Shown here: piece after piece, positions 1 to 64,000 of the stretch
Position numbering within the stretch: position 1 is the stretch's first letter
Layout: the number at the start of each line of letters is the position of its first letter
NCBI RefSeq assembly: GCF_002192255.1
Contig: NZ_CP021768.1
Coordinates: 3,552,001-3,616,000 of the forward strand
Reading direction: 5' to 3'
Source of the DNA: Stenotrophomonas sp. WZN-1
GTDB lineage: Bacteria; Pseudomonadota; Gammaproteobacteria; Xanthomonadales; Xanthomonadaceae
Length of the DNA: 64,000 bases
Position numbers and translations under genes: made by a program
Notes under the pieces: generated by a model
Told to the model about the DNA's origin: nothing
The model's database searches: none
The model's input: only the letters and a program-made list of their open reading frames with translations

Positions 1-1091
1 TCGGCCGCGATCGGTGCAGCGGCTTCAGCGGGCTTTGCACCACTGGCCGGTGCCGCGTCCTTCGCCGCGACCTTCAGGCCCGGGCGCAGCTTGCCGGTGC
101 CATCCACCACGATGCGCTGGCCCGCTTCCAGGCCCTGCCTGATCTCGACCACGCCGGCACGGCGTGCGCCGGTCACCACGTCCACGCGCTCGACGCTGTC
201 GTCTGCGGTGATGCGATACACGTAGGTATCGCGGCCGACCTGCACCACGGCGATTTCCGGAATCACCAGCGCCGGGCGCTCGGGGCGGAACAGGCGCACG
301 TCCAGCAGCATGCCCGGGCGCAGCGCATGGTCGCCATTGGCGAAGTCGGCGCGCACGGTCACCGCACGGGTGGCCGGATCGATGCGCGCATCGATGGTGC
401 TGACCACGCCCTCGAAGGTGCGGCCGGGCCACGCCACGCTGGTGGCACTGACCTTGTCACCGACGCCCAGCGCGGCCAGCTCCACTTCCGGCACCTGGAA
501 ATCGATGTGCATGTGCTCGATATCGTCGAGCGTGGCGATCACCGTGGTCGGCGTCAGCAGCGCGCCCGGACTGACCTGGCGGATGCCAAGCACACCGGCG
601 AACGGCGCACGCACGCGGCGGTCACCGATGTCCGACTGCATCTGCGCCACGCGCGCTTCGGCGGCATCGCGGATCGACTTCTGCGTATCCAGCGTGGCGC
701 TGGACACCAGTCGCTGGGTGGCCAGCTCACGCTGGCGCTTGTACAGCTGATCAGCTTCATGGAAGGTGGCCTGCGCCTGCACCAGCGCGGCCTCCTGGGC
801 CTGGCCGCGCAGGGTCACGATCGGTGCACCGGCCGCAATGTGCTGGCCACTTTCGAAATGCACTTTCTCGACGATCTCGCTGACCTTGGCGGTCACGCTG
901 ATCGATTCGCGCGCTTTGGCCGTGCCCAGTGCCTGCAGGGTGTCGCTCCACTGACGGGACTGCACGACCTGCGCGGTGACCGGCACCGCTTCTCCCTGCC
1001 GACGTGCGGCGGCCTCCTGTTTGCCTGCGCACCCGGCCAGCACGGCCAGGCTGAGGCCAAGGGCCAGGGTCGAAGCGATACGAGCCAACAT
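1..1091 (-). CDS. RND efflux periplasmic adaptor (membrane fusion protein), 3' end outside window
   Basis: Periplasmic adaptor subunit of a tripartite RND efflux pump, bridging the inner-membrane transporter and the outer-membrane channel. The ATG at 1091 opens a frame that stays open to the window edge (363 codons visible). It begins with a lipoprotein signal ending LAVLAGC, so Cys21 is the predicted lipidated residue. Next come the HlyD-like region (VTAQVVQSRQWSDTLQALGTAKARESI), a coiled-coil hairpin around residues 95-150, the lipoyl half RVRAPFAGVLGIRQVSPG, and a beta-barrel region with RPGMLLDVRLFRP. The Ala/Pro-rich tail runs off the edge. The transporter gene should lie to the left, outside the window. 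Substrate cannot be told from the sequence. The family call is firm; the exact pump is unknown. Confidence 0.92.
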   Translation of the reverse strand, partial: MLARIASTLALGLSLAVLAGCAGKQEAAARRQGEAVPVTAQVVQSRQWSDTLQALGTAKARESISVTAKVSEIVEKVHFESGQHIAAGAPIVTLRGQAQEAALVQAQATFHEADQLYKRQRELATQRLVSSATLDTQKSIRDAAEARVAQMQSDIGDRRVRAPFAGVLGIRQVSPGALLTPTTVIATLDDIEHMHIDFQVPEVELAALGVGDKVSATSVAWPGRTFEGVVSTIDARIDPATRAVTVRADFANGDHALRPGMLLDVRLFRPERPALVIPEIAVVQVGRDTYVYRITADDSVERVDVVTGARRAGVVEIRQGLEAGQRIVVDGTGKLRPGLKVAAKDAAPASGAKPAEAAAPIAA

Positions 1092-1362
1092 GAACGGTCC
1101 TGATTGATCCACGGCCGCCGAGTGTAGGCAAGCGCCCCCAAAAGCGGTATGTGCCAAGCGTTTACCAGCGTGGAACCGAAGCCGTGATAGCGCCTTGAAC
1201 CCGTTCCGTGCAAGGCTGCCCTTGGCGGTGTCGGCGTGTGTCGGGTTGTATCCAGCCGTGCACCACGGGCGTTGCCATCGTAGAGTCGAATCTGCCCGAC
1301 GGAGGGCGTCGGGCGGGGACGGATCCTGGCGGGGATCCGGCCCCGTTTTTTTGCCCGTTGCC
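1092..1362. other. intergenic region with stem-loops
   Basis: No credible coding sequence. It must hold the promoter of the leftward efflux adaptor. Near 1288-1308 there is a GCCCGACG...CGTCGGGC stem-loop. Near 1316-1353 an imperfect GC-rich hairpin is followed by seven T on the plus strand, which resembles an intrinsic terminator pointing right, although no rightward gene precedes it. A small RNA ending there is possible but unproven. Confidence 0.4.
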
Positions 1363-3426
1363 TCAATACCGGTAATTCAGCTTCATCCAGACGCTGCGCC
1401 CCGGCTCATTGATGCGCACCGGATCGGCCGGGAAGCCGAAGTCGGCGCTGCCCGCCAGATTCAGGTGCTCGCTGTAGGCACGGTCGAACAGGTTGTCGAC
1501 ACCCGCGCTGAGCTGCAGCTGCGAACTGAAACGGTACGCGGCATTGAGCGCAAAGGTGGCAAAGCCAGCGCTCGGCCCGAGGTCCTGTGCGACCACATTG
1601 CCCTGGCCATTTGCGACACGATGCTGGTGGGTCACCGCACGCAGCAGCGCACCGGCGCTCCAGCGCTGGCCTTCCCAGTTCGCACTCAGCCGCGCTTCCA
1701 GCGGCGGCATCTGCGGCAGCGGACGCTGTTGGTCGCGGTTCTCGCCCCAGGCATAGGCCAGCGTGCCACCCAGCTTCCACTGTTCGGCCACACTCACTTC
1801 CAGCCCCGCCTCGGCACCGGCAATGCGCGCATCGACGTTGCTGGCCTGGCTCATGCCCATCATGCCGCTGCCGTGGTAGGTGAACAGGATGTAGTCCTGG
1901 ATCTGCCCGGCGTACGCCGAAACCCATGCCTGCACGCGCGGCCCCTTGTACTGCAGGCCGACGTCAAGCTGGGTCGTACGCTCGGGCTGGATGCCGGCAA
2001 ACGCGTTCACCGCACCGGCCGGGCCGTGGTCGGGCGAGAACAGCTCCCAGTAGTCGGGCATGCGTTCACTGTGGCCGAGGCCGGCATACCAGGTCAGGCC
2101 GTCGGCCAGGTCCTGCTCGTAGCGCAGGAAACCACTGCCGAGCCATTCCTTGCGACGCTGGCCGGCGGTCGGGTTCGGCCGGTTGCCCATCATCCCGCGG
2201 ATCGACTGCCGCTCGTCGCGCACGCTGGCGCGATCAATGCGCAGGCCGCTGATCCAGCGCTGGCCGGTGCCAGCGCCGAGGGTCAACTCGGTGAACGCGC
2301 CGTAGCGGCGGAAGTTGGCATCGGTTTCCCACGCCGCCAGGCGGTAGGTGCCGCGGCCCATGCCCATGCGCCCACGATGGCGGCTGTCTTCGCCATCCAC
2401 ACCCGCCACCAGCTGCACGTCCTGCCAGCGCCACTCGGAACTGACCCGGCCACCCTGGGTACGGCGATCCACGTTCGAGGCCATCGGCATCGGCATCATG
2501 CTGTTCGGGTTCGGCGTGCGCAGCGTGTAGTTGTCCATCACGTGGTCGGCCTCGTTGTAGTACACGTTGGCCTGCACCGTGTCCCACGCGCCCGGCAGGT
2601 TGCGCTTCTCGAAGCGCGCGGCATAGCTGGTGCGTTCGAACGCGGCCCCGTCCATGCCGCGTCCCGCGTAGCGTGCGATGGCATCACCGGCACCGGCGGA
2701 GATTTCCAGCAGCGTGTCGGCATCCGGCGTCCAGCCGATAGCCACGTCACCGTTCCACTTGCGCCACTTCGACGGCACCACATCACCGTTGCCATCCTTG
2801 TAGTCATCGGCTTCGGAACGGTTGCCACTCGCGCGCACGTAACCGGTCGGGTTGCCCACGGTCAGGTCCAGCACCTGGTCGTTGCGGTTGCGCGAACCAA
2901 CCAGCGCACTGGCATCGGCACGCAGGCCCGGTTCCTCGAAGCGCGGTGTGTCGCGCTCGAAGCGCACGGTGCCGGCCGAGGCACCTGCCCCCCAGCGCAC
3001 GCTCTGCGGGCCCTTGATGATGGTCAGCCGGTCGAAGCTCTCCGGCGCGATGTAGGACAGCGGATTGTCCATGCGCGACGGGCAGGCACCGATCAGGTTG
3101 CCATCGTTGCTGAGGATGTTCAGGCGCGAACCGAACATGCCGCGCAGCACCGGGTCACCGTTGGTGCCGCCGTTGCGGATGGCGGAGAAACCGGGAACGG
3201 TCTTCAGGTAATCGGCGCCATCACTGGCGGGCACCGGCTGCCGCGGCAGGCGCGGGTCGGTCACCCAGTGCAGCGGCGAGGACGGTGCGGCGGCGGTCAC
3301 CACCAGCGTGTCCAGGGTGCGCGCCTCTTCGGCTGGCGCGGCGTGGGCCAGTGATGCGGCCACGGCCAGGCCAAGGGCAACCGGCAGGCGCGCACAGGCG
3401 CCCGCAGGGCGGGAAGTCATTTTCAT
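1363..3426 (-). CDS. TonB-dependent copper receptor (OprC/NosA type)
   Basis: Outer-membrane, TonB-gated receptor of 687 residues, resembling the OprC/NosA copper-receptor family. It has a Sec signal (cut after SLAHA), a TonB-box-like segment DTLVVTAA, a plug domain (about 55-165) with the VLRGMFGSRLNIL and IIKGPQSVRWGAG motifs, then a long beta-barrel ending in the aromatic LNYRY. Met-rich stretches MMPMPMAS (about residue 310) and GMMGMSQ would suit Cu(I) binding. The upstream neighbour on the same strand, 72 bp away, is a His/Met-rich DUF2946 protein often linked with copper receptors, so the two are probably co-transcribed. The family is clear; the metal is inferred from the family, the Met motifs and the neighbour. 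Confidence 0.9.
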   Translation of the reverse strand: MKMTSRPAGACARLPVALGLAVAASLAHAAPAEEARTLDTLVVTAAAPSSPLHWVTDPRLPRQPVPASDGADYLKTVPGFSAIRNGGTNGDPVLRGMFGSRLNILSNDGNLIGACPSRMDNPLSYIAPESFDRLTIIKGPQSVRWGAGASAGTVRFERDTPRFEEPGLRADASALVGSRNRNDQVLDLTVGNPTGYVRASGNRSEADDYKDGNGDVVPSKWRKWNGDVAIGWTPDADTLLEISAGAGDAIARYAGRGMDGAAFERTSYAARFEKRNLPGAWDTVQANVYYNEADHVMDNYTLRTPNPNSMMPMPMASNVDRRTQGGRVSSEWRWQDVQLVAGVDGEDSRHRGRMGMGRGTYRLAAWETDANFRRYGAFTELTLGAGTGQRWISGLRIDRASVRDERQSIRGMMGNRPNPTAGQRRKEWLGSGFLRYEQDLADGLTWYAGLGHSERMPDYWELFSPDHGPAGAVNAFAGIQPERTTQLDVGLQYKGPRVQAWVSAYAGQIQDYILFTYHGSGMMGMSQASNVDARIAGAEAGLEVSVAEQWKLGGTLAYAWGENRDQQRPLPQMPPLEARLSANWEGQRWSAGALLRAVTHQHRVANGQGNVVAQDLGPSAGFATFALNAAYRFSSQLQLSAGVDNLFDRAYSEHLNLAGSADFGFPADPVRINEPGRSVWMKLNYRY

Positions 3427-3498
3427 CGGAACAGCTCCAAAGTACGCATGCGCGCACGGCGCCCGGTCAGGCGTCGTGCGGCAGATTCGATAGGGACA

Positions 3499-3930
3499 TC
3501 AGCGAACGATGGAGAAACGCGGTGGCCCGCGCGCGGCATGCGCCGGCCAGCGCAGCGCAGGCGGTACCTGTTGTGACCAGGGAAATACCAGCCGCGGTCG
3601 CCACAGCAGCGGCAACAGCAGTACCAGCACCGCCAGCCACGGCAGCAGGCGCATCGCCAGCACGCAGTATTCGCAGGCTTCGCCGTGCATGGCGTGGGGA
3701 TCGGCCGGGCGGTTGCGCTCTGCCGGCGCGGTGCCGTGCTGATCGTGCCCGGCCATGGCCATGTCGTGCATGTCATGGCCCATCGCAGCGTGGTCCATGC
3801 CGGCCATCGCCGCGCGCTCCATCGGCTGCGCCTGCAGCGCGCGACTGACCAGCGGCGCAAGCATCATCAGCAGCGTCGCCAGAACGGCGAGCTGGAGCAG
3901 AAGGCGCTGCGGGCGGGACAGGCGGGTCAC
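3499..3930 (-). CDS. DUF2946 family His/Met-rich membrane protein
   Basis: Small protein of 143 residues starting at a GTG at 3930; the frame is open further upstream, but the residues before this GTG do not look like protein of this family. It has an N-terminal hydrophobic segment (about 10-28), then a loop loaded with Met, His and Asp (AMAGMDHAAMGHDMHDMAMAGHD), a CEYC motif (about 80), and a second hydrophobic segment with a WRP motif. This matches DUF2946 proteins, commonly encoded beside TonB-dependent copper receptors. The loop looks made to bind a soft metal such as copper. It lies directly upstream of the receptor gene on the same strand. Molecular role is unknown. The start codon is less certain than the frame. 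Confidence 0.75.
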   Translation of the reverse strand: MTRLSRPQRLLLQLAVLATLLMMLAPLVSRALQAQPMERAAMAGMDHAAMGHDMHDMAMAGHDQHGTAPAERNRPADPHAMHGEACEYCVLAMRLLPWLAVLVLLLPLLWRPRLVFPWSQQVPPALRWPAHAARGPPRFSIVR

Positions 3931-4042
3931 GCTGCTAGTGTAGAGCCGGGTCCCGGGTTGCCCGTGCGACGAACCGTCGCAGGCATTTGCGACACCCGTC
4001 GCGGGGGTGTTCGGCAGGGCTGCAAGCCCTGCCCGACCAACC
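3931..4042. terminator. stem-loop between cysB and the copper locus
   Basis: A strong GC stem-loop (GGCAGGGCTTGCAGCCCTGCC when read on the minus side) lies at about 4012-4032, just downstream of cysB. It has no clear T run, so it is a weak terminator or a REP remnant. The rest (3931-4011) should hold the promoter of the DUF2946/copper-receptor unit. Confidence 0.4.
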
Positions 4043-5026
4043 TCACACCGTGATGGTCTGGGTGAGTGACTCCCACGTTGGTGGCACCGGCCACGCGGCG
4101 ACCTGATTGCCATCCAGCACCCTGCGCAGATCGCGTGGATCGATCTGCGGTGCCAGCACATGCACCAGCTCCAGTGCGTAGTCACGCAGCACGCGGTCGC
4201 GCGGCAGCACCGCCCAGGCGATGCACTCGGCGATGGGGGCGGGCGCCGGCCACGCCTTCAGGTCTTCATCGTTGGAACTGACCGCCATCTCGGCCAGGAG
4301 GCCCACGCCCAGTCCAGTGCGCACATAGGTTTTGATCAGGTCGGCATCGAGCGCGGTCAAGGCTAGGTCGGGCACCAGGCCCTGTGCGGCAAAGGCGCGC
4401 TGCAGCGACGAATTCGGGCGGGTCGAGGATTCGTAGCTGATCAATGGTTGCCGGGCCAGCGCGGCCAGGTCCGGTGCGCGCCCGGCGCGATCCAGCGGGT
4501 GGCCCTTGGGCACCACCACCAGGCGTCGCCAACGGAACAGCGGCACCGCGATGCCATCGGTCGGCTCACCGCCAGCGGTGCTGATGATCGCAATGTCGGC
4601 ATCACCCTGGTTCAAGCGATCCAGCGCATCGGCTTCACCGGCCTGCTGGAGGTGCACGCTCACCTGTGGGTAAGCCTGCTTGATCGCTGCCACCGCCGGC
4701 GGCAGCACGAAGCGCGCCTGGGTGTGGGTGGTGGTCAGGATCAGCTGACCCTGGCTCTCGCGCCGCTGGTTAGCCGCGTAGGTGCGGATGTTGTTGGCCT
4801 CGGCCAGCACCGCGCGGGCACGGGCGATCACCTCGGTGCCGGCCGGGGTGACCGACTCCAGGCTGCGGCCCTTGCGCACGAACAACAGGAAACCCAGCTC
4901 GTCCTCCAGCTGCTTGAGCTGCTTGGACAGGCCGGGCTGGGTGGCGTGCACGCGCGAGGCGGCCAGCGTGATGTTCAGCTCGGCGTCGGCGATGGCAACC
5001 AGGTAGCGCAGCTGGGTCAGCGTCAT
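4043..5026 (-). CDS. cysB: LysR-type regulator CysB
   Basis: Transcriptional activator of the cysteine/sulfate assimilation regulon in the LysR family, 327 residues, close to the usual 324. The N-terminal winged helix-turn-helix (1-60) carries the CysB-type ATQPGLSKQLKQLEDELGFLLFVRKGR. The effector domain (about 90-300) contains the conserved TTTHTQARFVLPPAV segment, and the YESSTRPNSSLQRAF and YVRTGLGVGLLAEMAV stretches. In the family, N-acetylserine is the inducer and sulfide or thiosulfate opposes it. It is divergent from cysK, with 208 bp between the start codons, so cysK is a likely direct target and cysB may regulate itself. Confidence 0.95.
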   Translation of the reverse strand: MTLTQLRYLVAIADAELNITLAASRVHATQPGLSKQLKQLEDELGFLLFVRKGRSLESVTPAGTEVIARARAVLAEANNIRTYAANQRRESQGQLILTTTHTQARFVLPPAVAAIKQAYPQVSVHLQQAGEADALDRLNQGDADIAIISTAGGEPTDGIAVPLFRWRRLVVVPKGHPLDRAGRAPDLAALARQPLISYESSTRPNSSLQRAFAAQGLVPDLALTALDADLIKTYVRTGLGVGLLAEMAVSSNDEDLKAWPAPAPIAECIAWAVLPRDRVLRDYALELVHVLAPQIDPRDLRRVLDGNQVAAWPVPPTWESLTQTITV

Positions 5027-5234
5027 GGGCAGGCAGGCGGCGTGGGGCGGAGGTCCACTCTAGGGTCAATTGCCGTCACCAGCTTATAACCAAAGGTTGT
5101 TTAAGAAAGGTATCTGGTCATTTCCGGGCGTCATATGCCGGCGCTACGGTCAGCCGGCAGCCGCTGGCCTGAACAGCCAGCCCTCCCCCTTCGCCCGCCG
5201 AAGCCCGGCGCGGCCCCGTTTCCGGAGCGCTTCC
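5027..5234. promoter_or_regulatory. divergent cysB-cysK control region
   Basis: The 208 bp between divergent cysB and cysK contain an AT-rich patch at about 5080-5125, unusual in this GC-rich DNA. It includes the short dyad AACC-AAA-GGTT followed by TTTAAGAAAGG. CysB binds poorly conserved AT-rich sites, so this is the best candidate for its operator. No exact site can be assigned by eye. Confidence 0.5.
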
Positions 5235-6194
5235 ATGGCCCTGTACGACTCCATTCTCGATACCGTCGGCAACACCCCCATCGTCAGGCTGCAGCGCCTG
5301 GCACCGCCACAGGTCAGCGTCTACGCCAAGGTCGAGTCATTCAACCCGGGCGGCTCGGTGAAGGACCGCCTGGCGCTGGCGATCATCCTCGACGCCGAAG
5401 CACGGGGCCTGCTCAAGCCGGGCGACACCATCGTGGAGGCCACCTCCGGCAACACCGGCGTGGCCCTGGCGATGGTCGCCGCCGCGCGCGGCTACAAGTT
5501 CGTGGCGACCATGGTCGAGACCTTCTCGGTCGAGCGCCGCAAGCTGATGCGTGCCTATGGTGCCAAGGTGATCCTGACCCCGGCCGCCGAGCGCGGCAGC
5601 GGCATGGTGCGCAAGGCAGCCGAGCTGGCCGAACAGCACGGTTGGTTCCTGGCCAGCCAGTTCGCCAACCCGGCCAACCCGGCCTATCACCGCAACACCA
5701 CCGCCGCGGAAATCCTGCGCGACTTCGCTGGCAAGCGGCTGGACTATTTCGTCAGCGGCTGGGGCACCGGCGGCACGCTCACCGGTGTTGGCGAAGTGCT
5801 GAAGGTCGCGCGCCCGCAGACCCGCATCATCGCCACCGAGCCGGCCGGCGCCGCCCTGCTCAAGGGCGATGACTGGAAGCCGCACAAGATCCAGGGCTGG
5901 ACCCCGGACTTCGTGCCGGACGTGCTCAACCGCGATGTGGTGGACGAACTGGTCTCGGTCGACGATGACCGCGCGATCGCCACCGCGCGCCGCCTGGCGG
6001 CCGAGGAAGGCATCTTCGTCGGCATCTCCGCCGGCGCCACCGTCGCCAGTGCGCTGGACGTGGCCGCGCGCGCTGAACCGGGCTCGGTGATCCTGGCGAT
6101 GCTGCCGGACACCGGTGAACGCTATTTCTCCACGCCGCTGTTCGCCGATGTGAACGAAGGCTCCGACGACGACTGGCTGGCAGGCCTGCCGTGA
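5235..6194 (+). CDS. cysK: cysteine synthase A (O-acetylserine sulfhydrylase)
   Basis: PLP enzyme making cysteine from O-acetylserine and sulfide; 319 residues, the normal length. Starts at the ATG at 5235 (MALYDSILDTVGNTPIVRL), where family homology begins; the frame is open upstream without family sequence. Visible motifs are the PLP lysine in NPGGSVKDRLA (about residue 43), the substrate loop EATSGNTGVALA (about 70), the phosphate-binding GWGTGGTLTGVGE (about 175) and the conserved VGISAGAT (about 260). Divergent from its presumed activator cysB. A CysM-type enzyme is possible, but the length and C-terminus fit CysK better. Confidence 0.93.
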   Translation: MALYDSILDTVGNTPIVRLQRLAPPQVSVYAKVESFNPGGSVKDRLALAIILDAEARGLLKPGDTIVEATSGNTGVALAMVAAARGYKFVATMVETFSVERRKLMRAYGAKVILTPAAERGSGMVRKAAELAEQHGWFLASQFANPANPAYHRNTTAAEILRDFAGKRLDYFVSGWGTGGTLTGVGEVLKVARPQTRIIATEPAGAALLKGDDWKPHKIQGWTPDFVPDVLNRDVVDELVSVDDDRAIATARRLAAEEGIFVGISAGATVASALDVAARAEPGSVILAMLPDTGERYFSTPLFADVNEGSDDDWLAGLP

Positions 6195-6222
6195 GCCAGG
6201 GTCGGCTCCCGTTTTCGTTCAA

Positions 6223-6303
6223 GGTAGCGCCGGGCCATGCCCGGCGTTGCTGTTTCCGGCATTCGCTTCGTTCACCATCCGCCGGGCATGGCCCGGCGCT
6301 ACC
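6223..6303. repeat. SMAG-type REP pair (inverted)
   Basis: Two 24-bp palindromic units face each other: GGTAGCGCCGGGCCATGCCC at 6223 and its complement ending GGCGCTACC at 6303, with a 33-bp spacer. Each unit is itself a hairpin headed by GTAG, as in the SMAG (Stenotrophomonas GTAG) repeats. It sits just after cysK. Confidence 0.85.
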
Positions 6304-6485
6304 GTTTCGCCACATCCCCCTTCCTGCTTCAGCCTGCGTGAAGGCGCCGCCCGCCATCGTGCGTGAAGGCCGTCGGATCGCAGCGCGTGAGACGGTCATG
6401 ACGCAGTATCGATGCGCTGTCCCCTACCGTGGGAACAGCCGGCGCAGATGCTGCGCGGATCACCTCACAGGCAGGAGACGGACGC

Positions 6486-7085
6486 ATGAAGATCGAGGTT
6501 TGGCAGGGCGACATCACGACCCTGGCGGTGGATGCGATCGTCAACGCGGCCAATGAAACACTGCTCGGTGGCGGCGGTGTCGACGGCGCGATCCATCGTG
6601 CAGCCGGCCCCGCACTGCTGGCCGAGTGCGCGCAATTGCCGGAGCTGCGCCCGGGCGTGCGTTGCCCGACCGGCGAAGTGCGCGCCACCGACGCTTACGC
6701 ATTGCCGGCGCGGCATGTACTGCACACAGTGGGCCCGGTCTGGCACGACGGCCAGCGCGACGAACCGGCCTTGCTGGCCAACTGCTACTGGAAGTCGCTG
6801 CAGCTGGCCGAGTCGCTGGGCGTGCAGTCGATCGCGTTTCCCGCGATCAGCTGCGGCGTGTATGGCTACCCGCTGTACCAGGCGGCGCAGATCGCAGTGA
6901 CGGAAACACTGGCGTGGCAACGCAGCCACGCACAACCGATGCGCATCGTGCTGGTGGCGTTCAATACCGCTACGGCCAAGGCCTACCAGCAGGCGCTGAG
7001 CGCCGCCGGGCAAAGCGCGGACAGCGAACCGCGCGTGTCGATGCTGCCGCCCTTGGGTGATGCGGGCTTTGCCGCCGCGCATTGA
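6486..7085 (+). CDS. macrodomain hydrolase (O-acetyl-ADP-ribose deacetylase, YmdB type)
   Basis: Single macrodomain of 199 residues. Such enzymes hydrolyse O-acetyl-ADP-ribose or remove ADP-ribose from proteins. Start chosen at the ATG at 6486 ([41 protein letters not shown]), preceded by an AGGAGA ribosome-binding site; the longer frame adds only non-family sequence. Signature blocks are VDAIVNAAN with the catalytic-type Asn, [32 protein letters not shown] and [14 protein letters not shown]. The last 25 residues lie beyond the family core. It stands alone with a strong hairpin right after it, so it is monocistronic. No partner ADP-ribosyltransferase is encoded nearby. Confidence 0.92.
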
Positions 7086-7105
7086 ACCCGGGTGCGCGAC
7101 GTAAA

Positions 7106-7136
7106 GGAAAAGGCCGGGCATTGCCCGGCCTTTTCC
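7106..7136. terminator. bidirectional intrinsic terminator
   Basis: Nearly perfect hairpin with 15-bp arms, GGAAAAGGCCGGGCA and its complement, with A and T runs on both flanks. It lies between the convergent macrodomain gene (ending 7085) and the lipoprotein gene (ending 7178), and can end transcription from both sides. Confidence 0.85.
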
Positions 7137-7177
7137 GTTGCACCATTGTCCTCATCCACGCGCGGCGTGGATCACAC

Positions 7178-8302
7178 TCAACGGCTGGCAGCTTCCACCG
7201 CGGCGGCCGCGTCGGCCGCCGCGCGTGCCGCCGAGGCCGCAGCCCCATCGGCGCTGGCGCCATCCACCTGCACGCGCACTTCCACCATGCCCGCGCCATT
7301 GTTCAGGCTGGACACGTCGACCGTGTAGTGACCCGCTGGCAGGGTCTCTTCCAGGCGCGAGTTGGTCCCGTTGCCACCGTCGTCGTCGGCCAGCTCGACA
7401 TCGCCGCCGACCACGCGCAGCACGGTATCGACCTGGCTGGAGATCGCATCCAGGCGCACATCGGCCGGGCGATCCAGGGACAGCAGGAAGCGGCGGCGGC
7501 CATCGTTGTCAAGCATCGTGTACACGCTGCCCGACTTCGGCAGCGCCGTGCCATCGCGCTCGACCAGATTGCCCGGCAGCTCGATGCGTTTGGCCGACAG
7601 GGTGAACATGCCCGTGACGCCGTCGCCGAGGCCACGCGCGGTCAGGGTGTACTTGCCCGGCTTCAGTGACAGGGTCAGGCGCGAGTTGGTGCTGTCGCCG
7701 CCATCGTCATTCTCGGCGTCCACGCCCTGGCCCGACAGCTTCAGCACCGGATCGAAGACGTCCGACACCAGGCGGATCTCGTACAGGCCAGCCTTGTCCA
7801 CCTGCAGGGTGTAATCCTGGGAACCACCGGCCAGCATGTCGGCGATCTCGCCACTGCCCGCCAGCGGCTTGCCGTCGTACGGCACCAGCTTCTCGGCGCG
7901 CAGGCGGTACGGACCGTAATCGGTCGAGCCATTGGCGTTGACCGCCACCTGGTAGGTGCCGCCGCCGTTGGCACGGAACGCCAGCGAGACGTCGCCTTCG
8001 CGCTCGTAGCCGGTGTTGCTGCTGGCCACCAGGCTGCCGTTGCTGAACACGGCGATCGAGCCGCTCAGCGAACCGGTCAGCTTCAGCCCGACCAGCTGCT
8101 TGTCTTCCAGCTTGATCTGGTAGAGCTGGTGGTGGCTGCCGTCGTTGTAGTTGATGCCGCTGCGCGAGGTGATCTCGCCGGACACCGGCTTGTCGAAATC
8201 GAGCGACGCGGCCTTGCCCGCGTCCGCGCCGCCGCCGATGCGGTTGCAACCGCCGGCGACCAGGACCGTGGCAACGGCCAGTGTGATTGCTGCCAAACGC
8301 AT
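7178..8302 (-). CDS. lipoprotein with PPC-like repeats
   Basis: Envelope lipoprotein of 374 residues. The ATG at 8302 starts a lipoprotein signal ending VLVAGGC (Cys19). The body holds three beta-sandwich units. Two carry the clear pattern of bacterial pre-peptidase C-terminal (PPC) domains, an Asp-rich turn followed by TNSRL: AENDDGGDSTNSRLTLSLKPGKYTL (about 190-215) and ADDDGGNGTNSRLEETLPAGHYTVDV (about 315-340). PPC domains usually ride on secreted proteases, but no protease domain is present. The last 25 residues are almost pure Ala/Arg/Asp. No neighbour suggests a partner; the aldolase gene follows divergently in control but on the same strand, beyond its own terminator. Function unknown. 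Confidence 0.8.
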   Translation of the reverse strand: MRLAAITLAVATVLVAGGCNRIGGGADAGKAASLDFDKPVSGEITSRSGINYNDGSHHQLYQIKLEDKQLVGLKLTGSLSGSIAVFSNGSLVASSNTGYEREGDVSLAFRANGGGTYQVAVNANGSTDYGPYRLRAEKLVPYDGKPLAGSGEIADMLAGGSQDYTLQVDKAGLYEIRLVSDVFDPVLKLSGQGVDAENDDGGDSTNSRLTLSLKPGKYTLTARGLGDGVTGMFTLSAKRIELPGNLVERDGTALPKSGSVYTMLDNDGRRRFLLSLDRPADVRLDAISSQVDTVLRVVGGDVELADDDGGNGTNSRLEETLPAGHYTVDVSSLNNGAGMVEVRVQVDGASADGAAASAARAAADAAAAVEAASR

Positions 8303-8381
8303 GTTGTTTCTCCTTGGCCTTCCATGTGGTTCCCGCACGCCGGCCGGGCATGCGGGGGCGGAAAAGATACCCGCAAAAGCA

Positions 8382-8404
8382 AACGCCGGCGTAAAGCCGG
8401 CGTT
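8382..8404 (-). terminator. intrinsic terminator of the aldolase gene
   Basis: Hairpin AACGCCGGC-TTTAC-GCCGGCGTT read on the minus strand, followed by TTGCTTTTGC, 28 bp after the aldolase stop codon. Confidence 0.75.
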
Positions 8405-8431
8405 GCCCTGTTCATCCTGCAAGGGAACGGA

Positions 8432-9436
8432 TCAACCGTTCCACTTGCCCAGCGCGGCCAGGCCATTGTCCTTGGCGCGCTCGTACACGGTCTTCTGGGC
8501 GGCGGCGTAGTTGCCCTTCATGTCCTTGGCCCACAGCTTCAGCGCGGCCTGCTGCATGGCGCGGCCGTAGGAGAAGCTCAGCGGCCACGGCAGGTTGCCC
8601 AGCTGGTTCATCGCGTTCAGGTGCTCGGTGGACTGCTCGTCGCTCTGGCCACCGGACAGGAACACCACGCCCGGCAGGATCGCCGGCACGGTGCTCTTCA
8701 GGCACATCACGGTCGACTCGGCCACTTCCTCGACGTCGGCCTGCTCATCGCAGCCCTTGCCGGAGATGACCATCGACGCCTTCAGGATGGTGCCTTCCAG
8801 CAGCACGTTCTGCTGGTACAGGGCGTCGAACAGCGAACGCAGGGTGGCTTCGGTGACTTCGTAGCAGGTCTCGATGTCGTGGTCGCCGTCCATGATCACT
8901 TCCGGCTCAACCATCGGCACCAGGCCGCATTCCTGGCACAGCGCTGCATAGCGGGCCAGCGCGTGGGCGTTGGACTCGATGCAGGTACCCGACGGGATGC
9001 TCTCGCCGATGTTGATGACCGCACGCCACTTGGCGAAGCGCGCGCCCAGCTTGTAGTACTCCTGCAGGCGCTCGCGCAGGCCATCGAGGCCTTCGGTCAC
9101 CAGCTCGCCCGGGCAGCCGGCCAGCGGGTGCGCACCCTTGTCCACCTTGATGCCCGGAATCATGCCGTGGTCGGCCATGTACTTGGCGAACGGCACGCCG
9201 TCCCTGGTCGACTGGCGGATGGTTTCGTCGTACAGGATGGCGCCGGAAATGTGCTCGTTGAGCTTCGGCGTGGTCAGCAGCAGCTCGCGGTAGGCGCGAC
9301 GGTTCTCCTCGGTGTTCTCGATACCGACGCCAGCGAAGCGCTTGGCGATGGTAGCGGTGGATTCGTCGATCGCGATGATGCCCTTGCCCGGGGCGACCAT
9401 GGCCTGGGCGGTTTCAGCCAGCTGTTCGATGCTCAT
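8432..9436 (-). CDS. class I fructose-bisphosphate aldolase
   Basis: Glycolytic/gluconeogenic aldolase splitting fructose 1,6-bisphosphate into dihydroxyacetone phosphate and glyceraldehyde 3-phosphate; 334 residues. It is the metal-independent Schiff-base type: PGKGIIAIDESTATIAKRF near the N-terminus, EYYKLGARFAKWRAVINIG (about 127-145), MVEPEVIMDGDHD (about 180) and the Schiff-base lysine segment LLEGTILKASMVI (about 220). The FLSGGQSDE phosphate loop follows near 262. It is the downstream end of a run of glycolysis genes (pgk, pyk, this), but its own terminator and a 196-bp upstream gap suggest a separate promoter. Confidence 0.95.
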   Translation of the reverse strand: MSIEQLAETAQAMVAPGKGIIAIDESTATIAKRFAGVGIENTEENRRAYRELLLTTPKLNEHISGAILYDETIRQSTRDGVPFAKYMADHGMIPGIKVDKGAHPLAGCPGELVTEGLDGLRERLQEYYKLGARFAKWRAVINIGESIPSGTCIESNAHALARYAALCQECGLVPMVEPEVIMDGDHDIETCYEVTEATLRSLFDALYQQNVLLEGTILKASMVISGKGCDEQADVEEVAESTVMCLKSTVPAILPGVVFLSGGQSDEQSTEHLNAMNQLGNLPWPLSFSYGRAMQQAALKLWAKDMKGNYAAAQKTVYERAKDNGLAALGKWNG

Positions 9437-9556
9437 GTATTTCCTGTGGCGGGTGCGGGAAAAACGTAAGTATAGCCCCGCTGCCCGTTGCCTCGCCGTG
9501 GAGGACAGGATGGAAACGCTTCCACGCCGGCGCAGGACAAAAGATGTCCTGCGGCA

Positions 9557-9624
9557 TGGGGTCAGAGCCCGTGCGGGGATCTGACTCTGGGGTCAGACCC
9601 GCAACGCGGCTCCGACCCCGGGCC
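9557..9624. repeat. GGGGTCAGA/GGGTCGGA-type REP cluster
   Basis: Several partly complementary copies of the words GGGTCAGA, TCTGACTC, GGGGTCAGACCC and GGCTCCGACCCC crowd this 68-bp stretch between pyk and the aldolase gene. The same word family forms clean hairpins at 13480 and 29082, so this looks like a decayed or multi-unit copy of that REP class. Confidence 0.55.
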
Positions 9625-9632
9625 AACACTCC

Positions 9633-11099
9633 TTACAGGTCGCCCAGGCCGCTGGCGCGGCCGTCTTCGCCCACTTCCAGCAGGCGCAGGGTGTTGGTCG
9701 CGCCCAGGGTTTCCATGTGCTCGCCGCTGGTGAACACGACGCGGTCGCCGGCCTGCAGCAGCTCGGATTCGACCAGCAGGCGGATGCTGCCGCGCGCGGC
9801 TTCGCGTGGGGTCAGGCCGCGGCTGTCGAAGTTGATCGGGTAGACATCACGCATCAGCGCCATCTGGCGACGCGCGCCGTCATGGCGGGTCACCGCGAAC
9901 ACCGGTGCCTTGGCGCGGAAACGCGACAGGTAGCGCGCGGTGCCACCGGATTCGGTCATCGCCACGATCGCACGCACGCCCACGTGTTGCGACAGGAACA
10001 TGGTGGCCATGGCAATCGCCTGGTCGGCACGTTCCAGGTTGCGCGGCGAGGCGTTGAAGTCGGTCTCGGTCTGGAACTGGCGCTCGGCCCCCAGGCAGAT
10101 GCGCGCCATCGCTTCCACGGCCTTGACCGGATAGGCGCCAGCGGCGGTTTCCGCCGACAGCATCACCGCATCGGTGCCGTCGATGACCGAGTTGGCCACG
10201 TCCAGCACTTCGGCACGGGTCGGGATCGGGCTTTCAACCATCGACTGCAGCATCTGCGTGGCGGTGATCACCACCTTGTTCTGCGCCAGCGAGGCCTTGA
10301 TGATCTTCTTCTGCAGGCCCGGCAGCTCGGCATCGCCGATTTCCACGCCGAGGTCGCCGCGGGCGACCATCACCACGTCGCTGGCCTCGACGATTTCTTC
10401 CAGGTTCTCGATCGCTTCGGTACGTTCGATTTTCGACACCAGCGCGGCATCGCAGCCGTGCGAGCGGGCGATGTCACGCGCGTCGTTCATGTCCTGCGCG
10501 TTGCGGCAGAACGACACGGCGATGAAGTCGACGCCGATCTTGGCAACGATGCCGATCAGTTCCTTGTCGCGCTCGGTCAGCGCGCCCAGCGACAGGCCAC
10601 CGCCCTGCTTGTTCAGGCCCTTGCGGTCGGACAGCACGCCATCGTTGAGCACGGTGTTGACGATGCGGTCGCCCTGCACTTCCACCACCTGCAACTGCAT
10701 CAGGCCGTCGTCGAGCAGCAGCACATCACCCGGGCCCACGTCCTGCGGCAGGCCGAGGTAGCTCACGCCCACCTGGCTGGTCGTGCCCGGGCCGGCGTTC
10801 TCGCTGGCGATCAGGTCGAAGCGGTCGCCCGCCTTCAGCTGCACCTTGCCTTCGGCGAAGCGCTCGATGCGGATCTTCGGGCCCGGCAGGTCGGCCAGGA
10901 TGCCCACTTCCACGCCCACGCGGGCCGCAGCGGCACGCACTTCGGCGGCACGCTTGGCCTGGCCGGACGGATCGCCATGGCTGAAGTTCAGGCGCACCAC
11001 ATTGACGCCGGCGCGGAACAGATCCTCCAGCACGCCCGGCGGATCAGTGGCCGGACCGAGGGTGGCAAGGATCTTGGTGCGACGCTGACGCTCGAACAT
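9633..11099 (-). CDS. pyk: pyruvate kinase
   Basis: Final glycolytic enzyme, transferring phosphate from phosphoenolpyruvate to ADP; 488 residues. Order of motifs: RRTKILATLGPATD at the N-terminus, GVNVVRLNFSHGD (about 32), the inserted B domain (about 70-165), the active-site lysine in ALVSKIERTEAI (about 215), the metal-binding MVARGDLGVEIGDAELPGLQKKII (about 240), and ATQMLQSMVESPIPTRAEVLDVANSVIDGTDAVMLSAETAAGAYPVKAVE. The C-terminal domain is intact. It lies between the HAD phosphatase/pgk pair and the aldolase gene, all leftward. Confidence 0.96.
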   Translation of the reverse strand: MFERQRRTKILATLGPATDPPGVLEDLFRAGVNVVRLNFSHGDPSGQAKRAAEVRAAAARVGVEVGILADLPGPKIRIERFAEGKVQLKAGDRFDLIASENAGPGTTSQVGVSYLGLPQDVGPGDVLLLDDGLMQLQVVEVQGDRIVNTVLNDGVLSDRKGLNKQGGGLSLGALTERDKELIGIVAKIGVDFIAVSFCRNAQDMNDARDIARSHGCDAALVSKIERTEAIENLEEIVEASDVVMVARGDLGVEIGDAELPGLQKKIIKASLAQNKVVITATQMLQSMVESPIPTRAEVLDVANSVIDGTDAVMLSAETAAGAYPVKAVEAMARICLGAERQFQTETDFNASPRNLERADQAIAMATMFLSQHVGVRAIVAMTESGGTARYLSRFRAKAPVFAVTRHDGARRQMALMRDVYPINFDSRGLTPREAARGSIRLLVESELLQAGDRVVFTSGEHMETLGATNTLRLLEVGEDGRASGLGDL

Positions 11100-11238
11100 G
11101 GTGGATGGGCCTCTCCCGTTAAAGAACGGAAATTAGCACATCCTTCACGCCGCATGTATACGGTTACAGCCTTGTGCTGCCTGACTCCGCGGGTCATGGA
11201 ACGGACATGGTCCGGACATACGCTGGCGCAGGGTCGTA

Positions 11239-11298
11239 GTAGCGCCGGGCCATGCCCGGCGGTGCTGGGCAAAGCCGCCGGGCATGGCCCGGCGCTAC
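11239..11298. repeat. SMAG-type REP pair (inverted)
   Basis: Perfect 24-bp inverted arms starting GTAGCGCCGGGCCATGCCC and ending GGCATGGCCCGGCGCTAC around a 12-bp centre. Same unit as at 6223. It lies between the HAD phosphatase gene (ending 11313) and pyk. Confidence 0.85.
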
Positions 11299-11312
11299 CG
11301 ATCAAAGGCGCA

Positions 11313-11966
11313 TCACGCCAGCAGCGTTTCCAGCTGTACGGGCTCACGGGCGAGCTGGCCAGCACCGGCGGCAGTGAGTTCCTCCTCACCGCCAAAGCCC
11401 CACAGCACGCCGACATTGCGCAGGCCGTGGTGGCGCGCGCCTTCGATGTCCATGCGCCGGTCGCCGATCATCCAGCACCGCGCAGGCTGCACCTGCAGCC
11501 GACGCAGTGCCTCGCCAACCAGTTCCGGCTTGTGGCTGCGCGAGCCATCCAGGGTCGAACCGACGATCTCCTCGAACAGCCCACCGAAGGGCAGGTGGGC
11601 GAGGATGCGGCGCGCGTGCGGCTCGTTCTTGGCGGTGACCACCGCCAGGCGGTGGCCACGGCCATGCAGCGTGCGCAGGGTGTCTTCCACCTGCGGGTAC
11701 ACCGTGTGCTCGCGCCAGCCCTCGGCATCGAAGCGCTCACGGTAGTAGCCCACCGCCTGTTCCACCCGCGCCGGTTCGACGAACAGCGGCGCGAAGGTGG
11801 TGCGCAGCGATGGACCGATCCAGCCCAGCAGCGTCTCCTGCGGCGGCACCGGATGGTCCATCTTCTGCAGCGCATAGGCGATGCAGGCGGTGATGCCCAC
11901 CTGCGAATCGATCAGCGTGCCGTCGAGGTCGAAGAACAGGACATCCTTGCTGCGGTCGGCACTCAT
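11313..11966 (-). CDS. HAD-superfamily phosphatase (phosphoglycolate phosphatase-like)
   Basis: Haloacid dehalogenase-like hydrolase of 217 residues. Motif I is [15 protein letters not shown] (nucleophile Asp about residue 12), a cap domain spans about 20-85, motif II/III lies in [16 protein letters not shown], and motif IV is [32 protein letters not shown]. The start codon overlaps the stop codon of pgk by four bases (ATGA), so the two are translationally coupled. Coupling to phosphoglycerate kinase suggests a role in clearing a phosphorylated side product, perhaps 2-phosphoglycolate, but that is inference. Confidence 0.88.
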
Positions 11967-13138
11967 GCGCCGCGCGCGTCGAGTGCGGCGACGGCCGGCA
12001 GGGTCTTGCCTTCCAGGAACTCCAGGAACGCACCACCGCCGGTGGAGATGTAGCTGACCTGCTTGGCGATATCGAACTTGTCCACCGCCGCCAGCGTGTC
12101 ACCGCCGCCGGCGATGGAGAATGCCTTCGAGTTCGCGATGGCGCGGGCCAGCGCTTCGGTGCCCTTGCTGAAGGCTTCGAACTCGAACACACCGACCGGA
12201 CCGTTCCAGACCACAGTGCCGGCCTTCTCGATCAGCTGTGCGTACTGCGCGGCGGTCTGCGGGCCGATGTCCAGGATCAGATCGTCTTCGGCAACAGCGT
12301 CGACCGCCTTCACTTCGGCAACAGCGTCCGGCATGAACTGCTTGGCGGTAACCACGTCGACCGGCAGCGGGATATCGGCGCCACGTGCCTTGGCATCAGC
12401 GACGATCTTCTTCGCGGTGTCCAGCAGGTCCGGCTCGTACAGCGACTTGCCGACGTTGTAGCCAGCAGCGGCGATGAAGGTGTTGGCGATGCCACCACCG
12501 ACGATCAGCTGGTCGACCTTGCCGACCAGGTTGGCCAGCAGTTCCAGCTTGGTGCTGACCTTGCTGCCGGCGACGATGGCGAGCAGCGGCTTGGCCGGTG
12601 CATCCAGCGCCTGCGCCAGCGCGTCCAGCTCGGCCATCAGCAACGGGCCACCGGCCGCCACCGGGGCGAAGCGGATGACGCCATGGGTCGAGGCCTGCGC
12701 GCGGTGTGCGGTACCGAAGGCATCCATCACGAACACATCGCACAGGGCGGCGTACTTCTTCGACAGGGCTTCGTCGTCCTTGCCCTCGCCGACATTCATG
12801 CGGCAGTTTTCCAGCAGCACCAGCTGGCCAGGCTGCACGTCGACACCTTCGACCCAGTCACGCACCAGCGGAACCTCGCGGCCCAGCAGCTCGGACAGGC
12901 GCTGCGCGACCGGCGCCAGCGAGTCGGCCTCGCTCCACACGCCTTCCTTCGGGCGCCCCAGGTGCGAGGTGACCATCACCGCCGCGCCCTGCTCCAGCGC
13001 ACGCTTGAGCGTCGGCAGCGAAGCAGTGATGCGCTGTTCGGAAGTGATGCGGCCATTCTCGATCGGCACGTTCAGATCCTGGCGGATCAGCACGCGCTTG
13101 CCGGAGAGGTCGAGGTCGGTCATGCGGACGATGGACAT
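11963..13138 (-). CDS. pgk: phosphoglycerate kinase
   Basis: Glycolytic kinase interconverting 1,3-bisphosphoglycerate and 3-phosphoglycerate with ADP/ATP; 391 residues. I choose the ATG at 13138 ([25 protein letters not shown]); the frame also has a TTG two codons earlier. Motifs seen: [36 protein letters not shown] (about 60), [44 protein letters not shown] (about 110-150), [15 protein letters not shown] (about 190), the nucleotide loop [17 protein letters not shown] (about 320) and the C-terminal [10 protein letters not shown]. It overlaps the HAD phosphatase by four bases. Confidence 0.96.
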
Positions 13139-13302
13139 GGGCAACTCTTTGGCTCAGGGACGGGATGCCGGGGTACGGCAGGCGGCCATTGTATCGGGTG
13201 CGGCTGGCGGGAGGGTCGATGCCTGCGGCAGGCAGAGGCGCAGGGCAACAGCAACGGCAACGGCCAAAGCCAAAACGCTGGCGCTTCGTGGTGCTGTGAA
13301 TG

Positions 13303-13408
13303 GGCCGGGGTGGTGTGGGCTGGCAGGGGACGCCGTAAACCCATCCATGGGGGCTTGGCCGCGGCATCCATGCCGCGGACACCCCTGCCAGCCCACACCG
13401 CCCCGGCC
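13303..13408 (+). repeat. cloverleaf inverted-repeat element, copy A
   Basis: 106-bp element. Outer arms (13303-13329 and 13382-13408) are complementary over 27 bp with one mismatch. Inside are two hairpins: CCCATCCATGGG at 13340-13351 and CCGCGGCATCCATGCCGCGG at 13359-13378. The core between the arms begins ACGCCGTAAACCC. Copies B to E at 13604, 19893, 20162 and 61380 share this plan. Orientation + is defined by the CATCCATG reading of the larger hairpin. It lies 164 bp upstream of the pgk start codon and forms a convergent pair with copy B. Confidence 0.85.
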
Positions 13409-13479
13409 TCGACAGGTTCATGAGGCAGAGCGGATGGCAAAGGCACAAGCAGTGTGTGGTGTCGGATGAAGAACGAAGC

Positions 13480-13516
13480 GGTCAGATCCGTTTTCCTACG
13501 GAAAACGGATCTGGCC
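13480..13516. repeat. REP-like hairpin of the GGTCAGATCC class
   Basis: Arms GGTCAGATCCGTTTTCC and GGAAAACGGATCTGGCC flank a 3-base loop; the outermost pairs are imperfect. The words recur at 29082 and 9557. It sits in the spacer between element copies A and B. Confidence 0.7.
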
Positions 13517-13603
13517 CCGAGGGTCGTCGAGCGAAGCGACCCGCTTCCGCTCTTGCTCTTCTTATTTCTCTTCCGTGGGTGGACGCACACGGAAACTGTC
13601 AGA

Positions 13604-13708
13604 GGCCGGGCGGGTGGGCTGGGCAGGGGTATCCGCGCCATGGATGGCGCGGCTAAGCCTACAGGGACGTACTTGCGGCGTCCCCCTGCCCAGCCCACCC
13701 GCCCGGCC
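13604..13708 (-). repeat. cloverleaf inverted-repeat element, copy B
   Basis: 105-bp element with perfect 26-bp outer arms (13604-13629 and 13683-13708). In minus-strand reading the core is ACGCCGCAAGTACGTCCCTG and on, with a TAC/GTA first hairpin and CCGCGCCATCCATGGCGCGG as the second. Its outer stem resembles that of copy A (shared GGCCGGG, GTGGGCTGG and CAGGGG words), but it points the other way, 195 bp away. A minor short ORF crosses the element without evidence of coding. Confidence 0.85.
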
Positions 13709-13765
13709 AGGCGCGGCTTTTGCTTTACGCGACCACCCACAAGGGGCTGCGCCGTTCGCCGGAAC

Positions 13766-15142
13766 CTATTCCGAAGGCGCCGGCTTCTGCCGAAGCAGGC
13801 TGACCGCCAGGCCACCAACAACCAACACACCCAGCCCCAGCAACGCCCACAGCAGCCACGACTTCCAGTCGTGCTGCGGTTTCAGTGCCGACTCGCCGGC
13901 CAGTGGCTCCGGGCTGCCTTCCAGACGAGCCAGCGTCGGCTGCCACGACGGATCATTGCGCTGCCGCAGCTCCTCGATCAGCACCCCGATCGGCGCGTCC
14001 GTGCGGCGCGCGGTCGCGCTGCCCACCGCCAGTGCGTAGGGCGCTGCACCCTGGCTCAGGAACACCAGCACTTCCGGCTGGTAACCCAGGCGCAGCGTCG
14101 GCGCGGTGGCGGTTTCCGCCGGATTCGCCACCAGCTTCCAATAGCGGTCGCGGTGCACGCCGCCCAGCGGCTGCGCCGCCGACTGCTGGCGCTGGCCCTG
14201 CGTGCCCTGTTGCACCTGGTAGGCGATCCACGGCGCGCTGCGGCGCTGCCACTCCGCGCCCTCGTCATCGCGACTGAACAGCGTCCATTGCACCAGGCTG
14301 TTGTCGGTGCTGGCCACATCGGCGCGCGCCACCGGGAACCGGCCATCCATCTCGAAGGTGTACTCGCCCTTGCCTTTCGACGTTGGCTCCAGCGACAGCC
14401 ATTCCCACGGCACGGTCGCCGGCGCTGGCGGCAGTTCCGCCAGTACGCCGCGCAGGGTCGGCAGGCGCGAATCACCCTGCGCCAGGATGCGCAGGTAGCG
14501 TGCAGTGCCGTCCACCTGCAGGCGGCGCTGCAGCAGGCGCTTGCCCGCGCGCTGCAGATCCACCAGGGGCACATCGCGGCCAATCGAGCGCCAATGCTGC
14601 AGGTCGTCGCTCGCGTCCAGCTGCACCTGTGCCTGCAGTGGCTGGCCGCTGTCGGCCCAGTCCAGCACCAGCGCTGCCAACGGCTGCTGGTCGAGCATGC
14701 TGGCGTCGATCAACCAACCGCCGTGCCCGTTCGCCACCGCCCCGCCACTCACCCGTGCCTCGACCCGGCGTACCCGGCCATCGGCATCGCGCTCGGTCAG
14801 CAGCTGCAGGTCGTTGCGCTGGGCATCGGGCAGCGGCGGCAACACGAACCACGGCAGTTCACGCTGCACCGGCGGTTGCGCCAGCGGCTGGTCCGGTGCC
14901 AGCAGTGCCGACGGCAACAGCTGGCTGGCCGCATTGAACACCTGCAGGTCGCTGAGGTCGGGGCTCACGGCACGGCGGTAGATCGCCGGCTCCAGCACGA
15001 TGCGGTAAGCACCGGACTGCGCGCTGGACAACGTCAGCGGCCATTGCTCGGCATACTGCGTGCGGTAATCGGCCGCCTGCACCACGACGGCGGCCAGCAT
15101 GCCGAACATCGCCGGCAGCAGCGCCCTGCTCCACTTCCTCAT
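13766..15142 (-). CDS. DUF3999 family membrane-anchored protein
   Basis: 458 residues starting at the ATG at 15142 (MRKWSRALLPAMFGMLAAVVVQAADYRTQYAEQWPL), a Sec signal cut after VQA. The long periplasmic part is beta-rich with the DUF3999 hallmarks YRIVLEPAIYRRAVSPDLSDLQVFNAASQLLPSALL and WKLVANPAETATAPTLRLGYQPEVLVFLSQG. One transmembrane helix (WLLWALLGLGVLVVGGLAVSLL, about 430-451) and a short tail end it. Its start overlaps the stop of the DUF2339 gene by four bases. The two domains of unknown function often occur as a pair, and probably form one membrane complex. Confidence 0.88.
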   Translation of the reverse strand: MRKWSRALLPAMFGMLAAVVVQAADYRTQYAEQWPLTLSSAQSGAYRIVLEPAIYRRAVSPDLSDLQVFNAASQLLPSALLAPDQPLAQPPVQRELPWFVLPPLPDAQRNDLQLLTERDADGRVRRVEARVSGGAVANGHGGWLIDASMLDQQPLAALVLDWADSGQPLQAQVQLDASDDLQHWRSIGRDVPLVDLQRAGKRLLQRRLQVDGTARYLRILAQGDSRLPTLRGVLAELPPAPATVPWEWLSLEPTSKGKGEYTFEMDGRFPVARADVASTDNSLVQWTLFSRDDEGAEWQRRSAPWIAYQVQQGTQGQRQQSAAQPLGGVHRDRYWKLVANPAETATAPTLRLGYQPEVLVFLSQGAAPYALAVGSATARRTDAPIGVLIEELRQRNDPSWQPTLARLEGSPEPLAGESALKPQHDWKSWLLWALLGLGVLVVGGLAVSLLRQKPAPSE

Positions 15143-17817
15143 TGTTTTTCCTCCACGGACGGCGCCGCGCTCGGCGGTGCCGGTGCCAGATAACCCACGA
15201 CCGTGCACAGCAGGCCGTAGGCGATGAACGATGCGATGCCCAGCAGATTGCCCAGGTGCTGGCGATCGACAACAACCAGCTTGGCCAGCACCACGCCCAT
15301 CAGCACGGCACCGACCATCCACAACACACGCTGGCCACGACGCGAACCCCACACCCAGGCGATCACGCCGAGCACGCTCCACAACACGGTCAGGCTGGTC
15401 TGCGCCAGGCTGAAGCGCATCATCGACGCGTTCCACGACAGGCCACCCCACTGGTGCACGCCATGCAGCACCAGGCTGGTCAGCGCGACGAAGGCCGCCA
15501 ATGCCAGCAGCGGCATGCGGATGTTCAGCAGTGCCTGCGGTGCCTGCGGCCGCTGACCGCCATAAAGCCAGCGCGCCAGCAGAAGCAGGCTCAACCACTG
15601 GCCGATCTCGGCCGGATTCAGTATCGGCAGCCACAACAGCGGCGCGGCGTCGCCCGGCAGCAGCTGGCCGAACAGCCAACCGATCGACAGCAGGCCGAAC
15701 AGCACGCATTGCAGTGGCACGCGCACGCTGTCGAAGGCCTGCCCCAGCGGCCAGCGCAGCGCGTTCCAGCGCCACAGCGACAGCGCCGCCATCAGCAGCC
15801 ACGGCAAGGTCACCAGCAGGGTCGTCCAGCCCTGCGCCAGATCGGCTTCGCCACCGCCCCACAGGGCCAGCAGCGAAAGCAGCGACGGCCACAGCAGCCA
15901 CCACAGGAACTGCGCGATGCGGGCCACGGTGTCGCCGCCCTGGCGCAGGCACAGCAGGGTACGCACGCCCAGCACCGCGAACACCGCCCAGGCCAGCGCG
16001 CCGTAGCCGGCGAACGGCTGGTGGTGCGCGTCGCTCTGCATCAGCGCCAGCGGGAAACCCAGCGCAAGCATGGCCAGTGCGGTCACACCCAGCGCACGCG
16101 CCGGCTGGCGACGCTGCACTTCGGCGGCCAGCCAGGCAGTGACCGCAGCCAGCACCAGCAACGCGTCCACTTCGGTGCGATAGGGGAAGAAGCGGGTGAT
16201 CTCATGGACCAGGCCGCCCAGCCACCACAGCAGGCCCCACAGGTAGTACACCAGTGCGACCTCATGACGCGGCCTGCGCTGGTAGCTCCACGCCGACGCG
16301 AAGCCAGCCAGGGCCAGCAACAGCGCGCCAATGGCGGTCGGGTTGATCAGGAAGCGCAGGTCTTCGTGCCAGTGGTCGCCACCGGCGACGAAGGCGAATG
16401 CGGCGCCGATCTGCAGCAACGCGCCGGATACCTGCGGCAGCCAGCGCTTCTGGCGCAGACCCAGCCAGGCCAGGCCGGCACCTTCCAACGCAAACACCGC
16501 ACCGGTGGCGCGCGCCGACAGTGCCAGCGGCACCGCCAGCGTGGCGAAGCCCACCGCAAGCACGGCATGCGACTGCGCCAGCACGGTGTACGACGCACGT
16601 GCGATCAGTGCCCGTGCCAGTACCGCGTAGATCGCGGCCAGGCCCAGCGCACACAGTGCCAGTGTCATCGGCTGCTCATGCAGCATGCCCGCCTGCAGCG
16701 AGAACGCGACCAGCGGCGTGCCGAACACCAGGCTGCCATCGATCAGGTCGCGTCGGCCGGCCGGCTGGCGGCGCGCGTACAGCAACGGTATCAGCAGGTA
16801 GAACACGAAGAACAACACCAGGAACGGCTCGGTGCTGCTGAACTTGTCCGGTGCGTACTGCAGTACGCCCCAGAAGGTGCCGATGCCGAAGGTGAAGGCG
16901 AAGCCCAGCAGGTTCAACGCGCGCCATGGGCGGAACCCGGCGATGGCGAAGATGCCCGCGTTGAGCACGGCGTAATAGCTGAACAGCCCCACGTGGTTGC
17001 CACTGCCGGTGGACAGCCACAGCGGTGCCATGAAGCCGGCCAGGATGCCCAGCACGGCCAGCGTGCGCGAGTTCTGCACCACCGCCAGCACGCACAGCCC
17101 GGCCACCAGTGCAATGGAGCTGACGAAGGCAACGCCCGGGGGAATCAGGTCGAAGCGCTTGAAAGCCGCGAAGATGGTCAGCAGCAGCACGCCGATGGCA
17201 CCACCCTGCAACGCCAGCGCGAACAGGCGCCGGCGCTCGCGCTGGTGCCAACCGAAGGCCAGCAGGCCCAGCGCACCCACGGTGATGCCAGCCAGGCGCA
17301 GTTCGATCGGCAACACCAGCCAGCCCTGGTCGCTGACGTACTTCAGCAGTGCCGCGACACCGGCCAGCAGCACCAGCATGCCGATCTTGACCGGCACGTT
17401 GCCCTCGGTGAACCAGCGCTTGACCGCACCGATGCCGCGCTCGATGACGTTGGGCGGTGCAGGTTCGGAAGGCAGCGGCGGCTGCACCGGCACCGGTGGT
17501 ACCGGCGGTGGCACAGCGGGACGGGGAACAGTCGACTCGGTCGGCGCTGCTTCACGCACCGGGGGCTGCGGGGGTTGCGGCGCGGCAGCGGCGACCGGCC
17601 GCAGGAACGGTGGATCGTCGCTGGCCGCAGGCGTGGCCACAGGCCGTTCAGGCGCGGGCGCGGTGGCGGCCGGCCTGGCGGTGGCAGGCGCGACGGCCAT
17701 CGCGCTTTCCAGTGCAGCGACGCGGCGGCGCAGGCCAGCGATCATCACCAGCGCCACCACCAGCAGCAGCGGGATGGCCAACAGGACCAGTACGACCAGG
17801 GCGATCAGTGCTTCCAT
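15139..17817 (-). CDS. DUF2339 polytopic membrane protein
   Basis: 892-residue inner-membrane protein. One N-terminal helix (about 5-28) is followed by a Pro/Ala-rich soluble linker (about 40-125, for example PRPAVPPPVPPVPVQPPLP) and then more than twenty hydrophobic segments from about 145 to the end. The start of the membrane part, NVPVKIGMLVLLAGVAALLKYVSDQGWL, is the DUF2339 signature. It is translationally coupled to the DUF3999 gene. Function is unknown; a role in envelope or surface-polymer processes is only a guess. The start at 17817 lacks a strong ribosome-binding site. Confidence 0.88.
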   Translation of the reverse strand: MEALIALVVLVLLAIPLLLVVALVMIAGLRRRVAALESAMAVAPATARPAATAPAPERPVATPAASDDPPFLRPVAAAAPQPPQPPVREAAPTESTVPRPAVPPPVPPVPVQPPLPSEPAPPNVIERGIGAVKRWFTEGNVPVKIGMLVLLAGVAALLKYVSDQGWLVLPIELRLAGITVGALGLLAFGWHQRERRRLFALALQGGAIGVLLLTIFAAFKRFDLIPPGVAFVSSIALVAGLCVLAVVQNSRTLAVLGILAGFMAPLWLSTGSGNHVGLFSYYAVLNAGIFAIAGFRPWRALNLLGFAFTFGIGTFWGVLQYAPDKFSSTEPFLVLFFVFYLLIPLLYARRQPAGRRDLIDGSLVFGTPLVAFSLQAGMLHEQPMTLALCALGLAAIYAVLARALIARASYTVLAQSHAVLAVGFATLAVPLALSARATGAVFALEGAGLAWLGLRQKRWLPQVSGALLQIGAAFAFVAGGDHWHEDLRFLINPTAIGALLLALAGFASAWSYQRRPRHEVALVYYLWGLLWWLGGLVHEITRFFPYRTEVDALLVLAAVTAWLAAEVQRRQPARALGVTALAMLALGFPLALMQSDAHHQPFAGYGALAWAVFAVLGVRTLLCLRQGGDTVARIAQFLWWLLWPSLLSLLALWGGGEADLAQGWTTLLVTLPWLLMAALSLWRWNALRWPLGQAFDSVRVPLQCVLFGLLSIGWLFGQLLPGDAAPLLWLPILNPAEIGQWLSLLLLARWLYGGQRPQAPQALLNIRMPLLALAAFVALTSLVLHGVHQWGGLSWNASMMRFSLAQTSLTVLWSVLGVIAWVWGSRRGQRVLWMVGAVLMGVVLAKLVVVDRQHLGNLLGIASFIAYGLLCTVVGYLAPAPPSAAPSVEEKQ

Positions 17818-17896
17818 TGCGTGCTTCCATTGCGTTCCCGCGCCCCAGCGGCAGCGGTCGACCGCCCCATGCTACGACAGGGTGGGTCCCATAAAC

Positions 17897-17925
17897 GACG
17901 AACCCCGGCCAGGCCGGGGTTCGTC
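17897..17925 (-). terminator. intrinsic terminator of gap
   Basis: Hairpin with arms GACGAACCCCGGCC and its complement around one base, 17 bp after the gap stop codon. The T run on the minus strand is interrupted (TCGTCGTTTA). Confidence 0.7.
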
Positions 17926-17942
17926 TGCGATCTGCGCCGGCC

Positions 17943-18950
<1,008 letters not shown>

Positions 18951-19065
18951 TCAAGCTCCTGCGGCCGCGACAGGTGCGGCGGGATGGATAGGGCCCACAA
19001 GTCTAGCAAACCGCCGCTGGCCACCGTGGGCCAGCCGGGACCGCCGGCCGGCCCACGGACAGGAT

Positions 19066-19079
19066 TTGATCCGGATCAA
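19066..19079. promoter_or_regulatory. FNR/Anr-type operator upstream of ompW
   Basis: TTGATCCGGATCAA is a perfect match to the FNR/Anr consensus TTGAT-N4-ATCAA. Its centre is about 67 bp before the ompW start codon, a distance that suits class II activation if transcription starts about 26 bp before the ATG. It is about 125 bp from the gap start on the other side. Confidence 0.75.
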
Positions 19080-19139
19080 AGCGTTAGCGCGGCGTGAGGC
19101 CGAGACTGTCGCCATCCACCCAGCAACGAGAACACCCCC

Positions 19140-19769
19140 ATGCGCAAGACCTCCCCCCTGATCGTGGCCAGCCTGGCCGCCGCCCTGTCCCTCGCCGCCG
19201 CCCCGGCCATGGCCCAGTCCAAGGGCGACTGGACCGTTTCGGCCGGCGTGCACCAGGTGGCACCGAAGTCGAACAACGGCTGGCTGGCCGGCGGCACCCT
19301 GAAGGTCGACGTCGACAACGACGTCAAGCCGACCATCACCGGCGAGTACTTCATCGCTGACAACCTGGGCATCGAAGTGCTGGCCGCGCTGCCGTTCAAG
19401 CACGACATCAACATCAACGGCCTGGGCCGCGTGGGCAGCACCAAGCAGCTGCCGCCGGTGGTGACCCTGCAGTACCACTTCAACAGCAAGGGCAAGGTGT
19501 CGCCGTTCATCGGTGCGGGCGTGAACTACACCACCTTCTTCAGCGAAGACACCACTGGCGCGCTGGCCGGCAGCAAGCTGAAGCTGCAGGATTCGTGGGG
19601 CCTGGCCGCACACGCCGGCGTGGATTTCGCGATCGGCGAGAAGGGTGCCCTGCGCGTGGACATGCGCTGGATCGACATCGACAGCAAGGTGAAGTTGAAC
19701 GGCGAGAAGATCGGCACGGTCAACATCGATCCGCTGGTCTACGGCGCTTCGTACGTCTTCAAGTTCTAA
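19140..19769 (+). CDS. ompW: outer-membrane protein OmpW
   Basis: Small eight-strand outer-membrane beta-barrel of the OmpW family, 209 residues, thought to give a hydrophobic channel. Sec signal MRKTSPLIVASLAAALSLAAAPAMA, then WTVSAGVHQVAPKSNNG, the family motif PTITGEYFIADNLGIEVLAALPFKHDI (about 65-90), LPPVVTLQYHF, VSPFIGAGVNYTTFF, and the C-terminal YGASYVFKF ending in Phe as outer-membrane barrels do. An FNR-type box upstream suggests control by oxygen, as reported for E. coli ompW. A strong terminator lies at 19837. Confidence 0.93.
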   Translation: MRKTSPLIVASLAAALSLAAAPAMAQSKGDWTVSAGVHQVAPKSNNGWLAGGTLKVDVDNDVKPTITGEYFIADNLGIEVLAALPFKHDININGLGRVGSTKQLPPVVTLQYHFNSKGKVSPFIGAGVNYTTFFSEDTTGALAGSKLKLQDSWGLAAHAGVDFAIGEKGALRVDMRWIDIDSKVKLNGEKIGTVNIDPLVYGASYVFKF

Positions 19770-19783
19770 GCGGAGTGTTGAAC

Positions 19784-19802
19784 GCGGGGGCCTCGCCCCC
19801 GC
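19784..19802 (+). terminator. GC hairpin after ompW
   Basis: Hairpin GCGGGGGC-CTC-GCCCCCGC, 14 bp after the ompW stop codon. It has no T run; the true terminator is probably the next hairpin. Confidence 0.5.
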
Positions 19803-19836
19803 TCCCCTGCTACACGCAAAACCCTCGCAGCATGTT

Positions 19837-19863
19837 GCCCCGGTGATTGCCGGGGCTTTTTTT
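19837..19863 (+). terminator. intrinsic terminator of ompW
   Basis: Stem GCCCCGG/CCGGGGC with a 6-base loop, followed by seven T residues. Confidence 0.8.
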
Positions 19864-19892
19864 GTGCCTGGGACTGAAGCGGTTCCGGAGCT

Positions 19893-20000
19893 GGGGCAAG
19901 GCGGGGAGCGGAGCCGGGACACGCCGTAAACCCATCCCTGGGGGCTCGATGGCGCCATCCATGGCGCCAACGGTCCCGGCTCCGCTCCCCGCCTTGCCCC
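19893..20000 (+). repeat. cloverleaf inverted-repeat element, copy C
   Basis: 108-bp element with outer arms of about 27 bp and no mismatch (first word GGGGCAAGGCGGGGAGCGG). The core begins ACGCCGTAAACCC as in copy A. Hairpin 1 is CCCATCCCTGGG (one A replaced by C in the apex); hairpin 2 is TGGCGCCATCCATGGCGCCA. The outer stem differs from that of copies A and B, yet its two arms match each other. Forms a convergent pair with copy D, 161 bp away. Confidence 0.85.
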
Positions 20001-20161
20001 TTCCCATCACCGCGTGCGTACCAGCTCAAGCAAAGGCAAGGGCAGAGCCTGTACATCCGAGGCGTAATGATTGCCTGCAATTGCAGAAGGCGGATTTTGA
20101 TCCTGCATTTGTTCTTGATGTTGCCTTTGACGTTTGCATCCGCCTCCGCGGCCATGTTGGA

Positions 20162-20277
20162 TGGGGGCTGCAGGGGCAGGCGCTGCGGGACCGTCTGCGG
20201 CATGGATGCCGCGGCCGAGCTTACAGGGACGTACTTGCAGCGTGTCCCGCAGCGCCTGCCCCTGCAGCCAGCCCCCA
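20162..20277 (-). repeat. cloverleaf inverted-repeat element, copy D
   Basis: 116-bp element, core in minus reading ACGCTGCAAGTACGTCCCTG and on, like copy B. Hairpin 2 reads CCGCGGCATCCATGCCGCAG with one non-pairing position. Outer arms are complementary over 25 bp from GCTGCAGGGGCAGGCGC, with a 4-base GCTG insertion in one arm. It ends 52 bp before the start codon of the S1/P1 nuclease gene, so it may be in the 5' untranslated region. Confidence 0.82.
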
Positions 20278-20329
20278 GCAGACAGGAACGCGCCGCTCTT
20301 CAATCCACCTACCCCGCTAGAATGGGCGC

Positions 20330-21148
20330 ATGAAAGCCCTGCAATCCCTCTCCCTCGCCGCCGCCCTGGCGCCGGCCCTGCTGTCCGTCTCCGCCCCCGC
20401 CTATGCCTGGGGCGCGCAAGGCCACCGCCTGGTCGCCGAAGTCGCCGACGCCCGCCTCACCCCCACCGCCCGTGCCGAAGTGGACCGCCTGCTGGCCACC
20501 GAACCGGACGCCACTCTGGCCAGCATCGCGCCATGGGCCGACCAGCTGCGTGCCAAGGACCCGGGCCTGGGCCGTCGCTCGGCCGGCTGGCACTACGTCA
20601 ACATCGCCGAAGACAACTGCCATTACGAAGCACCGAAGCACTGCAGGAACGGCAACTGCATCGTCGAGGCACTGAAAGCACAGAGCGCCATCCTTGGCGA
20701 CCGCAGCCTGACTGACGGCGAGCGCCTGCAGGCACTGAAGTTCGTCGTGCACCTGGTGGGCGACATCCACCAGCCGATGCACGCCGGCTACGCCCACGAC
20801 AAGGGCGGCAACGATTTCCAGCTGCAGTTCGGCAACCGCGGCACCAACCTGCATTCGCTGTGGGACAGCGGCATGCTCAACACCCGCAAGCTGGACGATG
20901 CCGGCTACCTGCCGGTGCTGCAGAGCCAGCGCGCGCCGAAGCTGGCGCGCCAGGCCAACCCGCAACGCGACCCGCAGACGTGGGCCGAGGCCAGCTGCCG
21001 CATCTCCATGCAGGCTGGCGTTTATCCGGCGTCGCGTAAAATCGGTGACGAATACACCGAGCGCTACCGGCCGCTGGCCGAGGCGCAGCTGCGACTGGCC
21101 GGTGAAAACCTGGCGCAGTTGCTGAACCGCGTGCTCGGCACGCGCTGA
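20330..21148 (+). CDS. secreted S1/P1-type nuclease
   Basis: Zinc-dependent nuclease of the S1/P1 family cutting single-stranded nucleic acid, secreted by Sec; 272 residues. The signal ends ...APAYA and maturation would put Trp at residue 1 of the product (WGAQGHRLVAEVAD), which the family needs for zinc binding. Other ligands: Asp in IAPWADQLR, HYVNI (about 86), HLVGDIHQPMHAGYAHDKGGNDFQ (about 140-162) and NLHSLWDSGM (about 174). All expected zinc ligands are present. The next gene follows 11 bp on, so the two are probably co-transcribed, although their functions do not obviously connect. Element D abuts its 5' side. Confidence 0.93.
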   Translation: MKALQSLSLAAALAPALLSVSAPAYAWGAQGHRLVAEVADARLTPTARAEVDRLLATEPDATLASIAPWADQLRAKDPGLGRRSAGWHYVNIAEDNCHYEAPKHCRNGNCIVEALKAQSAILGDRSLTDGERLQALKFVVHLVGDIHQPMHAGYAHDKGGNDFQLQFGNRGTNLHSLWDSGMLNTRKLDDAGYLPVLQSQRAPKLARQANPQRDPQTWAEASCRISMQAGVYPASRKIGDEYTERYRPLAEAQLRLAGENLAQLLNRVLGTR

Positions 21149-21159
21149 GGAGGGTTCCG

Positions 21160-21960
21160 ATGTCGGTCCAGGTGAAGTCGTTCTTCCACCGTGACAGCAA
21201 TACCTTCAGCTACCTGGTCAGCGACCCGGCCAGCGGCGAGGCGGCGCTGATCGACCCGGTCCTGGACTACGACCCGGATACCGACGCCAGCAGTGAAGCG
21301 CCGCTGCATGCCGCGTTGCAGGCCATCGAACAACAAGGCCTGCAGCTGCGCTGGTTGCTGGAAACCCACGCCCACGCCGACCATGTGTCAGCCGGGCGCC
21401 GGCTCAAGCAGCGCTTTCCGCAGGCCACGCTGGCCATCGGTGAAGGCATCCGCGCGGTGCAGGCGACCTTCGCACCACGCTATGGCCTGCAGCTTCCAGC
21501 TGCGGATGAGATCTTCGACCATCTGTTCAGCGATGGCGAAACCTTTGCCGTTGGCGAACTGCTTGGACAGGTGATCGCCGTGCCCGGCCACACCAGCGAC
21601 AGCATCGCCTACCTGATCGGCGATGCGCTGTTCACCGGCGACTCGCTGTTCATGCCCGACGGCGGCACTGCCCGCTGCGACTTCCCGGGCGGTGATGCCG
21701 CACAACTGTACCGTTCGATCCAGCGCCTGCTGGCCCTGCCCGATGCCACCCGCGTGTTCATCTGCCACGACTACGGCCCGGGCGGCCGTGATTTCGCCAA
21801 CGAAACCACCATCGGCGAACAGCGCGCGCACAACATCCACGTGCATGACGGCGTGGCCGAGGCGGAGTTCGTCAGCGTGCGCGAGGCACGCGATGCCACA
21901 CTGGCCGAACCGGTGCTGATGCAGCCCGCGGTGAAGGCCAATATCCAGGGCGGGGCCTGA
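21160..21960 (+). CDS. MBL-fold hydrolase, ETHE1/BLH persulfide-dioxygenase-like
   Basis: Metallo-beta-lactamase-fold protein of 266 residues with a strong GAGGAGGG ribosome-binding site. Metal motif ETHAHADHVSAGRRLKQRF (about 67), then VPGHTSDSIAYLIGDALFTGDSLF (about 143-165), the ETHE1-like GGTARCDFPGGDA and VFICHDYGPGG. In ETHE1/BLH enzymes a mononuclear iron oxidises glutathione persulfide to sulfite. The substrate-loop word is CDFPGG where many relatives have DFPGG, so it fits that group. Glyoxalase II is less likely. It sits downstream of the S1/P1 nuclease. No sulfur regulator is adjacent; cysB/cysK are 15 kb away. Confidence 0.85.
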   Translation: MSVQVKSFFHRDSNTFSYLVSDPASGEAALIDPVLDYDPDTDASSEAPLHAALQAIEQQGLQLRWLLETHAHADHVSAGRRLKQRFPQATLAIGEGIRAVQATFAPRYGLQLPAADEIFDHLFSDGETFAVGELLGQVIAVPGHTSDSIAYLIGDALFTGDSLFMPDGGTARCDFPGGDAAQLYRSIQRLLALPDATRVFICHDYGPGGRDFANETTIGEQRAHNIHVHDGVAEAEFVSVREARDATLAEPVLMQPAVKANIQGGA

Positions 21961-22022
21961 TACGCACCGGTGCGCTCGGGTAGGGCCCGGCGCTATCGGT
22001 TTCCATCACGGACCACGGGCGC

Positions 22023-22586
22023 TCATTTTCCCTGCGTCCGCACTACATGCTGCCCCTTCACGATCTCGAAGGTGAAGGCGTACTGCAGGGTGACCGCCAC
22101 CGGCTCGACCCGTTCGGCGCCGCGACAGTCGCCGCGGTCGGCAGGCACCTTGCCAGCCGCGAAATGGCAGACCGCTGCGGACGAGTACTTCCACATCGCC
22201 ACGGCGTCCTGGGCAGCCTGCAGCAGGGGCGCATTCTCGCGTGCAGCCCCTGCGGCGCAGTCCTGCCGATCGGTCAGCGGCATGCTGCGTTCGACGCTGC
22301 CCTGCGCATCCACTACCACCTGCAGGCAGATGGTGGTCGGCGCCAGTTCCGCGCGCGGATCACGATCGCCGACCTCCGGGTCCGGTGCCGCGTAGAGCTG
22401 CGGCATCCGGTAGCCCTCGGTCGCACCCAGCGAATACACCTGCAGCTGCCCACTGCCGCCGCCCGCCTGCGGCTGCAGGCGCTGGTGGCCGACATTCTCG
22501 CTGCGGGTATCCACCGTGGTCAGCCGCTCCTGGCTCGCGCATCCGGCCAACAGCGCCGCGGTCATCAGCAGCGGCGCGCACTTCAC
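22023..22586 (-). CDS. small lipoprotein of the BlaI/M56 operon
   Basis: 187-residue lipoprotein with lipobox AALLAGCASQ (Cys16). It starts at a GTG at 22586 that overlaps the M56 stop codon (GTGA), so it is translationally coupled. The middle, TTICLQVVVDAQGSVERSMPLTDRQDCAAGAARENAPLLQAAQDAVAMWKYSSAAVC, resembles the TonB C-terminal fold (VxVDAxG...AxxAxxxWxY), with four cysteines. It may be a degenerate TonB-C domain that acts in the periplasm. No function assigned. Confidence 0.75.
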   Translation of the reverse strand: MKCAPLLMTAALLAGCASQERLTTVDTRSENVGHQRLQPQAGGGSGQLQVYSLGATEGYRMPQLYAAPDPEVGDRDPRAELAPTTICLQVVVDAQGSVERSMPLTDRQDCAAGAARENAPLLQAAQDAVAMWKYSSAAVCHFAAGKVPADRGDCRGAERVEPVAVTLQYAFTFEIVKGQHVVRTQGK

Positions 22587-23785
22587 TTCGCGTCCTCGGT
22601 ATCGTCCATGGCAAAGGTGATCGGAATCTTCACTGCGCCTGCCACCGGCTTGCCGTTCTTCATTGCCGGACGATAGGTCCAGCTGCGCGCTGCAGCGATC
22701 GACACCGCGTCGAACACGCCCGGATTGGTGGCACTGAGCACCTGGACATCAGTGGGACGCCCCTGCGCATCCACTTCCACGCGCAGGTTCACCACGCCTA
22801 CCTGGCGCTGCTCGATCGCAGACTTCGGGTAGGACGGCGGTGGCATCTTGTCGACCTGTATCTCCCGATCCATGACCGCCGCTGCCGGGCTGCCGGCCAT
22901 CGTAGTGCCCTGGCTGGCCCACGCCACCGCGCCCATTCCCAGGCACAGGCCGACCACCAGCACCTGACCCGACACCCACGGCAATGCCTTCCGCTTGGAC
23001 TGCTTCAACATGGCGATACGCTCCTTCAACACGGGTTGGCTGCGCCAATGGCAGACCGCGGGCGCAACCGGGTGGACCAGCTGCGCCTTCAGCAGCGTGC
23101 CGGCATAAAGGCCACGCAGCGCAGGCTGCGGGGCGATGGTACGGGCATCGCAGGCCAGCTCCTGGTCGCGCAGGAAGCGGCCCGCAGCCCACGACAGAAG
23201 CGGGTGGAACCAGAACACCGCGCGCACCAGCAGCAGTGCACCGTTGGCCCAGTGATCGCCATTGCGCCGGTGGCTGCGCTCGTGCTGCAGGATCAGGCTC
23301 TGTTCCTGTGCACTGAACTGCTGGTCGAAGTCGGGGCCAACCACGATGCGGGGGCGCCACAGACCGACCAGTGCGGGCAAGCCGGGATCGCCACTGGCCT
23401 GCCAGCTGCCATCGGAGCGCGGCCTCAGTGGCCCCATGTTGCGTTCAAAGCGACGCTGCGCGCGCAGGTCGCGCAGAAGGCAGATGCCCATGCCCAACGC
23501 CCAGGCCATCAGCAACAACCACGCCCCAGGCAACGACCGCGCAGCCACACCGTCGGCAGCCCCCGGCACCACTTTCAACGGCAACGTCGGCACATGCTGC
23601 AACAGCGCAACCTGTGGCAGCGGCAGCAGCAGGGCCACCAGCAGCAGCGGCAGCAGCCACCAGCTGCGGTAGGCCAGCCCGGCCCCCCCCAACCGCACCA
23701 GCAGCGGTCGCAGCACCGCCAGCAGGACCACGCCCACTGCCAGCCACAGGCTGGCCTGCCACAGTCCGTCGAGCAGCTCAGTCAT
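22583..23785 (-). CDS. BlaR1-like M56 metallopeptidase with TonB C-terminal domain
   Basis: 400-residue inner-membrane protein. Four hydrophobic segments (about 10-28, 40-58, 85-105, 285-305) surround an M56 peptidase domain with the zinc motif ILQHERSHRRNGDHWAN (about 167-183) and the later E in DQELACDARTI. The periplasmic C-terminus is not a penicillin-binding sensor as in BlaR1/MecR1. It is a TonB-type domain: PPPSYPKSAIEQRQVGVVNLRVEVDAQGRPTDVQVL...AARSWTYRPAMKNGKPV. The partner BlaI-type repressor overlaps by 8 bp upstream. In such pairs the peptidase triggers repressor cleavage; the ligand here is unknown. The lack of a beta-lactam domain argues against beta-lactam sensing. Confidence 0.88.
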   Translation of the reverse strand: MTELLDGLWQASLWLAVGVVLLAVLRPLLVRLGGAGLAYRSWWLLPLLLVALLLPLPQVALLQHVPTLPLKVVPGAADGVAARSLPGAWLLLMAWALGMGICLLRDLRAQRRFERNMGPLRPRSDGSWQASGDPGLPALVGLWRPRIVVGPDFDQQFSAQEQSLILQHERSHRRNGDHWANGALLLVRAVFWFHPLLSWAAGRFLRDQELACDARTIAPQPALRGLYAGTLLKAQLVHPVAPAVCHWRSQPVLKERIAMLKQSKRKALPWVSGQVLVVGLCLGMGAVAWASQGTTMAGSPAAAVMDREIQVDKMPPPSYPKSAIEQRQVGVVNLRVEVDAQGRPTDVQVLSATNPGVFDAVSIAAARSWTYRPAMKNGKPVAGAVKIPITFAMDDTEDAK

Positions 23786-24143
23786 GGTCCAGCTCCTGGA
23801 TCAGCTTCTTCAGTTCGGCGATGTCCTGCGCACTCAGCTGGCCCCGTTCGCTGAAGTGCGCGACCAGCGGCGCCACACGCCCTTCGAAGACACGCCCGAT
23901 GAAGTCCTGGCTCTGCGCCTCCACCCACGCCTGTCGCTGCAGCAGCGGCCGGTACAGGTAACGCCGTCCATCGCGCTCGGCGGCGATCGCGCCCTTGGTC
24001 AGCAGGCGGTTGAGCAGGGTCTTGATGGTCGGCTCGGCCCAGTCGCGATGGGCCAGCGCGGCCACCACGTCATCGGCGCTGCGCGGTGCCTGCTGCCACA
24101 GCACTTCCATCACAACGGCTTCGGCTTCGCTGATCGGGGTCAT
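23778..24143 (-). CDS. BlaI/MecI-family transcriptional repressor
   Basis: Winged-helix repressor of 121 residues. Begins MTPISEAEAVVMEVLWQQAPRSADDVVAAL, with the recognition region PTIKTLLNRLLTKGAIAAERDGRRYLYRPL (about 38-67) and a C-terminal dimerisation helix pair to residue 121. First gene of a three-gene operon with the M56 peptidase and the lipoprotein; all three overlap. Two dyads upstream are the likely operators for autorepression. Confidence 0.92.
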   Translation of the reverse strand: MTPISEAEAVVMEVLWQQAPRSADDVVAALAHRDWAEPTIKTLLNRLLTKGAIAAERDGRRYLYRPLLQRQAWVEAQSQDFIGRVFEGRVAPLVAHFSERGQLSAQDIAELKKLIQELDHD

Positions 24144-24150
24144 GGTTTAC

Positions 24151-24185
24151 ATCCGTAATCGACGGATTGATTACGCGCGTAATCA
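24151..24185. promoter_or_regulatory. tandem operator-like dyads upstream of the BlaI-type repressor
   Basis: Two dyads lie just before the repressor start codon: ATCCGT-AATCG-ACGGAT (24151-24167) and the perfect 18-bp palindrome TGATTACGCGCGTAATCA (24168-24185). They share GTAATC and GATTA words. Placement at the operon start fits autoregulation by the BlaI-type protein. The consensus differs from the classical staphylococcal TACA/TGTA site. Confidence 0.65.
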
Positions 24186-24262
24186 GACCTCATGTCAAGC
24201 CCCTCGACTCCGGGTTCATCCCGGCTGCGCCAGCATGGTTTCCCCCTGCCCCAGGGCCCCGG

Positions 24263-24820
24263 ATGAAAGCACTGCCCAAGAAGGATTTCCCTGTCGAGCA
24301 GGCCCGCCGCTTCCTCGAACCCGGCCCGATCGTGCTGGTCAGCACGGCGTGGCGCGGCCAGCGCAACCTGATGACGATGGGCTGGCACATGGTGATGGGC
24401 TTCTCGCCTTCGCTGGTCGCCACCTACCTGTGGCACGAGAACCACAGCCATGCGCTGGCGCGCGGCAGCGGCGAGTGCGTGATCAACGTGCCCGGCGTGG
24501 AGCTGCTCGATACGGTGGTGGACATCGGCAACTGCAGTGGCCGCGAGGTCGACAAGTTCGCCCGTTTCAAGCTCGACGCGCTGCCCGCGCGCGAGGTCGG
24601 CGCGCCGCTGGTCGGGCAATGCCATTCGTGCTTCGAATGCCGCCTGTACGACGACAGCCAGGTGGCAGCGAGCAATCTATTCATCTGGGAAATCGTGCGC
24701 GCCCATGTTGCGCCCCGGCCGAAGCTGCCGCGCACGGTGCATTACCGCGGCGATGGGCAGTTCATGGTGTCCGGCGCGGAAGTCTCGCGTCGACGGCGGT
24801 TCAAGCCCGACATGCTGTAA
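24263..24820 (+). CDS. flavin reductase-like (FMN-binding) domain protein
   Basis: 185 residues from the ATG at 24263 (MKALPKKDFPVEQARRFLEPGPIVLVSTAWRGQRNLMTMGWHMVMGFSPSLVATYLWHENHSH). The frame is open further upstream, but family sequence starts here. The pattern, a beta-barrel with PIVLVSTAWRGQRNLMTMGW and a later GECVINVPG...VDKFARFKLDALPAREVGAPLVGQCHSCFECRL, fits the flavin reductase-like/flavoredoxin group, which binds FMN. Two cysteines (CHSCFEC) near residue 125 could be redox-active. Transcribed away from the BlaI operon. The reductant and acceptor are unknown. Confidence 0.82.
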   Translation: MKALPKKDFPVEQARRFLEPGPIVLVSTAWRGQRNLMTMGWHMVMGFSPSLVATYLWHENHSHALARGSGECVINVPGVELLDTVVDIGNCSGREVDKFARFKLDALPAREVGAPLVGQCHSCFECRLYDDSQVAASNLFIWEIVRAHVAPRPKLPRTVHYRGDGQFMVSGAEVSRRRRFKPDML

Positions 24821-24854
24821 TGCCCGCACTCCCCCACACGCAGGACCACCGCGC

Positions 24855-26807
24855 ATGACCGAACACCTCACCGACCTGGACGCCGCCGTCGACTGGTTGT
24901 TTGCGCGCGTGGACGGGCCGCTGCGGATCGGAGCACCGCTGGCACTGGGCAAGCCGCATCGGTTGCTCAATGCGCTGTACGCGCGCGTCGAACAGGACCC
25001 GTCGCGACCGTTGCAGTTGTATACCGCGCTGTCGCTGAACCCGCCGAAGGCACGCGGCAATGGCCTGGAGGCGCGCTTCCTGGCACCGTTCGCGCAGCGC
25101 CATTTCGGCGACGATTTCCCGCGCCTGGCCTATGCCGATGCGATCGCGCGCGACGCGTTGCCAGCACATGTGCAGGTGGAAGAGTTCTACATGCAGTCCG
25201 GCGCCCTGCTCGGTTCGCGGCAGGCGCAGTCCAGCTACACCAGCCTGAACTACACCCACGCCGCCGATGCGGTGGCGCAGCGCGCGCCGCAGGTGATCGT
25301 GCAGAAGGTGGCGATGCGGCCGGACGATCGCCGGCTGTCGTTGTCGTGCAACAACGACATCACCCAGGACACGCTGGATGCGATGAGCGCACGTGGCCTG
25401 CCGCGCCCGCTGCTGGTCGCCGAGATCGATCCGCAGCTGCCCTACCTGGGCGGCTCGGCCACGGTCGACGTGTCGTTCTTCGATCTGGTGATCACCCCGC
25501 CGCCGCCGTATCCGGCGCTGTTCGGCCTGCCGCGCCAGCCGGTCGGCGACGCCGACTACGCCATCGGACTGTATGCCAGCACGCTGGTGCGCGACGGCGG
25601 CACCCTGCAGATCGGCATCGGCACGCTGGCCGACGCGCTCAGCCATGCGCTGGTGCTGCGCCACACCGACAACGCGCGCTACCGCCGCGTGCTGCACGCG
25701 CTGGATCCGCAGCTGGCCAGCCACCCCCTGGTGCAGGAAATCGGTGGTGTGGACCCATTCGAGGTGGGACTGTACGGCTGCAGCGAGATGCTCAACGAAG
25801 GCTTCCGCCGGCTGGTGCAGACCGGGGTGATCAAGCGCAAGGTGCACGACGACCTGGCGCTGATGCAGCGCATCGAGAACGGCAGCACGCTGTCCATCGA
25901 CCATGCCACCCTGGCCGCTGAAGGCGAGTACCTGCACGGCGCGTTCTACCTGGGCTCGCCGGAATTCTACGAGTGGCTGCGCACGCTGCCGGAAGACGAG
26001 TGCCGCGCCATCGGCATGCGCCGGATCAGCGAGATCAACCAGTTGTACGGTGGCAACGAGACGCTGGAACGCCTGCAGCGCCGCCATGCCCGCTTCTTCA
26101 ACTCCTGCATGATGGCCACCGCGCTGGGCGCGGCGGTGTCGGACGCGCTGGACGATGGACGCGTGGTATCCGGTGTGGGCGGCCAGTACAACTTCGTGGC
26201 GATGGCGCATGCGCTGCCGGAAGCCCGCAGCGTGCTGATGTTCCGCGCCGCGCGCGATGACAAGGGCCGGCGCGAATCGAACGTGCGCTGGAACTACGGC
26301 CACACCACCATTCCGCGCCACCTGCGCGACATCTACCTCAACGAGTATGGCATCGCCGATCTGCGCGGCCTGACCGACGAGGACTGCGTGCACGCGATGA
26401 CCGCGATCACCGAAGCACCGTTCCAGGGTGGCCTGCTGCAGCAGGCCCTCGCCTCGCGCAAGCTGCTGGCAGCTGCGCAACCGGATCCTGAGCGCCAGCA
26501 GCGCAATACGCCGCAGGCACTGGCTGCTGCACTGGCACCGTTCCGCGCCGACGGCAGCCTGCCCGACTATCCATTGGGCAGCGACTTCAACGAGATCGAG
26601 CAGGTGCTGGTGAAGGCATTGGGCTGGCTGAAGGCCAACACGCAGACCCGCGGCGACAAGCTGCGCACGGTCTGGGCAGCGCTGCGTCAACCTGCCGGCG
26701 ACGGCGATGCGGTGTACCTGCAGCGCATGGGCCTGCAGGCACCGAAGGATTTCGCAGAGCGCCTGGACGCACGCCTGCTGCGGCTGGCACTGGCGCGTAC
26801 CGCCTGA
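24855..26807 (+). CDS. acetyl-CoA hydrolase/transferase family protein
   Basis: 650-residue protein of the acetyl-CoA hydrolase/CoA-transferase superfamily. Start at the ATG at 24855 (MTEHLTDLDAAVDWLFARVDG), 34 bp after the preceding gene. The N-terminal domain runs to about 250 (QVIVQKVAMRPDDRRLSLSCNNDI), and the C-terminal transferase domain contains LQIGIGTLADALSHALVL (about 255-275) and the CoA-loop GRVVSGVGGQYNFVAMAHALPEARSVLMFRA (about 433-463). At 650 residues it is longer than the usual 500-540, mainly because of an N-terminal extension and inserts. The C-terminus adds a helical region. Substrate unknown. A REP hairpin directly follows the stop codon. Confidence 0.85.
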   Translation: MTEHLTDLDAAVDWLFARVDGPLRIGAPLALGKPHRLLNALYARVEQDPSRPLQLYTALSLNPPKARGNGLEARFLAPFAQRHFGDDFPRLAYADAIARDALPAHVQVEEFYMQSGALLGSRQAQSSYTSLNYTHAADAVAQRAPQVIVQKVAMRPDDRRLSLSCNNDITQDTLDAMSARGLPRPLLVAEIDPQLPYLGGSATVDVSFFDLVITPPPPYPALFGLPRQPVGDADYAIGLYASTLVRDGGTLQIGIGTLADALSHALVLRHTDNARYRRVLHALDPQLASHPLVQEIGGVDPFEVGLYGCSEMLNEGFRRLVQTGVIKRKVHDDLALMQRIENGSTLSIDHATLAAEGEYLHGAFYLGSPEFYEWLRTLPEDECRAIGMRRISEINQLYGGNETLERLQRRHARFFNSCMMATALGAAVSDALDDGRVVSGVGGQYNFVAMAHALPEARSVLMFRAARDDKGRRESNVRWNYGHTTIPRHLRDIYLNEYGIADLRGLTDEDCVHAMTAITEAPFQGGLLQQALASRKLLAAAQPDPERQQRNTPQALAAALAPFRADGSLPDYPLGSDFNEIEQVLVKALGWLKANTQTRGDKLRTVWAALRQPAGDGDAVYLQRMGLQAPKDFAERLDARLLRLALARTA

Positions 26808-26808
26808 G

Positions 26809-26872
26809 AAAAGGGGACGGAGGGGTTTAAGTCGCATGTGCACAAACGACTTAATCCCCTCCGTCCCCTTTT
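26809..26872. repeat. REP-like hairpin of the GGGGACGGAGGGG class
   Basis: Arms AAAAGGGGACGGAGGGG...GTCG and the complement CGAC...CCCCTCCGTCCCCTTTT, 26 bp each with one imperfect pair, around a 12-base loop. It begins directly after the stop codon of the CoA-transferase gene and ends in a T run, so it may act as a terminator. Confidence 0.8.
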
Positions 26873-26886
26873 TCTTCCGGCAACGA

Positions 26887-26912
26887 GAAAGGCCGGCTTG
26901 CGCCGGCCTTTC
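26887..26912 (-). terminator. intrinsic terminator of tkt
   Basis: Hairpin GAAAGGCCGGC-GCAA-GCCGGCCTTTC in minus-strand reading, with T residues in its 3' arm, 22 bp after the tkt stop codon. Confidence 0.75.
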
Positions 26913-26934
26913 CCTTGTTGCACCGCGAGGCGGC

Positions 26935-28932
26935 TTACAGCGCCTTGGCGGCTTCCACCACGTGGGCGGTGGTGATGCCGAAGTGCTTGTACAGCTGGTC
27001 GGCCGGGGCCGAGGCACCGAAGGTGTCGATACCGATCACCGCACCGTCCAGGCCGACGAACTGGCGCCAGAAACCGGTGACGCCGGCTTCCACGGCCACG
27101 CGCTTGCGCACGGCGTTCGGCAGCACCGATTCACGGTAGGCCGCATCCTGGCGCAGGAACACGTCGGTGGACGGCATCGAAACCACGCGGGTCTTGATAC
27201 CGGCCGCGTCCAGCTGGGCCTTGGCTTCGGTGGCCAGCGAGACTTCCGAACCCGTGGCGATCAGGATCACGTCCGGGGTACCGGCGGCATCGGCCAGCAC
27301 GTAGCCACCGCGCTCGATCTGGGCGATCTGCTCGGCGTTGCGCGGCTGGTGCGGCAGGTTCTGGCGGCTGAACACCAGGCAGCTCGGGCCGTCCTGGCGG
27401 GTGATCGCGGCCTTCCAGCTCACCGCCGACTCGACCGCATCGCACGGACGCCACACGTCGTTGTTCGGGATGTAGCGCAGCGAGGCCAGATGCTCCACCG
27501 GCTGGTGGGTCGGGCCGTCTTCGCCCAGGCCGATCGAGTCGTGGGTGTAGACGTGGATGGCGTGGGCCGGGATCAGCGCGCTCATGCGCACGCCGTTGCG
27601 GGCGTAATCGCTGAACACCAGGAAGGTGGCGTCGAACGGAATGAAACCACCGTGCAGGGCAAGGCCATTGGCGATCGCGGTCATGCCGAACTCGCGCACG
27701 CCGTAATACACGTAGTTGGCGTTGGCGTCGTCGCTTGCGACCGACTTGCTGCCCTTCCACAGGGTCAGGTTGGAGTGCGCCAGGTCGGCCGAGCCGCCGA
27801 CGATTTCCGGCAGCAGCGGGGCATAGGCTTCGATGGCCAGCTGCGAGGCCTTGCGCGAGGCGATCGTCGGGCCTTCAGCGGCCACCTGGGCGATGTAGGC
27901 ATCGGCCTTGGCAACGAAGTCGGCCGGCAGCTCGCCGTGCGAACGGCGGGTCAGCTCGGACGCTTCAGCCGGGTACTGGCTGGCGTACTTGTCGAACAGC
28001 TGTTCCCACTCGGCCTGGCGCAGGGTGCCGGCGCCATTGGCGCGCCAGCCGTCGTAGATCGCCTGCGGGATCTCGAACGGACCGTATTCCCAGCCCAGCT
28101 GCTTGCGGGTGGCTTCCAGCTCGTCCTTGCCCAGCGGTGCGCCGTGGCTGGATTCCTTGCCCGCCTTGTTCGGCGAACCGAAACCAATGGTGGTGCGGCA
28201 GCAGATCAGGGTCGGCTTGTCGCTCTGCGACAGCGCGGCCTCGATGCCGGCCTTGATGCTTTCCGGGTCATGGCCATCGACGTCGCGAACCACGTTCCAG
28301 CCATAGGCCTCGAAACGCTCCGGGGTGTTGTCGGTGAACCAGCCCTCGACGTTGCCGTCGATGGAGATGTGGTTGTTGTCCCAGAAGCAGACCAGCTTGT
28401 GCAGGCCCCAGGTACCGGCCAGCGAGGCCGCTTCATGCGACACGCCTTCCATCAGGCAGCCATCGCCCATGAACACCCAGGTGCGGTGGTCGACCACTTC
28501 CAGCTCCGGGCGGTTGAAGCGCTGTGCCAGCAGCTTCTCGGCCAGGGCGAAGCCCACGGCGTTGGCGAAACCCTGGCCCAGCGGGCCGGTGGTGGTTTCC
28601 ACGCCCGGGGTCTCGTGGCGTTCCGGGTGACCGGCGGTGTGGCTGCCCAGCTGGCGGAACAGCTTCAGCTGCTCGATCGGCAGGTCGTAACCGCTCAGGT
28701 GCAGCAGCGCGTACTGCAGCATCGAACCGTGGCCGTTGGACAGCACGAAACGGTCGCGGTTGAACCAGTGCGGGTTGCTCGGGTTATGGCGGAGATAGTC
28801 GTTCCAGAGGACTTCGGCGATGTCGGCCATGCCCATGGGCATGCCGGGGTGGCCGGACTTTGCGGTTTCAACCGCATCGGCGGCAAGGAAGCGGATGGCG
28901 TTGGCCAACTGGCGACGGGTAGGCTGCGTCAT
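26935..28932 (-). CDS. tkt: transketolase
   Basis: Thiamine-diphosphate enzyme of the pentose phosphate pathway; 665 residues, normal length. N-terminal PP domain with [52 protein letters not shown], and the ThDP/metal loop [22 protein letters not shown]...[10 protein letters not shown] (about 150-190). The Pyr domain has the [27 protein letters not shown] motif (about 465) and the C-terminal domain is intact. Terminated separately from its neighbours. Lies near the glycolysis genes, as is common in this family. Confidence 0.97.
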
Positions 28933-29081
28933 GGTTCTGTCGGAATCGGGAGGCGGCCGCGGACGTGCGGGCGGCCTATTGTCCCATAGTCGCCGGGTGG
29001 GGGGGGTCGGTTCACCTTGCCCGGTCGTGCCGGCCGCTGGCCGGCAGTTGCACGATCGCCGCCGGATTCCGCATGTGAAAC

Positions 29082-29121
29082 GGGGTCGGAGCCCTTTCCC
29101 CGCGGAAAGGAATCCGACCCC
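29082..29121. repeat. REP-like hairpin of the GGGGTCGGA class
   Basis: Arms GGGGTCGGAGCCCTTTCC and GGAAAGGAATCCGACCCC (one mismatch) around a 4-base loop, in the gap between the symporter gene and tkt. Same class as 13480 and 9557. Confidence 0.75.
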
Positions 29122-29149
29122 GATCAGGCCGCCAGCAGTGGCGCGGGAC

Positions 29150-30469
29150 TCAGTCCTGCTGCGGGCCCAGCGCCGGGCCGTCGTGGGACTCGCCCTTGGC
29201 CACCAGCGTGGTCAGGGCCAGGTCGCCGGTCACGTTCAGCGCGGTACGGCACATGTCCAGGAAGTGATTCACGCCCAGGATCAGGCCGATGCCCAGCGGA
29301 TTCACACCGACCATCGCGCAGATCATCGCCACCACCGGCAGCGATCCCGACGGCACGCCGGCGGTACCGATGCCACCGAGGATGCAGACCGCCATCACCA
29401 TGATCTGCTGGCCGATGCTCAGGTCCACGCCGAAGAACTGGGCCAGGAAGATCACCGTCACACCCTCGAACAGCGCGGTGCCGTTCTGGTTGGCGGTGGC
29501 GCCCACGGTCAACACGAAGCGCGACACCCGCTGCGGCAGGCCCATCTGGTCGGCCACGCGCAGCGCGGTCGGCAGGGTCGCGTTGCTGGAGGCGGTGGAG
29601 AACGCCATCACCGTCGCTTCCTGGGTATCGCGGAAGAACGACAGCGGCGAGCGGCCCGACAACCAAACGGCGGTGCCATAGGTCACGATCATGTGCAGGC
29701 CCAGCGCCAGCACCACCACGCCCACGTAGGCACCGAGGCGGATGATCAGCTCGAAGCCGAACAGCGCGGCCAGGTTGAACATGAAGCAGGCCACCGCGTA
29801 CGGGGCCAGGCGGATGACCAGGTTGATCAGGGTCATCGAGATTTCGAACACGCCCTCGATGGCGCGGCGCAGCGGGGCGACCTTCTCGTTGTCGGTCAGC
29901 ACCATGCCGATGCCGAACATCAGCGCGAAGAACATCAGCGACAGGATCGCGCCGTTGTCCGACGCCGCCTGCAGCACGTTGCTCGGCACGATCGACAGCA
30001 GCATGTCCATGCCCTTCGGCGTGCCATGGATGCCAGCGACAATCTCCTTGCTGCGCTCGGCGTTCTCCGACAGCATCAGTGCTGCCGTCTGCGGATCGAC
30101 GCCCGCACCCGGCTTGAGCAGGTTGACCAGCACCAGGCCGATGCCCACCGCGATGCCGGACAGCAGCACGGTGTAGGCCAGCGTCTTCCAGCCGATGCGG
30201 CCGAGGGCGCGGATATCGCCCATCTCCGACACGCCCATGATCAGCGCCGAGAAGATCAGCGGCACGATCAGCATGAAGATCAGGTTGAGGAACAGGCCCG
30301 ACGCCGGGGTGGTGACGTAGTCCATTACCCACTTGGCACCGGCCTGCAGACCATCGACGCTGCCGCCCAGGGCGTGCACGATCAGTCCCAAGACCAGGCC
30401 GATCGCAAAGCCGATGCCCATCTTCCAATGCAGGGGCAACTTCTTCTTGTCGGCAGCAGCTGCTGTCAT
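29150..30469 (-). CDS. dicarboxylate/amino acid:cation symporter (DAACS family)
   Basis: Inner-membrane secondary transporter of 439 residues with eight helices and two re-entrant hairpins. Hairpin 1 carries [25 protein letters not shown] (about 268-292); the helix-7 motif is [28 protein letters not shown] (about 310-337), and hairpin 2 follows with [15 protein letters not shown]. The helix-7 motif is NQNGT where the classic glutamate/dicarboxylate carriers have N(M/L)DGT, so coupling ions or substrate may differ. Transcribed leftward alone; batD begins 58 bp upstream on the same strand end. The exact substrate is not determinable. Confidence 0.9.
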
Positions 30470-30526
30470 ACGCGGGTTTCCTCGAAAAATGAATGCACTC
30501 TAACAAAGCGCACAAGCGGCGCCGGT

Positions 30527-32242
30527 TCAGGTTCGCCGCGGTGGATACAGCGGCGCCAGGCCAGTGTCTGCGGTGCCCGTAGCCGCCGACCAGTGCGGTC
30601 CGTCACGGAAGGCCTCGCGCAGGCGCGAACGCAGCGGCGCCAGATCACCCTGCCCGCCCCAGCGCGCCTGCTGCAGGTCCTGCAGCACCTGGCGCTGGGC
30701 TGCATCCCCAAGCCGCGCGATGACCTGCTCGATGCGTTCAACACCGGCCATCGCACACAGCTGTGCTTCCACCTGGTCGAAGCCTTCGCCATCCAGCGCG
30801 CGGCGCAGTTCGGCCAGGCCGGCACGTCCGCTCGCCACAGTCGGCACAGATGACTTGCCGGCTGCAGGCGCCGCCGCACGCGGGCGGCGACCTCTCTGCC
30901 AGCCCCACAGCAGGGTCAGCAGCCACAGCAACGCCAGGCCGATGGCCGCCGCCATCCACGGCCACGGACGCTCGGACAGGCCGCTGGCACGCGGATCGGT
31001 CGCTGCGATGCGGCTATCCTGGCCATCGGTACCGGGCAGCGCGGCGTCGGTGTCGATCGGCGGCAACGGTGCCGGTGAGGCAGTGCCAGTAACGGTGCCG
31101 GCCGCGACGGCCAGCGTCAGGTCCGGCAGCTTCGCCTCCTGCGCCTTGCCGTTACGCACATCCCACCAGGGCAGGCGCGGCCCCGGCACCACCAGCGAAC
31201 CCGGCTGGCGCGGCACGATCGAATAACGGCGGGTGATCTTCAGGCGTGGCGTACTGCCGTTGAAGGTCTCTTCGTACTGCGCGGGTTCGGCGAACACCTG
31301 CGCATTGGCGCCGACATCCGGCACCGGCAGGTCGGTGAACTGCGCGCGCGTCGCGCCTTCGGCAACCGCTTCGACCACCACGTTGGCCGCCTCACCGGTG
31401 CGGGCACTGGTCGGCGCACTGGTGTAGCGCAGTTGCAGGCTCTGCAGGGGCAACCACGGCTGCGGGGCCTGCGCCGGCTGTGCCTGCACCTGCAGCGTGC
31501 GGTCGGCGCTGGTGGCATTCATGCGACCATCGCCGCCGCCGAAGAAATCATCGAAGAAGCCACCGGCACTGCGGCCACTGAACCGCGCACCGGCCAGCTT
31601 CAACGCGCCACTGCGCTCGGGGATCAGCAGGAAACGCCGTTCGACCACGTTGTAGCGGCGCCCGTTGACCTGGCGCACATCGGTGCGATCGTCGCCCACG
31701 CGCTGCAACGACGCGCCCGCGGGGGTATCCAGCACCAGTTCGCCGGAGGCCAGCTGCGAGGCGAAATACAAGCGCACCACCACGCCCACGCTCTGCTGCA
31801 CATACGGCGTATCGTCATCGACAACGGTTTCGATGAAGGCCATCGCATTGCTGTCCGGCCCGGCCACGACGGCCGCATCCACCTGCAGCGTCAGCGGCGC
31901 GGTGCGCACACTGCCCACCTGCAGGCCCGGCACCACCAGCGCACCGCTGCGCCGTGGGGTCAGCGCCACGCCATACAGATTGCGCTGCTGCATGCTGCCA
32001 TTGCTCCACTCCACCTGGCGGCTGCTGGTCTGCCCGCTCAGGTCGAAGTCGGTACGCAATGGCGTGAAGTCTGGCGCGCCCTGATCGCTCTCGACATTGA
32101 GGGTGACGGTGTCGCCCATCGCGATGCGGTCGCGGTCCAGCCACGCGCGCGGCTGCGCCCAGGCGATGAGCGGCAGCCACAGCAGCAGCGCCGCCAGCAC
32201 CTGTCGTGGCCAGTGCCCGTGCATCTTGATCGCCCGCGTCAT
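30527..32242 (-). CDS. batD: BatD family protein
   Basis: 571-residue envelope protein of the Bat (Bacteroides aerotolerance) system. Sec signal ending LIAWA, then immunoglobulin-like beta domains starting QPRAWLDRDRIAMGDTVTLNVESDQGAPDFTPLRTDFDLSGQ. Internal markers are the segment YVQQSVGVVVRLYFASQLASGELVLDTP and the phase RYSIVPRQPGSLVVPGPRLPWWDV, both typical of BatD. One transmembrane helix (about 428-448) precedes a cytoplasmic tail. Last gene of the moxR-to-batD operon, overlapping batBC by four bases. Bat proteins are linked to envelope stress; biochemical role unresolved. Confidence 0.9.
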   Translation of the reverse strand: MTRAIKMHGHWPRQVLAALLLWLPLIAWAQPRAWLDRDRIAMGDTVTLNVESDQGAPDFTPLRTDFDLSGQTSSRQVEWSNGSMQQRNLYGVALTPRRSGALVVPGLQVGSVRTAPLTLQVDAAVVAGPDSNAMAFIETVVDDDTPYVQQSVGVVVRLYFASQLASGELVLDTPAGASLQRVGDDRTDVRQVNGRRYNVVERRFLLIPERSGALKLAGARFSGRSAGGFFDDFFGGGDGRMNATSADRTLQVQAQPAQAPQPWLPLQSLQLRYTSAPTSARTGEAANVVVEAVAEGATRAQFTDLPVPDVGANAQVFAEPAQYEETFNGSTPRLKITRRYSIVPRQPGSLVVPGPRLPWWDVRNGKAQEAKLPDLTLAVAAGTVTGTASPAPLPPIDTDAALPGTDGQDSRIAATDPRASGLSERPWPWMAAAIGLALLWLLTLLWGWQRGRRPRAAAPAAGKSSVPTVASGRAGLAELRRALDGEGFDQVEAQLCAMAGVERIEQVIARLGDAAQRQVLQDLQQARWGGQGDLAPLRSRLREAFRDGPHWSAATGTADTGLAPLYPPRRT

Positions 32243-34077
32243 CGCCCTTCCCTCTTCCTGCGTTCGTTTTCCAGTTGGAACTTGGCCCGCAGCAATGCGC
32301 CCGGATCATCCGGCACGCGTCGCATCCACGCCTCCACGGCCTGTTGCTCCTCGCGCTGGCGCGAGGTGGCGCCCTCGCTGCCTGGCACGGGCTTGCCCTC
32401 CTGTTCGGCCTTGCCCTCGCGTGCCTGCTGCATTGCCTGCTGCATGCGCTGGCGTTGCTGTTCGTCGGCCTGCGCCTGTGCCTTGGCATCCTCCACCTGC
32501 GGCGGCGCCTGCTGGCCATCGCGACCACGCTCGCCAGGCTGTGGGTTCGACCGCGGGGTGTCATCGCCAGGCTTGGATTGCCCTTGCTGGCCTGAAGACG
32601 GCTGGCCCTGCCCGGGCGACTTCTGGCCCTGCTGCGGCTGCCCCTGTGGGTTCTGCTGGCCCTGCGGGCTCTGCGGTTGCTTCTGCTGCCCGTTCTGCGG
32701 CGGCTTCTGCTGATCCTGGCCCTGGCCGCCACCGGATTGCCTGCGCTTGCGTGCAGCATCGACCACGGCACGGTTGGCCACCGCATCGGCCATGCCCGGA
32801 TGCAGTGCCAGCGCACGGTCGTAGGCGGCAATGGCGTCGTCGTAGTGGCCTTCGCGTGCGAGCGTGTTGGCCAGGTTGTACCAGCCGGCATCGTTGTCGA
32901 TGCCTTCGAACAGTTTGCGTGCAGTGGCGAAATCGCCGTTGCGGTACGCCTGAACACCTTCGGCCAAGCGCTGGTGCTGCACCTGGTCGCTACGCTTCCA
33001 CAGCGTGCCCTGTGCCGGCTGTGAGGCAGGCGTCGCAGGGGCCTGCGCCTGCGCGTCATTCATCCACGGCAGCAGGCCGACCGCGAGCACCGCGGCCAGC
33101 ACCGCGCGACGACGGAAGGCCAGCAATGCCAGCAGCATCACCGGCGGCAGCAGCCAGAAGCCTTCGTCACGCCACTGCTTGCCTTCGCCCGGCCGCTGCG
33201 CCGCCGTGCCTTCGCGCGCGTCGAGTACACCGAGCGCACGCAGATCACTGTCATCGGCGGAGATGCGTGCATAGCGGCCGCCCCCTGCAGTGGCGACCGC
33301 ACGCAGGCTGCCCTCATCCAGCGCAGCCTGGCGGATCTGCCCACTGCCATCGCGGTAGGCCGCACCGGCAGGCGTGCCCAGGCCCAGCACCGACACCTGC
33401 AGGCCCAGGCTGCGCGCCTGCGCCGCCGCGAGTGCAGCTTCGCTGTCCGCCTGATCGCTGACCAGCAGGATCTGCCCCTGCAACGCACCGATCTGCCGCA
33501 TCAAGCGTGCCGCCCAGTCGATGCCGCGGTCGGCACGCTGGCCATCGCGCGGCATCACGTCCGGCGACAGCGCATCCAGATACAGCGCAACATTGCTGCC
33601 GTCGTCGGTCAGCGGTGCCACGGTGTAGGCATCATCGGCGTACACCACCAGCCCCACCTGCCCGCCTTGGCGTGCGCGCAGCAGCTCGCCCACTTTCGCC
33701 CGCGCCTGCAGCAGGCGCGACGGTGGCAGATCGGTTGCGGTGATCCGGCTGGACAGGTCCAGTACCACCAGCAACGGTGCGCTGGCCTGGAACATCGGTT
33801 GTGCCTGCTGCCGCCAGCTCGGACCGGCCATGGCCAGCGATGCCAGCGTCCAGCCGAGCAGCACCGCCCAAGGCAGACGTGCCCGCCGCCTTGCACCGGC
33901 GGCCAGCAGGTGCGGCAACAGATGTGCGTCCACCGCCTGCCGCCACACATCACTGCGCCGTTGCCGGTACAGCGCCAACGCGATGATCAGCGGCAGCGCC
34001 AGCAGTGCCCACAACCACTCGGGCCGCAGGAAGTGCAGCGCGTCCCAGTCGGGAAGATTCGAAGCAAACGCGATCAT
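32239..34077 (-). CDS. BatB-BatC fusion: VWA domain plus TPR
   Basis: 612 residues from the ATG at 34077 (MIAFASNLPDWDALHFLRPEWLWALLALPLI), overlapping the batA stop by four bases. Order: N-terminal helices (about 15-80), a VWA domain (about 85-270, MIDAS-like LLVVLDLSSRITATDL, so Ser-x-Ser is replaced), a helix pair (about 285-330), a TPR stretch (about 345-410, with AEGVQAYRNGDFATARKLFEG and WYNLANTLAREGHYDDAIAAYDRALALHPGMADAVANRAVVD), then a Gln/Pro/Gly-rich tract (about 425-500) and a charged C-terminus. BatB and BatC are separate proteins in many bacteria. Note the variant MIDAS (DLSSR rather than DxSxS). Confidence 0.88.
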   Translation of the reverse strand: MIAFASNLPDWDALHFLRPEWLWALLALPLIIALALYRQRRSDVWRQAVDAHLLPHLLAAGARRRARLPWAVLLGWTLASLAMAGPSWRQQAQPMFQASAPLLVVLDLSSRITATDLPPSRLLQARAKVGELLRARQGGQVGLVVYADDAYTVAPLTDDGSNVALYLDALSPDVMPRDGQRADRGIDWAARLMRQIGALQGQILLVSDQADSEAALAAAQARSLGLQVSVLGLGTPAGAAYRDGSGQIRQAALDEGSLRAVATAGGGRYARISADDSDLRALGVLDAREGTAAQRPGEGKQWRDEGFWLLPPVMLLALLAFRRRAVLAAVLAVGLLPWMNDAQAQAPATPASQPAQGTLWKRSDQVQHQRLAEGVQAYRNGDFATARKLFEGIDNDAGWYNLANTLAREGHYDDAIAAYDRALALHPGMADAVANRAVVDAARKRRQSGGGQGQDQQKPPQNGQQKQPQSPQGQQNPQGQPQQGQKSPGQGQPSSGQQGQSKPGDDTPRSNPQPGERGRDGQQAPPQVEDAKAQAQADEQQRQRMQQAMQQAREGKAEQEGKPVPGSEGATSRQREEQQAVEAWMRRVPDDPGALLRAKFQLENERRKREGR

Positions 34078-35078
34078 CGGCGACGCTCCGGCCACAGCCA
34101 GGCCAATGCGCCCAGCAGCAACGCCAGGCCCAACGGCCACGCATAGCGCTCCTCGCGCGGGCGCAGGCTCGGGCCCTTTGCGGCCACTGGCTCCAGGCGA
34201 TCAAGCTCGGCATAGATGCCGGCCAGCTGCGCGGTGTCCCGCGCACGGAAGAACTGGCCGCCGGTCATGCTGGCGATCTTCTTCAGGGTGGCCTCATCGA
34301 CCGGATCCTGGTCGGTGGAAATCGGAATGCCGAACAACCGCATGCTGCCATCGCCGCCAAACGCAACGGTGTGGATGCGCACGCCTTCGGCGCGCGCCAC
34401 TTCCGCGGCGCGCAGCGGTTCCAGCACACCGGCATTGCTGACACCATCGGTCAACAGGATCAGCACCCGCTGCCCCTCCGGCTGGCTGCGCAGGCGCTTC
34501 ACCGCCAGGCCGATGGCATCACCGATGGCGGTCTCGCGCCCGGCCAGGCCGACCACGCTGTCGCGCAGCTGGTCGCGCACGCTGGCCAGGTCCGCGGTCA
34601 GCGGCGTGAGCGTGTAGGCGCGGTCGCCGAAGATCAGCAGGCCGACGCGGTCGCCGGCACGACGATCAAGGAAGTCGGCCAGCACGGCCTTGGCTGCGGT
34701 AAGGCGATCCACGGCCTGGCCGCCCAGCACCATGTCGCCCTCGCCCATGCTGCCGGACACATCCATCGCCAGCATCATCTGCCGGCCCTGCTGCGGCGGC
34801 GTGACGGCTTCGCCCAGCTGCTGCGGTCGCGCCAACGCGATGCACAGCGCACACCAGCCCAGCCACAGCAGCAGCGTGCGCAACCACGACACGTCAACAC
34901 GGCCGCCACCAGACAGCGCTTCCAGTTCAGCAGCCGCATAAGGCACCCGCAGTGCGGCGCCCGGTTCTGCACGGCACTTCCACCAGTGCATCAGCAGCGG
35001 CAACGGCAGCGCCAGCAAAGCCAGCGGCCATGCCAGCTGCAGGTCCGGCCATGGCCAATAGGTCGTCCACAGGTTCAT
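34074..35078 (-). CDS. batA: BatA (VWA-domain protein)
   Basis: 334 residues from the ATG at 35078 (MNLWTTYWPWPDLQLAWPLALLALPLPLLMHWW). Two N-terminal helices (about 13-32, 60-80), then a VWA domain with an intact MIDAS DVSGSMGEGDMVLG (about 94), the T in TAIGDAIGLAVKRL (about 175) and LLTDGVSNAG (about 200). A C-terminal helix ends it (YAWPLGLALLLGALAWLWPERRR). Overlaps both the DUF4381 gene and batBC by four bases. The complete MIDAS contrasts with the altered one in BatB. Confidence 0.92.
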   Translation of the reverse strand: MNLWTTYWPWPDLQLAWPLALLALPLPLLMHWWKCRAEPGAALRVPYAAAELEALSGGGRVDVSWLRTLLLWLGWCALCIALARPQQLGEAVTPPQQGRQMMLAMDVSGSMGEGDMVLGGQAVDRLTAAKAVLADFLDRRAGDRVGLLIFGDRAYTLTPLTADLASVRDQLRDSVVGLAGRETAIGDAIGLAVKRLRSQPEGQRVLILLTDGVSNAGVLEPLRAAEVARAEGVRIHTVAFGGDGSMRLFGIPISTDQDPVDEATLKKIASMTGGQFFRARDTAQLAGIYAELDRLEPVAAKGPSLRPREERYAWPLGLALLLGALAWLWPERRR

Positions 35079-35524
35079 CGGCGGCGCTCCAGCAGCATCG
35101 CCAGATAGCGTTCGCGGGCCCAGCTGCGAACAGCGGCCACGTCGTTGCTGTCGACGCGCGGTCGATAGGCGCCTTCGGCCAGCAGGCTGCGACGTGCGGC
35201 GGGCAGCGTGCCCTGCGGGTCCACACGCTGCCACCAGGCGTCATCGCGCAGCGATTCACTGCCCGGCGCCGCATGACGCGCGGCCCGGCGCAGCAGCCCT
35301 GCGATCGCCGCCAGTTCTGCTGCAGCGTCGGTGGTGGCTGCCAGCTCCTGATCGAACAGCTGCAACCAGCGCTGGCGACGGCGGCGACGCTGCCACATCA
35401 CCACGGCGATCACCAGCAGCACCAGCACGACCGCTGCGCCGATCATCAGGTAACCGGGGGCGGGCGGCCACCATGACGGTGCCGGTGGCAGCTGCACATC
35501 GCGCAGCGGCAGAGCGGCGCTCAT
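35075..35524 (-). CDS. DUF4381 family protein
   Basis: 149-residue single-pass membrane protein. A short periplasmic N-terminus with LPLRDVQLPPAPSWWPPAPGYLMIG leads into a helix (about 25-43), a basic RRRRRQRW patch, and a helical cytoplasmic region with the pattern IAGLLRRAARHAAPGSESLRDDAWWQRVD. This is DUF4381, regularly located between DUF58 and batA in moxR operons. Overlaps neighbours by four bases on both sides. Confidence 0.87.
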   Translation of the reverse strand: MSAALPLRDVQLPPAPSWWPPAPGYLMIGAAVVLVLLVIAVVMWQRRRRRQRWLQLFDQELAATTDAAAELAAIAGLLRRAARHAAPGSESLRDDAWWQRVDPQGTLPAARRSLLAEGAYRPRVDSNDVAAVRSWARERYLAMLLERRR

Positions 35525-36450
35525 GCCGGCACCTCGGTCGGCGACGGCGCGAGCCAGGCGTCGCTGGGCGCATCGGAGGACAGCACCTGCACGTCGACGC
35601 GGCGCGCGCCGAGCTGGCGCCGCAGTTCCTGCAGCGGCTCGACAAAATGCGCCTGCCAGTGTGCCTGCACGTCGCTGCGGCGCAGGTCGAGGCCGATACG
35701 CTGCTGTGCGGTCTGGAACTGCAGCGCCGCCGAGGGGGGATGCAGCTCCAGTGGATCGACCAGCAGCACCAGGCTGAGGTCGTGATGCTGGGCCAGCGCG
35801 CTCCAGCGCGCCGGTGGAATACGGATGGCCTGCTGCGGATCGGCCAGCACCAGCATGCGTGCCCCGGGGCGCAGCACGCGACCGGCATGATCCAACGCGC
35901 GCTCCAGGCCCAGATCGTCGGCAGGCGGCTGTGCATACCAGCGGGTAAGCGCGTCGAGCACGCGCAACACGCCACGTGGGCCACCGGCAGGCGCGATCGG
36001 CGCTTCGCGGTCGCTGCCACGCAGCGCACCCACGCGATCACCACGGCGCTGCGCCGACCACGCGGCAACAGCACCGGCGCGTGCGGCCTGCACTGATTTG
36101 AAGCGCACGCGGGTGCCGAAGTACAGCGCCGGCGAGGTATCGGCCACGATCAGGCTGACCCGCTCGCGTTCGGCCTGGAACAGTTTGGTATGGGCGCGGC
36201 CGGTGCGTGCGGTCACGCGCCAATCGATGTGGCGCGCGTCGTCGCCAGCTACATATTCGCGCGACTCGGCGTATTCCATGCCGCGGCCGCGCAGTTGGGA
36301 CGGTGCCTGGCCCGCGTTGCCGGTGCGGCCACGGCGCGGCGGCGGCGGACGCTGTGCCAGCCGCCGTAGCGCGACCAGTTCGGCCAGCTGCGGGCGCAGC
36401 CCGTCACCTTCGAGCGCGGACGGTGCCTGTTCCAGGGATGGATCGGTCAT
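35521..36450 (-). CDS. DUF58 (VWA-like) protein of the Bat operon
   Basis: 309 residues. The DUF58 hallmark GRGMEYAESREYVAGDDARHIDWRVTARTGRAHTKLFQAERERVSLIVADTSPALYFGTRVRFKSVQAARA is at about 55-125. The MIDAS-like DTSPALYFG is within the VWA-like fold. Placed between the MoxR ATPase and DUF4381 genes; it is thought to be the partner that a MoxR ATPase acts upon. Its stop overlaps the DUF4381 start. Confidence 0.92.
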   Translation of the reverse strand: MTDPSLEQAPSALEGDGLRPQLAELVALRRLAQRPPPPRRGRTGNAGQAPSQLRGRGMEYAESREYVAGDDARHIDWRVTARTGRAHTKLFQAERERVSLIVADTSPALYFGTRVRFKSVQAARAGAVAAWSAQRRGDRVGALRGSDREAPIAPAGGPRGVLRVLDALTRWYAQPPADDLGLERALDHAGRVLRPGARMLVLADPQQAIRIPPARWSALAQHHDLSLVLLVDPLELHPPSAALQFQTAQQRIGLDLRRSDVQAHWQAHFVEPLQELRRQLGARRVDVQVLSSDAPSDAWLAPSPTEVPA

Positions 36451-36458
36451 GCGCAGGC

Positions 36459-37484
36459 TCAGGGTGCCGGCACCCGGGCCAGCAGCTCCTGCACCAGGCG
36501 CTCGCCGTCCCAGCCCTCGGCGGTGGCTTCATAGCTGGGCAGCACGCGATGGCGCAGCACGTCGGCGGCGACCGCACGCACGTCATCGGGGGTGACGAAG
36601 TCGCGGCCGGCCAGCCAGGCGCGCGCACGTGCGCAGCGTTCCAGTGCGATGGAGCCACGCGGGCTGGCACCCCAGGCGATGCGGCGGCCGAGGCCGGCGT
36701 CATAGCGCGACGGGTCGCGCGAGGCCAGCACCAGTTCGATCAGGTACCGCTCCAGCGCCGGAGCCATGTGCAGGTCCAGCACTTCGCGGCGGGCATCGAA
36801 CACGTCCTGCATCGGCATCTTGTCCGGCGCCGGCGCGGCCTCGCCCAACGCGCCACGGGCGCGCTCGCGGGCCAGCCGCAGGATTTCCGATTCGGCCGCC
36901 TGGTCCGGGTAGCCGATGCGCACATGCATCAGGAAGCGGTCCAGCTGCGCTTCCGGCAGCGGGAAAGTGCCTTCCTGCTCGATCGGGTTCTGCGTGGCCA
37001 TCACCAGGAACAGCGGCGGCAGCGCATAGGTGTGGCGGCCAACGGTGACCTGGCGCTCGCCCATGGCCTCCAGCAGCGCCGACTGCACCTTGGCCGGTGC
37101 ACGGTTGATCTCGTCGGCCAGCAGGATCGGGTGGAAGATCGGGCCAGGCACGAACTCGAATCGGCCTTCCTGCGGGCGCCAGATCTCGGTGCCGGTCAAG
37201 TCGGCCGGCAGCAGGTCGGGGGTGAACTGCACACGGGCAAAGTCTGCTTCCAGGCGCGAGGCCAGTGCACGGATCGCCGTGGTCTTGGCCAGGCCCGGCG
37301 CGCCCTCCACCAGCAGGTGGCCGTCGGCCAGCAGCGCGATCAGCAGGCGTTCGACCAGTGCCGCCTGGCCGACGATCTCGGTCGACAACGCATCGCGCAA
37401 CTGGGTGAACGCCGCATGCAGGCGGGAAGTGGTCGGCGCGGGCGGCGGCGAGACGGTTTCGGGCATCGGCGGTGGCAGGTTCAT
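36459..37484 (-). CDS. moxR: MoxR family AAA+ ATPase
   Basis: 341 residues. Start at the ATG at 37484 (MNLPPPMPETVSPPP); the frame is open to 37634 but the added part lacks family homology. Walker A-like LVEGAPGLAKTTAIR (about 62), Walker B LLADEINRAPAKVQSALLEAMGERQV (about 120), sensor VMATQNPIEQEGTFPLPEAQLDRF (about 155) and the sensor-2 helix SPRGSIALERCARA (about 275). MoxR ATPases are chaperone-like and pair with VWA proteins, as the rest of this operon shows. First gene of a six-gene, seven-function operon; eight bases separate it from DUF58. Confidence 0.94.
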   Translation of the reverse strand: MNLPPPMPETVSPPPAPTTSRLHAAFTQLRDALSTEIVGQAALVERLLIALLADGHLLVEGAPGLAKTTAIRALASRLEADFARVQFTPDLLPADLTGTEIWRPQEGRFEFVPGPIFHPILLADEINRAPAKVQSALLEAMGERQVTVGRHTYALPPLFLVMATQNPIEQEGTFPLPEAQLDRFLMHVRIGYPDQAAESEILRLARERARGALGEAAPAPDKMPMQDVFDARREVLDLHMAPALERYLIELVLASRDPSRYDAGLGRRIAWGASPRGSIALERCARARAWLAGRDFVTPDDVRAVAADVLRHRVLPSYEATAEGWDGERLVQELLARVPAP

Positions 37485-37623
37485 GGGGGCCTTTGACCGG
37501 CGCAGGATGGCACGGGTTCCCGACATCATCGCAGGGTGCCTTGCGATTGGCATCAAGATCGGCTGAACAGCCATCCGCGCAGGGCGTAGATCTGCTTCGT
37601 GCATGCCGCCAGCCCAAACGGAA

Positions 37624-37646
37624 AAGGGCCGCACGGGGCGGCCCTT
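37624..37646 (-). terminator. intrinsic terminator of pilMNOPQ
   Basis: Hairpin AAGGGCCGC/GCGGCCCTT with a TTCCGTTTG tail on the minus strand, 25 bp after the pilQ stop codon. The remainder of 37485-37670 is the moxR promoter region. Confidence 0.75.
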
Positions 37647-37670
37647 CTTCGAAGACTTCGGTGCGTTGCC

Positions 37671-39644
37671 TCAGTTCTGCTTGGCCACGCGCAGCACCTT
37701 CGGGGTGACGAACACCAGCAGCTCGGCCTTGTCCTTGTTGCGACCGCGCTTCTTGAACAGGTTGCCCAGGAACGGCACGTCGCCCAGGAACGGCACCTTG
37801 CTGATGCTGTTGCGATCGGTGAACTCGTAGACGCCACCGATCACCACGGTCTGCCCATCCTCGACCAGCACCGCGGTGTTGACTTCGCGTCGGTTGATCG
37901 ACGGCACGGTGCCGTAGCCCTCCAGCTGGATCAGCTGGTCGACTTCGTCCTTCTTCACCTGCATGTTGAGGAACACGCGGTTGTCGTTGGTGATGGTCGG
38001 GGTGACCTTCAGCTCCAACACCACTTCCTTGAACTGCACGTTCGGCGTCGCCACGCCGCCCGCGGTACCACCGCTGATGGTGACGTAACCGATCTCCTTG
38101 CCCTGCTTGATCATCGCTTCGCGCTGGTTGGTGGTGACCACGCGCGGGTTGGAGATCACCTCGCCTCGCGACTCCTGCTGCATGGCCGACAGCTCCACGT
38201 CCAGCAGGTAACCGGCATTGAGGATCGACAGCGCCAGCGAACCCGGGTTGCTGGCGGCGGCCACCGGCAGGTTCCAGTTCAGGCCACGGGTGATCGCCGA
38301 ACCGGACTTCACCGGCGGCGGGCCGACCCGGCCACCGGCTTCCCAGTCACGCTCGGCCTTGGCATTGGCCAGGTCGGTTGCGACCTGCGACTTGCGGGTC
38401 TCGGCATTGGCATCCAGGCTGCCGCTGAAGTACACGTTGTCACGGCTGCCGCTGACACCGAACTTCGCGCCCAGCTCGCGGGCGAAGGTATCGGTGGCGA
38501 TGACGATGCGGCTTTCGATCAGCACCTGGTCGACCGGGCGGTCGATCACGTTGATCAGCTCGCGCATGCGCGCGATCTTCTTCGGGATGTCGCTGATCAT
38601 CAGCGTGTTGGTGCGCTCGTCGGCCACGATGCGACCACGCGAGGACAGGAAGCCACTGTCTTCCTGCGAGGAACCACCACCACCGCCACCACTGCCACCA
38701 CCACCGCCGCCGCCGCCGATGCCCTTGGCCTCGGTCAGCGCTTTGAAGATCTGCGTGGCGCTGTGGTAGTTGATCTGGATGTAGTCGGTCTGCAGGTCTT
38801 CGCGGTTCTCGATGGCGATGCGCGCGTCTTCCTTTTCCTGCTCGAACTTGGCCAGTTCAGCCTGCGGCGCCACCCAGATCACGCTGCCGTCGCGACGCTT
38901 GTCCAGGCCCTTGGCGCGCAGGACGATGTCCAGCGCCTGGTCCCACGGCACATTGACCAGGCGCAGGGTCACGTTGCCCTGCACCGAGTCGGACGCCACC
39001 ACGTTCAGGTTGGACTCCTCGGCGATCAACTGCAGCACGGTGCGCACCGGCACGTCCTGGAAGTTGAAGGTCACCGGCTTGCCGGTGAAGCCGCGCTGGC
39101 CGACGGCCTTGGCCGCCTGGGTGACGCTGCCGGCGGTGACCGCACCCACGGCGGCCTGGGCCTGCCGCGGGCTGATCTCGACCACGTACTCGTTGCCGCT
39201 CTGGTAGGCCAGCGATTCCACGGCGCCGCCAGTGCTCAGCACCAGCTGGGTGCCGGCACCGGACGGCTTGGCGTCGATGCGCTGTACCGGCGTGGCGAAG
39301 TCGGTGACGTTCATCGGCTTCTGCAGGTTGGCCGGCAGCCGGGCATTGCCGACGTCGACCACCACGCTGTTGCCCTGCGTGCGCAGGTCAGGGATCGCGC
39401 CCTGCCCGTCGAACTGCACGATCAGGCGCCCGGCGCCGTCATCGCCACGCTTGAAATCGATCTTGGCCACCGACAGGCCGGCCGGCGCGGCGGCCGGTGC
39501 CACGGTGGCGCCCACCGGCTTTTCCGCCGGTGCGGCGGCCAGCGCCGGAGCGCAGGCCAGCATCAGCGCGACTCCCAGCGCGCTGACACGGTTCAAGGTA
39601 GAGCGCCGGATGGGACGCAGCCCCTTGGCTTGGTGAAAGGTCAT
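37671..39644 (-). CDS. pilQ: type IV pilus secretin PilQ
   Basis: Outer-membrane ring through which the type IV pilus passes; 657 residues. Sec signal (cut around PALAAA), two AMIN domains (about 55-230), N0/N1 (about 245-375) containing VTFNFQDVPVRTVLQLIAEESNLNVVASDSVQGNVTLRLVNVPWDQALDIVLRAKGL, then the secretin core (about 390-650) with VISNPRVVTTNQREAMIKQGKEIGYVTIS and the C-terminal PFLGDVPFLGNLFKKRG. Between residues about 309 and 325 is a Gly/Ser tract encoded by a GCC-rich trinucleotide run. Last gene of pilMNOPQ. Confidence 0.96.
   Translation of the reverse strand: MTFHQAKGLRPIRRSTLNRVSALGVALMLACAPALAAAPAEKPVGATVAPAAAPAGLSVAKIDFKRGDDGAGRLIVQFDGQGAIPDLRTQGNSVVVDVGNARLPANLQKPMNVTDFATPVQRIDAKPSGAGTQLVLSTGGAVESLAYQSGNEYVVEISPRQAQAAVGAVTAGSVTQAAKAVGQRGFTGKPVTFNFQDVPVRTVLQLIAEESNLNVVASDSVQGNVTLRLVNVPWDQALDIVLRAKGLDKRRDGSVIWVAPQAELAKFEQEKEDARIAIENREDLQTDYIQINYHSATQIFKALTEAKGIGGGGGGGGSGGGGGGSSQEDSGFLSSRGRIVADERTNTLMISDIPKKIARMRELINVIDRPVDQVLIESRIVIATDTFARELGAKFGVSGSRDNVYFSGSLDANAETRKSQVATDLANAKAERDWEAGGRVGPPPVKSGSAITRGLNWNLPVAAASNPGSLALSILNAGYLLDVELSAMQQESRGEVISNPRVVTTNQREAMIKQGKEIGYVTISGGTAGGVATPNVQFKEVVLELKVTPTITNDNRVFLNMQVKKDEVDQLIQLEGYGTVPSINRREVNTAVLVEDGQTVVIGGVYEFTDRNSISKVPFLGDVPFLGNLFKKRGRNKDKAELLVFVTPKVLRVAKQN
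38674..38718. repeat. trinucleotide microsatellite inside pilQ
   Basis: A run of CCA/CCG triplets, with one change to ACT, encodes a Gly-rich tract (GGGGGGGGSGGGGGGSS). Because the unit is three bases, copy-number change would lengthen or shorten the linker without breaking the frame. Confidence 0.75.
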
Positions 39645-39665
39645 CGTGCTATCCCCAGTAAACGA

Positions 39666-40199
39666 TCATTGATCTTCAAGCGAGAGCGTTGCCGGCCGTT
39701 CCAGCCAGCCACCCGCGCCATCCGGCACCAGTTCGATCAGCTCCACGCGGTCTTCGAAGACCGCCGTGACCCGCCCGTCGCTCTGCCCCAGGTAACCGCC
39801 CGGGCGAACCCGGTAGGTGACCTTGTCCGGCCCCATCACCAGCGCCACGGTGCCTGCACCGGTGCCGATGGTGCCGACCATGTCCAGCGCATCCAGCGGG
39901 AAGCCTTCCAACGGCTCCTTGCGCCGGTTCGGGTCCGGTCGCAATCCGCCATTCCCCTGCTGCGGATTGGTCCAGGCATCGGTGAACGGATCGCGCATGC
40001 CCTGCGCGGAGTATTCAAAGGTCTCGAACTGCTGCATCACCGGCAGCGGCTCCAGCGGTTGCGCCGGTCGCGCACGCTCGCCTTCCACCCACTTCTCAAG
40101 GTTCGGTGCGTCGCCGGGCGTGCTGGTCACGCCACGGCCGCAACCGGCCAGCAGCAGCACAGCCAGCACCATCGCACCACGTACGGTCTGCGCGCGCAT
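39666..40199 (-). CDS. pilP: type IV pilus lipoprotein PilP
   Basis: 177 residues from the ATG at 40199; a GTG at 40202 would add one residue. Lipoprotein signal ending LAVLLLAGC (Cys20). PilP bridges PilN/PilO and PilQ; characteristic segments are the acidic/Pro-rich linker MQQFETFEYSAQGMRDPFTDA and the beta domain GKPLEGFPLDALDMVGTIG-like region (here EPLEGFPLDALDMVGTIGTGAGTVALVMGPDKVTYRVRPGGYLGQSDGRV). The start codon shares one base with the pilO stop. Confidence 0.94.
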   Translation of the reverse strand: MRAQTVRGAMVLAVLLLAGCGRGVTSTPGDAPNLEKWVEGERARPAQPLEPLPVMQQFETFEYSAQGMRDPFTDAWTNPQQGNGGLRPDPNRRKEPLEGFPLDALDMVGTIGTGAGTVALVMGPDKVTYRVRPGGYLGQSDGRVTAVFEDRVELIELVPDGAGGWLERPATLSLEDQ

Positions 40200-40855
40200 C
40201 ACTTCTTGCCCTCCTTGCCAGCGTCGGCCGCCTGCTGCGCCTGCACCTCGGTCTCGTCCAGGTAGCGGTAGGTCTTGACCGTACCGGACAGTTCCAGTGC
40301 ACCGCTGCGGACGTTGCCGCCGCTCTTTTCCTTGGGCTTGAGGTTGATGTCATGCATGGTCAGGATCACCACCCGCGGCAGCGAGGCCACGCCACTGACG
40401 AACGCACCGAACTGGTGGTAACTGCCCACCATGCGCAGCTTGATCGGCTTCTCGGCGTAGAACTCCTTGATCTGCTCCTGCTCCGGCTCGAACAGCTCGT
40501 TGGTCAGGCCGCTGGACAGCGCGGTCTGCGAGATGTCGATGATCAGGTCGGGCATTTCGGTCTTGCTCGGCAGCTGCCGCAGCATCTGCTGCAGCACCTG
40601 CTCCATCTGCGCCAGCTGCTGCTTCAGCGGCCCCAGGTTCACCGCGCGTTCCTGCTGCTTGGTGAACTCGGTGCGCAGCTCGGTTTCCTTCGATTCCAGG
40701 CCGGCCAGTTCCTCGCGCTTGCCGCTGATCAGCAGCATCCACGCCACGAACATGATGACCAGTGCCAGCAACGAGCAGAAGACGATCTTGGCCTTCTGCG
40801 GCCAGTTGCCGATGTCGTTGAAATCCAGGTTCTTGATGTCGATCTTCTGGCTCAT
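40199..40855 (-). CDS. pilO: type IV pilus assembly protein PilO
   Basis: 218-residue inner-membrane protein. Single helix (about 22-42), a coiled coil (about 50-95: LESKETELRTEFTKQQERAVNLGPLKQQLAQMEQVLQQMLRQLPSKTEMPDLIIDIS) and a ferredoxin-like domain. PilO pairs with PilN in the alignment complex. Overlaps both neighbours. Confidence 0.95.
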   Translation of the reverse strand: MSQKIDIKNLDFNDIGNWPQKAKIVFCSLLALVIMFVAWMLLISGKREELAGLESKETELRTEFTKQQERAVNLGPLKQQLAQMEQVLQQMLRQLPSKTEMPDLIIDISQTALSSGLTNELFEPEQEQIKEFYAEKPIKLRMVGSYHQFGAFVSGVASLPRVVILTMHDINLKPKEKSGGNVRSGALELSGTVKTYRYLDETEVQAQQAADAGKEGKK

Positions 40856-41735
40856 GCGCGGTCCCCCTGCAGCAGCGCATTGAAGGCCTGCGGCGGCTGC
40901 GCCAGGCGGCTGCCCTCAGGCTTCGGGGCAGGTGCTGGGGCCGGCGCGGCGGCCGGTGCGGCCGGCTGGTTGGGCTTGGCCGGAGTGGCCGACGGTGCAG
41001 CGGCCGGTGCGGCGGGAGCCGCTGCCGGCTGGCCTGCTGCCGGAGCCGCAGGCGTCGCGGCATCCGGACCTGCGGCCAACGGAGCCACCGGTGCCGGCGC
41101 AGCCGTCGCCACCGAGCCATCGGCGTTCAGGCCCGGCGTCGCCGAAACCTCTTCGCTCTGTGCCGGCAGCTTCACCTTGACCACGAACACATACGGCAGC
41201 GCCTTGATGTCGGCCAGCGGGCCGGCCTTGCCGTCCTTGTCCTTCTCCGGGTCACGCGCTTCGATGATCGACAGCTCCGGGTTGGTCATCCAGCCGGACG
41301 TTTCCAGGTTGCGCATGTAGGCCGAAACGCGGGCGTTGGACTGGGTGCGGCCTTCCAGCGTCAGCACATCCCCTTCCTGCTTCAGCGCGGTCAGCACCAC
41401 ACCATCGGGGATGGTGCGCACCAGCGCGTCGAACAGGTGGACCATCTGCGAGCGCTTGGCCTGCAGTTCCTCGATCACCTTCTTGCGGGCCAGCAGGCGT
41501 TCCTTCTGCGCGTCGAGGCGGTCGATCTCCTTGTTCTGTTCCTTGACCTTCTCGATCTCGGCTTCCAGATAGGCGTTGCGGTCCATCTGGCCGCTCACCT
41601 GACGGTCGTAATAGAACCAGATCATCAGCGACAACAGCAGGCCACCGACAGCGGCCATGCCCAGCATTGCGTAGAACTCGCGCTGGCGTTGCTTGCGCCG
41701 CTCGGCGCGCCAGGGCAATAGATTGATGCGTGCCA

Positions 41736-41736
<1 letters not shown>
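40852..41736 (-). CDS. pilN: type IV pilus assembly protein PilN with Ala/Pro-rich tail
   Basis: 294 residues. Starts MARINLLPWRAERRKQRQREFYAML, the segment bound by PilM; helix about 23-44; coiled coil about 50-95; then the ferredoxin-like domain with SGWMTNPELSIIEARDPE. Normal PilN ends at about 200. Here residues about 200-285 form an Ala/Pro-rich tail (for example GPDAATPAAPAAGQPAAAPAAPAAAPSATPAKPNQPAAPAAAPAPAP) followed by a short GSRLAQPPQAFNALLQGDRA end. Overlaps pilM by one base and pilO by four. Confidence 0.94.
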
Positions 41737-45960
<4,224 letters not shown>

Positions 45961-46605
45961 ATGCATCGCGCCCGTCAGCATGCTGCCAGCCAGACCCGCG
46001 AGCGGCGCCACCGCCTCGCCCACGAAGCCGCCCGCCTGATGGCCGAAGGCGGCATCCGCGACTACCACCAGGCCAAGTTGAAGGCCGCCAGCCGGCTCGG
46101 CATCCACGATGATGCCTCCCTTCCCCGCAATACCGAGATCGAGGACGCCCTGCGCGAGTACCAGCGGCTGTTCTCCGGGCCCCAGCATGGCAACGAACTG
46201 CAGCGCCGCCGCGAAGCCGCGATGCGCGCGCTGGAGTTCCTGCACGGCTTCGCCCCGCGCCTGGCCGGTCCCGTGCTGGACGGCACCGCCGACGCCAACA
46301 GCCCCGTGCAGCTGCACCTGCACAGCGACGACCCGGAGGCCGTGCACCGCTTCCTGGACGAACACGGCATTCCTGCCGAGTCGCGGACGCGCCGCCTGCG
46401 CATGGACCGCGAACGCTGCCTGGACGTGCCGGTGTGGGTGTTCAGTGCCGAAGAGCTGACCTTCGACCTCGCCGTGCTGCCCTACGACGCCCTGCGCCAG
46501 GCGCCGCTGTCACCGGTGGATGAGAAGCCGATGCGGCGCGCGTCGGTGGCGCAGCTGCGGCAGGTGCTGGCCGAAGCGGAGATCACCGCGTACATCGGCG
46601 GGTGA
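45961..46605 (+). CDS. conserved hypothetical protein, possible nucleotidyltransferase fold
   Basis: 214 residues, start at the ATG at 45961 with a CAGGGAG ribosome-binding site; upstream codons in the frame belong to the repeat array. Basic, helical N-terminus (RARQHAASQTRERRHRLAHEAARLMAEGGIRDYHQAKLKAASRLG), a helix pair (about 60-90), then a beta-alpha domain with LAGPVLDGTADANSPVQLHLHSDDPEAVHRFLDEHGIPAESRTRRL and WVFSAEELTFDLAVLPYDALRQAPLSPVDEKPMRRAS. The G-T-A-x-x-x-S-P-V-x-L-H-L pattern recalls nucleotidyltransferases, but I cannot prove it. Function unknown. No operon partner. Confidence 0.7.
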   Translation: MHRARQHAASQTRERRHRLAHEAARLMAEGGIRDYHQAKLKAASRLGIHDDASLPRNTEIEDALREYQRLFSGPQHGNELQRRREAAMRALEFLHGFAPRLAGPVLDGTADANSPVQLHLHSDDPEAVHRFLDEHGIPAESRTRRLRMDRERCLDVPVWVFSAEELTFDLAVLPYDALRQAPLSPVDEKPMRRASVAQLRQVLAEAEITAYIGG

Positions 46606-46619
46606 CGGTAGCTACGGTC

Positions 46620-46695
46620 TCTTGGTGGGTGCGGACCGTTGGTCCGCGCTCGCCTTTGGTAGGTGCGGACCGTTGGTCCGCACGGTCCTTCAGGC
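46620..46695. repeat. two direct SMAG-like units
   Basis: GGTGGGTGCGGACCGTTGGT/CCGC and GGTAGGTGCGGACCGTTGGT/CCGCAC stand in direct repeat, 39 bp apart, between the hypothetical gene and the unknown membrane protein gene (convergent). Each has a GCGGACC/GGTCCGC stem and a G-G-T-(G/A)-G-G head. Confidence 0.75.
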
Positions 46696-46741
46696 GTCCG
46701 GATACCTGACCGAAGAGCAGTCGAGCCTGGCTCAAGCCCGC

Positions 46742-47485
46742 CTACCGCAGCTCATGCGGCTCCTTGGCATCACCAGTCAGCAGGCGTGCCAGCCACGGCG
46801 CACCCGCGCGCCGTGGATACTCCATCATCATCCGGGCGTGCATGTCCTGCAGGTCAGCCAACAGCCAGGTCTGGTTGTAGACGTCGCCGAACGTGTCGGA
46901 CCAGGCCGTCTGTATCCGCGCGCGCTCCCCCCCGTTGAGGTTGGGCATCCTGTCCAGCGGCACCTCCAGCACCGGCGCCAGCGCCTCGTTGATGGCCGTG
47001 TTCTCCGTCTCCGCAGCCCGGAGGAGCGACAGCCGATGCTTCAGCTGCCAGCACGGGTACGGGAAGCAGCTGCCCGTGGCCTCGATGTACGCCGCCATGT
47101 CGGCCAGCATGTGAGCTTTCAGCTGCCACACCATCGAACTGTCCAGCAGCTCCCGCACCCGCATCGTGCGCAGCGTACCGGCCCGGACTTCTTCCGGCGT
47201 AGTGAACGGCTCGCCGGGTGTGGTTCCGCCATGCTGCACCAGCACGATGCGATGGATCGCCTCGCCGGTGATGTTCTCCACGCGCAGCGCTGCCACCTCC
47301 GGATGCACGCGCGGCGGCGGGACGCTCACCACCCGCCAGTGGTACCAGAGCACCAGCACCATGCCGGTCAGGCACAACAGGGTGAACAGGACCCAGCTGT
47401 CCAGATTGCGGGTGTAGTAGAAGTACCGCGCCCGCCACAGATAGAACGTGCGGTAGCTGACGAACCGGCTTACCCAACCATACAT
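46742..47485 (-). CDS. unknown single-pass membrane protein next to the autotransporter
   Basis: 247 residues. I prefer the ATG at 47485 (MYGWVSRFVSYRTFYLWRARYFYYTRNLDSW) because GAGGAG lies six bases upstream of it; an ATG two codons earlier has no spacing. An aromatic and basic N-terminus is followed by one helix (WVLFTLLCLTGMVLVLWYHW, about 31-50), then a soluble helical domain with two cysteines close together (ATGSCFPYPCWQLK) and repeated MxD/HARMMMEY motifs. I recognise no family. It lies 69 bp downstream of the trimeric autotransporter on the same strand, so it may be an accessory inner-membrane protein for that adhesin. Confidence 0.6.
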   Translation of the reverse strand: MYGWVSRFVSYRTFYLWRARYFYYTRNLDSWVLFTLLCLTGMVLVLWYHWRVVSVPPPRVHPEVAALRVENITGEAIHRIVLVQHGGTTPGEPFTTPEEVRAGTLRTMRVRELLDSSMVWQLKAHMLADMAAYIEATGSCFPYPCWQLKHRLSLLRAAETENTAINEALAPVLEVPLDRMPNLNGGERARIQTAWSDTFGDVYNQTWLLADLQDMHARMMMEYPRRAGAPWLARLLTGDAKEPHELR

Positions 47486-47554
47486 TGCCATCTCCTCGGC
47501 AAGGACCCCGGCGCGACGGGGTGGATTACGCGCGTCACGCCAGGGCTCCATGGC

Positions 47555-50500
47555 TTACCAGCCGATGCCCACACCGACGCCCATGCTGCGCTCACCGCTG
47601 TTGGTGAACGCACCATTGAGGCTGAAGGTGGCCGAGCCCTTCTCGTTGAGCACGCGCTGGTAGCCCACCGCCATGGCCGACTCACCCTCGCTGTAGCCCA
47701 CGCCCGCACCGAGGCGGTTGTAGGTGGCCAGGCCGGCGGTGTTCATCGCCATCGCGCTCTGTGCACTGCTCATCGCCGCCATGCGGTTGAAGCGCTTGTC
47801 CATCTTGTCCAGGCGGCGCTCGAAGTTGCTGATCGCACCATCGGTGTACTCGTTGGCACGGGCCAGCATCTTCTCCAGTTCAGCGGTGTCGACCTGCGGC
47901 TTCGGCGAGTCGTCCTTGTTGGCCTTCGGCTGCGGCGTGGGCCTATCACCCTCGCCTACCGAGGCAACCTGCTGGGAGCCCTTGCCTTCCGGTACCACAG
48001 GAGTTTCCTCCGCCTGCGGCTTCGGCACCGAGGACGACGCCAGTGCGCGCGGTGCCGGGGCATCGTCGATGCGCTGCTCCAGCCCATCCATGCGGCCATT
48101 GAGCTGCTGCTGCATCGAATGCAGCTGGCCACCGTTGACCGCATCACGGCTGCCGGCCGCGATCAGGCCGTTGGCCACGTTGGAGATGACCATGCCATTA
48201 GCACCGGCGAGGATGAGCTGGTTGACACCGTCGGCGCGGACCGAGGGAGCGTCCTGGAAGACGGAGCGGAGCTGGGTTTCGACCTGGTTCACGCGCGAGG
48301 TGTTGGTGACGACCGCACCATCCAGCGCCTCCAGCGCACCATTCAACGTGGACTGCGTCTGGCCCTGGACGTTGAAGCGCGGGCCGACGATGTTGCCGTT
48401 GGCATCCACCTCGCCGCCAAGGGCGGAGAGCGCACCGCGCAGCTGGCCGACGGTGGCGGCGTTGTGGTTGGCGGTGCCGTTGGCGATGTTTACGAGGCGG
48501 CGCTTCATACCGACGCCCCCAAATGATGCAACTTCCGCCTCGTTTGCGTAAGAACCCGTACCGAGTGCCAGCGACCGATCCGCACCAGCTTCCACCCTGG
48601 CGGCCGCACCGATCGCCACACCTCCACGCGCACCGCCAGCGTCCCCGCCGACAAGTGCGCCGGCTCCCATTGCGAACCCACTCTCGGAATCCACAGAGAC
48701 AGTTGAGCCTCTACCGATAGCAGTGGAGTTCTTCCCCATCGCCTCTGCAAACGTGCCTACCGCAGTTCCCCCGTCCAGTCCCGTCTTTGCTGAATTTCCG
48801 ACCGCGACCCCTGCCACACCCGCTTCTGCGCGTTCACTAAAGGGGGCTGACCCGATACTCACAAACTGCGCAGCACCCTCAAGTTCCGAAATACGGCTAT
48901 TGGTCTCATACAGCTGACTGCCGCGCACAACGTCCGAACTGTCAGCCGAAAGCTTCGCCTCGGCCACTCCAGTCAAACGCGCACCACCGTAGTCGATGAC
49001 ACTTGCATCCAACCCTCGCATTGCCTGCTGCCCCATCTCCCGCTCCTTGCGCATCGCGTCCAGATCATTCCGATTCTGCGAGATCTTCTGCTCTGCGGCG
49101 TACAGCTGGTTGCCTGTTACGGCATCACGGCTTCCTGGGGCCACCCGGCCATCGGCAAGATTGGTCAACACCACGCCGTTCACGCCATTCAGCGCGATCT
49201 GGCTCATGCCGTCGGCGCGGGCCGAAGGTGAATCCTGGAAAATCGAACTGAGCTGATCTTCCACCTTGTCCGCGCGACGGCTGGCGGTGATGACGGCGCC
49301 ATCGAGTGCCATCAGCGCATCTTCGACGGTGCTCTGCGTTCCGCCCTGCACCGTGTAGGTCGGGGCGAGGATGTTGCCACTGCCGTCCATGCCTGCGCCG
49401 CCGCCGAGGGTGGCGAGGGAATCCTTGAGCTGGGAGACAGTGGTGGCGTTGTGGTCGGCGGTGCCGCGGGCGATGTTTACAAGGCGGCGCTGGATGCCAA
49501 CGCCGCCAAATGACGCAACTCCTTCTTCATCTGCCAGGGAACCGTTTCCAAGTGCCAGGGAGCCATGAGCTCCGCCTTCAACTCTTGCGGCAGCACCAAT
49601 CGCGATACCTTCATTCGCACCGCCCACGCCTCCACCGACCTGTGCACCGACTCCCATTGCAAATCCATTCGCAGAGTCCACAGAGACAGTCGCCGCTCTA
49701 CCAATTGCGGTCGAGTTCTTTCCCATGGCCTCTGCAAATGTCCCTACCGCAGTTCCCCCCTCCAGTCCCGTCTTTGCTGAGTTCCCCACCGCAACGCCTG
49801 CCGCACCCGCTTCTGCGCGCTCACTGAAGGGCGCCGAGCCTATACTCACAAACTGCGCGACATCCTCAAGATCTGAGACGCGTGAATTGGTTGAATGCAG
49901 CTGCTTACCAGACACAGCCTCGGCACTGCTTGCGCTCAAGAGCCCATCTGCAACACCACTGATCTTCCGATTGGCATTCGCGCCGTTGCGCACATCCAAG
50001 ATCGTGCCACTGTTCTTCTCGCCCAAACGCACACTCCCAGACGCAGATACCTGCGCAACAAGCCCACCCAGCGCCGCTGTCTCGGCCAGCGCCGTGGCTG
50101 CATCCGTCTTCGCCACGGCAGCTTCCTTGCCCGCAGTCCTGGCAATGTCCTCCACCGTCGTCACCTTGTCATTGGTGGCATTGAGCTGCCTGCCGTTGAC
50201 GGCCTCATCGCTGCTGGCGCTGACCGCACCATCGGCCACGCCGATCAGCGTCCGATTCGCGTTCGCGCTGTTACGCACATCCAGCACGGTGCCGCTGTTC
50301 TTCTGTCCCAGGCGAACACTCTCATTGACAGCTGTCTGGTTGACAAGGCCACCCAGCACCACCGTTTCGGCCAGCGCCTTGCCCGATTCCACCTTTGCGT
50401 CGTTGGCGGTGGTCCTCGCTCCGTCAGCTGCTGTCTGGGCCTTGGTCACGGCCTGGTTGGTGGCATGAAGCTGGTTGCCGGTGATGGCATCGGTACTGCC

Positions 50501-52222
50501 GGCGCCCACCACACCATCGGCGATGTACTGGATCTTCCGCTTCCTGCTGGCGCTGCCAACCGATACCGAATTGGCCGAGGCGGTCACCGCACCTGCACCC
50601 AAGGCAACGGCGTTCTCATGCGTGGCCTGAGCGCGGTCACCCAATGCCACGGAGCTGGTATTCGTTGCCTTGGCCAGATTGCCCAGCGCACTGGCGAACT
50701 GTGCCGTCGCTTCGCTACCGCGACCCAGTGCCGTTGTCTGGGTGGCGCTGGCTTTGCTCAGATAGCCAACCGCAGTGCCATGCTCTGCCTCGGCCTTGGC
50801 GTCGCCGCCGACGGCAATGGAGAAGTTGCCGCTTGCATTTGCACGGAAGCCCGTTGCAACCGCACCGTTTGCGCTGCGGGTTCCGGCGCCGACCGAGACA
50901 CCCGCGTTCTGGTTGGCTACCTTGTTGCCGTCCGCATCCACGCCAGAACGCGCGTCGTCGCCCAGCGCCACGCTGCGGCCGTTGTACGCTTTTGCGTTGT
51001 TGCCGAGTGCGGTGCTGATGCCGTAGCTGCCATTCTCTGCGGTGGCGCCTCTGCCCAAAGCCAAGGTCGTTGCATCGATGCGGTTCGTGGCGGCCTGCGC
51101 GATGGTCCGTACCGCTGCCACCTCCACTTTCGCAGCATCTGCGGTCTTCTCAACAGTCCCCAGCTTGGTGTTGGTGGCATGAAGCTGCTTGCCAGACACT
51201 GCCTCAGTGCTGGTTGTGCTCAGCGTTGCGTCTGCCACTCCTGTGACTTTGCGATTGGCATTTGCGCTGTTGCGGACATCCAGCACCGTGCCAGTGTTGC
51301 TGCCGCCCAGGCGGACATTCTCAGACGCGGAGGCTTGACTCAACAGCCCACTCAGCGTGTTCGCCTTGCTCAGCGCATTGTCGGCATTGGTTCTGGCCGT
51401 ATTGGCCGTGGTCTGGGCCGCACCTGCAACGGAATAAGCTGAATCTGCGCGACTACGTGCGGCACTCACCGCCTGATTCGTGTCGTACAGCTGACCACCG
51501 GTCACCGCATCTGCGCTACCGGAGGACACACCACCTGGTGCAACGTTTACGATCCGCCGCTTCATGCTGCTACTTCCCACTGAGACCGTATTGCCAGCAT
51601 TGGCTACGGAGTTGGCCCCAATGGCGACCGAATTTGCCGAAGTTGCAGACGCCCCACTCCCGATTGCGACAGTGTTCTCGCCTTGCGCTTTTGAGCCATT
51701 TCCCACCGCTGTAGCACCGATGTAATCGGCAAATGCGTTGGTTCCGACAGCGAGGTTGTGCCCCCCATTACCTCCCGTTTTTGCATTCTCCCCAATAGCA
51801 ATGCTATCCACATCTTGGGTTGTAGCGTGATAGCCAAACGCAACACTATTTCGCTTCCCGATAGTGGCACCCTGCCCGAAGGCAAATGAATAACTCCCAT
51901 TTATCCGAGACCCCGCACCGATCGCCATCGAGTTCTCAACCCCCGGGCCAAGATCGGCATATCCTATTGACATGCGCGGATTCCAATGTCCCATGAACGG
52001 AAGGCAGTCTCGATAAACAGCGCCATCCGTAGGCGAACATCCGAAATCGTGACCAGCGCTCGCGTTCCCGGTAGCGCCTCCCATCGCCAGGAGAGTCAAT
52101 AGCGCCGCCTTTCGCCGATCACGCAGGGAACCCGTCCTTTTACCCCTAGCGGTGGCCGATTCGCTCGCCACAACCCAGCATTGCTTTGCGTGATTCCAGA
52201 TACGGCGATAGATTCTGTTCAT
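47555..52222 (-). CDS. trimeric autotransporter adhesin (YadA-like)
   Basis: 1555-residue Vc-type secreted adhesin. The N-terminus has the extended signal region MNRIYRRIWNHAKQCWVVASESATARGKRTG (ESPR). The head (about 100-235) is YadA-type, with AVAIGSGASATSANSVAIGANS repeats. Several neck/stalk modules follow, each with a VRLG...GTVLDVRNSANANRKVTGVAD unit and a QLHATN segment, then two long repeats (about 790-1045 and 1119-1375) with VSIGSAPFSERAEAG...TAVGTFAEAMGKNSTAIGR. A coiled-coil stalk (about 1400-1490) and the C-terminal barrel (MAMNTAGLATYNRLGAGVGYSEGESAMAVGYQRVLNEKGSATFSLNGAFTNSGERSMGVGVGIGW) anchor the trimer. A ribosome-binding site AAGGAAAAAAGA precedes the ATG. Confidence 0.93.
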   Translation of the reverse strand: MNRIYRRIWNHAKQCWVVASESATARGKRTGSLRDRRKAALLTLLAMGGATGNASAGHDFGCSPTDGAVYRDCLPFMGHWNPRMSIGYADLGPGVENSMAIGAGSRINGSYSFAFGQGATIGKRNSVAFGYHATTQDVDSIAIGENAKTGGNGGHNLAVGTNAFADYIGATAVGNGSKAQGENTVAIGSGASATSANSVAIGANSVANAGNTVSVGSSSMKRRIVNVAPGGVSSGSADAVTGGQLYDTNQAVSAARSRADSAYSVAGAAQTTANTARTNADNALSKANTLSGLLSQASASENVRLGGSNTGTVLDVRNSANANRKVTGVADATLSTTSTEAVSGKQLHATNTKLGTVEKTADAAKVEVAAVRTIAQAATNRIDATTLALGRGATAENGSYGISTALGNNAKAYNGRSVALGDDARSGVDADGNKVANQNAGVSVGAGTRSANGAVATGFRANASGNFSIAVGGDAKAEAEHGTAVGYLSKASATQTTALGRGSEATAQFASALGNLAKATNTSSVALGDRAQATHENAVALGAGAVTASANSVSVGSASRKRKIQYIADGVVGAGSTDAITGNQLHATNQAVTKAQTAADGARTTANDAKVESGKALAETVVLGGLVNQTAVNESVRLGQKNSGTVLDVRNSANANRTLIGVADGAVSASSDEAVNGRQLNATNDKVTTVEDIARTAGKEAAVAKTDAATALAETAALGGLVAQVSASGSVRLGEKNSGTILDVRNGANANRKISGVADGLLSASSAEAVSGKQLHSTNSRVSDLEDVAQFVSIGSAPFSERAEAGAAGVAVGNSAKTGLEGGTAVGTFAEAMGKNSTAIGRAATVSVDSANGFAMGVGAQVGGGVGGANEGIAIGAAARVEGGAHGSLALGNGSLADEEGVASFGGVGIQRRLVNIARGTADHNATTVSQLKDSLATLGGGAGMDGSGNILAPTYTVQGGTQSTVEDALMALDGAVITASRRADKVEDQLSSIFQDSPSARADGMSQIALNGVNGVVLTNLADGRVAPGSRDAVTGNQLYAAEQKISQNRNDLDAMRKEREMGQQAMRGLDASVIDYGGARLTGVAEAKLSADSSDVVRGSQLYETNSRISELEGAAQFVSIGSAPFSERAEAGVAGVAVGNSAKTGLDGGTAVGTFAEAMGKNSTAIGRGSTVSVDSESGFAMGAGALVGGDAGGARGGVAIGAAARVEAGADRSLALGTGSYANEAEVASFGGVGMKRRLVNIANGTANHNAATVGQLRGALSALGGEVDANGNIVGPRFNVQGQTQSTLNGALEALDGAVVTNTSRVNQVETQLRSVFQDAPSVRADGVNQLILAGANGMVISNVANGLIAAGSRDAVNGGQLHSMQQQLNGRMDGLEQRIDDAPAPRALASSSVPKPQAEETPVVPEGKGSQQVASVGEGDRPTPQPKANKDDSPKPQVDTAELEKMLARANEYTDGAISNFERRLDKMDKRFNRMAAMSSAQSAMAMNTAGLATYNRLGAGVGYSEGESAMAVGYQRVLNEKGSATFSLNGAFTNSGERSMGVGVGIGW
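48120..48900. repeat. intragenic repeat module 2 of the adhesin
   Basis: Encodes about 255 residues closely similar to those encoded at 49100-49880 in the same gene: same order of SERAEAG, GTFAEAMGKNSTAIGR, SFGGVG, RRLVNIA and TQSTLNGALEALDGAV. Nucleotide identity is high over several hundred bases, so the copies can recombine. Confidence 0.8.
49100..49880. repeat. intragenic repeat module 1 of the adhesin
   Basis: Partner of the module at 48120-48900, in direct orientation, about 980 bp apart start to start. Recombination between them would delete one module and about 330 residues in frame. Confidence 0.8.
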
Positions 52223-52253
52223 TCTTTTTTCCTTAACAGGACAAGGGAAATGA

Positions 52254-52276
52254 AGCCCCGCGCTTGCGCGGGGCGA
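52254..52276 (-). terminator. hairpin between fimbrial chaperone and adhesin genes
   Basis: GCCCCGCGCAAGCGCGGGGC in minus-strand reading, 8 bp after the chaperone stop codon and 33 bp before the adhesin start, followed by a weak T-rich tail TTCATTTCCCTT. It looks like an intrinsic terminator or attenuator. Confidence 0.7.
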
Positions 52277-52283
52277 TAGAAGG

Positions 52284-52991
52284 TCAGGCGCTCGGCGCCA
52301 GGGTCGTTACGTGATCGCGATAGCTGTCGTTCGACAGTCGGTACTGCAACTGCAGGGTGCTGCCCGGCTTGAGCTGGAATGGCAAGGTCAGCGCAGCGTC
52401 GGGGTAGAGACTTCTGGACAGCTCAAGCGGCGTGCACACGCCACCGGCGCTGCACTCGGCAGCACCGGTGATGCCCACACGCAACGTGCCGGTGTTGCGC
52501 AGGGTGTTGCCCTGCAGTTGCAGATCCACGCTGCCTTTGGCGGGCACTACGTTCACCAGCGCACCCCAGACCAGGCTTACGCCGACGTTGGCCTGCGCCG
52601 CCTGTTCATCGCCTTCCAGGATCGTGCCGTCGGGACCTTTCACCCCCTCGAAGTAGATGCGGTAGGCCGCCTCCTTCTCGACGGTCCGCAGCGGGATTAC
52701 CCGGATCAGGCGATTGCCACCACCGCTGAGTGCGAACTTGCCAGGCGTGATGGCAATCGCCGCATCGGCAGCTTCCACTTCGATCTCTTCCTCATCCACC
52801 TGTGCCGGGTTGGTGATGCGCAGCAGGCGTGCCTGCACGTATTGCGGCTGGGTGGATTGCGAGTACACGCGGATCTTCGTGCCGTGCTTGGCATCCACCG
52901 TTGCGCGCATCGGATGAATGGATAGATTGGCCTGTGCCGGCGGGGCCAGCAGTGCGCTCAACGGCAACAGGCAGAACAGCAGCTTCTTCAT
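52284..52991 (-). CDS. periplasmic fimbrial chaperone (alpha/CS1 type)
   Basis: 235-residue PapD-like chaperone. Sec signal (MKKLLFCLLPLSALLAPPAQA), then NLSIHPMRATVDAKHGTKIRVYSQSTQPQYVQARLLRITNPAQVDEEEIEVEAADAAIAITPGKFALSGGGNRLIRVIPLRTVEKEAAYRIYFEG, the two Ig-like domains and a conserved Arg in KIRVYSQS. It belongs to the CS1/CFA-I-type group rather than the sigma-70 Pap type. Last gene of the operon, 18 bp after the tip gene. Confidence 0.9.
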   Translation of the reverse strand: MKKLLFCLLPLSALLAPPAQANLSIHPMRATVDAKHGTKIRVYSQSTQPQYVQARLLRITNPAQVDEEEIEVEAADAAIAITPGKFALSGGGNRLIRVIPLRTVEKEAAYRIYFEGVKGPDGTILEGDEQAAQANVGVSLVWGALVNVVPAKGSVDLQLQGNTLRNTGTLRVGITGAAECSAGGVCTPLELSRSLYPDAALTLPFQLKPGSTLQLQYRLSNDSYRDHVTTLAPSA

Positions 52992-53009
52992 GATGAGCCT
53001 CCGTGGGGA

Positions 53010-54143
53010 TCAGGGTTTGGCGGTCGGCACGCGCAGCTCTACCGTCAGCTCGCCCTCGTAGAGACCGGGGCGTTTGCTGGCGATGGGCGTGGGCGGTGTT
53101 TCCAGCGTCAGTGGCGTGGGTACGCAGTACACCGGTTGGCTGATGCCCGGCAGCAGCACCATGCGCAGTTGTGCGCTGTCGATGCCGCGCAGCAACTGTT
53201 CTTCGCCGTGCTTCATTGCCAGCAGATTGCCGCCGTAGTTCAGGCCGACCTGGTAGTCGAGGCGCTGGGTGTCATCGCTGCCTCCGTCCTGATGCCAAAC
53301 CGCAAAGTCGCGCCCCGGCGGTGGGCGTGGCCCGCTGTCGCGCACGGTGACACCGAGGAATTCGCTCTGCGAACCCACCCCGTCGTAGAGGCACATGTCC
53401 ACGTCCTTGCGCCCGGCGACGACCTTGCGGATGGGGTCGTAGCGCAGGTCCATGTTGACCAGGGGTGCAACGCCATCGAAGCCGGGGAAGTAGATCGAGA
53501 TGGCGTCGTAGTCGGTGACGGTGAAGTCGAAGTTGAAGGTGGCTGTTGCAACCGGTGCGGCGGCTGGGTCGGTCTTGATGTTCAGGCGCATCGTTGCCTT
53601 CCAGTGGCCGGCAACGAGCCTCGCAAGCTCATATGCTGGAATAGTCAGAGCAGCACCTGTGCCGACTGGTTCGTCCGATACACATTGGTACCAGAACGCT
53701 TCATTCAGAATGCGCTTCTGATCGTCCCAGTAATCGATATTGCAACGAGGACCCGACATAACCCGCAACACGCTTCCTACCGCACGAACTTCCGTACGCA
53801 GGCCGGTCCTAAGATCAACGAGACGCAACGCTATCTCAGTTGTTCCCACTGACATTTTCGGCTCACTTTCCGTCGGGCACTTCCCAAACTCACTATCAGA
53901 AGCAGACCCACAAACCACATGGATCTGCCCATACTTCAGCGCCAGGTCGTGACTGAACCCCAACACCGTCCGCGGTGCCCACAACTCCACATCCCCCGGC
54001 ACCGCCGAGCGATCCCACGACATCACGATGTCCCTGCTCTGATCCGTCGGGTGCGTTTCCGGCGGCCACTGCGCCCACGCCCTCGGCGCCAGCGCCACCA
54101 GCGCACACACCAGCATCAACACCAACAACACACGCCGGTTCAT
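53010..54143 (-). CDS. fimbrial tip subunit/initiator (CblD/CfaE-like)
   Basis: 377-residue secreted protein (signal MNRRVLLVLMLVCALVALAPRAWA). Two-domain plan as in CfaE/CooD/CblD minor pilins: a cysteine-containing N-terminal adhesin part (HVVCGSASDSEFGKCPTE, RCNIDYWDD, YQCVSDE) and a C-terminal pilin-like part with FDFTVTDYDAISIYFPGFDGVAPLVNMDLRYDPIRKVVAGRKDVDMCLYDGVGS. The adhesin part is probably divergent in receptor specificity. Overlaps the usher stop by four bases. Local GC and codon use dip around 53600-53900, hinting at transfer or rapid change. Confidence 0.85.
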   Translation of the reverse strand: MNRRVLLVLMLVCALVALAPRAWAQWPPETHPTDQSRDIVMSWDRSAVPGDVELWAPRTVLGFSHDLALKYGQIHVVCGSASDSEFGKCPTESEPKMSVGTTEIALRLVDLRTGLRTEVRAVGSVLRVMSGPRCNIDYWDDQKRILNEAFWYQCVSDEPVGTGAALTIPAYELARLVAGHWKATMRLNIKTDPAAAPVATATFNFDFTVTDYDAISIYFPGFDGVAPLVNMDLRYDPIRKVVAGRKDVDMCLYDGVGSQSEFLGVTVRDSGPRPPPGRDFAVWHQDGGSDDTQRLDYQVGLNYGGNLLAMKHGEEQLLRGIDSAQLRMVLLPGISQPVYCVPTPLTLETPPTPIASKRPGLYEGELTVELRVPTAKP

Positions 54144-56872
54144 GGCGTTCCTCCTGCAGCAGCGGTCTGGGGCGTGGCGGCAATCAACGCGCGTTCCTGC
54201 AGCAGGCGGGTAACGCGGGCCTGCTGGCGTATCTGCGGCGGCAGCTGGGCCACGGCCAGCGGCTCGCAGTGCACGGCGCCGACCAGCAGCACCACCTGGC
54301 GGCGCTCGCGCACCTGCAGCGGGCAGTGCAGCAGGCGGTCGTCCTGCAGCAGGTACAGCGTTGTCTCGCGACGCGGGAAATCGGCGACGAAGCCACCGTT
54401 GGCGCTGGTGCCGGGCACCGGCGCGTTGAGGATGCGGGCGCCACCCAGCGGCGCTCCGGCAAGATCCTTGGCGTTGCCGATGAAGGTGTAGGTCACCTCG
54501 ATCGGCACCGGCATGCGCATCAGCCGCCCGGGGCTGAGGAACATTGGGCGTGCACCGCCCACGCCGGTCACGCGGATGGCGGCGATGCTGTCCAGCGTGC
54601 TGGCATCCTGCACTTCGGCACGGTGCGACTGGTACGACGACAACGGCAGCAACCGGCGCTCGCCAATCTGCAGGCGTTGCCGGCGCAGGCCGCCCACCTG
54701 CAGTTCGGCCGCCACGCCACGCAGGTCGACGTCGTCGGTGTCGGCCACCTGTACGGCCAGGCCGGCATCGGCGCCGTTGCTGCCGCTCCAGTAGAAGCCG
54801 CGCTTGCCCAGCGCGAAGCCGGAGCTGTGCATGCCGCTGTAGGCGGTCTCGCTACGGCCGCGCTGCTGGTAGTGCGCCAGCGTGGCGCCGCTCTGGCCGA
54901 GGCTGTTCTGCAGCTGGCCGCTGAGCGTGGCGCTGTAGCGGTCGCTGTTGTTGGCACGCAGTTCGGCCGACAGCTCGCGGTACTGCGCGTCCACGTCTTG
55001 GCGCAGGCTGTGGCCGACGCTGTAGTTGATGTCCGGGCGCTGGTGCTGCGGCTGGCGCACGTCCACGCTGTAGCGGCGCTGGCCGCTGCCGACGGTGCCG
55101 CGCAGCAGGCGGGTCAGGCTCAGGTTGAAGTAGATGCCGCGATCACGTTGATCATTGCCGCGCAGGCTGTCGCTGGCGCGCTGCTGCCACACACCCACGC
55201 GCGTGGAGACACTGAAATCCTGCCAGCGATGGCTGCGGCTGAAGCTGGCCTGCCAGGTGCGGCTGAGCTGCGGCTCGCGGCGCGGTTGCCATGGCGGCGG
55301 CGGTGGCAGCAGCGGGTCCAGCCCGGCCAGCGGGTCGTCTTCCGCACCGGGCAGGACACGCCCGGCGCGCCAGGTCTGGCGCCGCGTGTAGCCCACATAG
55401 GCACTGCCACCGGCCAGCGGCAGCGCCATCGAGGCGGTGAGCGAGTTGGTGCAGCCCAGCTGGTCGCGCGCGTCGGCCTCGAACTGGCAGGCCTTGCCGC
55501 GCATGCGCTGCTGGTAGATGTTCCAGGACGCAGTGCGGCGGTACGACAGCTGGTACTGCTGGCCGGTGCTGCCATCGTTGCCGCGCATGCCGCCGAAGCT
55601 GGCGCGCAGTTCCTGGGTGGCGTACAGGCGGCGCAGGTCCACGCGCAGTTCGCCGTAGCGGAAGCCGCCGAGGTCGGCGGCACCGGCCACCACCGCCACG
55701 TCCCGGCCCAGCGGCACGCGCATGCCGGCCACCGCCACGCGTTCACCATCGAAGCGATCACTACGGCGCTCGTTGCGCTTGCCGCCCTGCACGAACCACT
55801 GCCACTGGCTGTTGGTCCAGTCGCCGCCCTTGTCGAACGGCGCGTCTTCGCTGCGCACCAGCACGCCGTCTTCGTAGATGCGCAGGGTGACGTTGTAGTT
55901 GCCGAACGGGAAGTTACGGGTGTCGATCTGGTTGATGCCGGCCTGCAGGTAGGAGGTCTGCAGCAGCCGCGTGCCATCGTAGGCATCGACGCGTGCGTCG
56001 CGCGCCAGCAGCACGGTCAGAGGCGTGGCCTGCACGGCGGCATCGGCGTCCACATAGGCGTGGGTGGTACCCACGCGCAGGCCCTGCAGCCGGTCCAGCG
56101 GCAGCATGCTGAAACTGAAGGTGCCGCCCTGCGGGCTGGATAGATTGCGGCGGTCCATGCGCCCGGCCTGCAGGTAGTGCGCCTGCCCCAGGTCGTGGCG
56201 GTAATAGACGTTGTCGAACTCGAACGCGCTGTCACTGCCGCGGCTGCGGTAGCGCTGCTGGTTGAAGTTCCATTCGGCGGAGACATGCCCGCGATCGAAC
56301 AGGCCCAGCACGCCGGTGCCACGCGCGGACAGCGTCTGGTAGTCGCGGCTGCCACTCACGTTGATCACCTGCTGGTGCAGGAAGGCGTTCTCGGCGTTGG
56401 CGCTGACTGTGTGGAAGCGCGCGGCGGCCGGTTTGCCGGGAATCCACTGGCGGGCGACGAACAGGCGCAACGCGCCCTCGCCTTCGTCGTACAGCGCGCG
56501 CACGGCGGCGGGGTCGTCCGGTGGATCGAGATAGCCGCAGCCGGCGGTGGCGCCACCGAAGCGGCAGGCCAGATGGCTGTTGCGCGGCATGGGTTGCGAG
56601 AGCGCCGGCAACAGCGCGGCCTGTGCTTCGGCGGGCAGGTCCAGCGCCTGCAGCACGCTTGCGGGATCTTCCAGCTGTACGTGCTCCAGGGTCACGCGCA
56701 CCGGCGACAGCCCGGCCGAGCGGCCGAACAGCTGGATGTCGAGTTGTTCGGTCTGGCCTTCGACCAGATCCTCGAAGCCGGGCGGGACGCCGCGCGCGGC
56801 CACCAGCGGCGTTGCCAGCGCCAGGGCGAGCGCGACCGCCAGCCGGGTGATGGCGGGGGCGTGTGATGTCAT
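54140..56872 (-). CDS. fimbrial outer-membrane usher (CS1/TcfC type)
   Basis: 910-residue outer-membrane usher of the alpha chaperone-usher family. Sec signal (cut around PLVAARG), N-terminal domain to about 150, a TcfC-type barrel with repeated aromatic strands (FEFDNVYYRHDLGQAHYLQAGRMDRRNLSSPQGGTFSFSMLPLDRLQGLRVG) and YNVTLRIYEDGVLVRSEDAPFDKGGD, then a C-terminal domain with ARILNAPVPGTSANGGFVADFPRRETTLYLLQDDRLLHCPLQVRERRQVV. Normal length for this group. Downstream of the major pilin gene and coupled to the tip gene. Confidence 0.92.
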   Translation of the reverse strand: MTSHAPAITRLAVALALALATPLVAARGVPPGFEDLVEGQTEQLDIQLFGRSAGLSPVRVTLEHVQLEDPASVLQALDLPAEAQAALLPALSQPMPRNSHLACRFGGATAGCGYLDPPDDPAAVRALYDEGEGALRLFVARQWIPGKPAAARFHTVSANAENAFLHQQVINVSGSRDYQTLSARGTGVLGLFDRGHVSAEWNFNQQRYRSRGSDSAFEFDNVYYRHDLGQAHYLQAGRMDRRNLSSPQGGTFSFSMLPLDRLQGLRVGTTHAYVDADAAVQATPLTVLLARDARVDAYDGTRLLQTSYLQAGINQIDTRNFPFGNYNVTLRIYEDGVLVRSEDAPFDKGGDWTNSQWQWFVQGGKRNERRSDRFDGERVAVAGMRVPLGRDVAVVAGAADLGGFRYGELRVDLRRLYATQELRASFGGMRGNDGSTGQQYQLSYRRTASWNIYQQRMRGKACQFEADARDQLGCTNSLTASMALPLAGGSAYVGYTRRQTWRAGRVLPGAEDDPLAGLDPLLPPPPPWQPRREPQLSRTWQASFSRSHRWQDFSVSTRVGVWQQRASDSLRGNDQRDRGIYFNLSLTRLLRGTVGSGQRRYSVDVRQPQHQRPDINYSVGHSLRQDVDAQYRELSAELRANNSDRYSATLSGQLQNSLGQSGATLAHYQQRGRSETAYSGMHSSGFALGKRGFYWSGSNGADAGLAVQVADTDDVDLRGVAAELQVGGLRRQRLQIGERRLLPLSSYQSHRAEVQDASTLDSIAAIRVTGVGGARPMFLSPGRLMRMPVPIEVTYTFIGNAKDLAGAPLGGARILNAPVPGTSANGGFVADFPRRETTLYLLQDDRLLHCPLQVRERRQVVLLVGAVHCEPLAVAQLPPQIRQQARVTRLLQERALIAATPQTAAAGGTP

Positions 56873-56933
56873 GGGGGTACCACTGGAGAAACAGCCGGCC
56901 CGCAGTACGGGCCGGCACTGGGGAAGCCTTCGA

Positions 56934-57434
56934 TCAGGGCTTCTGGCTCAGCACGATGTTGACGACGCCCGAGTAGCGCCCTTGGGTCGTAAGCGGCGCC
57001 GGTGCGGTCTGGGCGATGACCAGCGGCATCGAGATCGAGGCGCCCGGGGTCGAACCGGCACCGGTGAACAGATCGGCTGCCTTGAATTCGACAGCAGTGA
57101 GGCCCAGTGCGCGGTTGTTGAGGCTGACCGTCATCGGCACGGTGATCTTGCCGTCACCATTGGCCAGCACGAATGCACCGCCAATCTTGGCTTCGATATC
57201 GGCGGTGTCATCGTTGGAGTGGATGCGCACGTGCTGGGTGTCCGGAATCAGGCCACGCAACGGATCGTGGGTCAGGGTGACGGCGTCCGGCAGCGCGCTG
57301 CCGTCATCACGCAGCAGTGCCAGGGTCGGGTCGACATCGGCGTAGACGGAGATCTTGGTTTCCACGGCATGCGCGGACAGCGAAGCCGTGGCCAGCGCTG
57401 CAGCGAGCGCGGCCTTCTTGATAATGGCGTGCAT
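56934..57434 (-). CDS. major fimbrial subunit (CS1/CblA type)
   Basis: 166 residues from the ATG at 57434 (MHAIIKKAALAAALATASLSAHA, Sec signal). Mature part begins VETKISVYADVDPTLALLRDDGSALPDAVTLTHDPLRGLIPDTQHVRIHSNDDTADIEAKIGGAF, close to the CFA/I, CS1 and Cbl major pilin pattern (VxxxISVxAxVDPxxxLLxxDGSALPxxVxLxxxP). Such subunits lack cysteines, as here. First gene of the operon. Fimbrial polymer made by donor-strand exchange. Confidence 0.93.
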   Translation of the reverse strand: MHAIIKKAALAAALATASLSAHAVETKISVYADVDPTLALLRDDGSALPDAVTLTHDPLRGLIPDTQHVRIHSNDDTADIEAKIGGAFVLANGDGKITVPMTVSLNNRALGLTAVEFKAADLFTGAGSTPGASISMPLVIAQTAPAPLTTQGRYSGVVNIVLSQKP

Positions 57435-57778
57435 GGGTTGTCTCTCTCGGACAAGGGGGAATATGAAAGCTCCCCTCCCCAAGGAGAAAAGGGAGGGAAG
57501 CGCCGCCCGCGGGGATGGGTGCGGGCGACGGAGAGAATGTTAGAAACCCCTTGCTGTGCAGACCATTCAAGCTTTCCTAAAACACTGAACGTTAAGGAGA
57601 ATCCTTGAGGGGGTTCAATGTTTGAGGGTTATGCAATTCCCCTCATTTGTGGAATGCAATAAACCTCATTGCATTTCCTTTGTAGAGTCGACTGTTAGTC
57701 GGCTGCTCTTCTGATACGCGTTTGGCGCGTGAGTCGAGCGTGGCTCGACTCACGCCATGTCGCTACCGCAAGCGAGCC
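57435..57778. promoter_or_regulatory. control region of the fimbrial operon
   Basis: No gene. At 57606-57676 the DNA turns AT-rich and is packed with small repeats: the dyad AATGCAAT-N7-ATTGCATT (57653-57675), the dyad TGAGGG...CCCTCA (57623-57645), and two direct ATGCAAT...CCTCATT words 23 bp apart. These are candidate operators about 170-240 bp upstream of the fimbrial start. From 57682 to 57756 is a SMAG-like pair, including the hairpin GTGAGTCGAGC/GCTCGACTCAC. Confidence 0.55.
57682..57756. repeat. SMAG-like REP units
   Basis: GTAGAGTCGACTGTTAGTCGG is followed by the 12-bp-arm hairpin GCGTGAGTCGAGC/GCTCGACTCACGC. The GTAG head and GAGTCGA stem words match the units at 61524-61642. Confidence 0.75.
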
Positions 57779-58141
57779 TCAACCCGCAGGCACCACGGTA
57801 ACGCGGTCAACATCAATGTCGGTCGGCTTGAACCGATGCGTGTCGACCTTGCCACGCAACTCGACCACGGTATCGGCGCCGACGGCCTGCGGCGGCATGT
57901 CTTCGTCGTCGATCTCCACTTCGATCTGGCCGCTCGCATCGCGGAACTGATAGCGCTCGTGACCGAGCTTGGCGACGAGGTTGCCACGCAGCACCACCGG
58001 ATGGTCATCGCGCTGGGCACGCGCGTCGTTTACTGTACTGACAGCGGTTCCTGCGCCTGGGCCGGTGTACTGGGCAAATGCGTGCGGGCTCAGCAGAGCC
58101 AGCGGCGTGGCGATGAGGGCAATGGCAAGCAGTCGGTTCAT
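57779..58141 (-). CDS. BOF (YgiW/YdeI-type OB-fold) periplasmic protein
   Basis: 120 residues from the ATG at 58141 (MNRLLAIALIATPLALLSPHAFAQYTGPGAGTAVSTVNDARAQRDDHPVVLRGNLVAKLGHERYQFRDASGQIEVEIDDEDMPPQAVGADTVVELRGKVD). Sec signal then a single OB-fold of the BOF family (motif VVLRGNLVAKLGHERYQFRDASGQIEVEID). E. coli relatives help against oxidative and metal stress. Single gene, convergent to nothing, ahead of gltA. Confidence 0.9.
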   Translation of the reverse strand: MNRLLAIALIATPLALLSPHAFAQYTGPGAGTAVSTVNDARAQRDDHPVVLRGNLVAKLGHERYQFRDASGQIEVEIDDEDMPPQAVGADTVVELRGKVDTHRFKPTDIDVDRVTVVPAG

Positions 58142-58292
58142 GGTGTTCTCCTTGGCTGAGTAAGTGCCCTCAGGTTCTATCGCCTCGGATGTGATGCCTA
58201 TGAAATAGATCCGAAAAGATGTGAAAGCGACATTCAGTGTCAGAAGGCATTCAGATCTTGAAGCGGGCTCTACAGCGATCACTCGGGGATCG

Positions 58293-58316
58293 TGCGGACC
58301 AACGGTCCGCACCCAC
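58293..58316. repeat. SMAG-like unit
   Basis: GTGCGGACC/GGTCCGCAC hairpin followed by CACCATC, the reverse of the GGTGGGTGCGGACC unit at 46620. Confidence 0.65.
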
Positions 58317-58338
58317 CATCCGTCGAACACGATCAGGA

Positions 58339-58369
58339 CAAAAAAACGCCCCGCGGATGCGGGGCGTTC
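58339..58369 (-). terminator. intrinsic terminator of gltA
   Basis: AACGCCCCGC/GCGGGGCGTT stem with a 4-base loop, next to seven A on the plus strand (T run on the minus). Confidence 0.85.
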
Positions 58370-58392
58370 TCGGCACAACCTACGCGGGGCGA

Positions 58393-59670
58393 TCAGCCCT
58401 GGTAGTCGCGCACGTCGCTGCCGGTGTAGACCTGGCGCGGGCGGCCGATTTTCATTTCCGGATCGACCTGCTGTTCCAGCCAATGCGAGACCCAGCCGGA
58501 GGTACGGCCCAGGGCGAACATGACCGTGAACATTTCGGTCGGGATCTGCAGCGCCTTGTAGATGATGCCGCTGTAGAAATCGACGTTCGGGTACAGCTTG
58601 CGGGCGACGAAGTACTCGTCCTGCAGCGCGGCCTGTTCCAGCTTCACGGCCACGTCCAGCAGCGGGTCCTGCACGCCCAGCTGCTTGAGTACCTTGCTGG
58701 TCATCTCGCCGATGACCTTGGCGCGCGGGTCGAAGTTCTTGTAGACGCGGTGGCCGAAGCCCATCAGGCGGAAGCCGGAGGTCTTGTCCTTGGCCTTGAC
58801 CACGGCGGACTCGACATTGTCGGCGCTGCCGATCTCTTCCAGCATCTTCAGCACGGCTTCGTTGGCACCGCCGTGGGCCGGACCCCACAGCGCGGTGACG
58901 CCAGCGGCGACCGACGCGTACGGGTTGGCACCGGTCGAGCCGACCAGGCGCACGGTCGAGGTCGAGGCGTTCTGCTCGTGGTCGGCATGCAGGATGAACA
59001 GCAGGTCCAGCGCCTTGACCACGTCCGGGTTCAGATCGTACTGGCCATCAGCCGACTCGAAGGTCTGCTTCAGGAAGCGGCTGACGTAGTCCAGCGAGGT
59101 GTCCGGCTTGTTGGCCGGCAGGCCCTTGCCGTGGCGGTAGATCAGCGCCGACAGGGTCGGCACCTTGGCGATCAGGCGCACGGCGGCCTGGCGGCGCTGT
59201 TCGGCGTCGGACAGGTCCAGCGAGTCGTGATAGATGGCCGACAGCTGCGCGATCGCGGCAGCCAGGATGGCCATCGGGTGGGCATCCTTGGCGAAGCTGC
59301 CGATCAGGGTGTTGATCGAATCATCGACGTTGGCTTCGGCGGTCAGCTCATCGGTGAAGGCCTTCAGCTGCTCGGCGCTCGGGCGCTCGCCGTTGATCAG
59401 CAGGTAGGCCACTTCGACGTAGCTCGACTTTTCCGACAGCTGTTCGATCGGGTAGCCGCGGTACAGCAGCACGCCCTTGTCGCCGTCGATGTAGGTGATG
59501 GCGGACTTGCAGCTGGCCGTCGCGGTGAAGCCGGAATCGTAGGTGAAGAACCCCGTTTCCTTGGTCAGCTTCGCGATGTCGACGCAGTCGTTGCCAAGGG
59601 TGGGTTTGATGACGGGCAGAACGACCGACTTATCGCCGGCGTTGAGCGTGACCTGATCAAGATCGGACAC
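58393..59670 (-). CDS. gltA: citrate synthase
   Basis: Entry enzyme of the TCA cycle; 425 residues, typical of the hexameric type II enzyme. Starts at a GTG at 59670 (MSDLDQVTLNAGDKS), supported by AAGGAG eight bases upstream. Motifs: FILHADHEQNASTSTVRLVGSTGANPYASVAAGVTALWGPAHGGANEAVLKML (catalytic His) and GFGHRVYKNFDPRAK (second His/Asp region), and QIPTEMFTVMFALGRTSGWVSHWLEQ. Terminated at 58339. Confidence 0.96.
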   Translation of the reverse strand: MSDLDQVTLNAGDKSVVLPVIKPTLGNDCVDIAKLTKETGFFTYDSGFTATASCKSAITYIDGDKGVLLYRGYPIEQLSEKSSYVEVAYLLINGERPSAEQLKAFTDELTAEANVDDSINTLIGSFAKDAHPMAILAAAIAQLSAIYHDSLDLSDAEQRRQAAVRLIAKVPTLSALIYRHGKGLPANKPDTSLDYVSRFLKQTFESADGQYDLNPDVVKALDLLFILHADHEQNASTSTVRLVGSTGANPYASVAAGVTALWGPAHGGANEAVLKMLEEIGSADNVESAVVKAKDKTSGFRLMGFGHRVYKNFDPRAKVIGEMTSKVLKQLGVQDPLLDVAVKLEQAALQDEYFVARKLYPNVDFYSGIIYKALQIPTEMFTVMFALGRTSGWVSHWLEQQVDPEMKIGRPRQVYTGSDVRDYQG

Positions 59671-59966
59671 TGTGTGCGCTCCTTCATGGGAAGGCGCCTG
59701 CCCAAGCGCATTGGTCAGGCACGTGAATGACGTCCACGACCTGTGTCGTGGATCACGCCATTATCGCACAGCAGCATTTGCCCGGCGCTAGACAGAAGTC
59801 GTAGACGGCAGGCGGCCAGAACCCGGCCAGCAAGCGGCCCGGATCGGCAAAAGCGTTGTCATACGAACGCAGTGTTCCGTCCATCCAAACGCCCGTTGGG
59901 TAGGCGTTGGGGAAAAACAAACGGCCGCGCAGAGCGCGGCCGTCGGTTCGAAGCGGGATCGACAGA
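59671..59966. other. gltA promoter region
   Basis: 296 bp between gltA and rpmE2. It carries a CCACGAC/GTCGTGG hairpin (about 59736-59754) and the rpmE2 terminator at 59911. No coding sequence is supported. Confidence 0.6.
59911..59943 (-). terminator. intrinsic terminator of rpmE2
   Basis: ACGGCCGCGC/GCGCGGCCGT stem with a 3-base loop and a TTGTTTTTCC tail on the minus strand, 24 bp after the stop codon. Confidence 0.8.
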
Positions 59967-60209
59967 TCAGCGCGCGTAGCGCTTCTGGAACTTGTCGATA
60001 CGGCCCGAGGTGTCGATGACCTTGTGCTTGCCCGTGTAGAACGGGTGCGAAGCAGAGGAAATTTCAACCTTGACCAGCGGGTATTCGTTGCCGTCTTCCC
60101 ACTGGATGGTTTCCTTCGTGCCCATGGTCGAGCGGGTCAGGAACTTGAAATCGGAGGTGACGTCATGGAAGACGACGTCGCGGTAGTTCGGATGGATATC
60201 GGCCTTCAT
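59967..60209 (-). CDS. rpmE2: ribosomal protein L31 type B
   Basis: 80-residue large-subunit protein, [80 protein letters not shown]. It lacks the zinc-binding cysteines of type A L31, so it is the zinc-independent form usually induced in zinc limitation by Zur. No Zur box could be picked by eye in the short upstream gap. Confidence 0.96.
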
Positions 60210-60297
60210 GGGCTCACACCGTAAATGGGCTGGTGGTCAAGAGCGGCATTATAAGCACCGGTTGCCGCCCGGGGCAACCGGTGCCGGTCGATCGGCT

Positions 60298-61236
60298 TCA
60301 GTCCGCGCCCAGGGCCTGGCGTACCAGGGCCTCGAAACGCTGCTGGTCGTAGGCCATCAGCAGATCGCAGTTGTCCGGCTGGCCGGTCTGGCGGTTCCAG
60401 TCGACGATGGTGGCGCCGCGGCTGAACGTGCCGTTCAGCTCCACGTTCAGCGGCCGCGATTCGACCCGCAACTGCCCTTCCGGGTTCAGCGCCCACGCCA
60501 TGGCGACCGCGTCGGCGGTGTACCAGCGCCCGCCTTTGCTGTCTTCGGACAGGCCACGGGTCTTGCGCGAGATCAGCTCGTAGAAGCGGGCACGATCGGA
60601 GTCGGCCTGCAGCCACTTCTCGGCTTCTTCCAGCGGCAGGCCGTGGGCGACGGTGGCCTCCCAGTCCGACACCAGCAGGTGCTTGAACGAGGTGAACACC
60701 ACGTGCGCGGCTTCCGGATCGAAGGCGATGTTGAATTCGGCCGCCGGCGTGATGTTGCCGTGGCAGGTGACCGCTCCGCCCATCACCACGATGCGCTTGA
60801 TGCGCTGGGGCAGGGTCGGGTCCAGCTTCAGGGCCAGCGCCAGGTTGGTCAGCGGGCCAAGCATCACCAGCATCAGGTCGCCGGCATGCTCGTGCGACAG
60901 GCGCAGGATGGCCAGCGCAGCGTGTTCGGCTTCAGCCTGGCGGCTCGGCGGCGGCAGATCCACGTCACCATAGCCGTCACGGCCGTGCACGTGGGCAGCG
61001 TCGACGGAGGGATGCAGCAGCGGATCCGGGCTTCCGGCAAACACCGGCACGTCGGCGCGGCCGACGATGTCGCAGAGCTTGAGGGCGTTGCGGACGGTGT
61101 ACTGCAGGCCGACATTGCCAGCGGCGATGGTCAGGGCGACCACGTCATGCCGCTCATCGGCAAAGGCCATCAGCAGGGCCAGGGCGTCGTCCACACCGGG
61201 GTCGGTGTCGATCAACAGGGGGATCTTGTGGGTCAT
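60298..61236 (-). CDS. nucleoside hydrolase (inosine-uridine preferring type)
   Basis: 312 residues from the ATG at 61236 (MTHKIPLLIDTDPGVDDALALLMAF). DTDPGVDDALAL binds calcium and starts the active site; other family blocks are VPVFAGSPDPL (about 75), LMLVMLGPLTNLALAL (about 118), GGAVTCHGNITPAAEFNIAFDPEAAHVVF (about 148-175) and the C-terminal DCDLL-like CDLLMAYD. It cleaves nucleosides to base and ribose. Longer reading frame to 61974 is not supported. Monocistronic. Confidence 0.93.
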   Translation of the reverse strand: MTHKIPLLIDTDPGVDDALALLMAFADERHDVVALTIAAGNVGLQYTVRNALKLCDIVGRADVPVFAGSPDPLLHPSVDAAHVHGRDGYGDVDLPPPSRQAEAEHAALAILRLSHEHAGDLMLVMLGPLTNLALALKLDPTLPQRIKRIVVMGGAVTCHGNITPAAEFNIAFDPEAAHVVFTSFKHLLVSDWEATVAHGLPLEEAEKWLQADSDRARFYELISRKTRGLSEDSKGGRWYTADAVAMAWALNPEGQLRVESRPLNVELNGTFSRGATIVDWNRQTGQPDNCDLLMAYDQQRFEALVRQALGAD

Positions 61237-61379
61237 CGTTGCCGTCTTCAGATCGGCAACGAAGTGTGGACCGGGATGATGACCGTTGCAAGTACGGGGA
61301 TTGGGGTTCGGCAGGGCTGCGCCCTGCACCCGCAGAAGCCGGAGCAACGGCAAGAGCAAAAGCTGGCTATCCGTGGGAT

Positions 61380-61481
61380 GGCGGGGTGGGTCCGATGGCG
61401 GGGGACGGCGTGAATACATCCATGTAGCCTCGGTCGCGCCATCCATGGCGCTCACGCCCCCGCCACCGGACCCACCCCGCC
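61380..61481 (+). repeat. cloverleaf inverted-repeat element, copy E
   Basis: 102-bp element with 26-bp outer arms (GGCGGGGTGGGTCCGATGGC; one mismatch). Hairpin 1 is TACATCCATGTA (61415-61426); hairpin 2 is GCGCCATCCATGGCGC (61436-61451). The stems differ from those of copies A to D but remain paired, while the CATCCATG apex is kept. It is the only unpaired copy in the window. It lies between the nucleoside hydrolase and recG genes. Confidence 0.85.
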
Positions 61482-61523
61482 TTCGACAATTTCCCGCGGT
61501 CTGTCGGAACGGCGTTCTGCTCT

Positions 61524-61642
61524 GGTAGGTGTCGACCTTGGTCGACACATCCACGGATTGATCGAAAAGGCTCTCTGTAGAGTCGAGCCATGCTCGACTC
61601 ACGCGCGCAGCGTGGATGTGTGGACCAAGGACCACACCCACC
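61524..61642. repeat. nested SMAG cluster
   Basis: Outer units GGTAGGTGTCGACCTTGG and, in inverted form, CCAAGGACCACACCCACC, share CACATCCACG and CGTGGATGTG words and pair with some mismatch. Inside lies a GTAGAGTCGAGC/GCTCGACTC unit (GTAG at 61577). It is an arrangement of one REP within a pair of others. Confidence 0.75.
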
Positions 61643-61651
61643 AAGGCAGCA

Positions 61652-63763
61652 TTACGCCGAGGCGTAGCGCACGGCGGTGCCGATCCAGCGCTGCACCACG
61701 CGGTCGGCCAGCGCGGGTTGCTGGTCCAGCAGGCGCTCGGCCAGCGCGTGCACGCCGGGCAGCAGGCCGGCGTCGCGGGCCAGGTCGGCAATGCGGAAAC
61801 CGGCCAGGCCGGTCTGGCGCGTACCCAGCAGTTCACCCGGGCCACGCAGCTCCAGATCCTTCTCGGCGATGACGAAACCATCGTTGGTTTCGCGCATGGT
61901 CTGCAGGCGCTCGCGCGCCATCTGCGAGAGCGGCGCCTGGTACAGCAGCACGCAGCGTGATACCGCCGAACCACGGCCGACGCGGCCGCGCAGCTGGTGC
62001 AGCTGGGCCAGGCCGAGGCGCTCGGCGTTCTCGATCACCATCAACGAGGCATTCGGCACGTCCACGCCCACTTCGATGACGGTGGTGGCGACCAGCAGGT
62101 CGATGTCGCCGGCCTTGAACGCCACCATCGTCGCCAGCTTCTCGGCGGCCTTCAGGCGGCCGTGCACCAGCCCAACGCGCACGCCCGGCAGCAGCGCCTG
62201 CAGCGATTCGAAGGTGGCCTGCGCGGGCGTTGCATCCAGCTCCTCGCTTTCCTCGATGAGCGTGCACACCCAGTACACCTGCCGCCCCTCCTGGCAGGCC
62301 AGCGCAATGCGCTCGATCAGCTCCGGGCGGCGGTCATTGTTGAGTGCGACGGTCTGCACCGGCGTGCGGCCTGGCGGCAGTTCGTCGATGGCCGAGACAT
62401 CCAGATCCGCGTATTCGGACATCGCCAGCGTGCGCGGAATCGGCGTGGCAGTCATCACCAGCTGGTGCGGCACGCTGTTGCCGCCCGCGCCCTTGTCGCG
62501 CAGCGCCAGCCGCTGGTGCACGCCGAAGCGGTGCTGCTCATCGACGATGGCCAGGGCCAGATCCTGGAATACAACCGCTTCCTGCATCAGTGCATGGGTA
62601 CCGACCACCACCTGCGCTTCGCCGTTGGCGACCTGCTCCATCACCTTCGCGCGCGCCTTGCCGGTGACCTTGCCGGCCAGCCAGGCGATACGCACGCCGA
62701 GCGGTTCCAGCCAGCCGCGCAGGTTGTTGAGATGTTGCTCGGCCAGCAGTTCGGTGGGGGCGGCCAATGCGACCTGCTTGCCCTGCTCCACCGCCAGCAT
62801 CGCCGCCAGTGCGGCAACCACGGTCTTGCCGGAGCCGACGTCGCCCTGCACCAGCCGCAGCATCGGGCTGGGGCGCGCGAGGTCTTCACGGATCTGCTTG
62901 AACACACGCGCCTGTGCGCCGGTCAGGGCGAACGGCAGCTGTTTCAGCAGCGCCTTGGCCAGTTTGCCGGGGCCGGCCAGCGGCGGCGCATGGTGCGCCT
63001 GCAAGGCAATGCGCTGGCGACGCAGGCTGAGGTGATGGGCCAGCAGTTCTTCCATCGCCAGGCGACGCTGCGCCGGGTGCGTGCCTGCTGCCAGGGCGGC
63101 CAGATCGGCATCCGGCGGCGGCCGGTGCACGGTCAGCAACGCACTGCGCAGCGACGGCAGGCCGAGGCCATCCAGCCAGCCGCTGGGCAGCAGTTCCAGC
63201 GCGCTTTCCTCGGGCAGGCGATCCAGGGCCTGGCCGATCAGCTTGCGCATCGTCATCGGGCCCACGCCTTCGACGGTGGGATACACCGGGTCGAGGCGGT
63301 CGCCAAGTTCGGGATCGTCGTTGCGGCCCAGCACCTGGTAGCTGGGATGGACGATTTCCAGGCCGAGGTGGCCCGGCTTGGGGGTGCCGAAGCAGCGCAG
63401 CCGGTTGCCGACCGCGAACTGGCCGACCTGCTGCTGGCGGAAATGGAAGAAGCGCAGCACCAGGGTGCCCTGCCCTTCGTCCTCCACCGCGACCTTCAGC
63501 ATCGGCCGGTAACGCATGCCGCGCTCGACCGCGACCACCCGCCCTTCCACCTGCGCCGGCACGCCGTTGCGCAGGTCTTCGATGCGGGTCAGCCGGGTCC
63601 GGTCTTCATAGCGCAGCGGCAGGTGAAGCCAGAGATCCTGCAGGGTGGCTAGGCCACGCGCCTGCAGTTTGGCGGCCACGGCCGGGCCCACGCCCGCAAG
63701 CATCGCCAGGGATGCTTCGCCGGACGGTGACAGGACCGGGGTGACCGCCGCCTTGCGTGCCAC
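61652..63763 (-). CDS. recG: ATP-dependent DNA helicase RecG
   Basis: Branch-migrating helicase that regresses stalled forks; 703 residues. It starts at a GTG at 63763 (MARKAAVTPVLSPSGEASLAMLAGVGPAVAAKL). The wedge domain with OB-fold is in the first 220 residues. Helicase motifs: VQGDVGSGKTVVAALAAMLAV (Walker A, about 310), DEQHRFGVHQRLALRDKG (about 412), TATPIPRTLAM (about 440), and the C-terminal region with VIEVGVDVPNASLMVIENAERLGLAQLHQLRGRVGRG. Seven bases downstream of ridA on the same strand, a common pairing. Confidence 0.96.
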   Translation of the reverse strand: MARKAAVTPVLSPSGEASLAMLAGVGPAVAAKLQARGLATLQDLWLHLPLRYEDRTRLTRIEDLRNGVPAQVEGRVVAVERGMRYRPMLKVAVEDEGQGTLVLRFFHFRQQQVGQFAVGNRLRCFGTPKPGHLGLEIVHPSYQVLGRNDDPELGDRLDPVYPTVEGVGPMTMRKLIGQALDRLPEESALELLPSGWLDGLGLPSLRSALLTVHRPPPDADLAALAAGTHPAQRRLAMEELLAHHLSLRRQRIALQAHHAPPLAGPGKLAKALLKQLPFALTGAQARVFKQIREDLARPSPMLRLVQGDVGSGKTVVAALAAMLAVEQGKQVALAAPTELLAEQHLNNLRGWLEPLGVRIAWLAGKVTGKARAKVMEQVANGEAQVVVGTHALMQEAVVFQDLALAIVDEQHRFGVHQRLALRDKGAGGNSVPHQLVMTATPIPRTLAMSEYADLDVSAIDELPPGRTPVQTVALNNDRRPELIERIALACQEGRQVYWVCTLIEESEELDATPAQATFESLQALLPGVRVGLVHGRLKAAEKLATMVAFKAGDIDLLVATTVIEVGVDVPNASLMVIENAERLGLAQLHQLRGRVGRGSAVSRCVLLYQAPLSQMARERLQTMRETNDGFVIAEKDLELRGPGELLGTRQTGLAGFRIADLARDAGLLPGVHALAERLLDQQPALADRVVQRWIGTAVRYASA

Positions 63764-63770
63764 GTGGCGG

Positions 63771-64000
63771 TCAGTCGATGACCATCACCGCGTCGACCTC
63801 GAAGTTGGCGCCCTTCGGCAGGCCGGAGACTTCGATGGTGGAACGGGCCGGGTACGGGGCCTGGAAATAGTCCTGCATGACCGCGTTGACCTTGGCGAAC
63901 TCGCCCAGGTCGGTCAGGTACAGGCCCAGACGCACGACCTTGTCCAGCGAGCCGCCCGCGGCTTCGGCCACGGCCTTGAGGTTGTCGAAGGCGCGACGGG
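63771..64000 (-). CDS. ridA: RidA/YjgF family enamine/imine deaminase, 5' end outside window
   Basis: C-terminal 76 codons of RidA, which clears reactive 2-aminoacrylate. Visible: RRAFDNLKAVAEAAGGSLDKVVRLGLYLTDLGEFAKVNAVMQDYFQAPYPARSTIEVSGLPKGANFEVDAVMVID. The conserved Arg in PARSTIEVSGLPKGA and the C-terminal Glu in FEVDAVM are intact. Precedes recG by 7 bp; the family order spoT-ridA-recG would put spoT to the right. Confidence 0.92.
   Translation of the reverse strand, partial: RRAFDNLKAVAEAAGGSLDKVVRLGLYLTDLGEFAKVNAVMQDYFQAPYPARSTIEVSGLPKGANFEVDAVMVID

Follow-up and report, generated by a model that had tools for sequence, protein, structure and literature searches.

A cloverleaf-shaped inverted repeat at 13303..13408 of a 64,000-nucleotide stretch of the Stenotrophomonas sp. 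WZN-1 genome (the window, by which we mean the whole stretch that was analyzed) raises the questions of what kind of element it is, which of its strands matters and whether it is already known. We call the strand bearing the core as the preliminary description gave it the written strand; the proposed RNA is the complementary strand. A covariance model, R1, was built from the five copies in the window, which comprise the following features.

13303..13408, core written on + strand, proposed folded RNA on - strand: copy A, R1 score 92.3 bits
13303-13329 and 13382-13408: arms of copy A, 27 bp with one T.G mismatch, enclosing the core at 13330-13381
13342..13349: apex of hairpin 1 of copy A, CATCCATG on the written strand and CATGGATG on the - strand, the latter fitting CANGGANG
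13365..13372: apex of hairpin 2 of copy A, likewise CATCCATG on the written strand and CATGGATG on the - strand, fitting CANGGANG
13604..13708, core 13630-13681 on - strand, proposed RNA on + strand: copy B, partner of A, R1 score 84.2 bits
13639-13646 and 13662-13669, + strand (proposed RNA): apices of copy B, CATGGATG and CAGGGACG
13206..13767, approximate ends: composite A/B unit, from the query span of dispersed matches (~257-818) and a 36-pair consensus
19893..20000, core 19921-19972 on + strand, proposed RNA on - strand: copy C, with perfect 28-bp arms
about 20168..20267, core 20192-20243 on - strand, proposed RNA on + strand: copy D, partner of C
20201-20208 and 20224-20231, + strand (proposed RNA): apices of copy D, CATGGATG and CAGGGACG
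19864..20307, approximate ends: composite C/D unit, at whose ends homology is lost in several same-genus genomes (query 364 and 809-814)
61377..61484, core 61405-61456 on + strand, proposed RNA on - strand: copy E, without a partner, R1 score 86.1 bits

Coordinates and pairing bear out the 27-bp outer arms and the two same-apex hairpins first noticed in copy A, and the same plan recurs at four further sites (B at 13604, C at 19893, D at about 20168 and E at 61377). The preliminary description missed the convergent pairing, the likely strand and the CANGGANG apices. The arms are less regular than the cores in detail: copy B has one extra G beside one arm, the 24-bp arms of copy D continue outward past a 4-nt slip, and those of copy E contain two mismatches in 28. 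By eye, a neighboring gene starts downstream of each of copies A, D and E, which are on its sense strand; for A this gene is pgk-like. No terminator-like T tract or terminator match and no sigma-70-type promoter match was found at the window elements. A separate 32-bp near-perfect inverted repeat with zero gap between its arms lies at 26809-26872 and is unrelated to the cloverleaf family.

All five copies share a gapless 52-nt core, which forms two hairpins on a three-way junction inside complementary arms of 24-28 bp; the arm sequences are not common to the five. The core begins with AC, followed by a 3-bp stem with a 5-nt bulge and a 4-bp hairpin, a single T, and a hairpin of 2 bp plus 8 bp, after which the outer arms close. 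Compensating differences are visible already among the five window cores, and folding of the copies as single-stranded DNA gave z-scores of -7.4 to -13.2, with none of 200 shuffles reaching the observed energy. We measured covariation on 53 matches (51 distinct) from many genomes. Standard pairs fill 97.9% of the pair cells and 19 of the 23 base pairs show changes on both sides, in an alignment that was fitted to the model's structure, so that these counts lean toward that structure, with little effect expected because the cores are nearly gap-free. The covariation score of 0.620 is far above chance, given 0.179 for shuffled alignments (0/500 reach the observed value) and 0.05-0.10 for slid versions. 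Together, the folding z-scores, the gapless cores and the covariation support the three-way junction that had been proposed for this DNA or its transcript. Between genera, the loop sequences, the bulge and the junction bases are conserved. The arms vary widely between copies yet are 78-100% Watson-Crick paired per genome, with median lengths of 26-31 bp; gap-free measurement gave just 4-8 bp for a few copies.

A multi-copy family had been suspected from the window, and R1 found it. When the best 150 of 3,648 first-look candidates in the Stenotrophomonas sp. WZN-1 genome were scored, 140 matched at E<=0.1 (136 below 0.001). Ninety-eight of these fall into 49 pairs and 42 are single; in all 49 pairs the written cores are convergent, as they are in A+B and C+D. 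Core starts lie 218-404 bp apart in 47 pairs and 1,014 and 1,120 bp apart in the other two, which enclose host-like open reading frames, one KDPG-aldolase-like by eye. The consensus of 36 pairs shows conserved sequence also outside the arms, and BLAST matches to the A/B region at dispersed sites cover as much as ~560 bp. A home-made gene finder applied to 34 pairs called the flanking genes co-directional at 20, divergent at 6 and convergent at 5, placed one pair inside an open reading frame and left two unplaced.

The distribution is patchy. At E<=1e-6, matches occur in 44 of the 274 genomes from the window's class, its own included, with 19 candidates scored per genome, so that absences in this set are soft. 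Five of 40 genomes of the bacterial family match, with 125, 123, 11, 7 and 1 copies, and the other 35 have none (132 candidates scored each). Genome G249 has at least 150 matches, and G083 and G239 have 106 and 136 at E<=1e-6. One of 72,556 plasmid records matched (from Marinobacter, by one of two core queries), and one core query found none among 50,697 phage records and none in E. coli records. An exact-pattern contig scan, with a strict pattern, returned six stretches. Several arrangements elsewhere are worth recording. Tandem heads 68-90 nt apart on one strand occur at G348:C2:334987-335118 and similar places in another genus of the family. At L060:4474-6172, a convergent pair 1.6 kb apart surrounds open reading frames that resemble CcdAB toxin-antitoxin and AbrB-type proteins by eye. 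At L061:4926-6071, a XerC-like tyrosine recombinase frame ends just outside a pair 2 kb apart, and the pair encloses a pilus-type ATPase frame (both by eye).

The conserved apices point to a possible partner. On the complementary strand, they read CATGGATG, CAGGGATG and the like, and both hairpins fit CANGGANG in 169 of 184 copies, a count restricted to 64-nt copies that drops most of G249 and includes 42 copies from G083 and 77 from the WZN-1 genome. GGA is present at the two apices in 181 and 179 of the 184, and the most variable positions are the two N. CANGGANG is the spelling of the high-affinity loop motif of RsmA/CsrA, a term also used in published papers. The two GGA motifs lie 23 nt apart within the 52-nt core, a spacing at which a single RsmA/CsrA dimer could bind both at once. 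In the available portions of the two source papers, SELEX yielded the site RUACARGGAUGU, mostly in six-base loops, with dual-site bridging at spacings of 10-63 nt and an optimum above 18 (PMC7652899), and the high-affinity form is a hexaloop ANGGAX directly on a stem (PMC4005645). The apices of the repeat agree with the CsrA/RsmA site as defined in those portions, a GGA hexaloop on a stem (ANGGAX / RUACARGGAUGU). The same excerpts describe GGA hexaloops that bind CsrA/RsmA in the CsrB/RsmX/Y/Z sponge RNAs, and comparable binding is predicted for the repeat; those RNAs are single genes with many sites each, whereas the repeat offers two sites per copy at ~140 dispersed copies. Of the 44 carrier genomes, 40 have a csrA gene, as do 194 of the 230 remaining genomes; when the comparison is confined to genomes of at least 90% completeness and no more than 5% contamination, the figures are 35/36 and 176/200, a non-significant difference (one-sided p 0.076). 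Three of the four carriers without csrA are 67-88% complete, and the fourth (G196) is 98% complete.

Two Rfam families overlap the repeat, although Rfam searches at the gathering cut-off found nothing in the 64-kb window. TwoAYGGAY (RF01731), which Rfam types as cis-regulatory, matches the WZN-1 genome nine times at E<=0.01, and all nine matches lie on repeat copies, on the opposite strand. The best of these scores 46.9 bits and is the sole match over the cut-off of 43, so that 1 of the 140 R1 matches passes it; copies A-D gave no match at E<=1. Among 11 carriers, RF01731 exceeds its cut-off in two: G186 has 12 matches, 11 of them over the cut-off, G205, G089 and G250 have fewer, and the other six have none at E<=0.01. 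None of 14 control genomes matched. Reciprocally, an independent model of the repeat, R2, matches 10 of 10 RF01731-derived loci, all from carriers and on the opposite strand. Like the repeat, TwoAYGGAY combines a poorly conserved outer stem with a pair of hairpins whose loops are AYGGAY-type; hairpin 1 of the repeat is a short stem with a 5-nt bulge, whereas the RF01731 model has a longer hairpin. In the accessible part of PMC4333381, the external stem of TwoAYGGAY is called poorly conserved and CsrA binding is predicted for it, a prediction for which priority belongs to those authors; the element also has a table row in the part of PMC2864571 available to us.

The consensus of the second relative, Ysr224 (RF02770), contains the written-strand core. 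Its model matches the written strand of copies A-D (22.7-33.2 bits) and of other loci, the best score being 47 bits (L070), below the cut-off of 70. Ysr224 lies on the opposite strand to RF01731, and its Rfam structure is a different one. Table 3 of PMC9029176 gives it as a Yersinia sRNA, and that 2022 survey, in the portion at hand, ranks it among the 20 most prevalent bacterial sRNAs with every instance counted, a prevalence that copies of the repeat may explain. Among the papers listed, all of them open-access, titles and abstract openings reported no dispersed multi-copy TwoAYGGAY repeat, and listed papers that contain short words of the core looked, by title, like primer matches. The suggestion that the element was something undescribed therefore stands in part: it overlaps RF01731 and contains the Ysr224 core, and its high-copy dispersed form, its convergent composite and the replacement of its hairpins at fixed sites are new. 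The early view that it is not a SMAG unit is supported by its long arms and branched head. REP/REPIN sequences (SMAG, GTAG and CGTC classes) resemble the repeat as intergenic palindromes that often form inverted pairs; in the excerpt of PMC3733652 they have stems of 5-13 bp (8-9 bp in the CGTC class) and a GTAG/CGTC tag, whereas the repeat has median arms of 26-31 bp, a branched head and conserved loops. Without a short tagged stem of 5-13 bp, the repeat was rejected as a member of that group. Matches to microRNA families were discarded as chance matches to a long hairpin. We take T-shaped, AAV-type termini to be only an analogy to the cloverleaf.

On sequence grounds, we think it probable that the repeat is a dispersed RsmA/CsrA-binding RNA domain of the TwoAYGGAY kind, encoded on the complementary strand. 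The complementary strand would be transcribed and would fold into a variable long stem, a three-way junction and two hairpins, each presenting a hexaloop of the form CA-N-GGA-N-G. RsmA/CsrA would bind both hairpins, one dimer possibly bridging the two GGA motifs. The copies might then act in cis, as with A, D and E upstream of gene starts, or jointly as a dispersed titrator of RsmA. Recombination between copies, together with some mobilizing activity, would have spread and homogenized them.

The strongest alternative is a purely DNA-level mobile repeat of the MITE or REPIN type, in which the folded single-stranded head is the substrate of a transposase that recognizes the CANGGANG apex, and there is no RNA role. 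High copy number, presence in 5 of 40 genomes of the family, convergent pairs that make a unit of ~450-560 bp, and the scarcity of copies inside genes (4/131 in 20 other genomes and 3/46 in G083) would all fit such an element, and G.T and A.G mismatches, which bear on the strand argument below, are also tolerated in single-stranded DNA. Y1 transposases (PF01797) are commoner in carriers (36/44) than in other genomes (138/230; Fisher p 0.006). PF01797 had no match in 8 of the 44 carriers, among them G239, which holds 136 copies, so a resident Y1 enzyme is unnecessary for persistence. By eye, no transposase was recognized among the open reading frames between four wide pairs; the element is near absent from plasmids and phages, and neither A/B nor C/D yielded a resolvable target duplication. 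A DNA-level repeat also leaves unexplained why both loops fit an established protein-binding site in which two positions are free. We regard it as unlikely, though the next most likely after the RsmA/CsrA reading.

A second alternative keeps an RNA role and assigns it to the written strand, whose loops would be UCCA/UCCC, as an mRNA element such as an intercistronic stabilizer or partial terminator, as Ysr224 suggests. The Ysr224 model does match that strand, and gene context in two genomes is in keeping with it. G083 has 106 matches, of which 46 copies in 23 stretches were examined; 39 of the 46 are flanked on both sides by genes co-directional with the written strand, which makes the proposed RNA strand antisense there. 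Orientation follows GC skew at 42 of the 46 copies and the upstream gene at 41, so that transcription and replication are inseparable as causes of this orientation. Twenty other genomes supplied 131 copies: 116 were assigned a place between genes, 4 fell inside genes and 11 could not be assigned. G249 leans the same way as G083 (30 co-directional versus 12, of 59 placed copies), and a T run follows some of its copies on the written strand. One reading of such orientations is that copies may be weeded out where their RNA would form an RsmA site within a message. Taken together, the remaining genomes show no orientation bias (18 versus 16 co-directional, with 17 copies between convergent genes, 10 of them in G239, and 6 between divergent genes), the pairs of the WZN-1 genome are symmetric, and the window copies lack a terminator-like T tract.

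Mismatches within the stems bear on the same choice. Across 21 genomes, arm mismatches read on the written strand number 250 A.C, 63 G.T, 113 T.C and 27 A.G, under an extension rule that treats all mismatch types alike. The frequent types become G.U and A.G on the complementary strand, where they would be tolerated if that strand folds. Because copies within a genome are related and pooled counts are non-independent, the count by genome is the fair one: 14 of the 21 have more A.C, three have more G.T and four have neither (14 versus 3, two-sided p 0.013). Core stems outside the loop-closing pairs have 9 G.T and 4 A.C, so the asymmetry of the arms is absent there and the balance leans slightly toward the written strand. 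The loop-closing pairs have 25 G.T and no A.C; in a hexaloop these bases would belong to the loop, yet these counts do not help the complementary-strand reading. The arm mismatches and the lack of orientation bias in the remaining genomes taken together make a written-strand mRNA element improbable, clearly more so than a mobile DNA repeat.

The behavior of the repeat at fixed sites speaks for the exchange between copies that is part of the RsmA/CsrA reading. We followed the A/B locus in 61 same-genus genomes, from which 30 loci were taken, 25 with both flanks. A recognizable copy A is present at 14 of the 25; among these, hairpin 2 has five different stems and hairpin 1 comes in three types, while the flanks (200 bases, largely coding) are 94-99% identical to the window on the left and 82-94% on the right. 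At C/D, both arms of a copy switch together among two or three alternatives, and the changes at C are independent of those at D (L210, L211). Locus L105 is a mosaic of two types, one contributing the left half and the other the right, with a breakpoint in the core and arm mismatches left behind. The simplest reading is that hairpins are replaced by recombination or gene conversion between copies or strains. The unit or one copy is missing or deleted, for example, at A/B in L121, L124, L127 and L129, and at C/D in L217, L218, L221, L222, L225, L234 and L235. No clean target-site duplication was resolved at either locus, nor was a clean pre-insertion site, a fold-back origin of the arms having been considered; the short alleles are diverged or deletion-like. 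Hairpin replacement, mosaics and widely differing arms that stay paired would also arise in a non-functional, hyper-recombining palindrome whose complementarity comes from self-templated repair (quasipalindrome correction) and gene conversion, but pairing repair alone would not preserve the loops, bulge and junction bases that are kept between genera, and we consider this explanation very improbable.

Other small repeats accompany the element. Two unrelated inserts of ~80 bp lie inside hairpins at the A/B and C/D loci, one in hairpin 1 of L113, L122, L219 and L225 and the other in hairpin 2 of L122 and L220, as if the loops were a target for other small repeats. Inserts of ~48 nt within a hairpin occur in G083 and G249 (L151:11106-11217, L147:4844-4955, L175:3649-3761 and L178:15483-15594), and those of the G083 copies bear a CATGGATG apex of their own. 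In the window, the A/B spacer holds a different palindrome at 13484-13516 (cagatccgttttcc...ggaaaacggatctg), which is present in some relatives and missing from others. Further palindromic repeats lie beside copy E at 61517-61649 and in the A/B spacers of L103, L105, L107, L109, L114, L115 and L123; we take these to be GTAG-type, SMAG-like units.

Together, these results identify a partly known family, whose high-copy dispersed form, convergent composite and hairpin replacement at fixed sites are new. The repeat is best described as a variant of the TwoAYGGAY/Ysr224 RNA that is dispersed, recombines and reaches high copy number; binding of RsmA/CsrA is its best-supported reading. It joins two Rfam entries that lie on opposite strands, suggests that survey counts of Ysr224 may be counts of a repeat, and provides a natural example of hairpins swapped as units at fixed sites. 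More tentatively, the copies could be RsmA/CsrA docking domains at more than 100 intergenic sites per genome that swap heads by recombination and serve jointly as a distributed sponge or singly as plug-in control sites, such that related genera and species would differ by a whole layer of RsmA control. If binding is real, some genomes confront a global post-transcriptional regulator with hundreds of encoded sites, while in their neighbors we found none, and the rewiring of a regulon by repeats would become directly testable.
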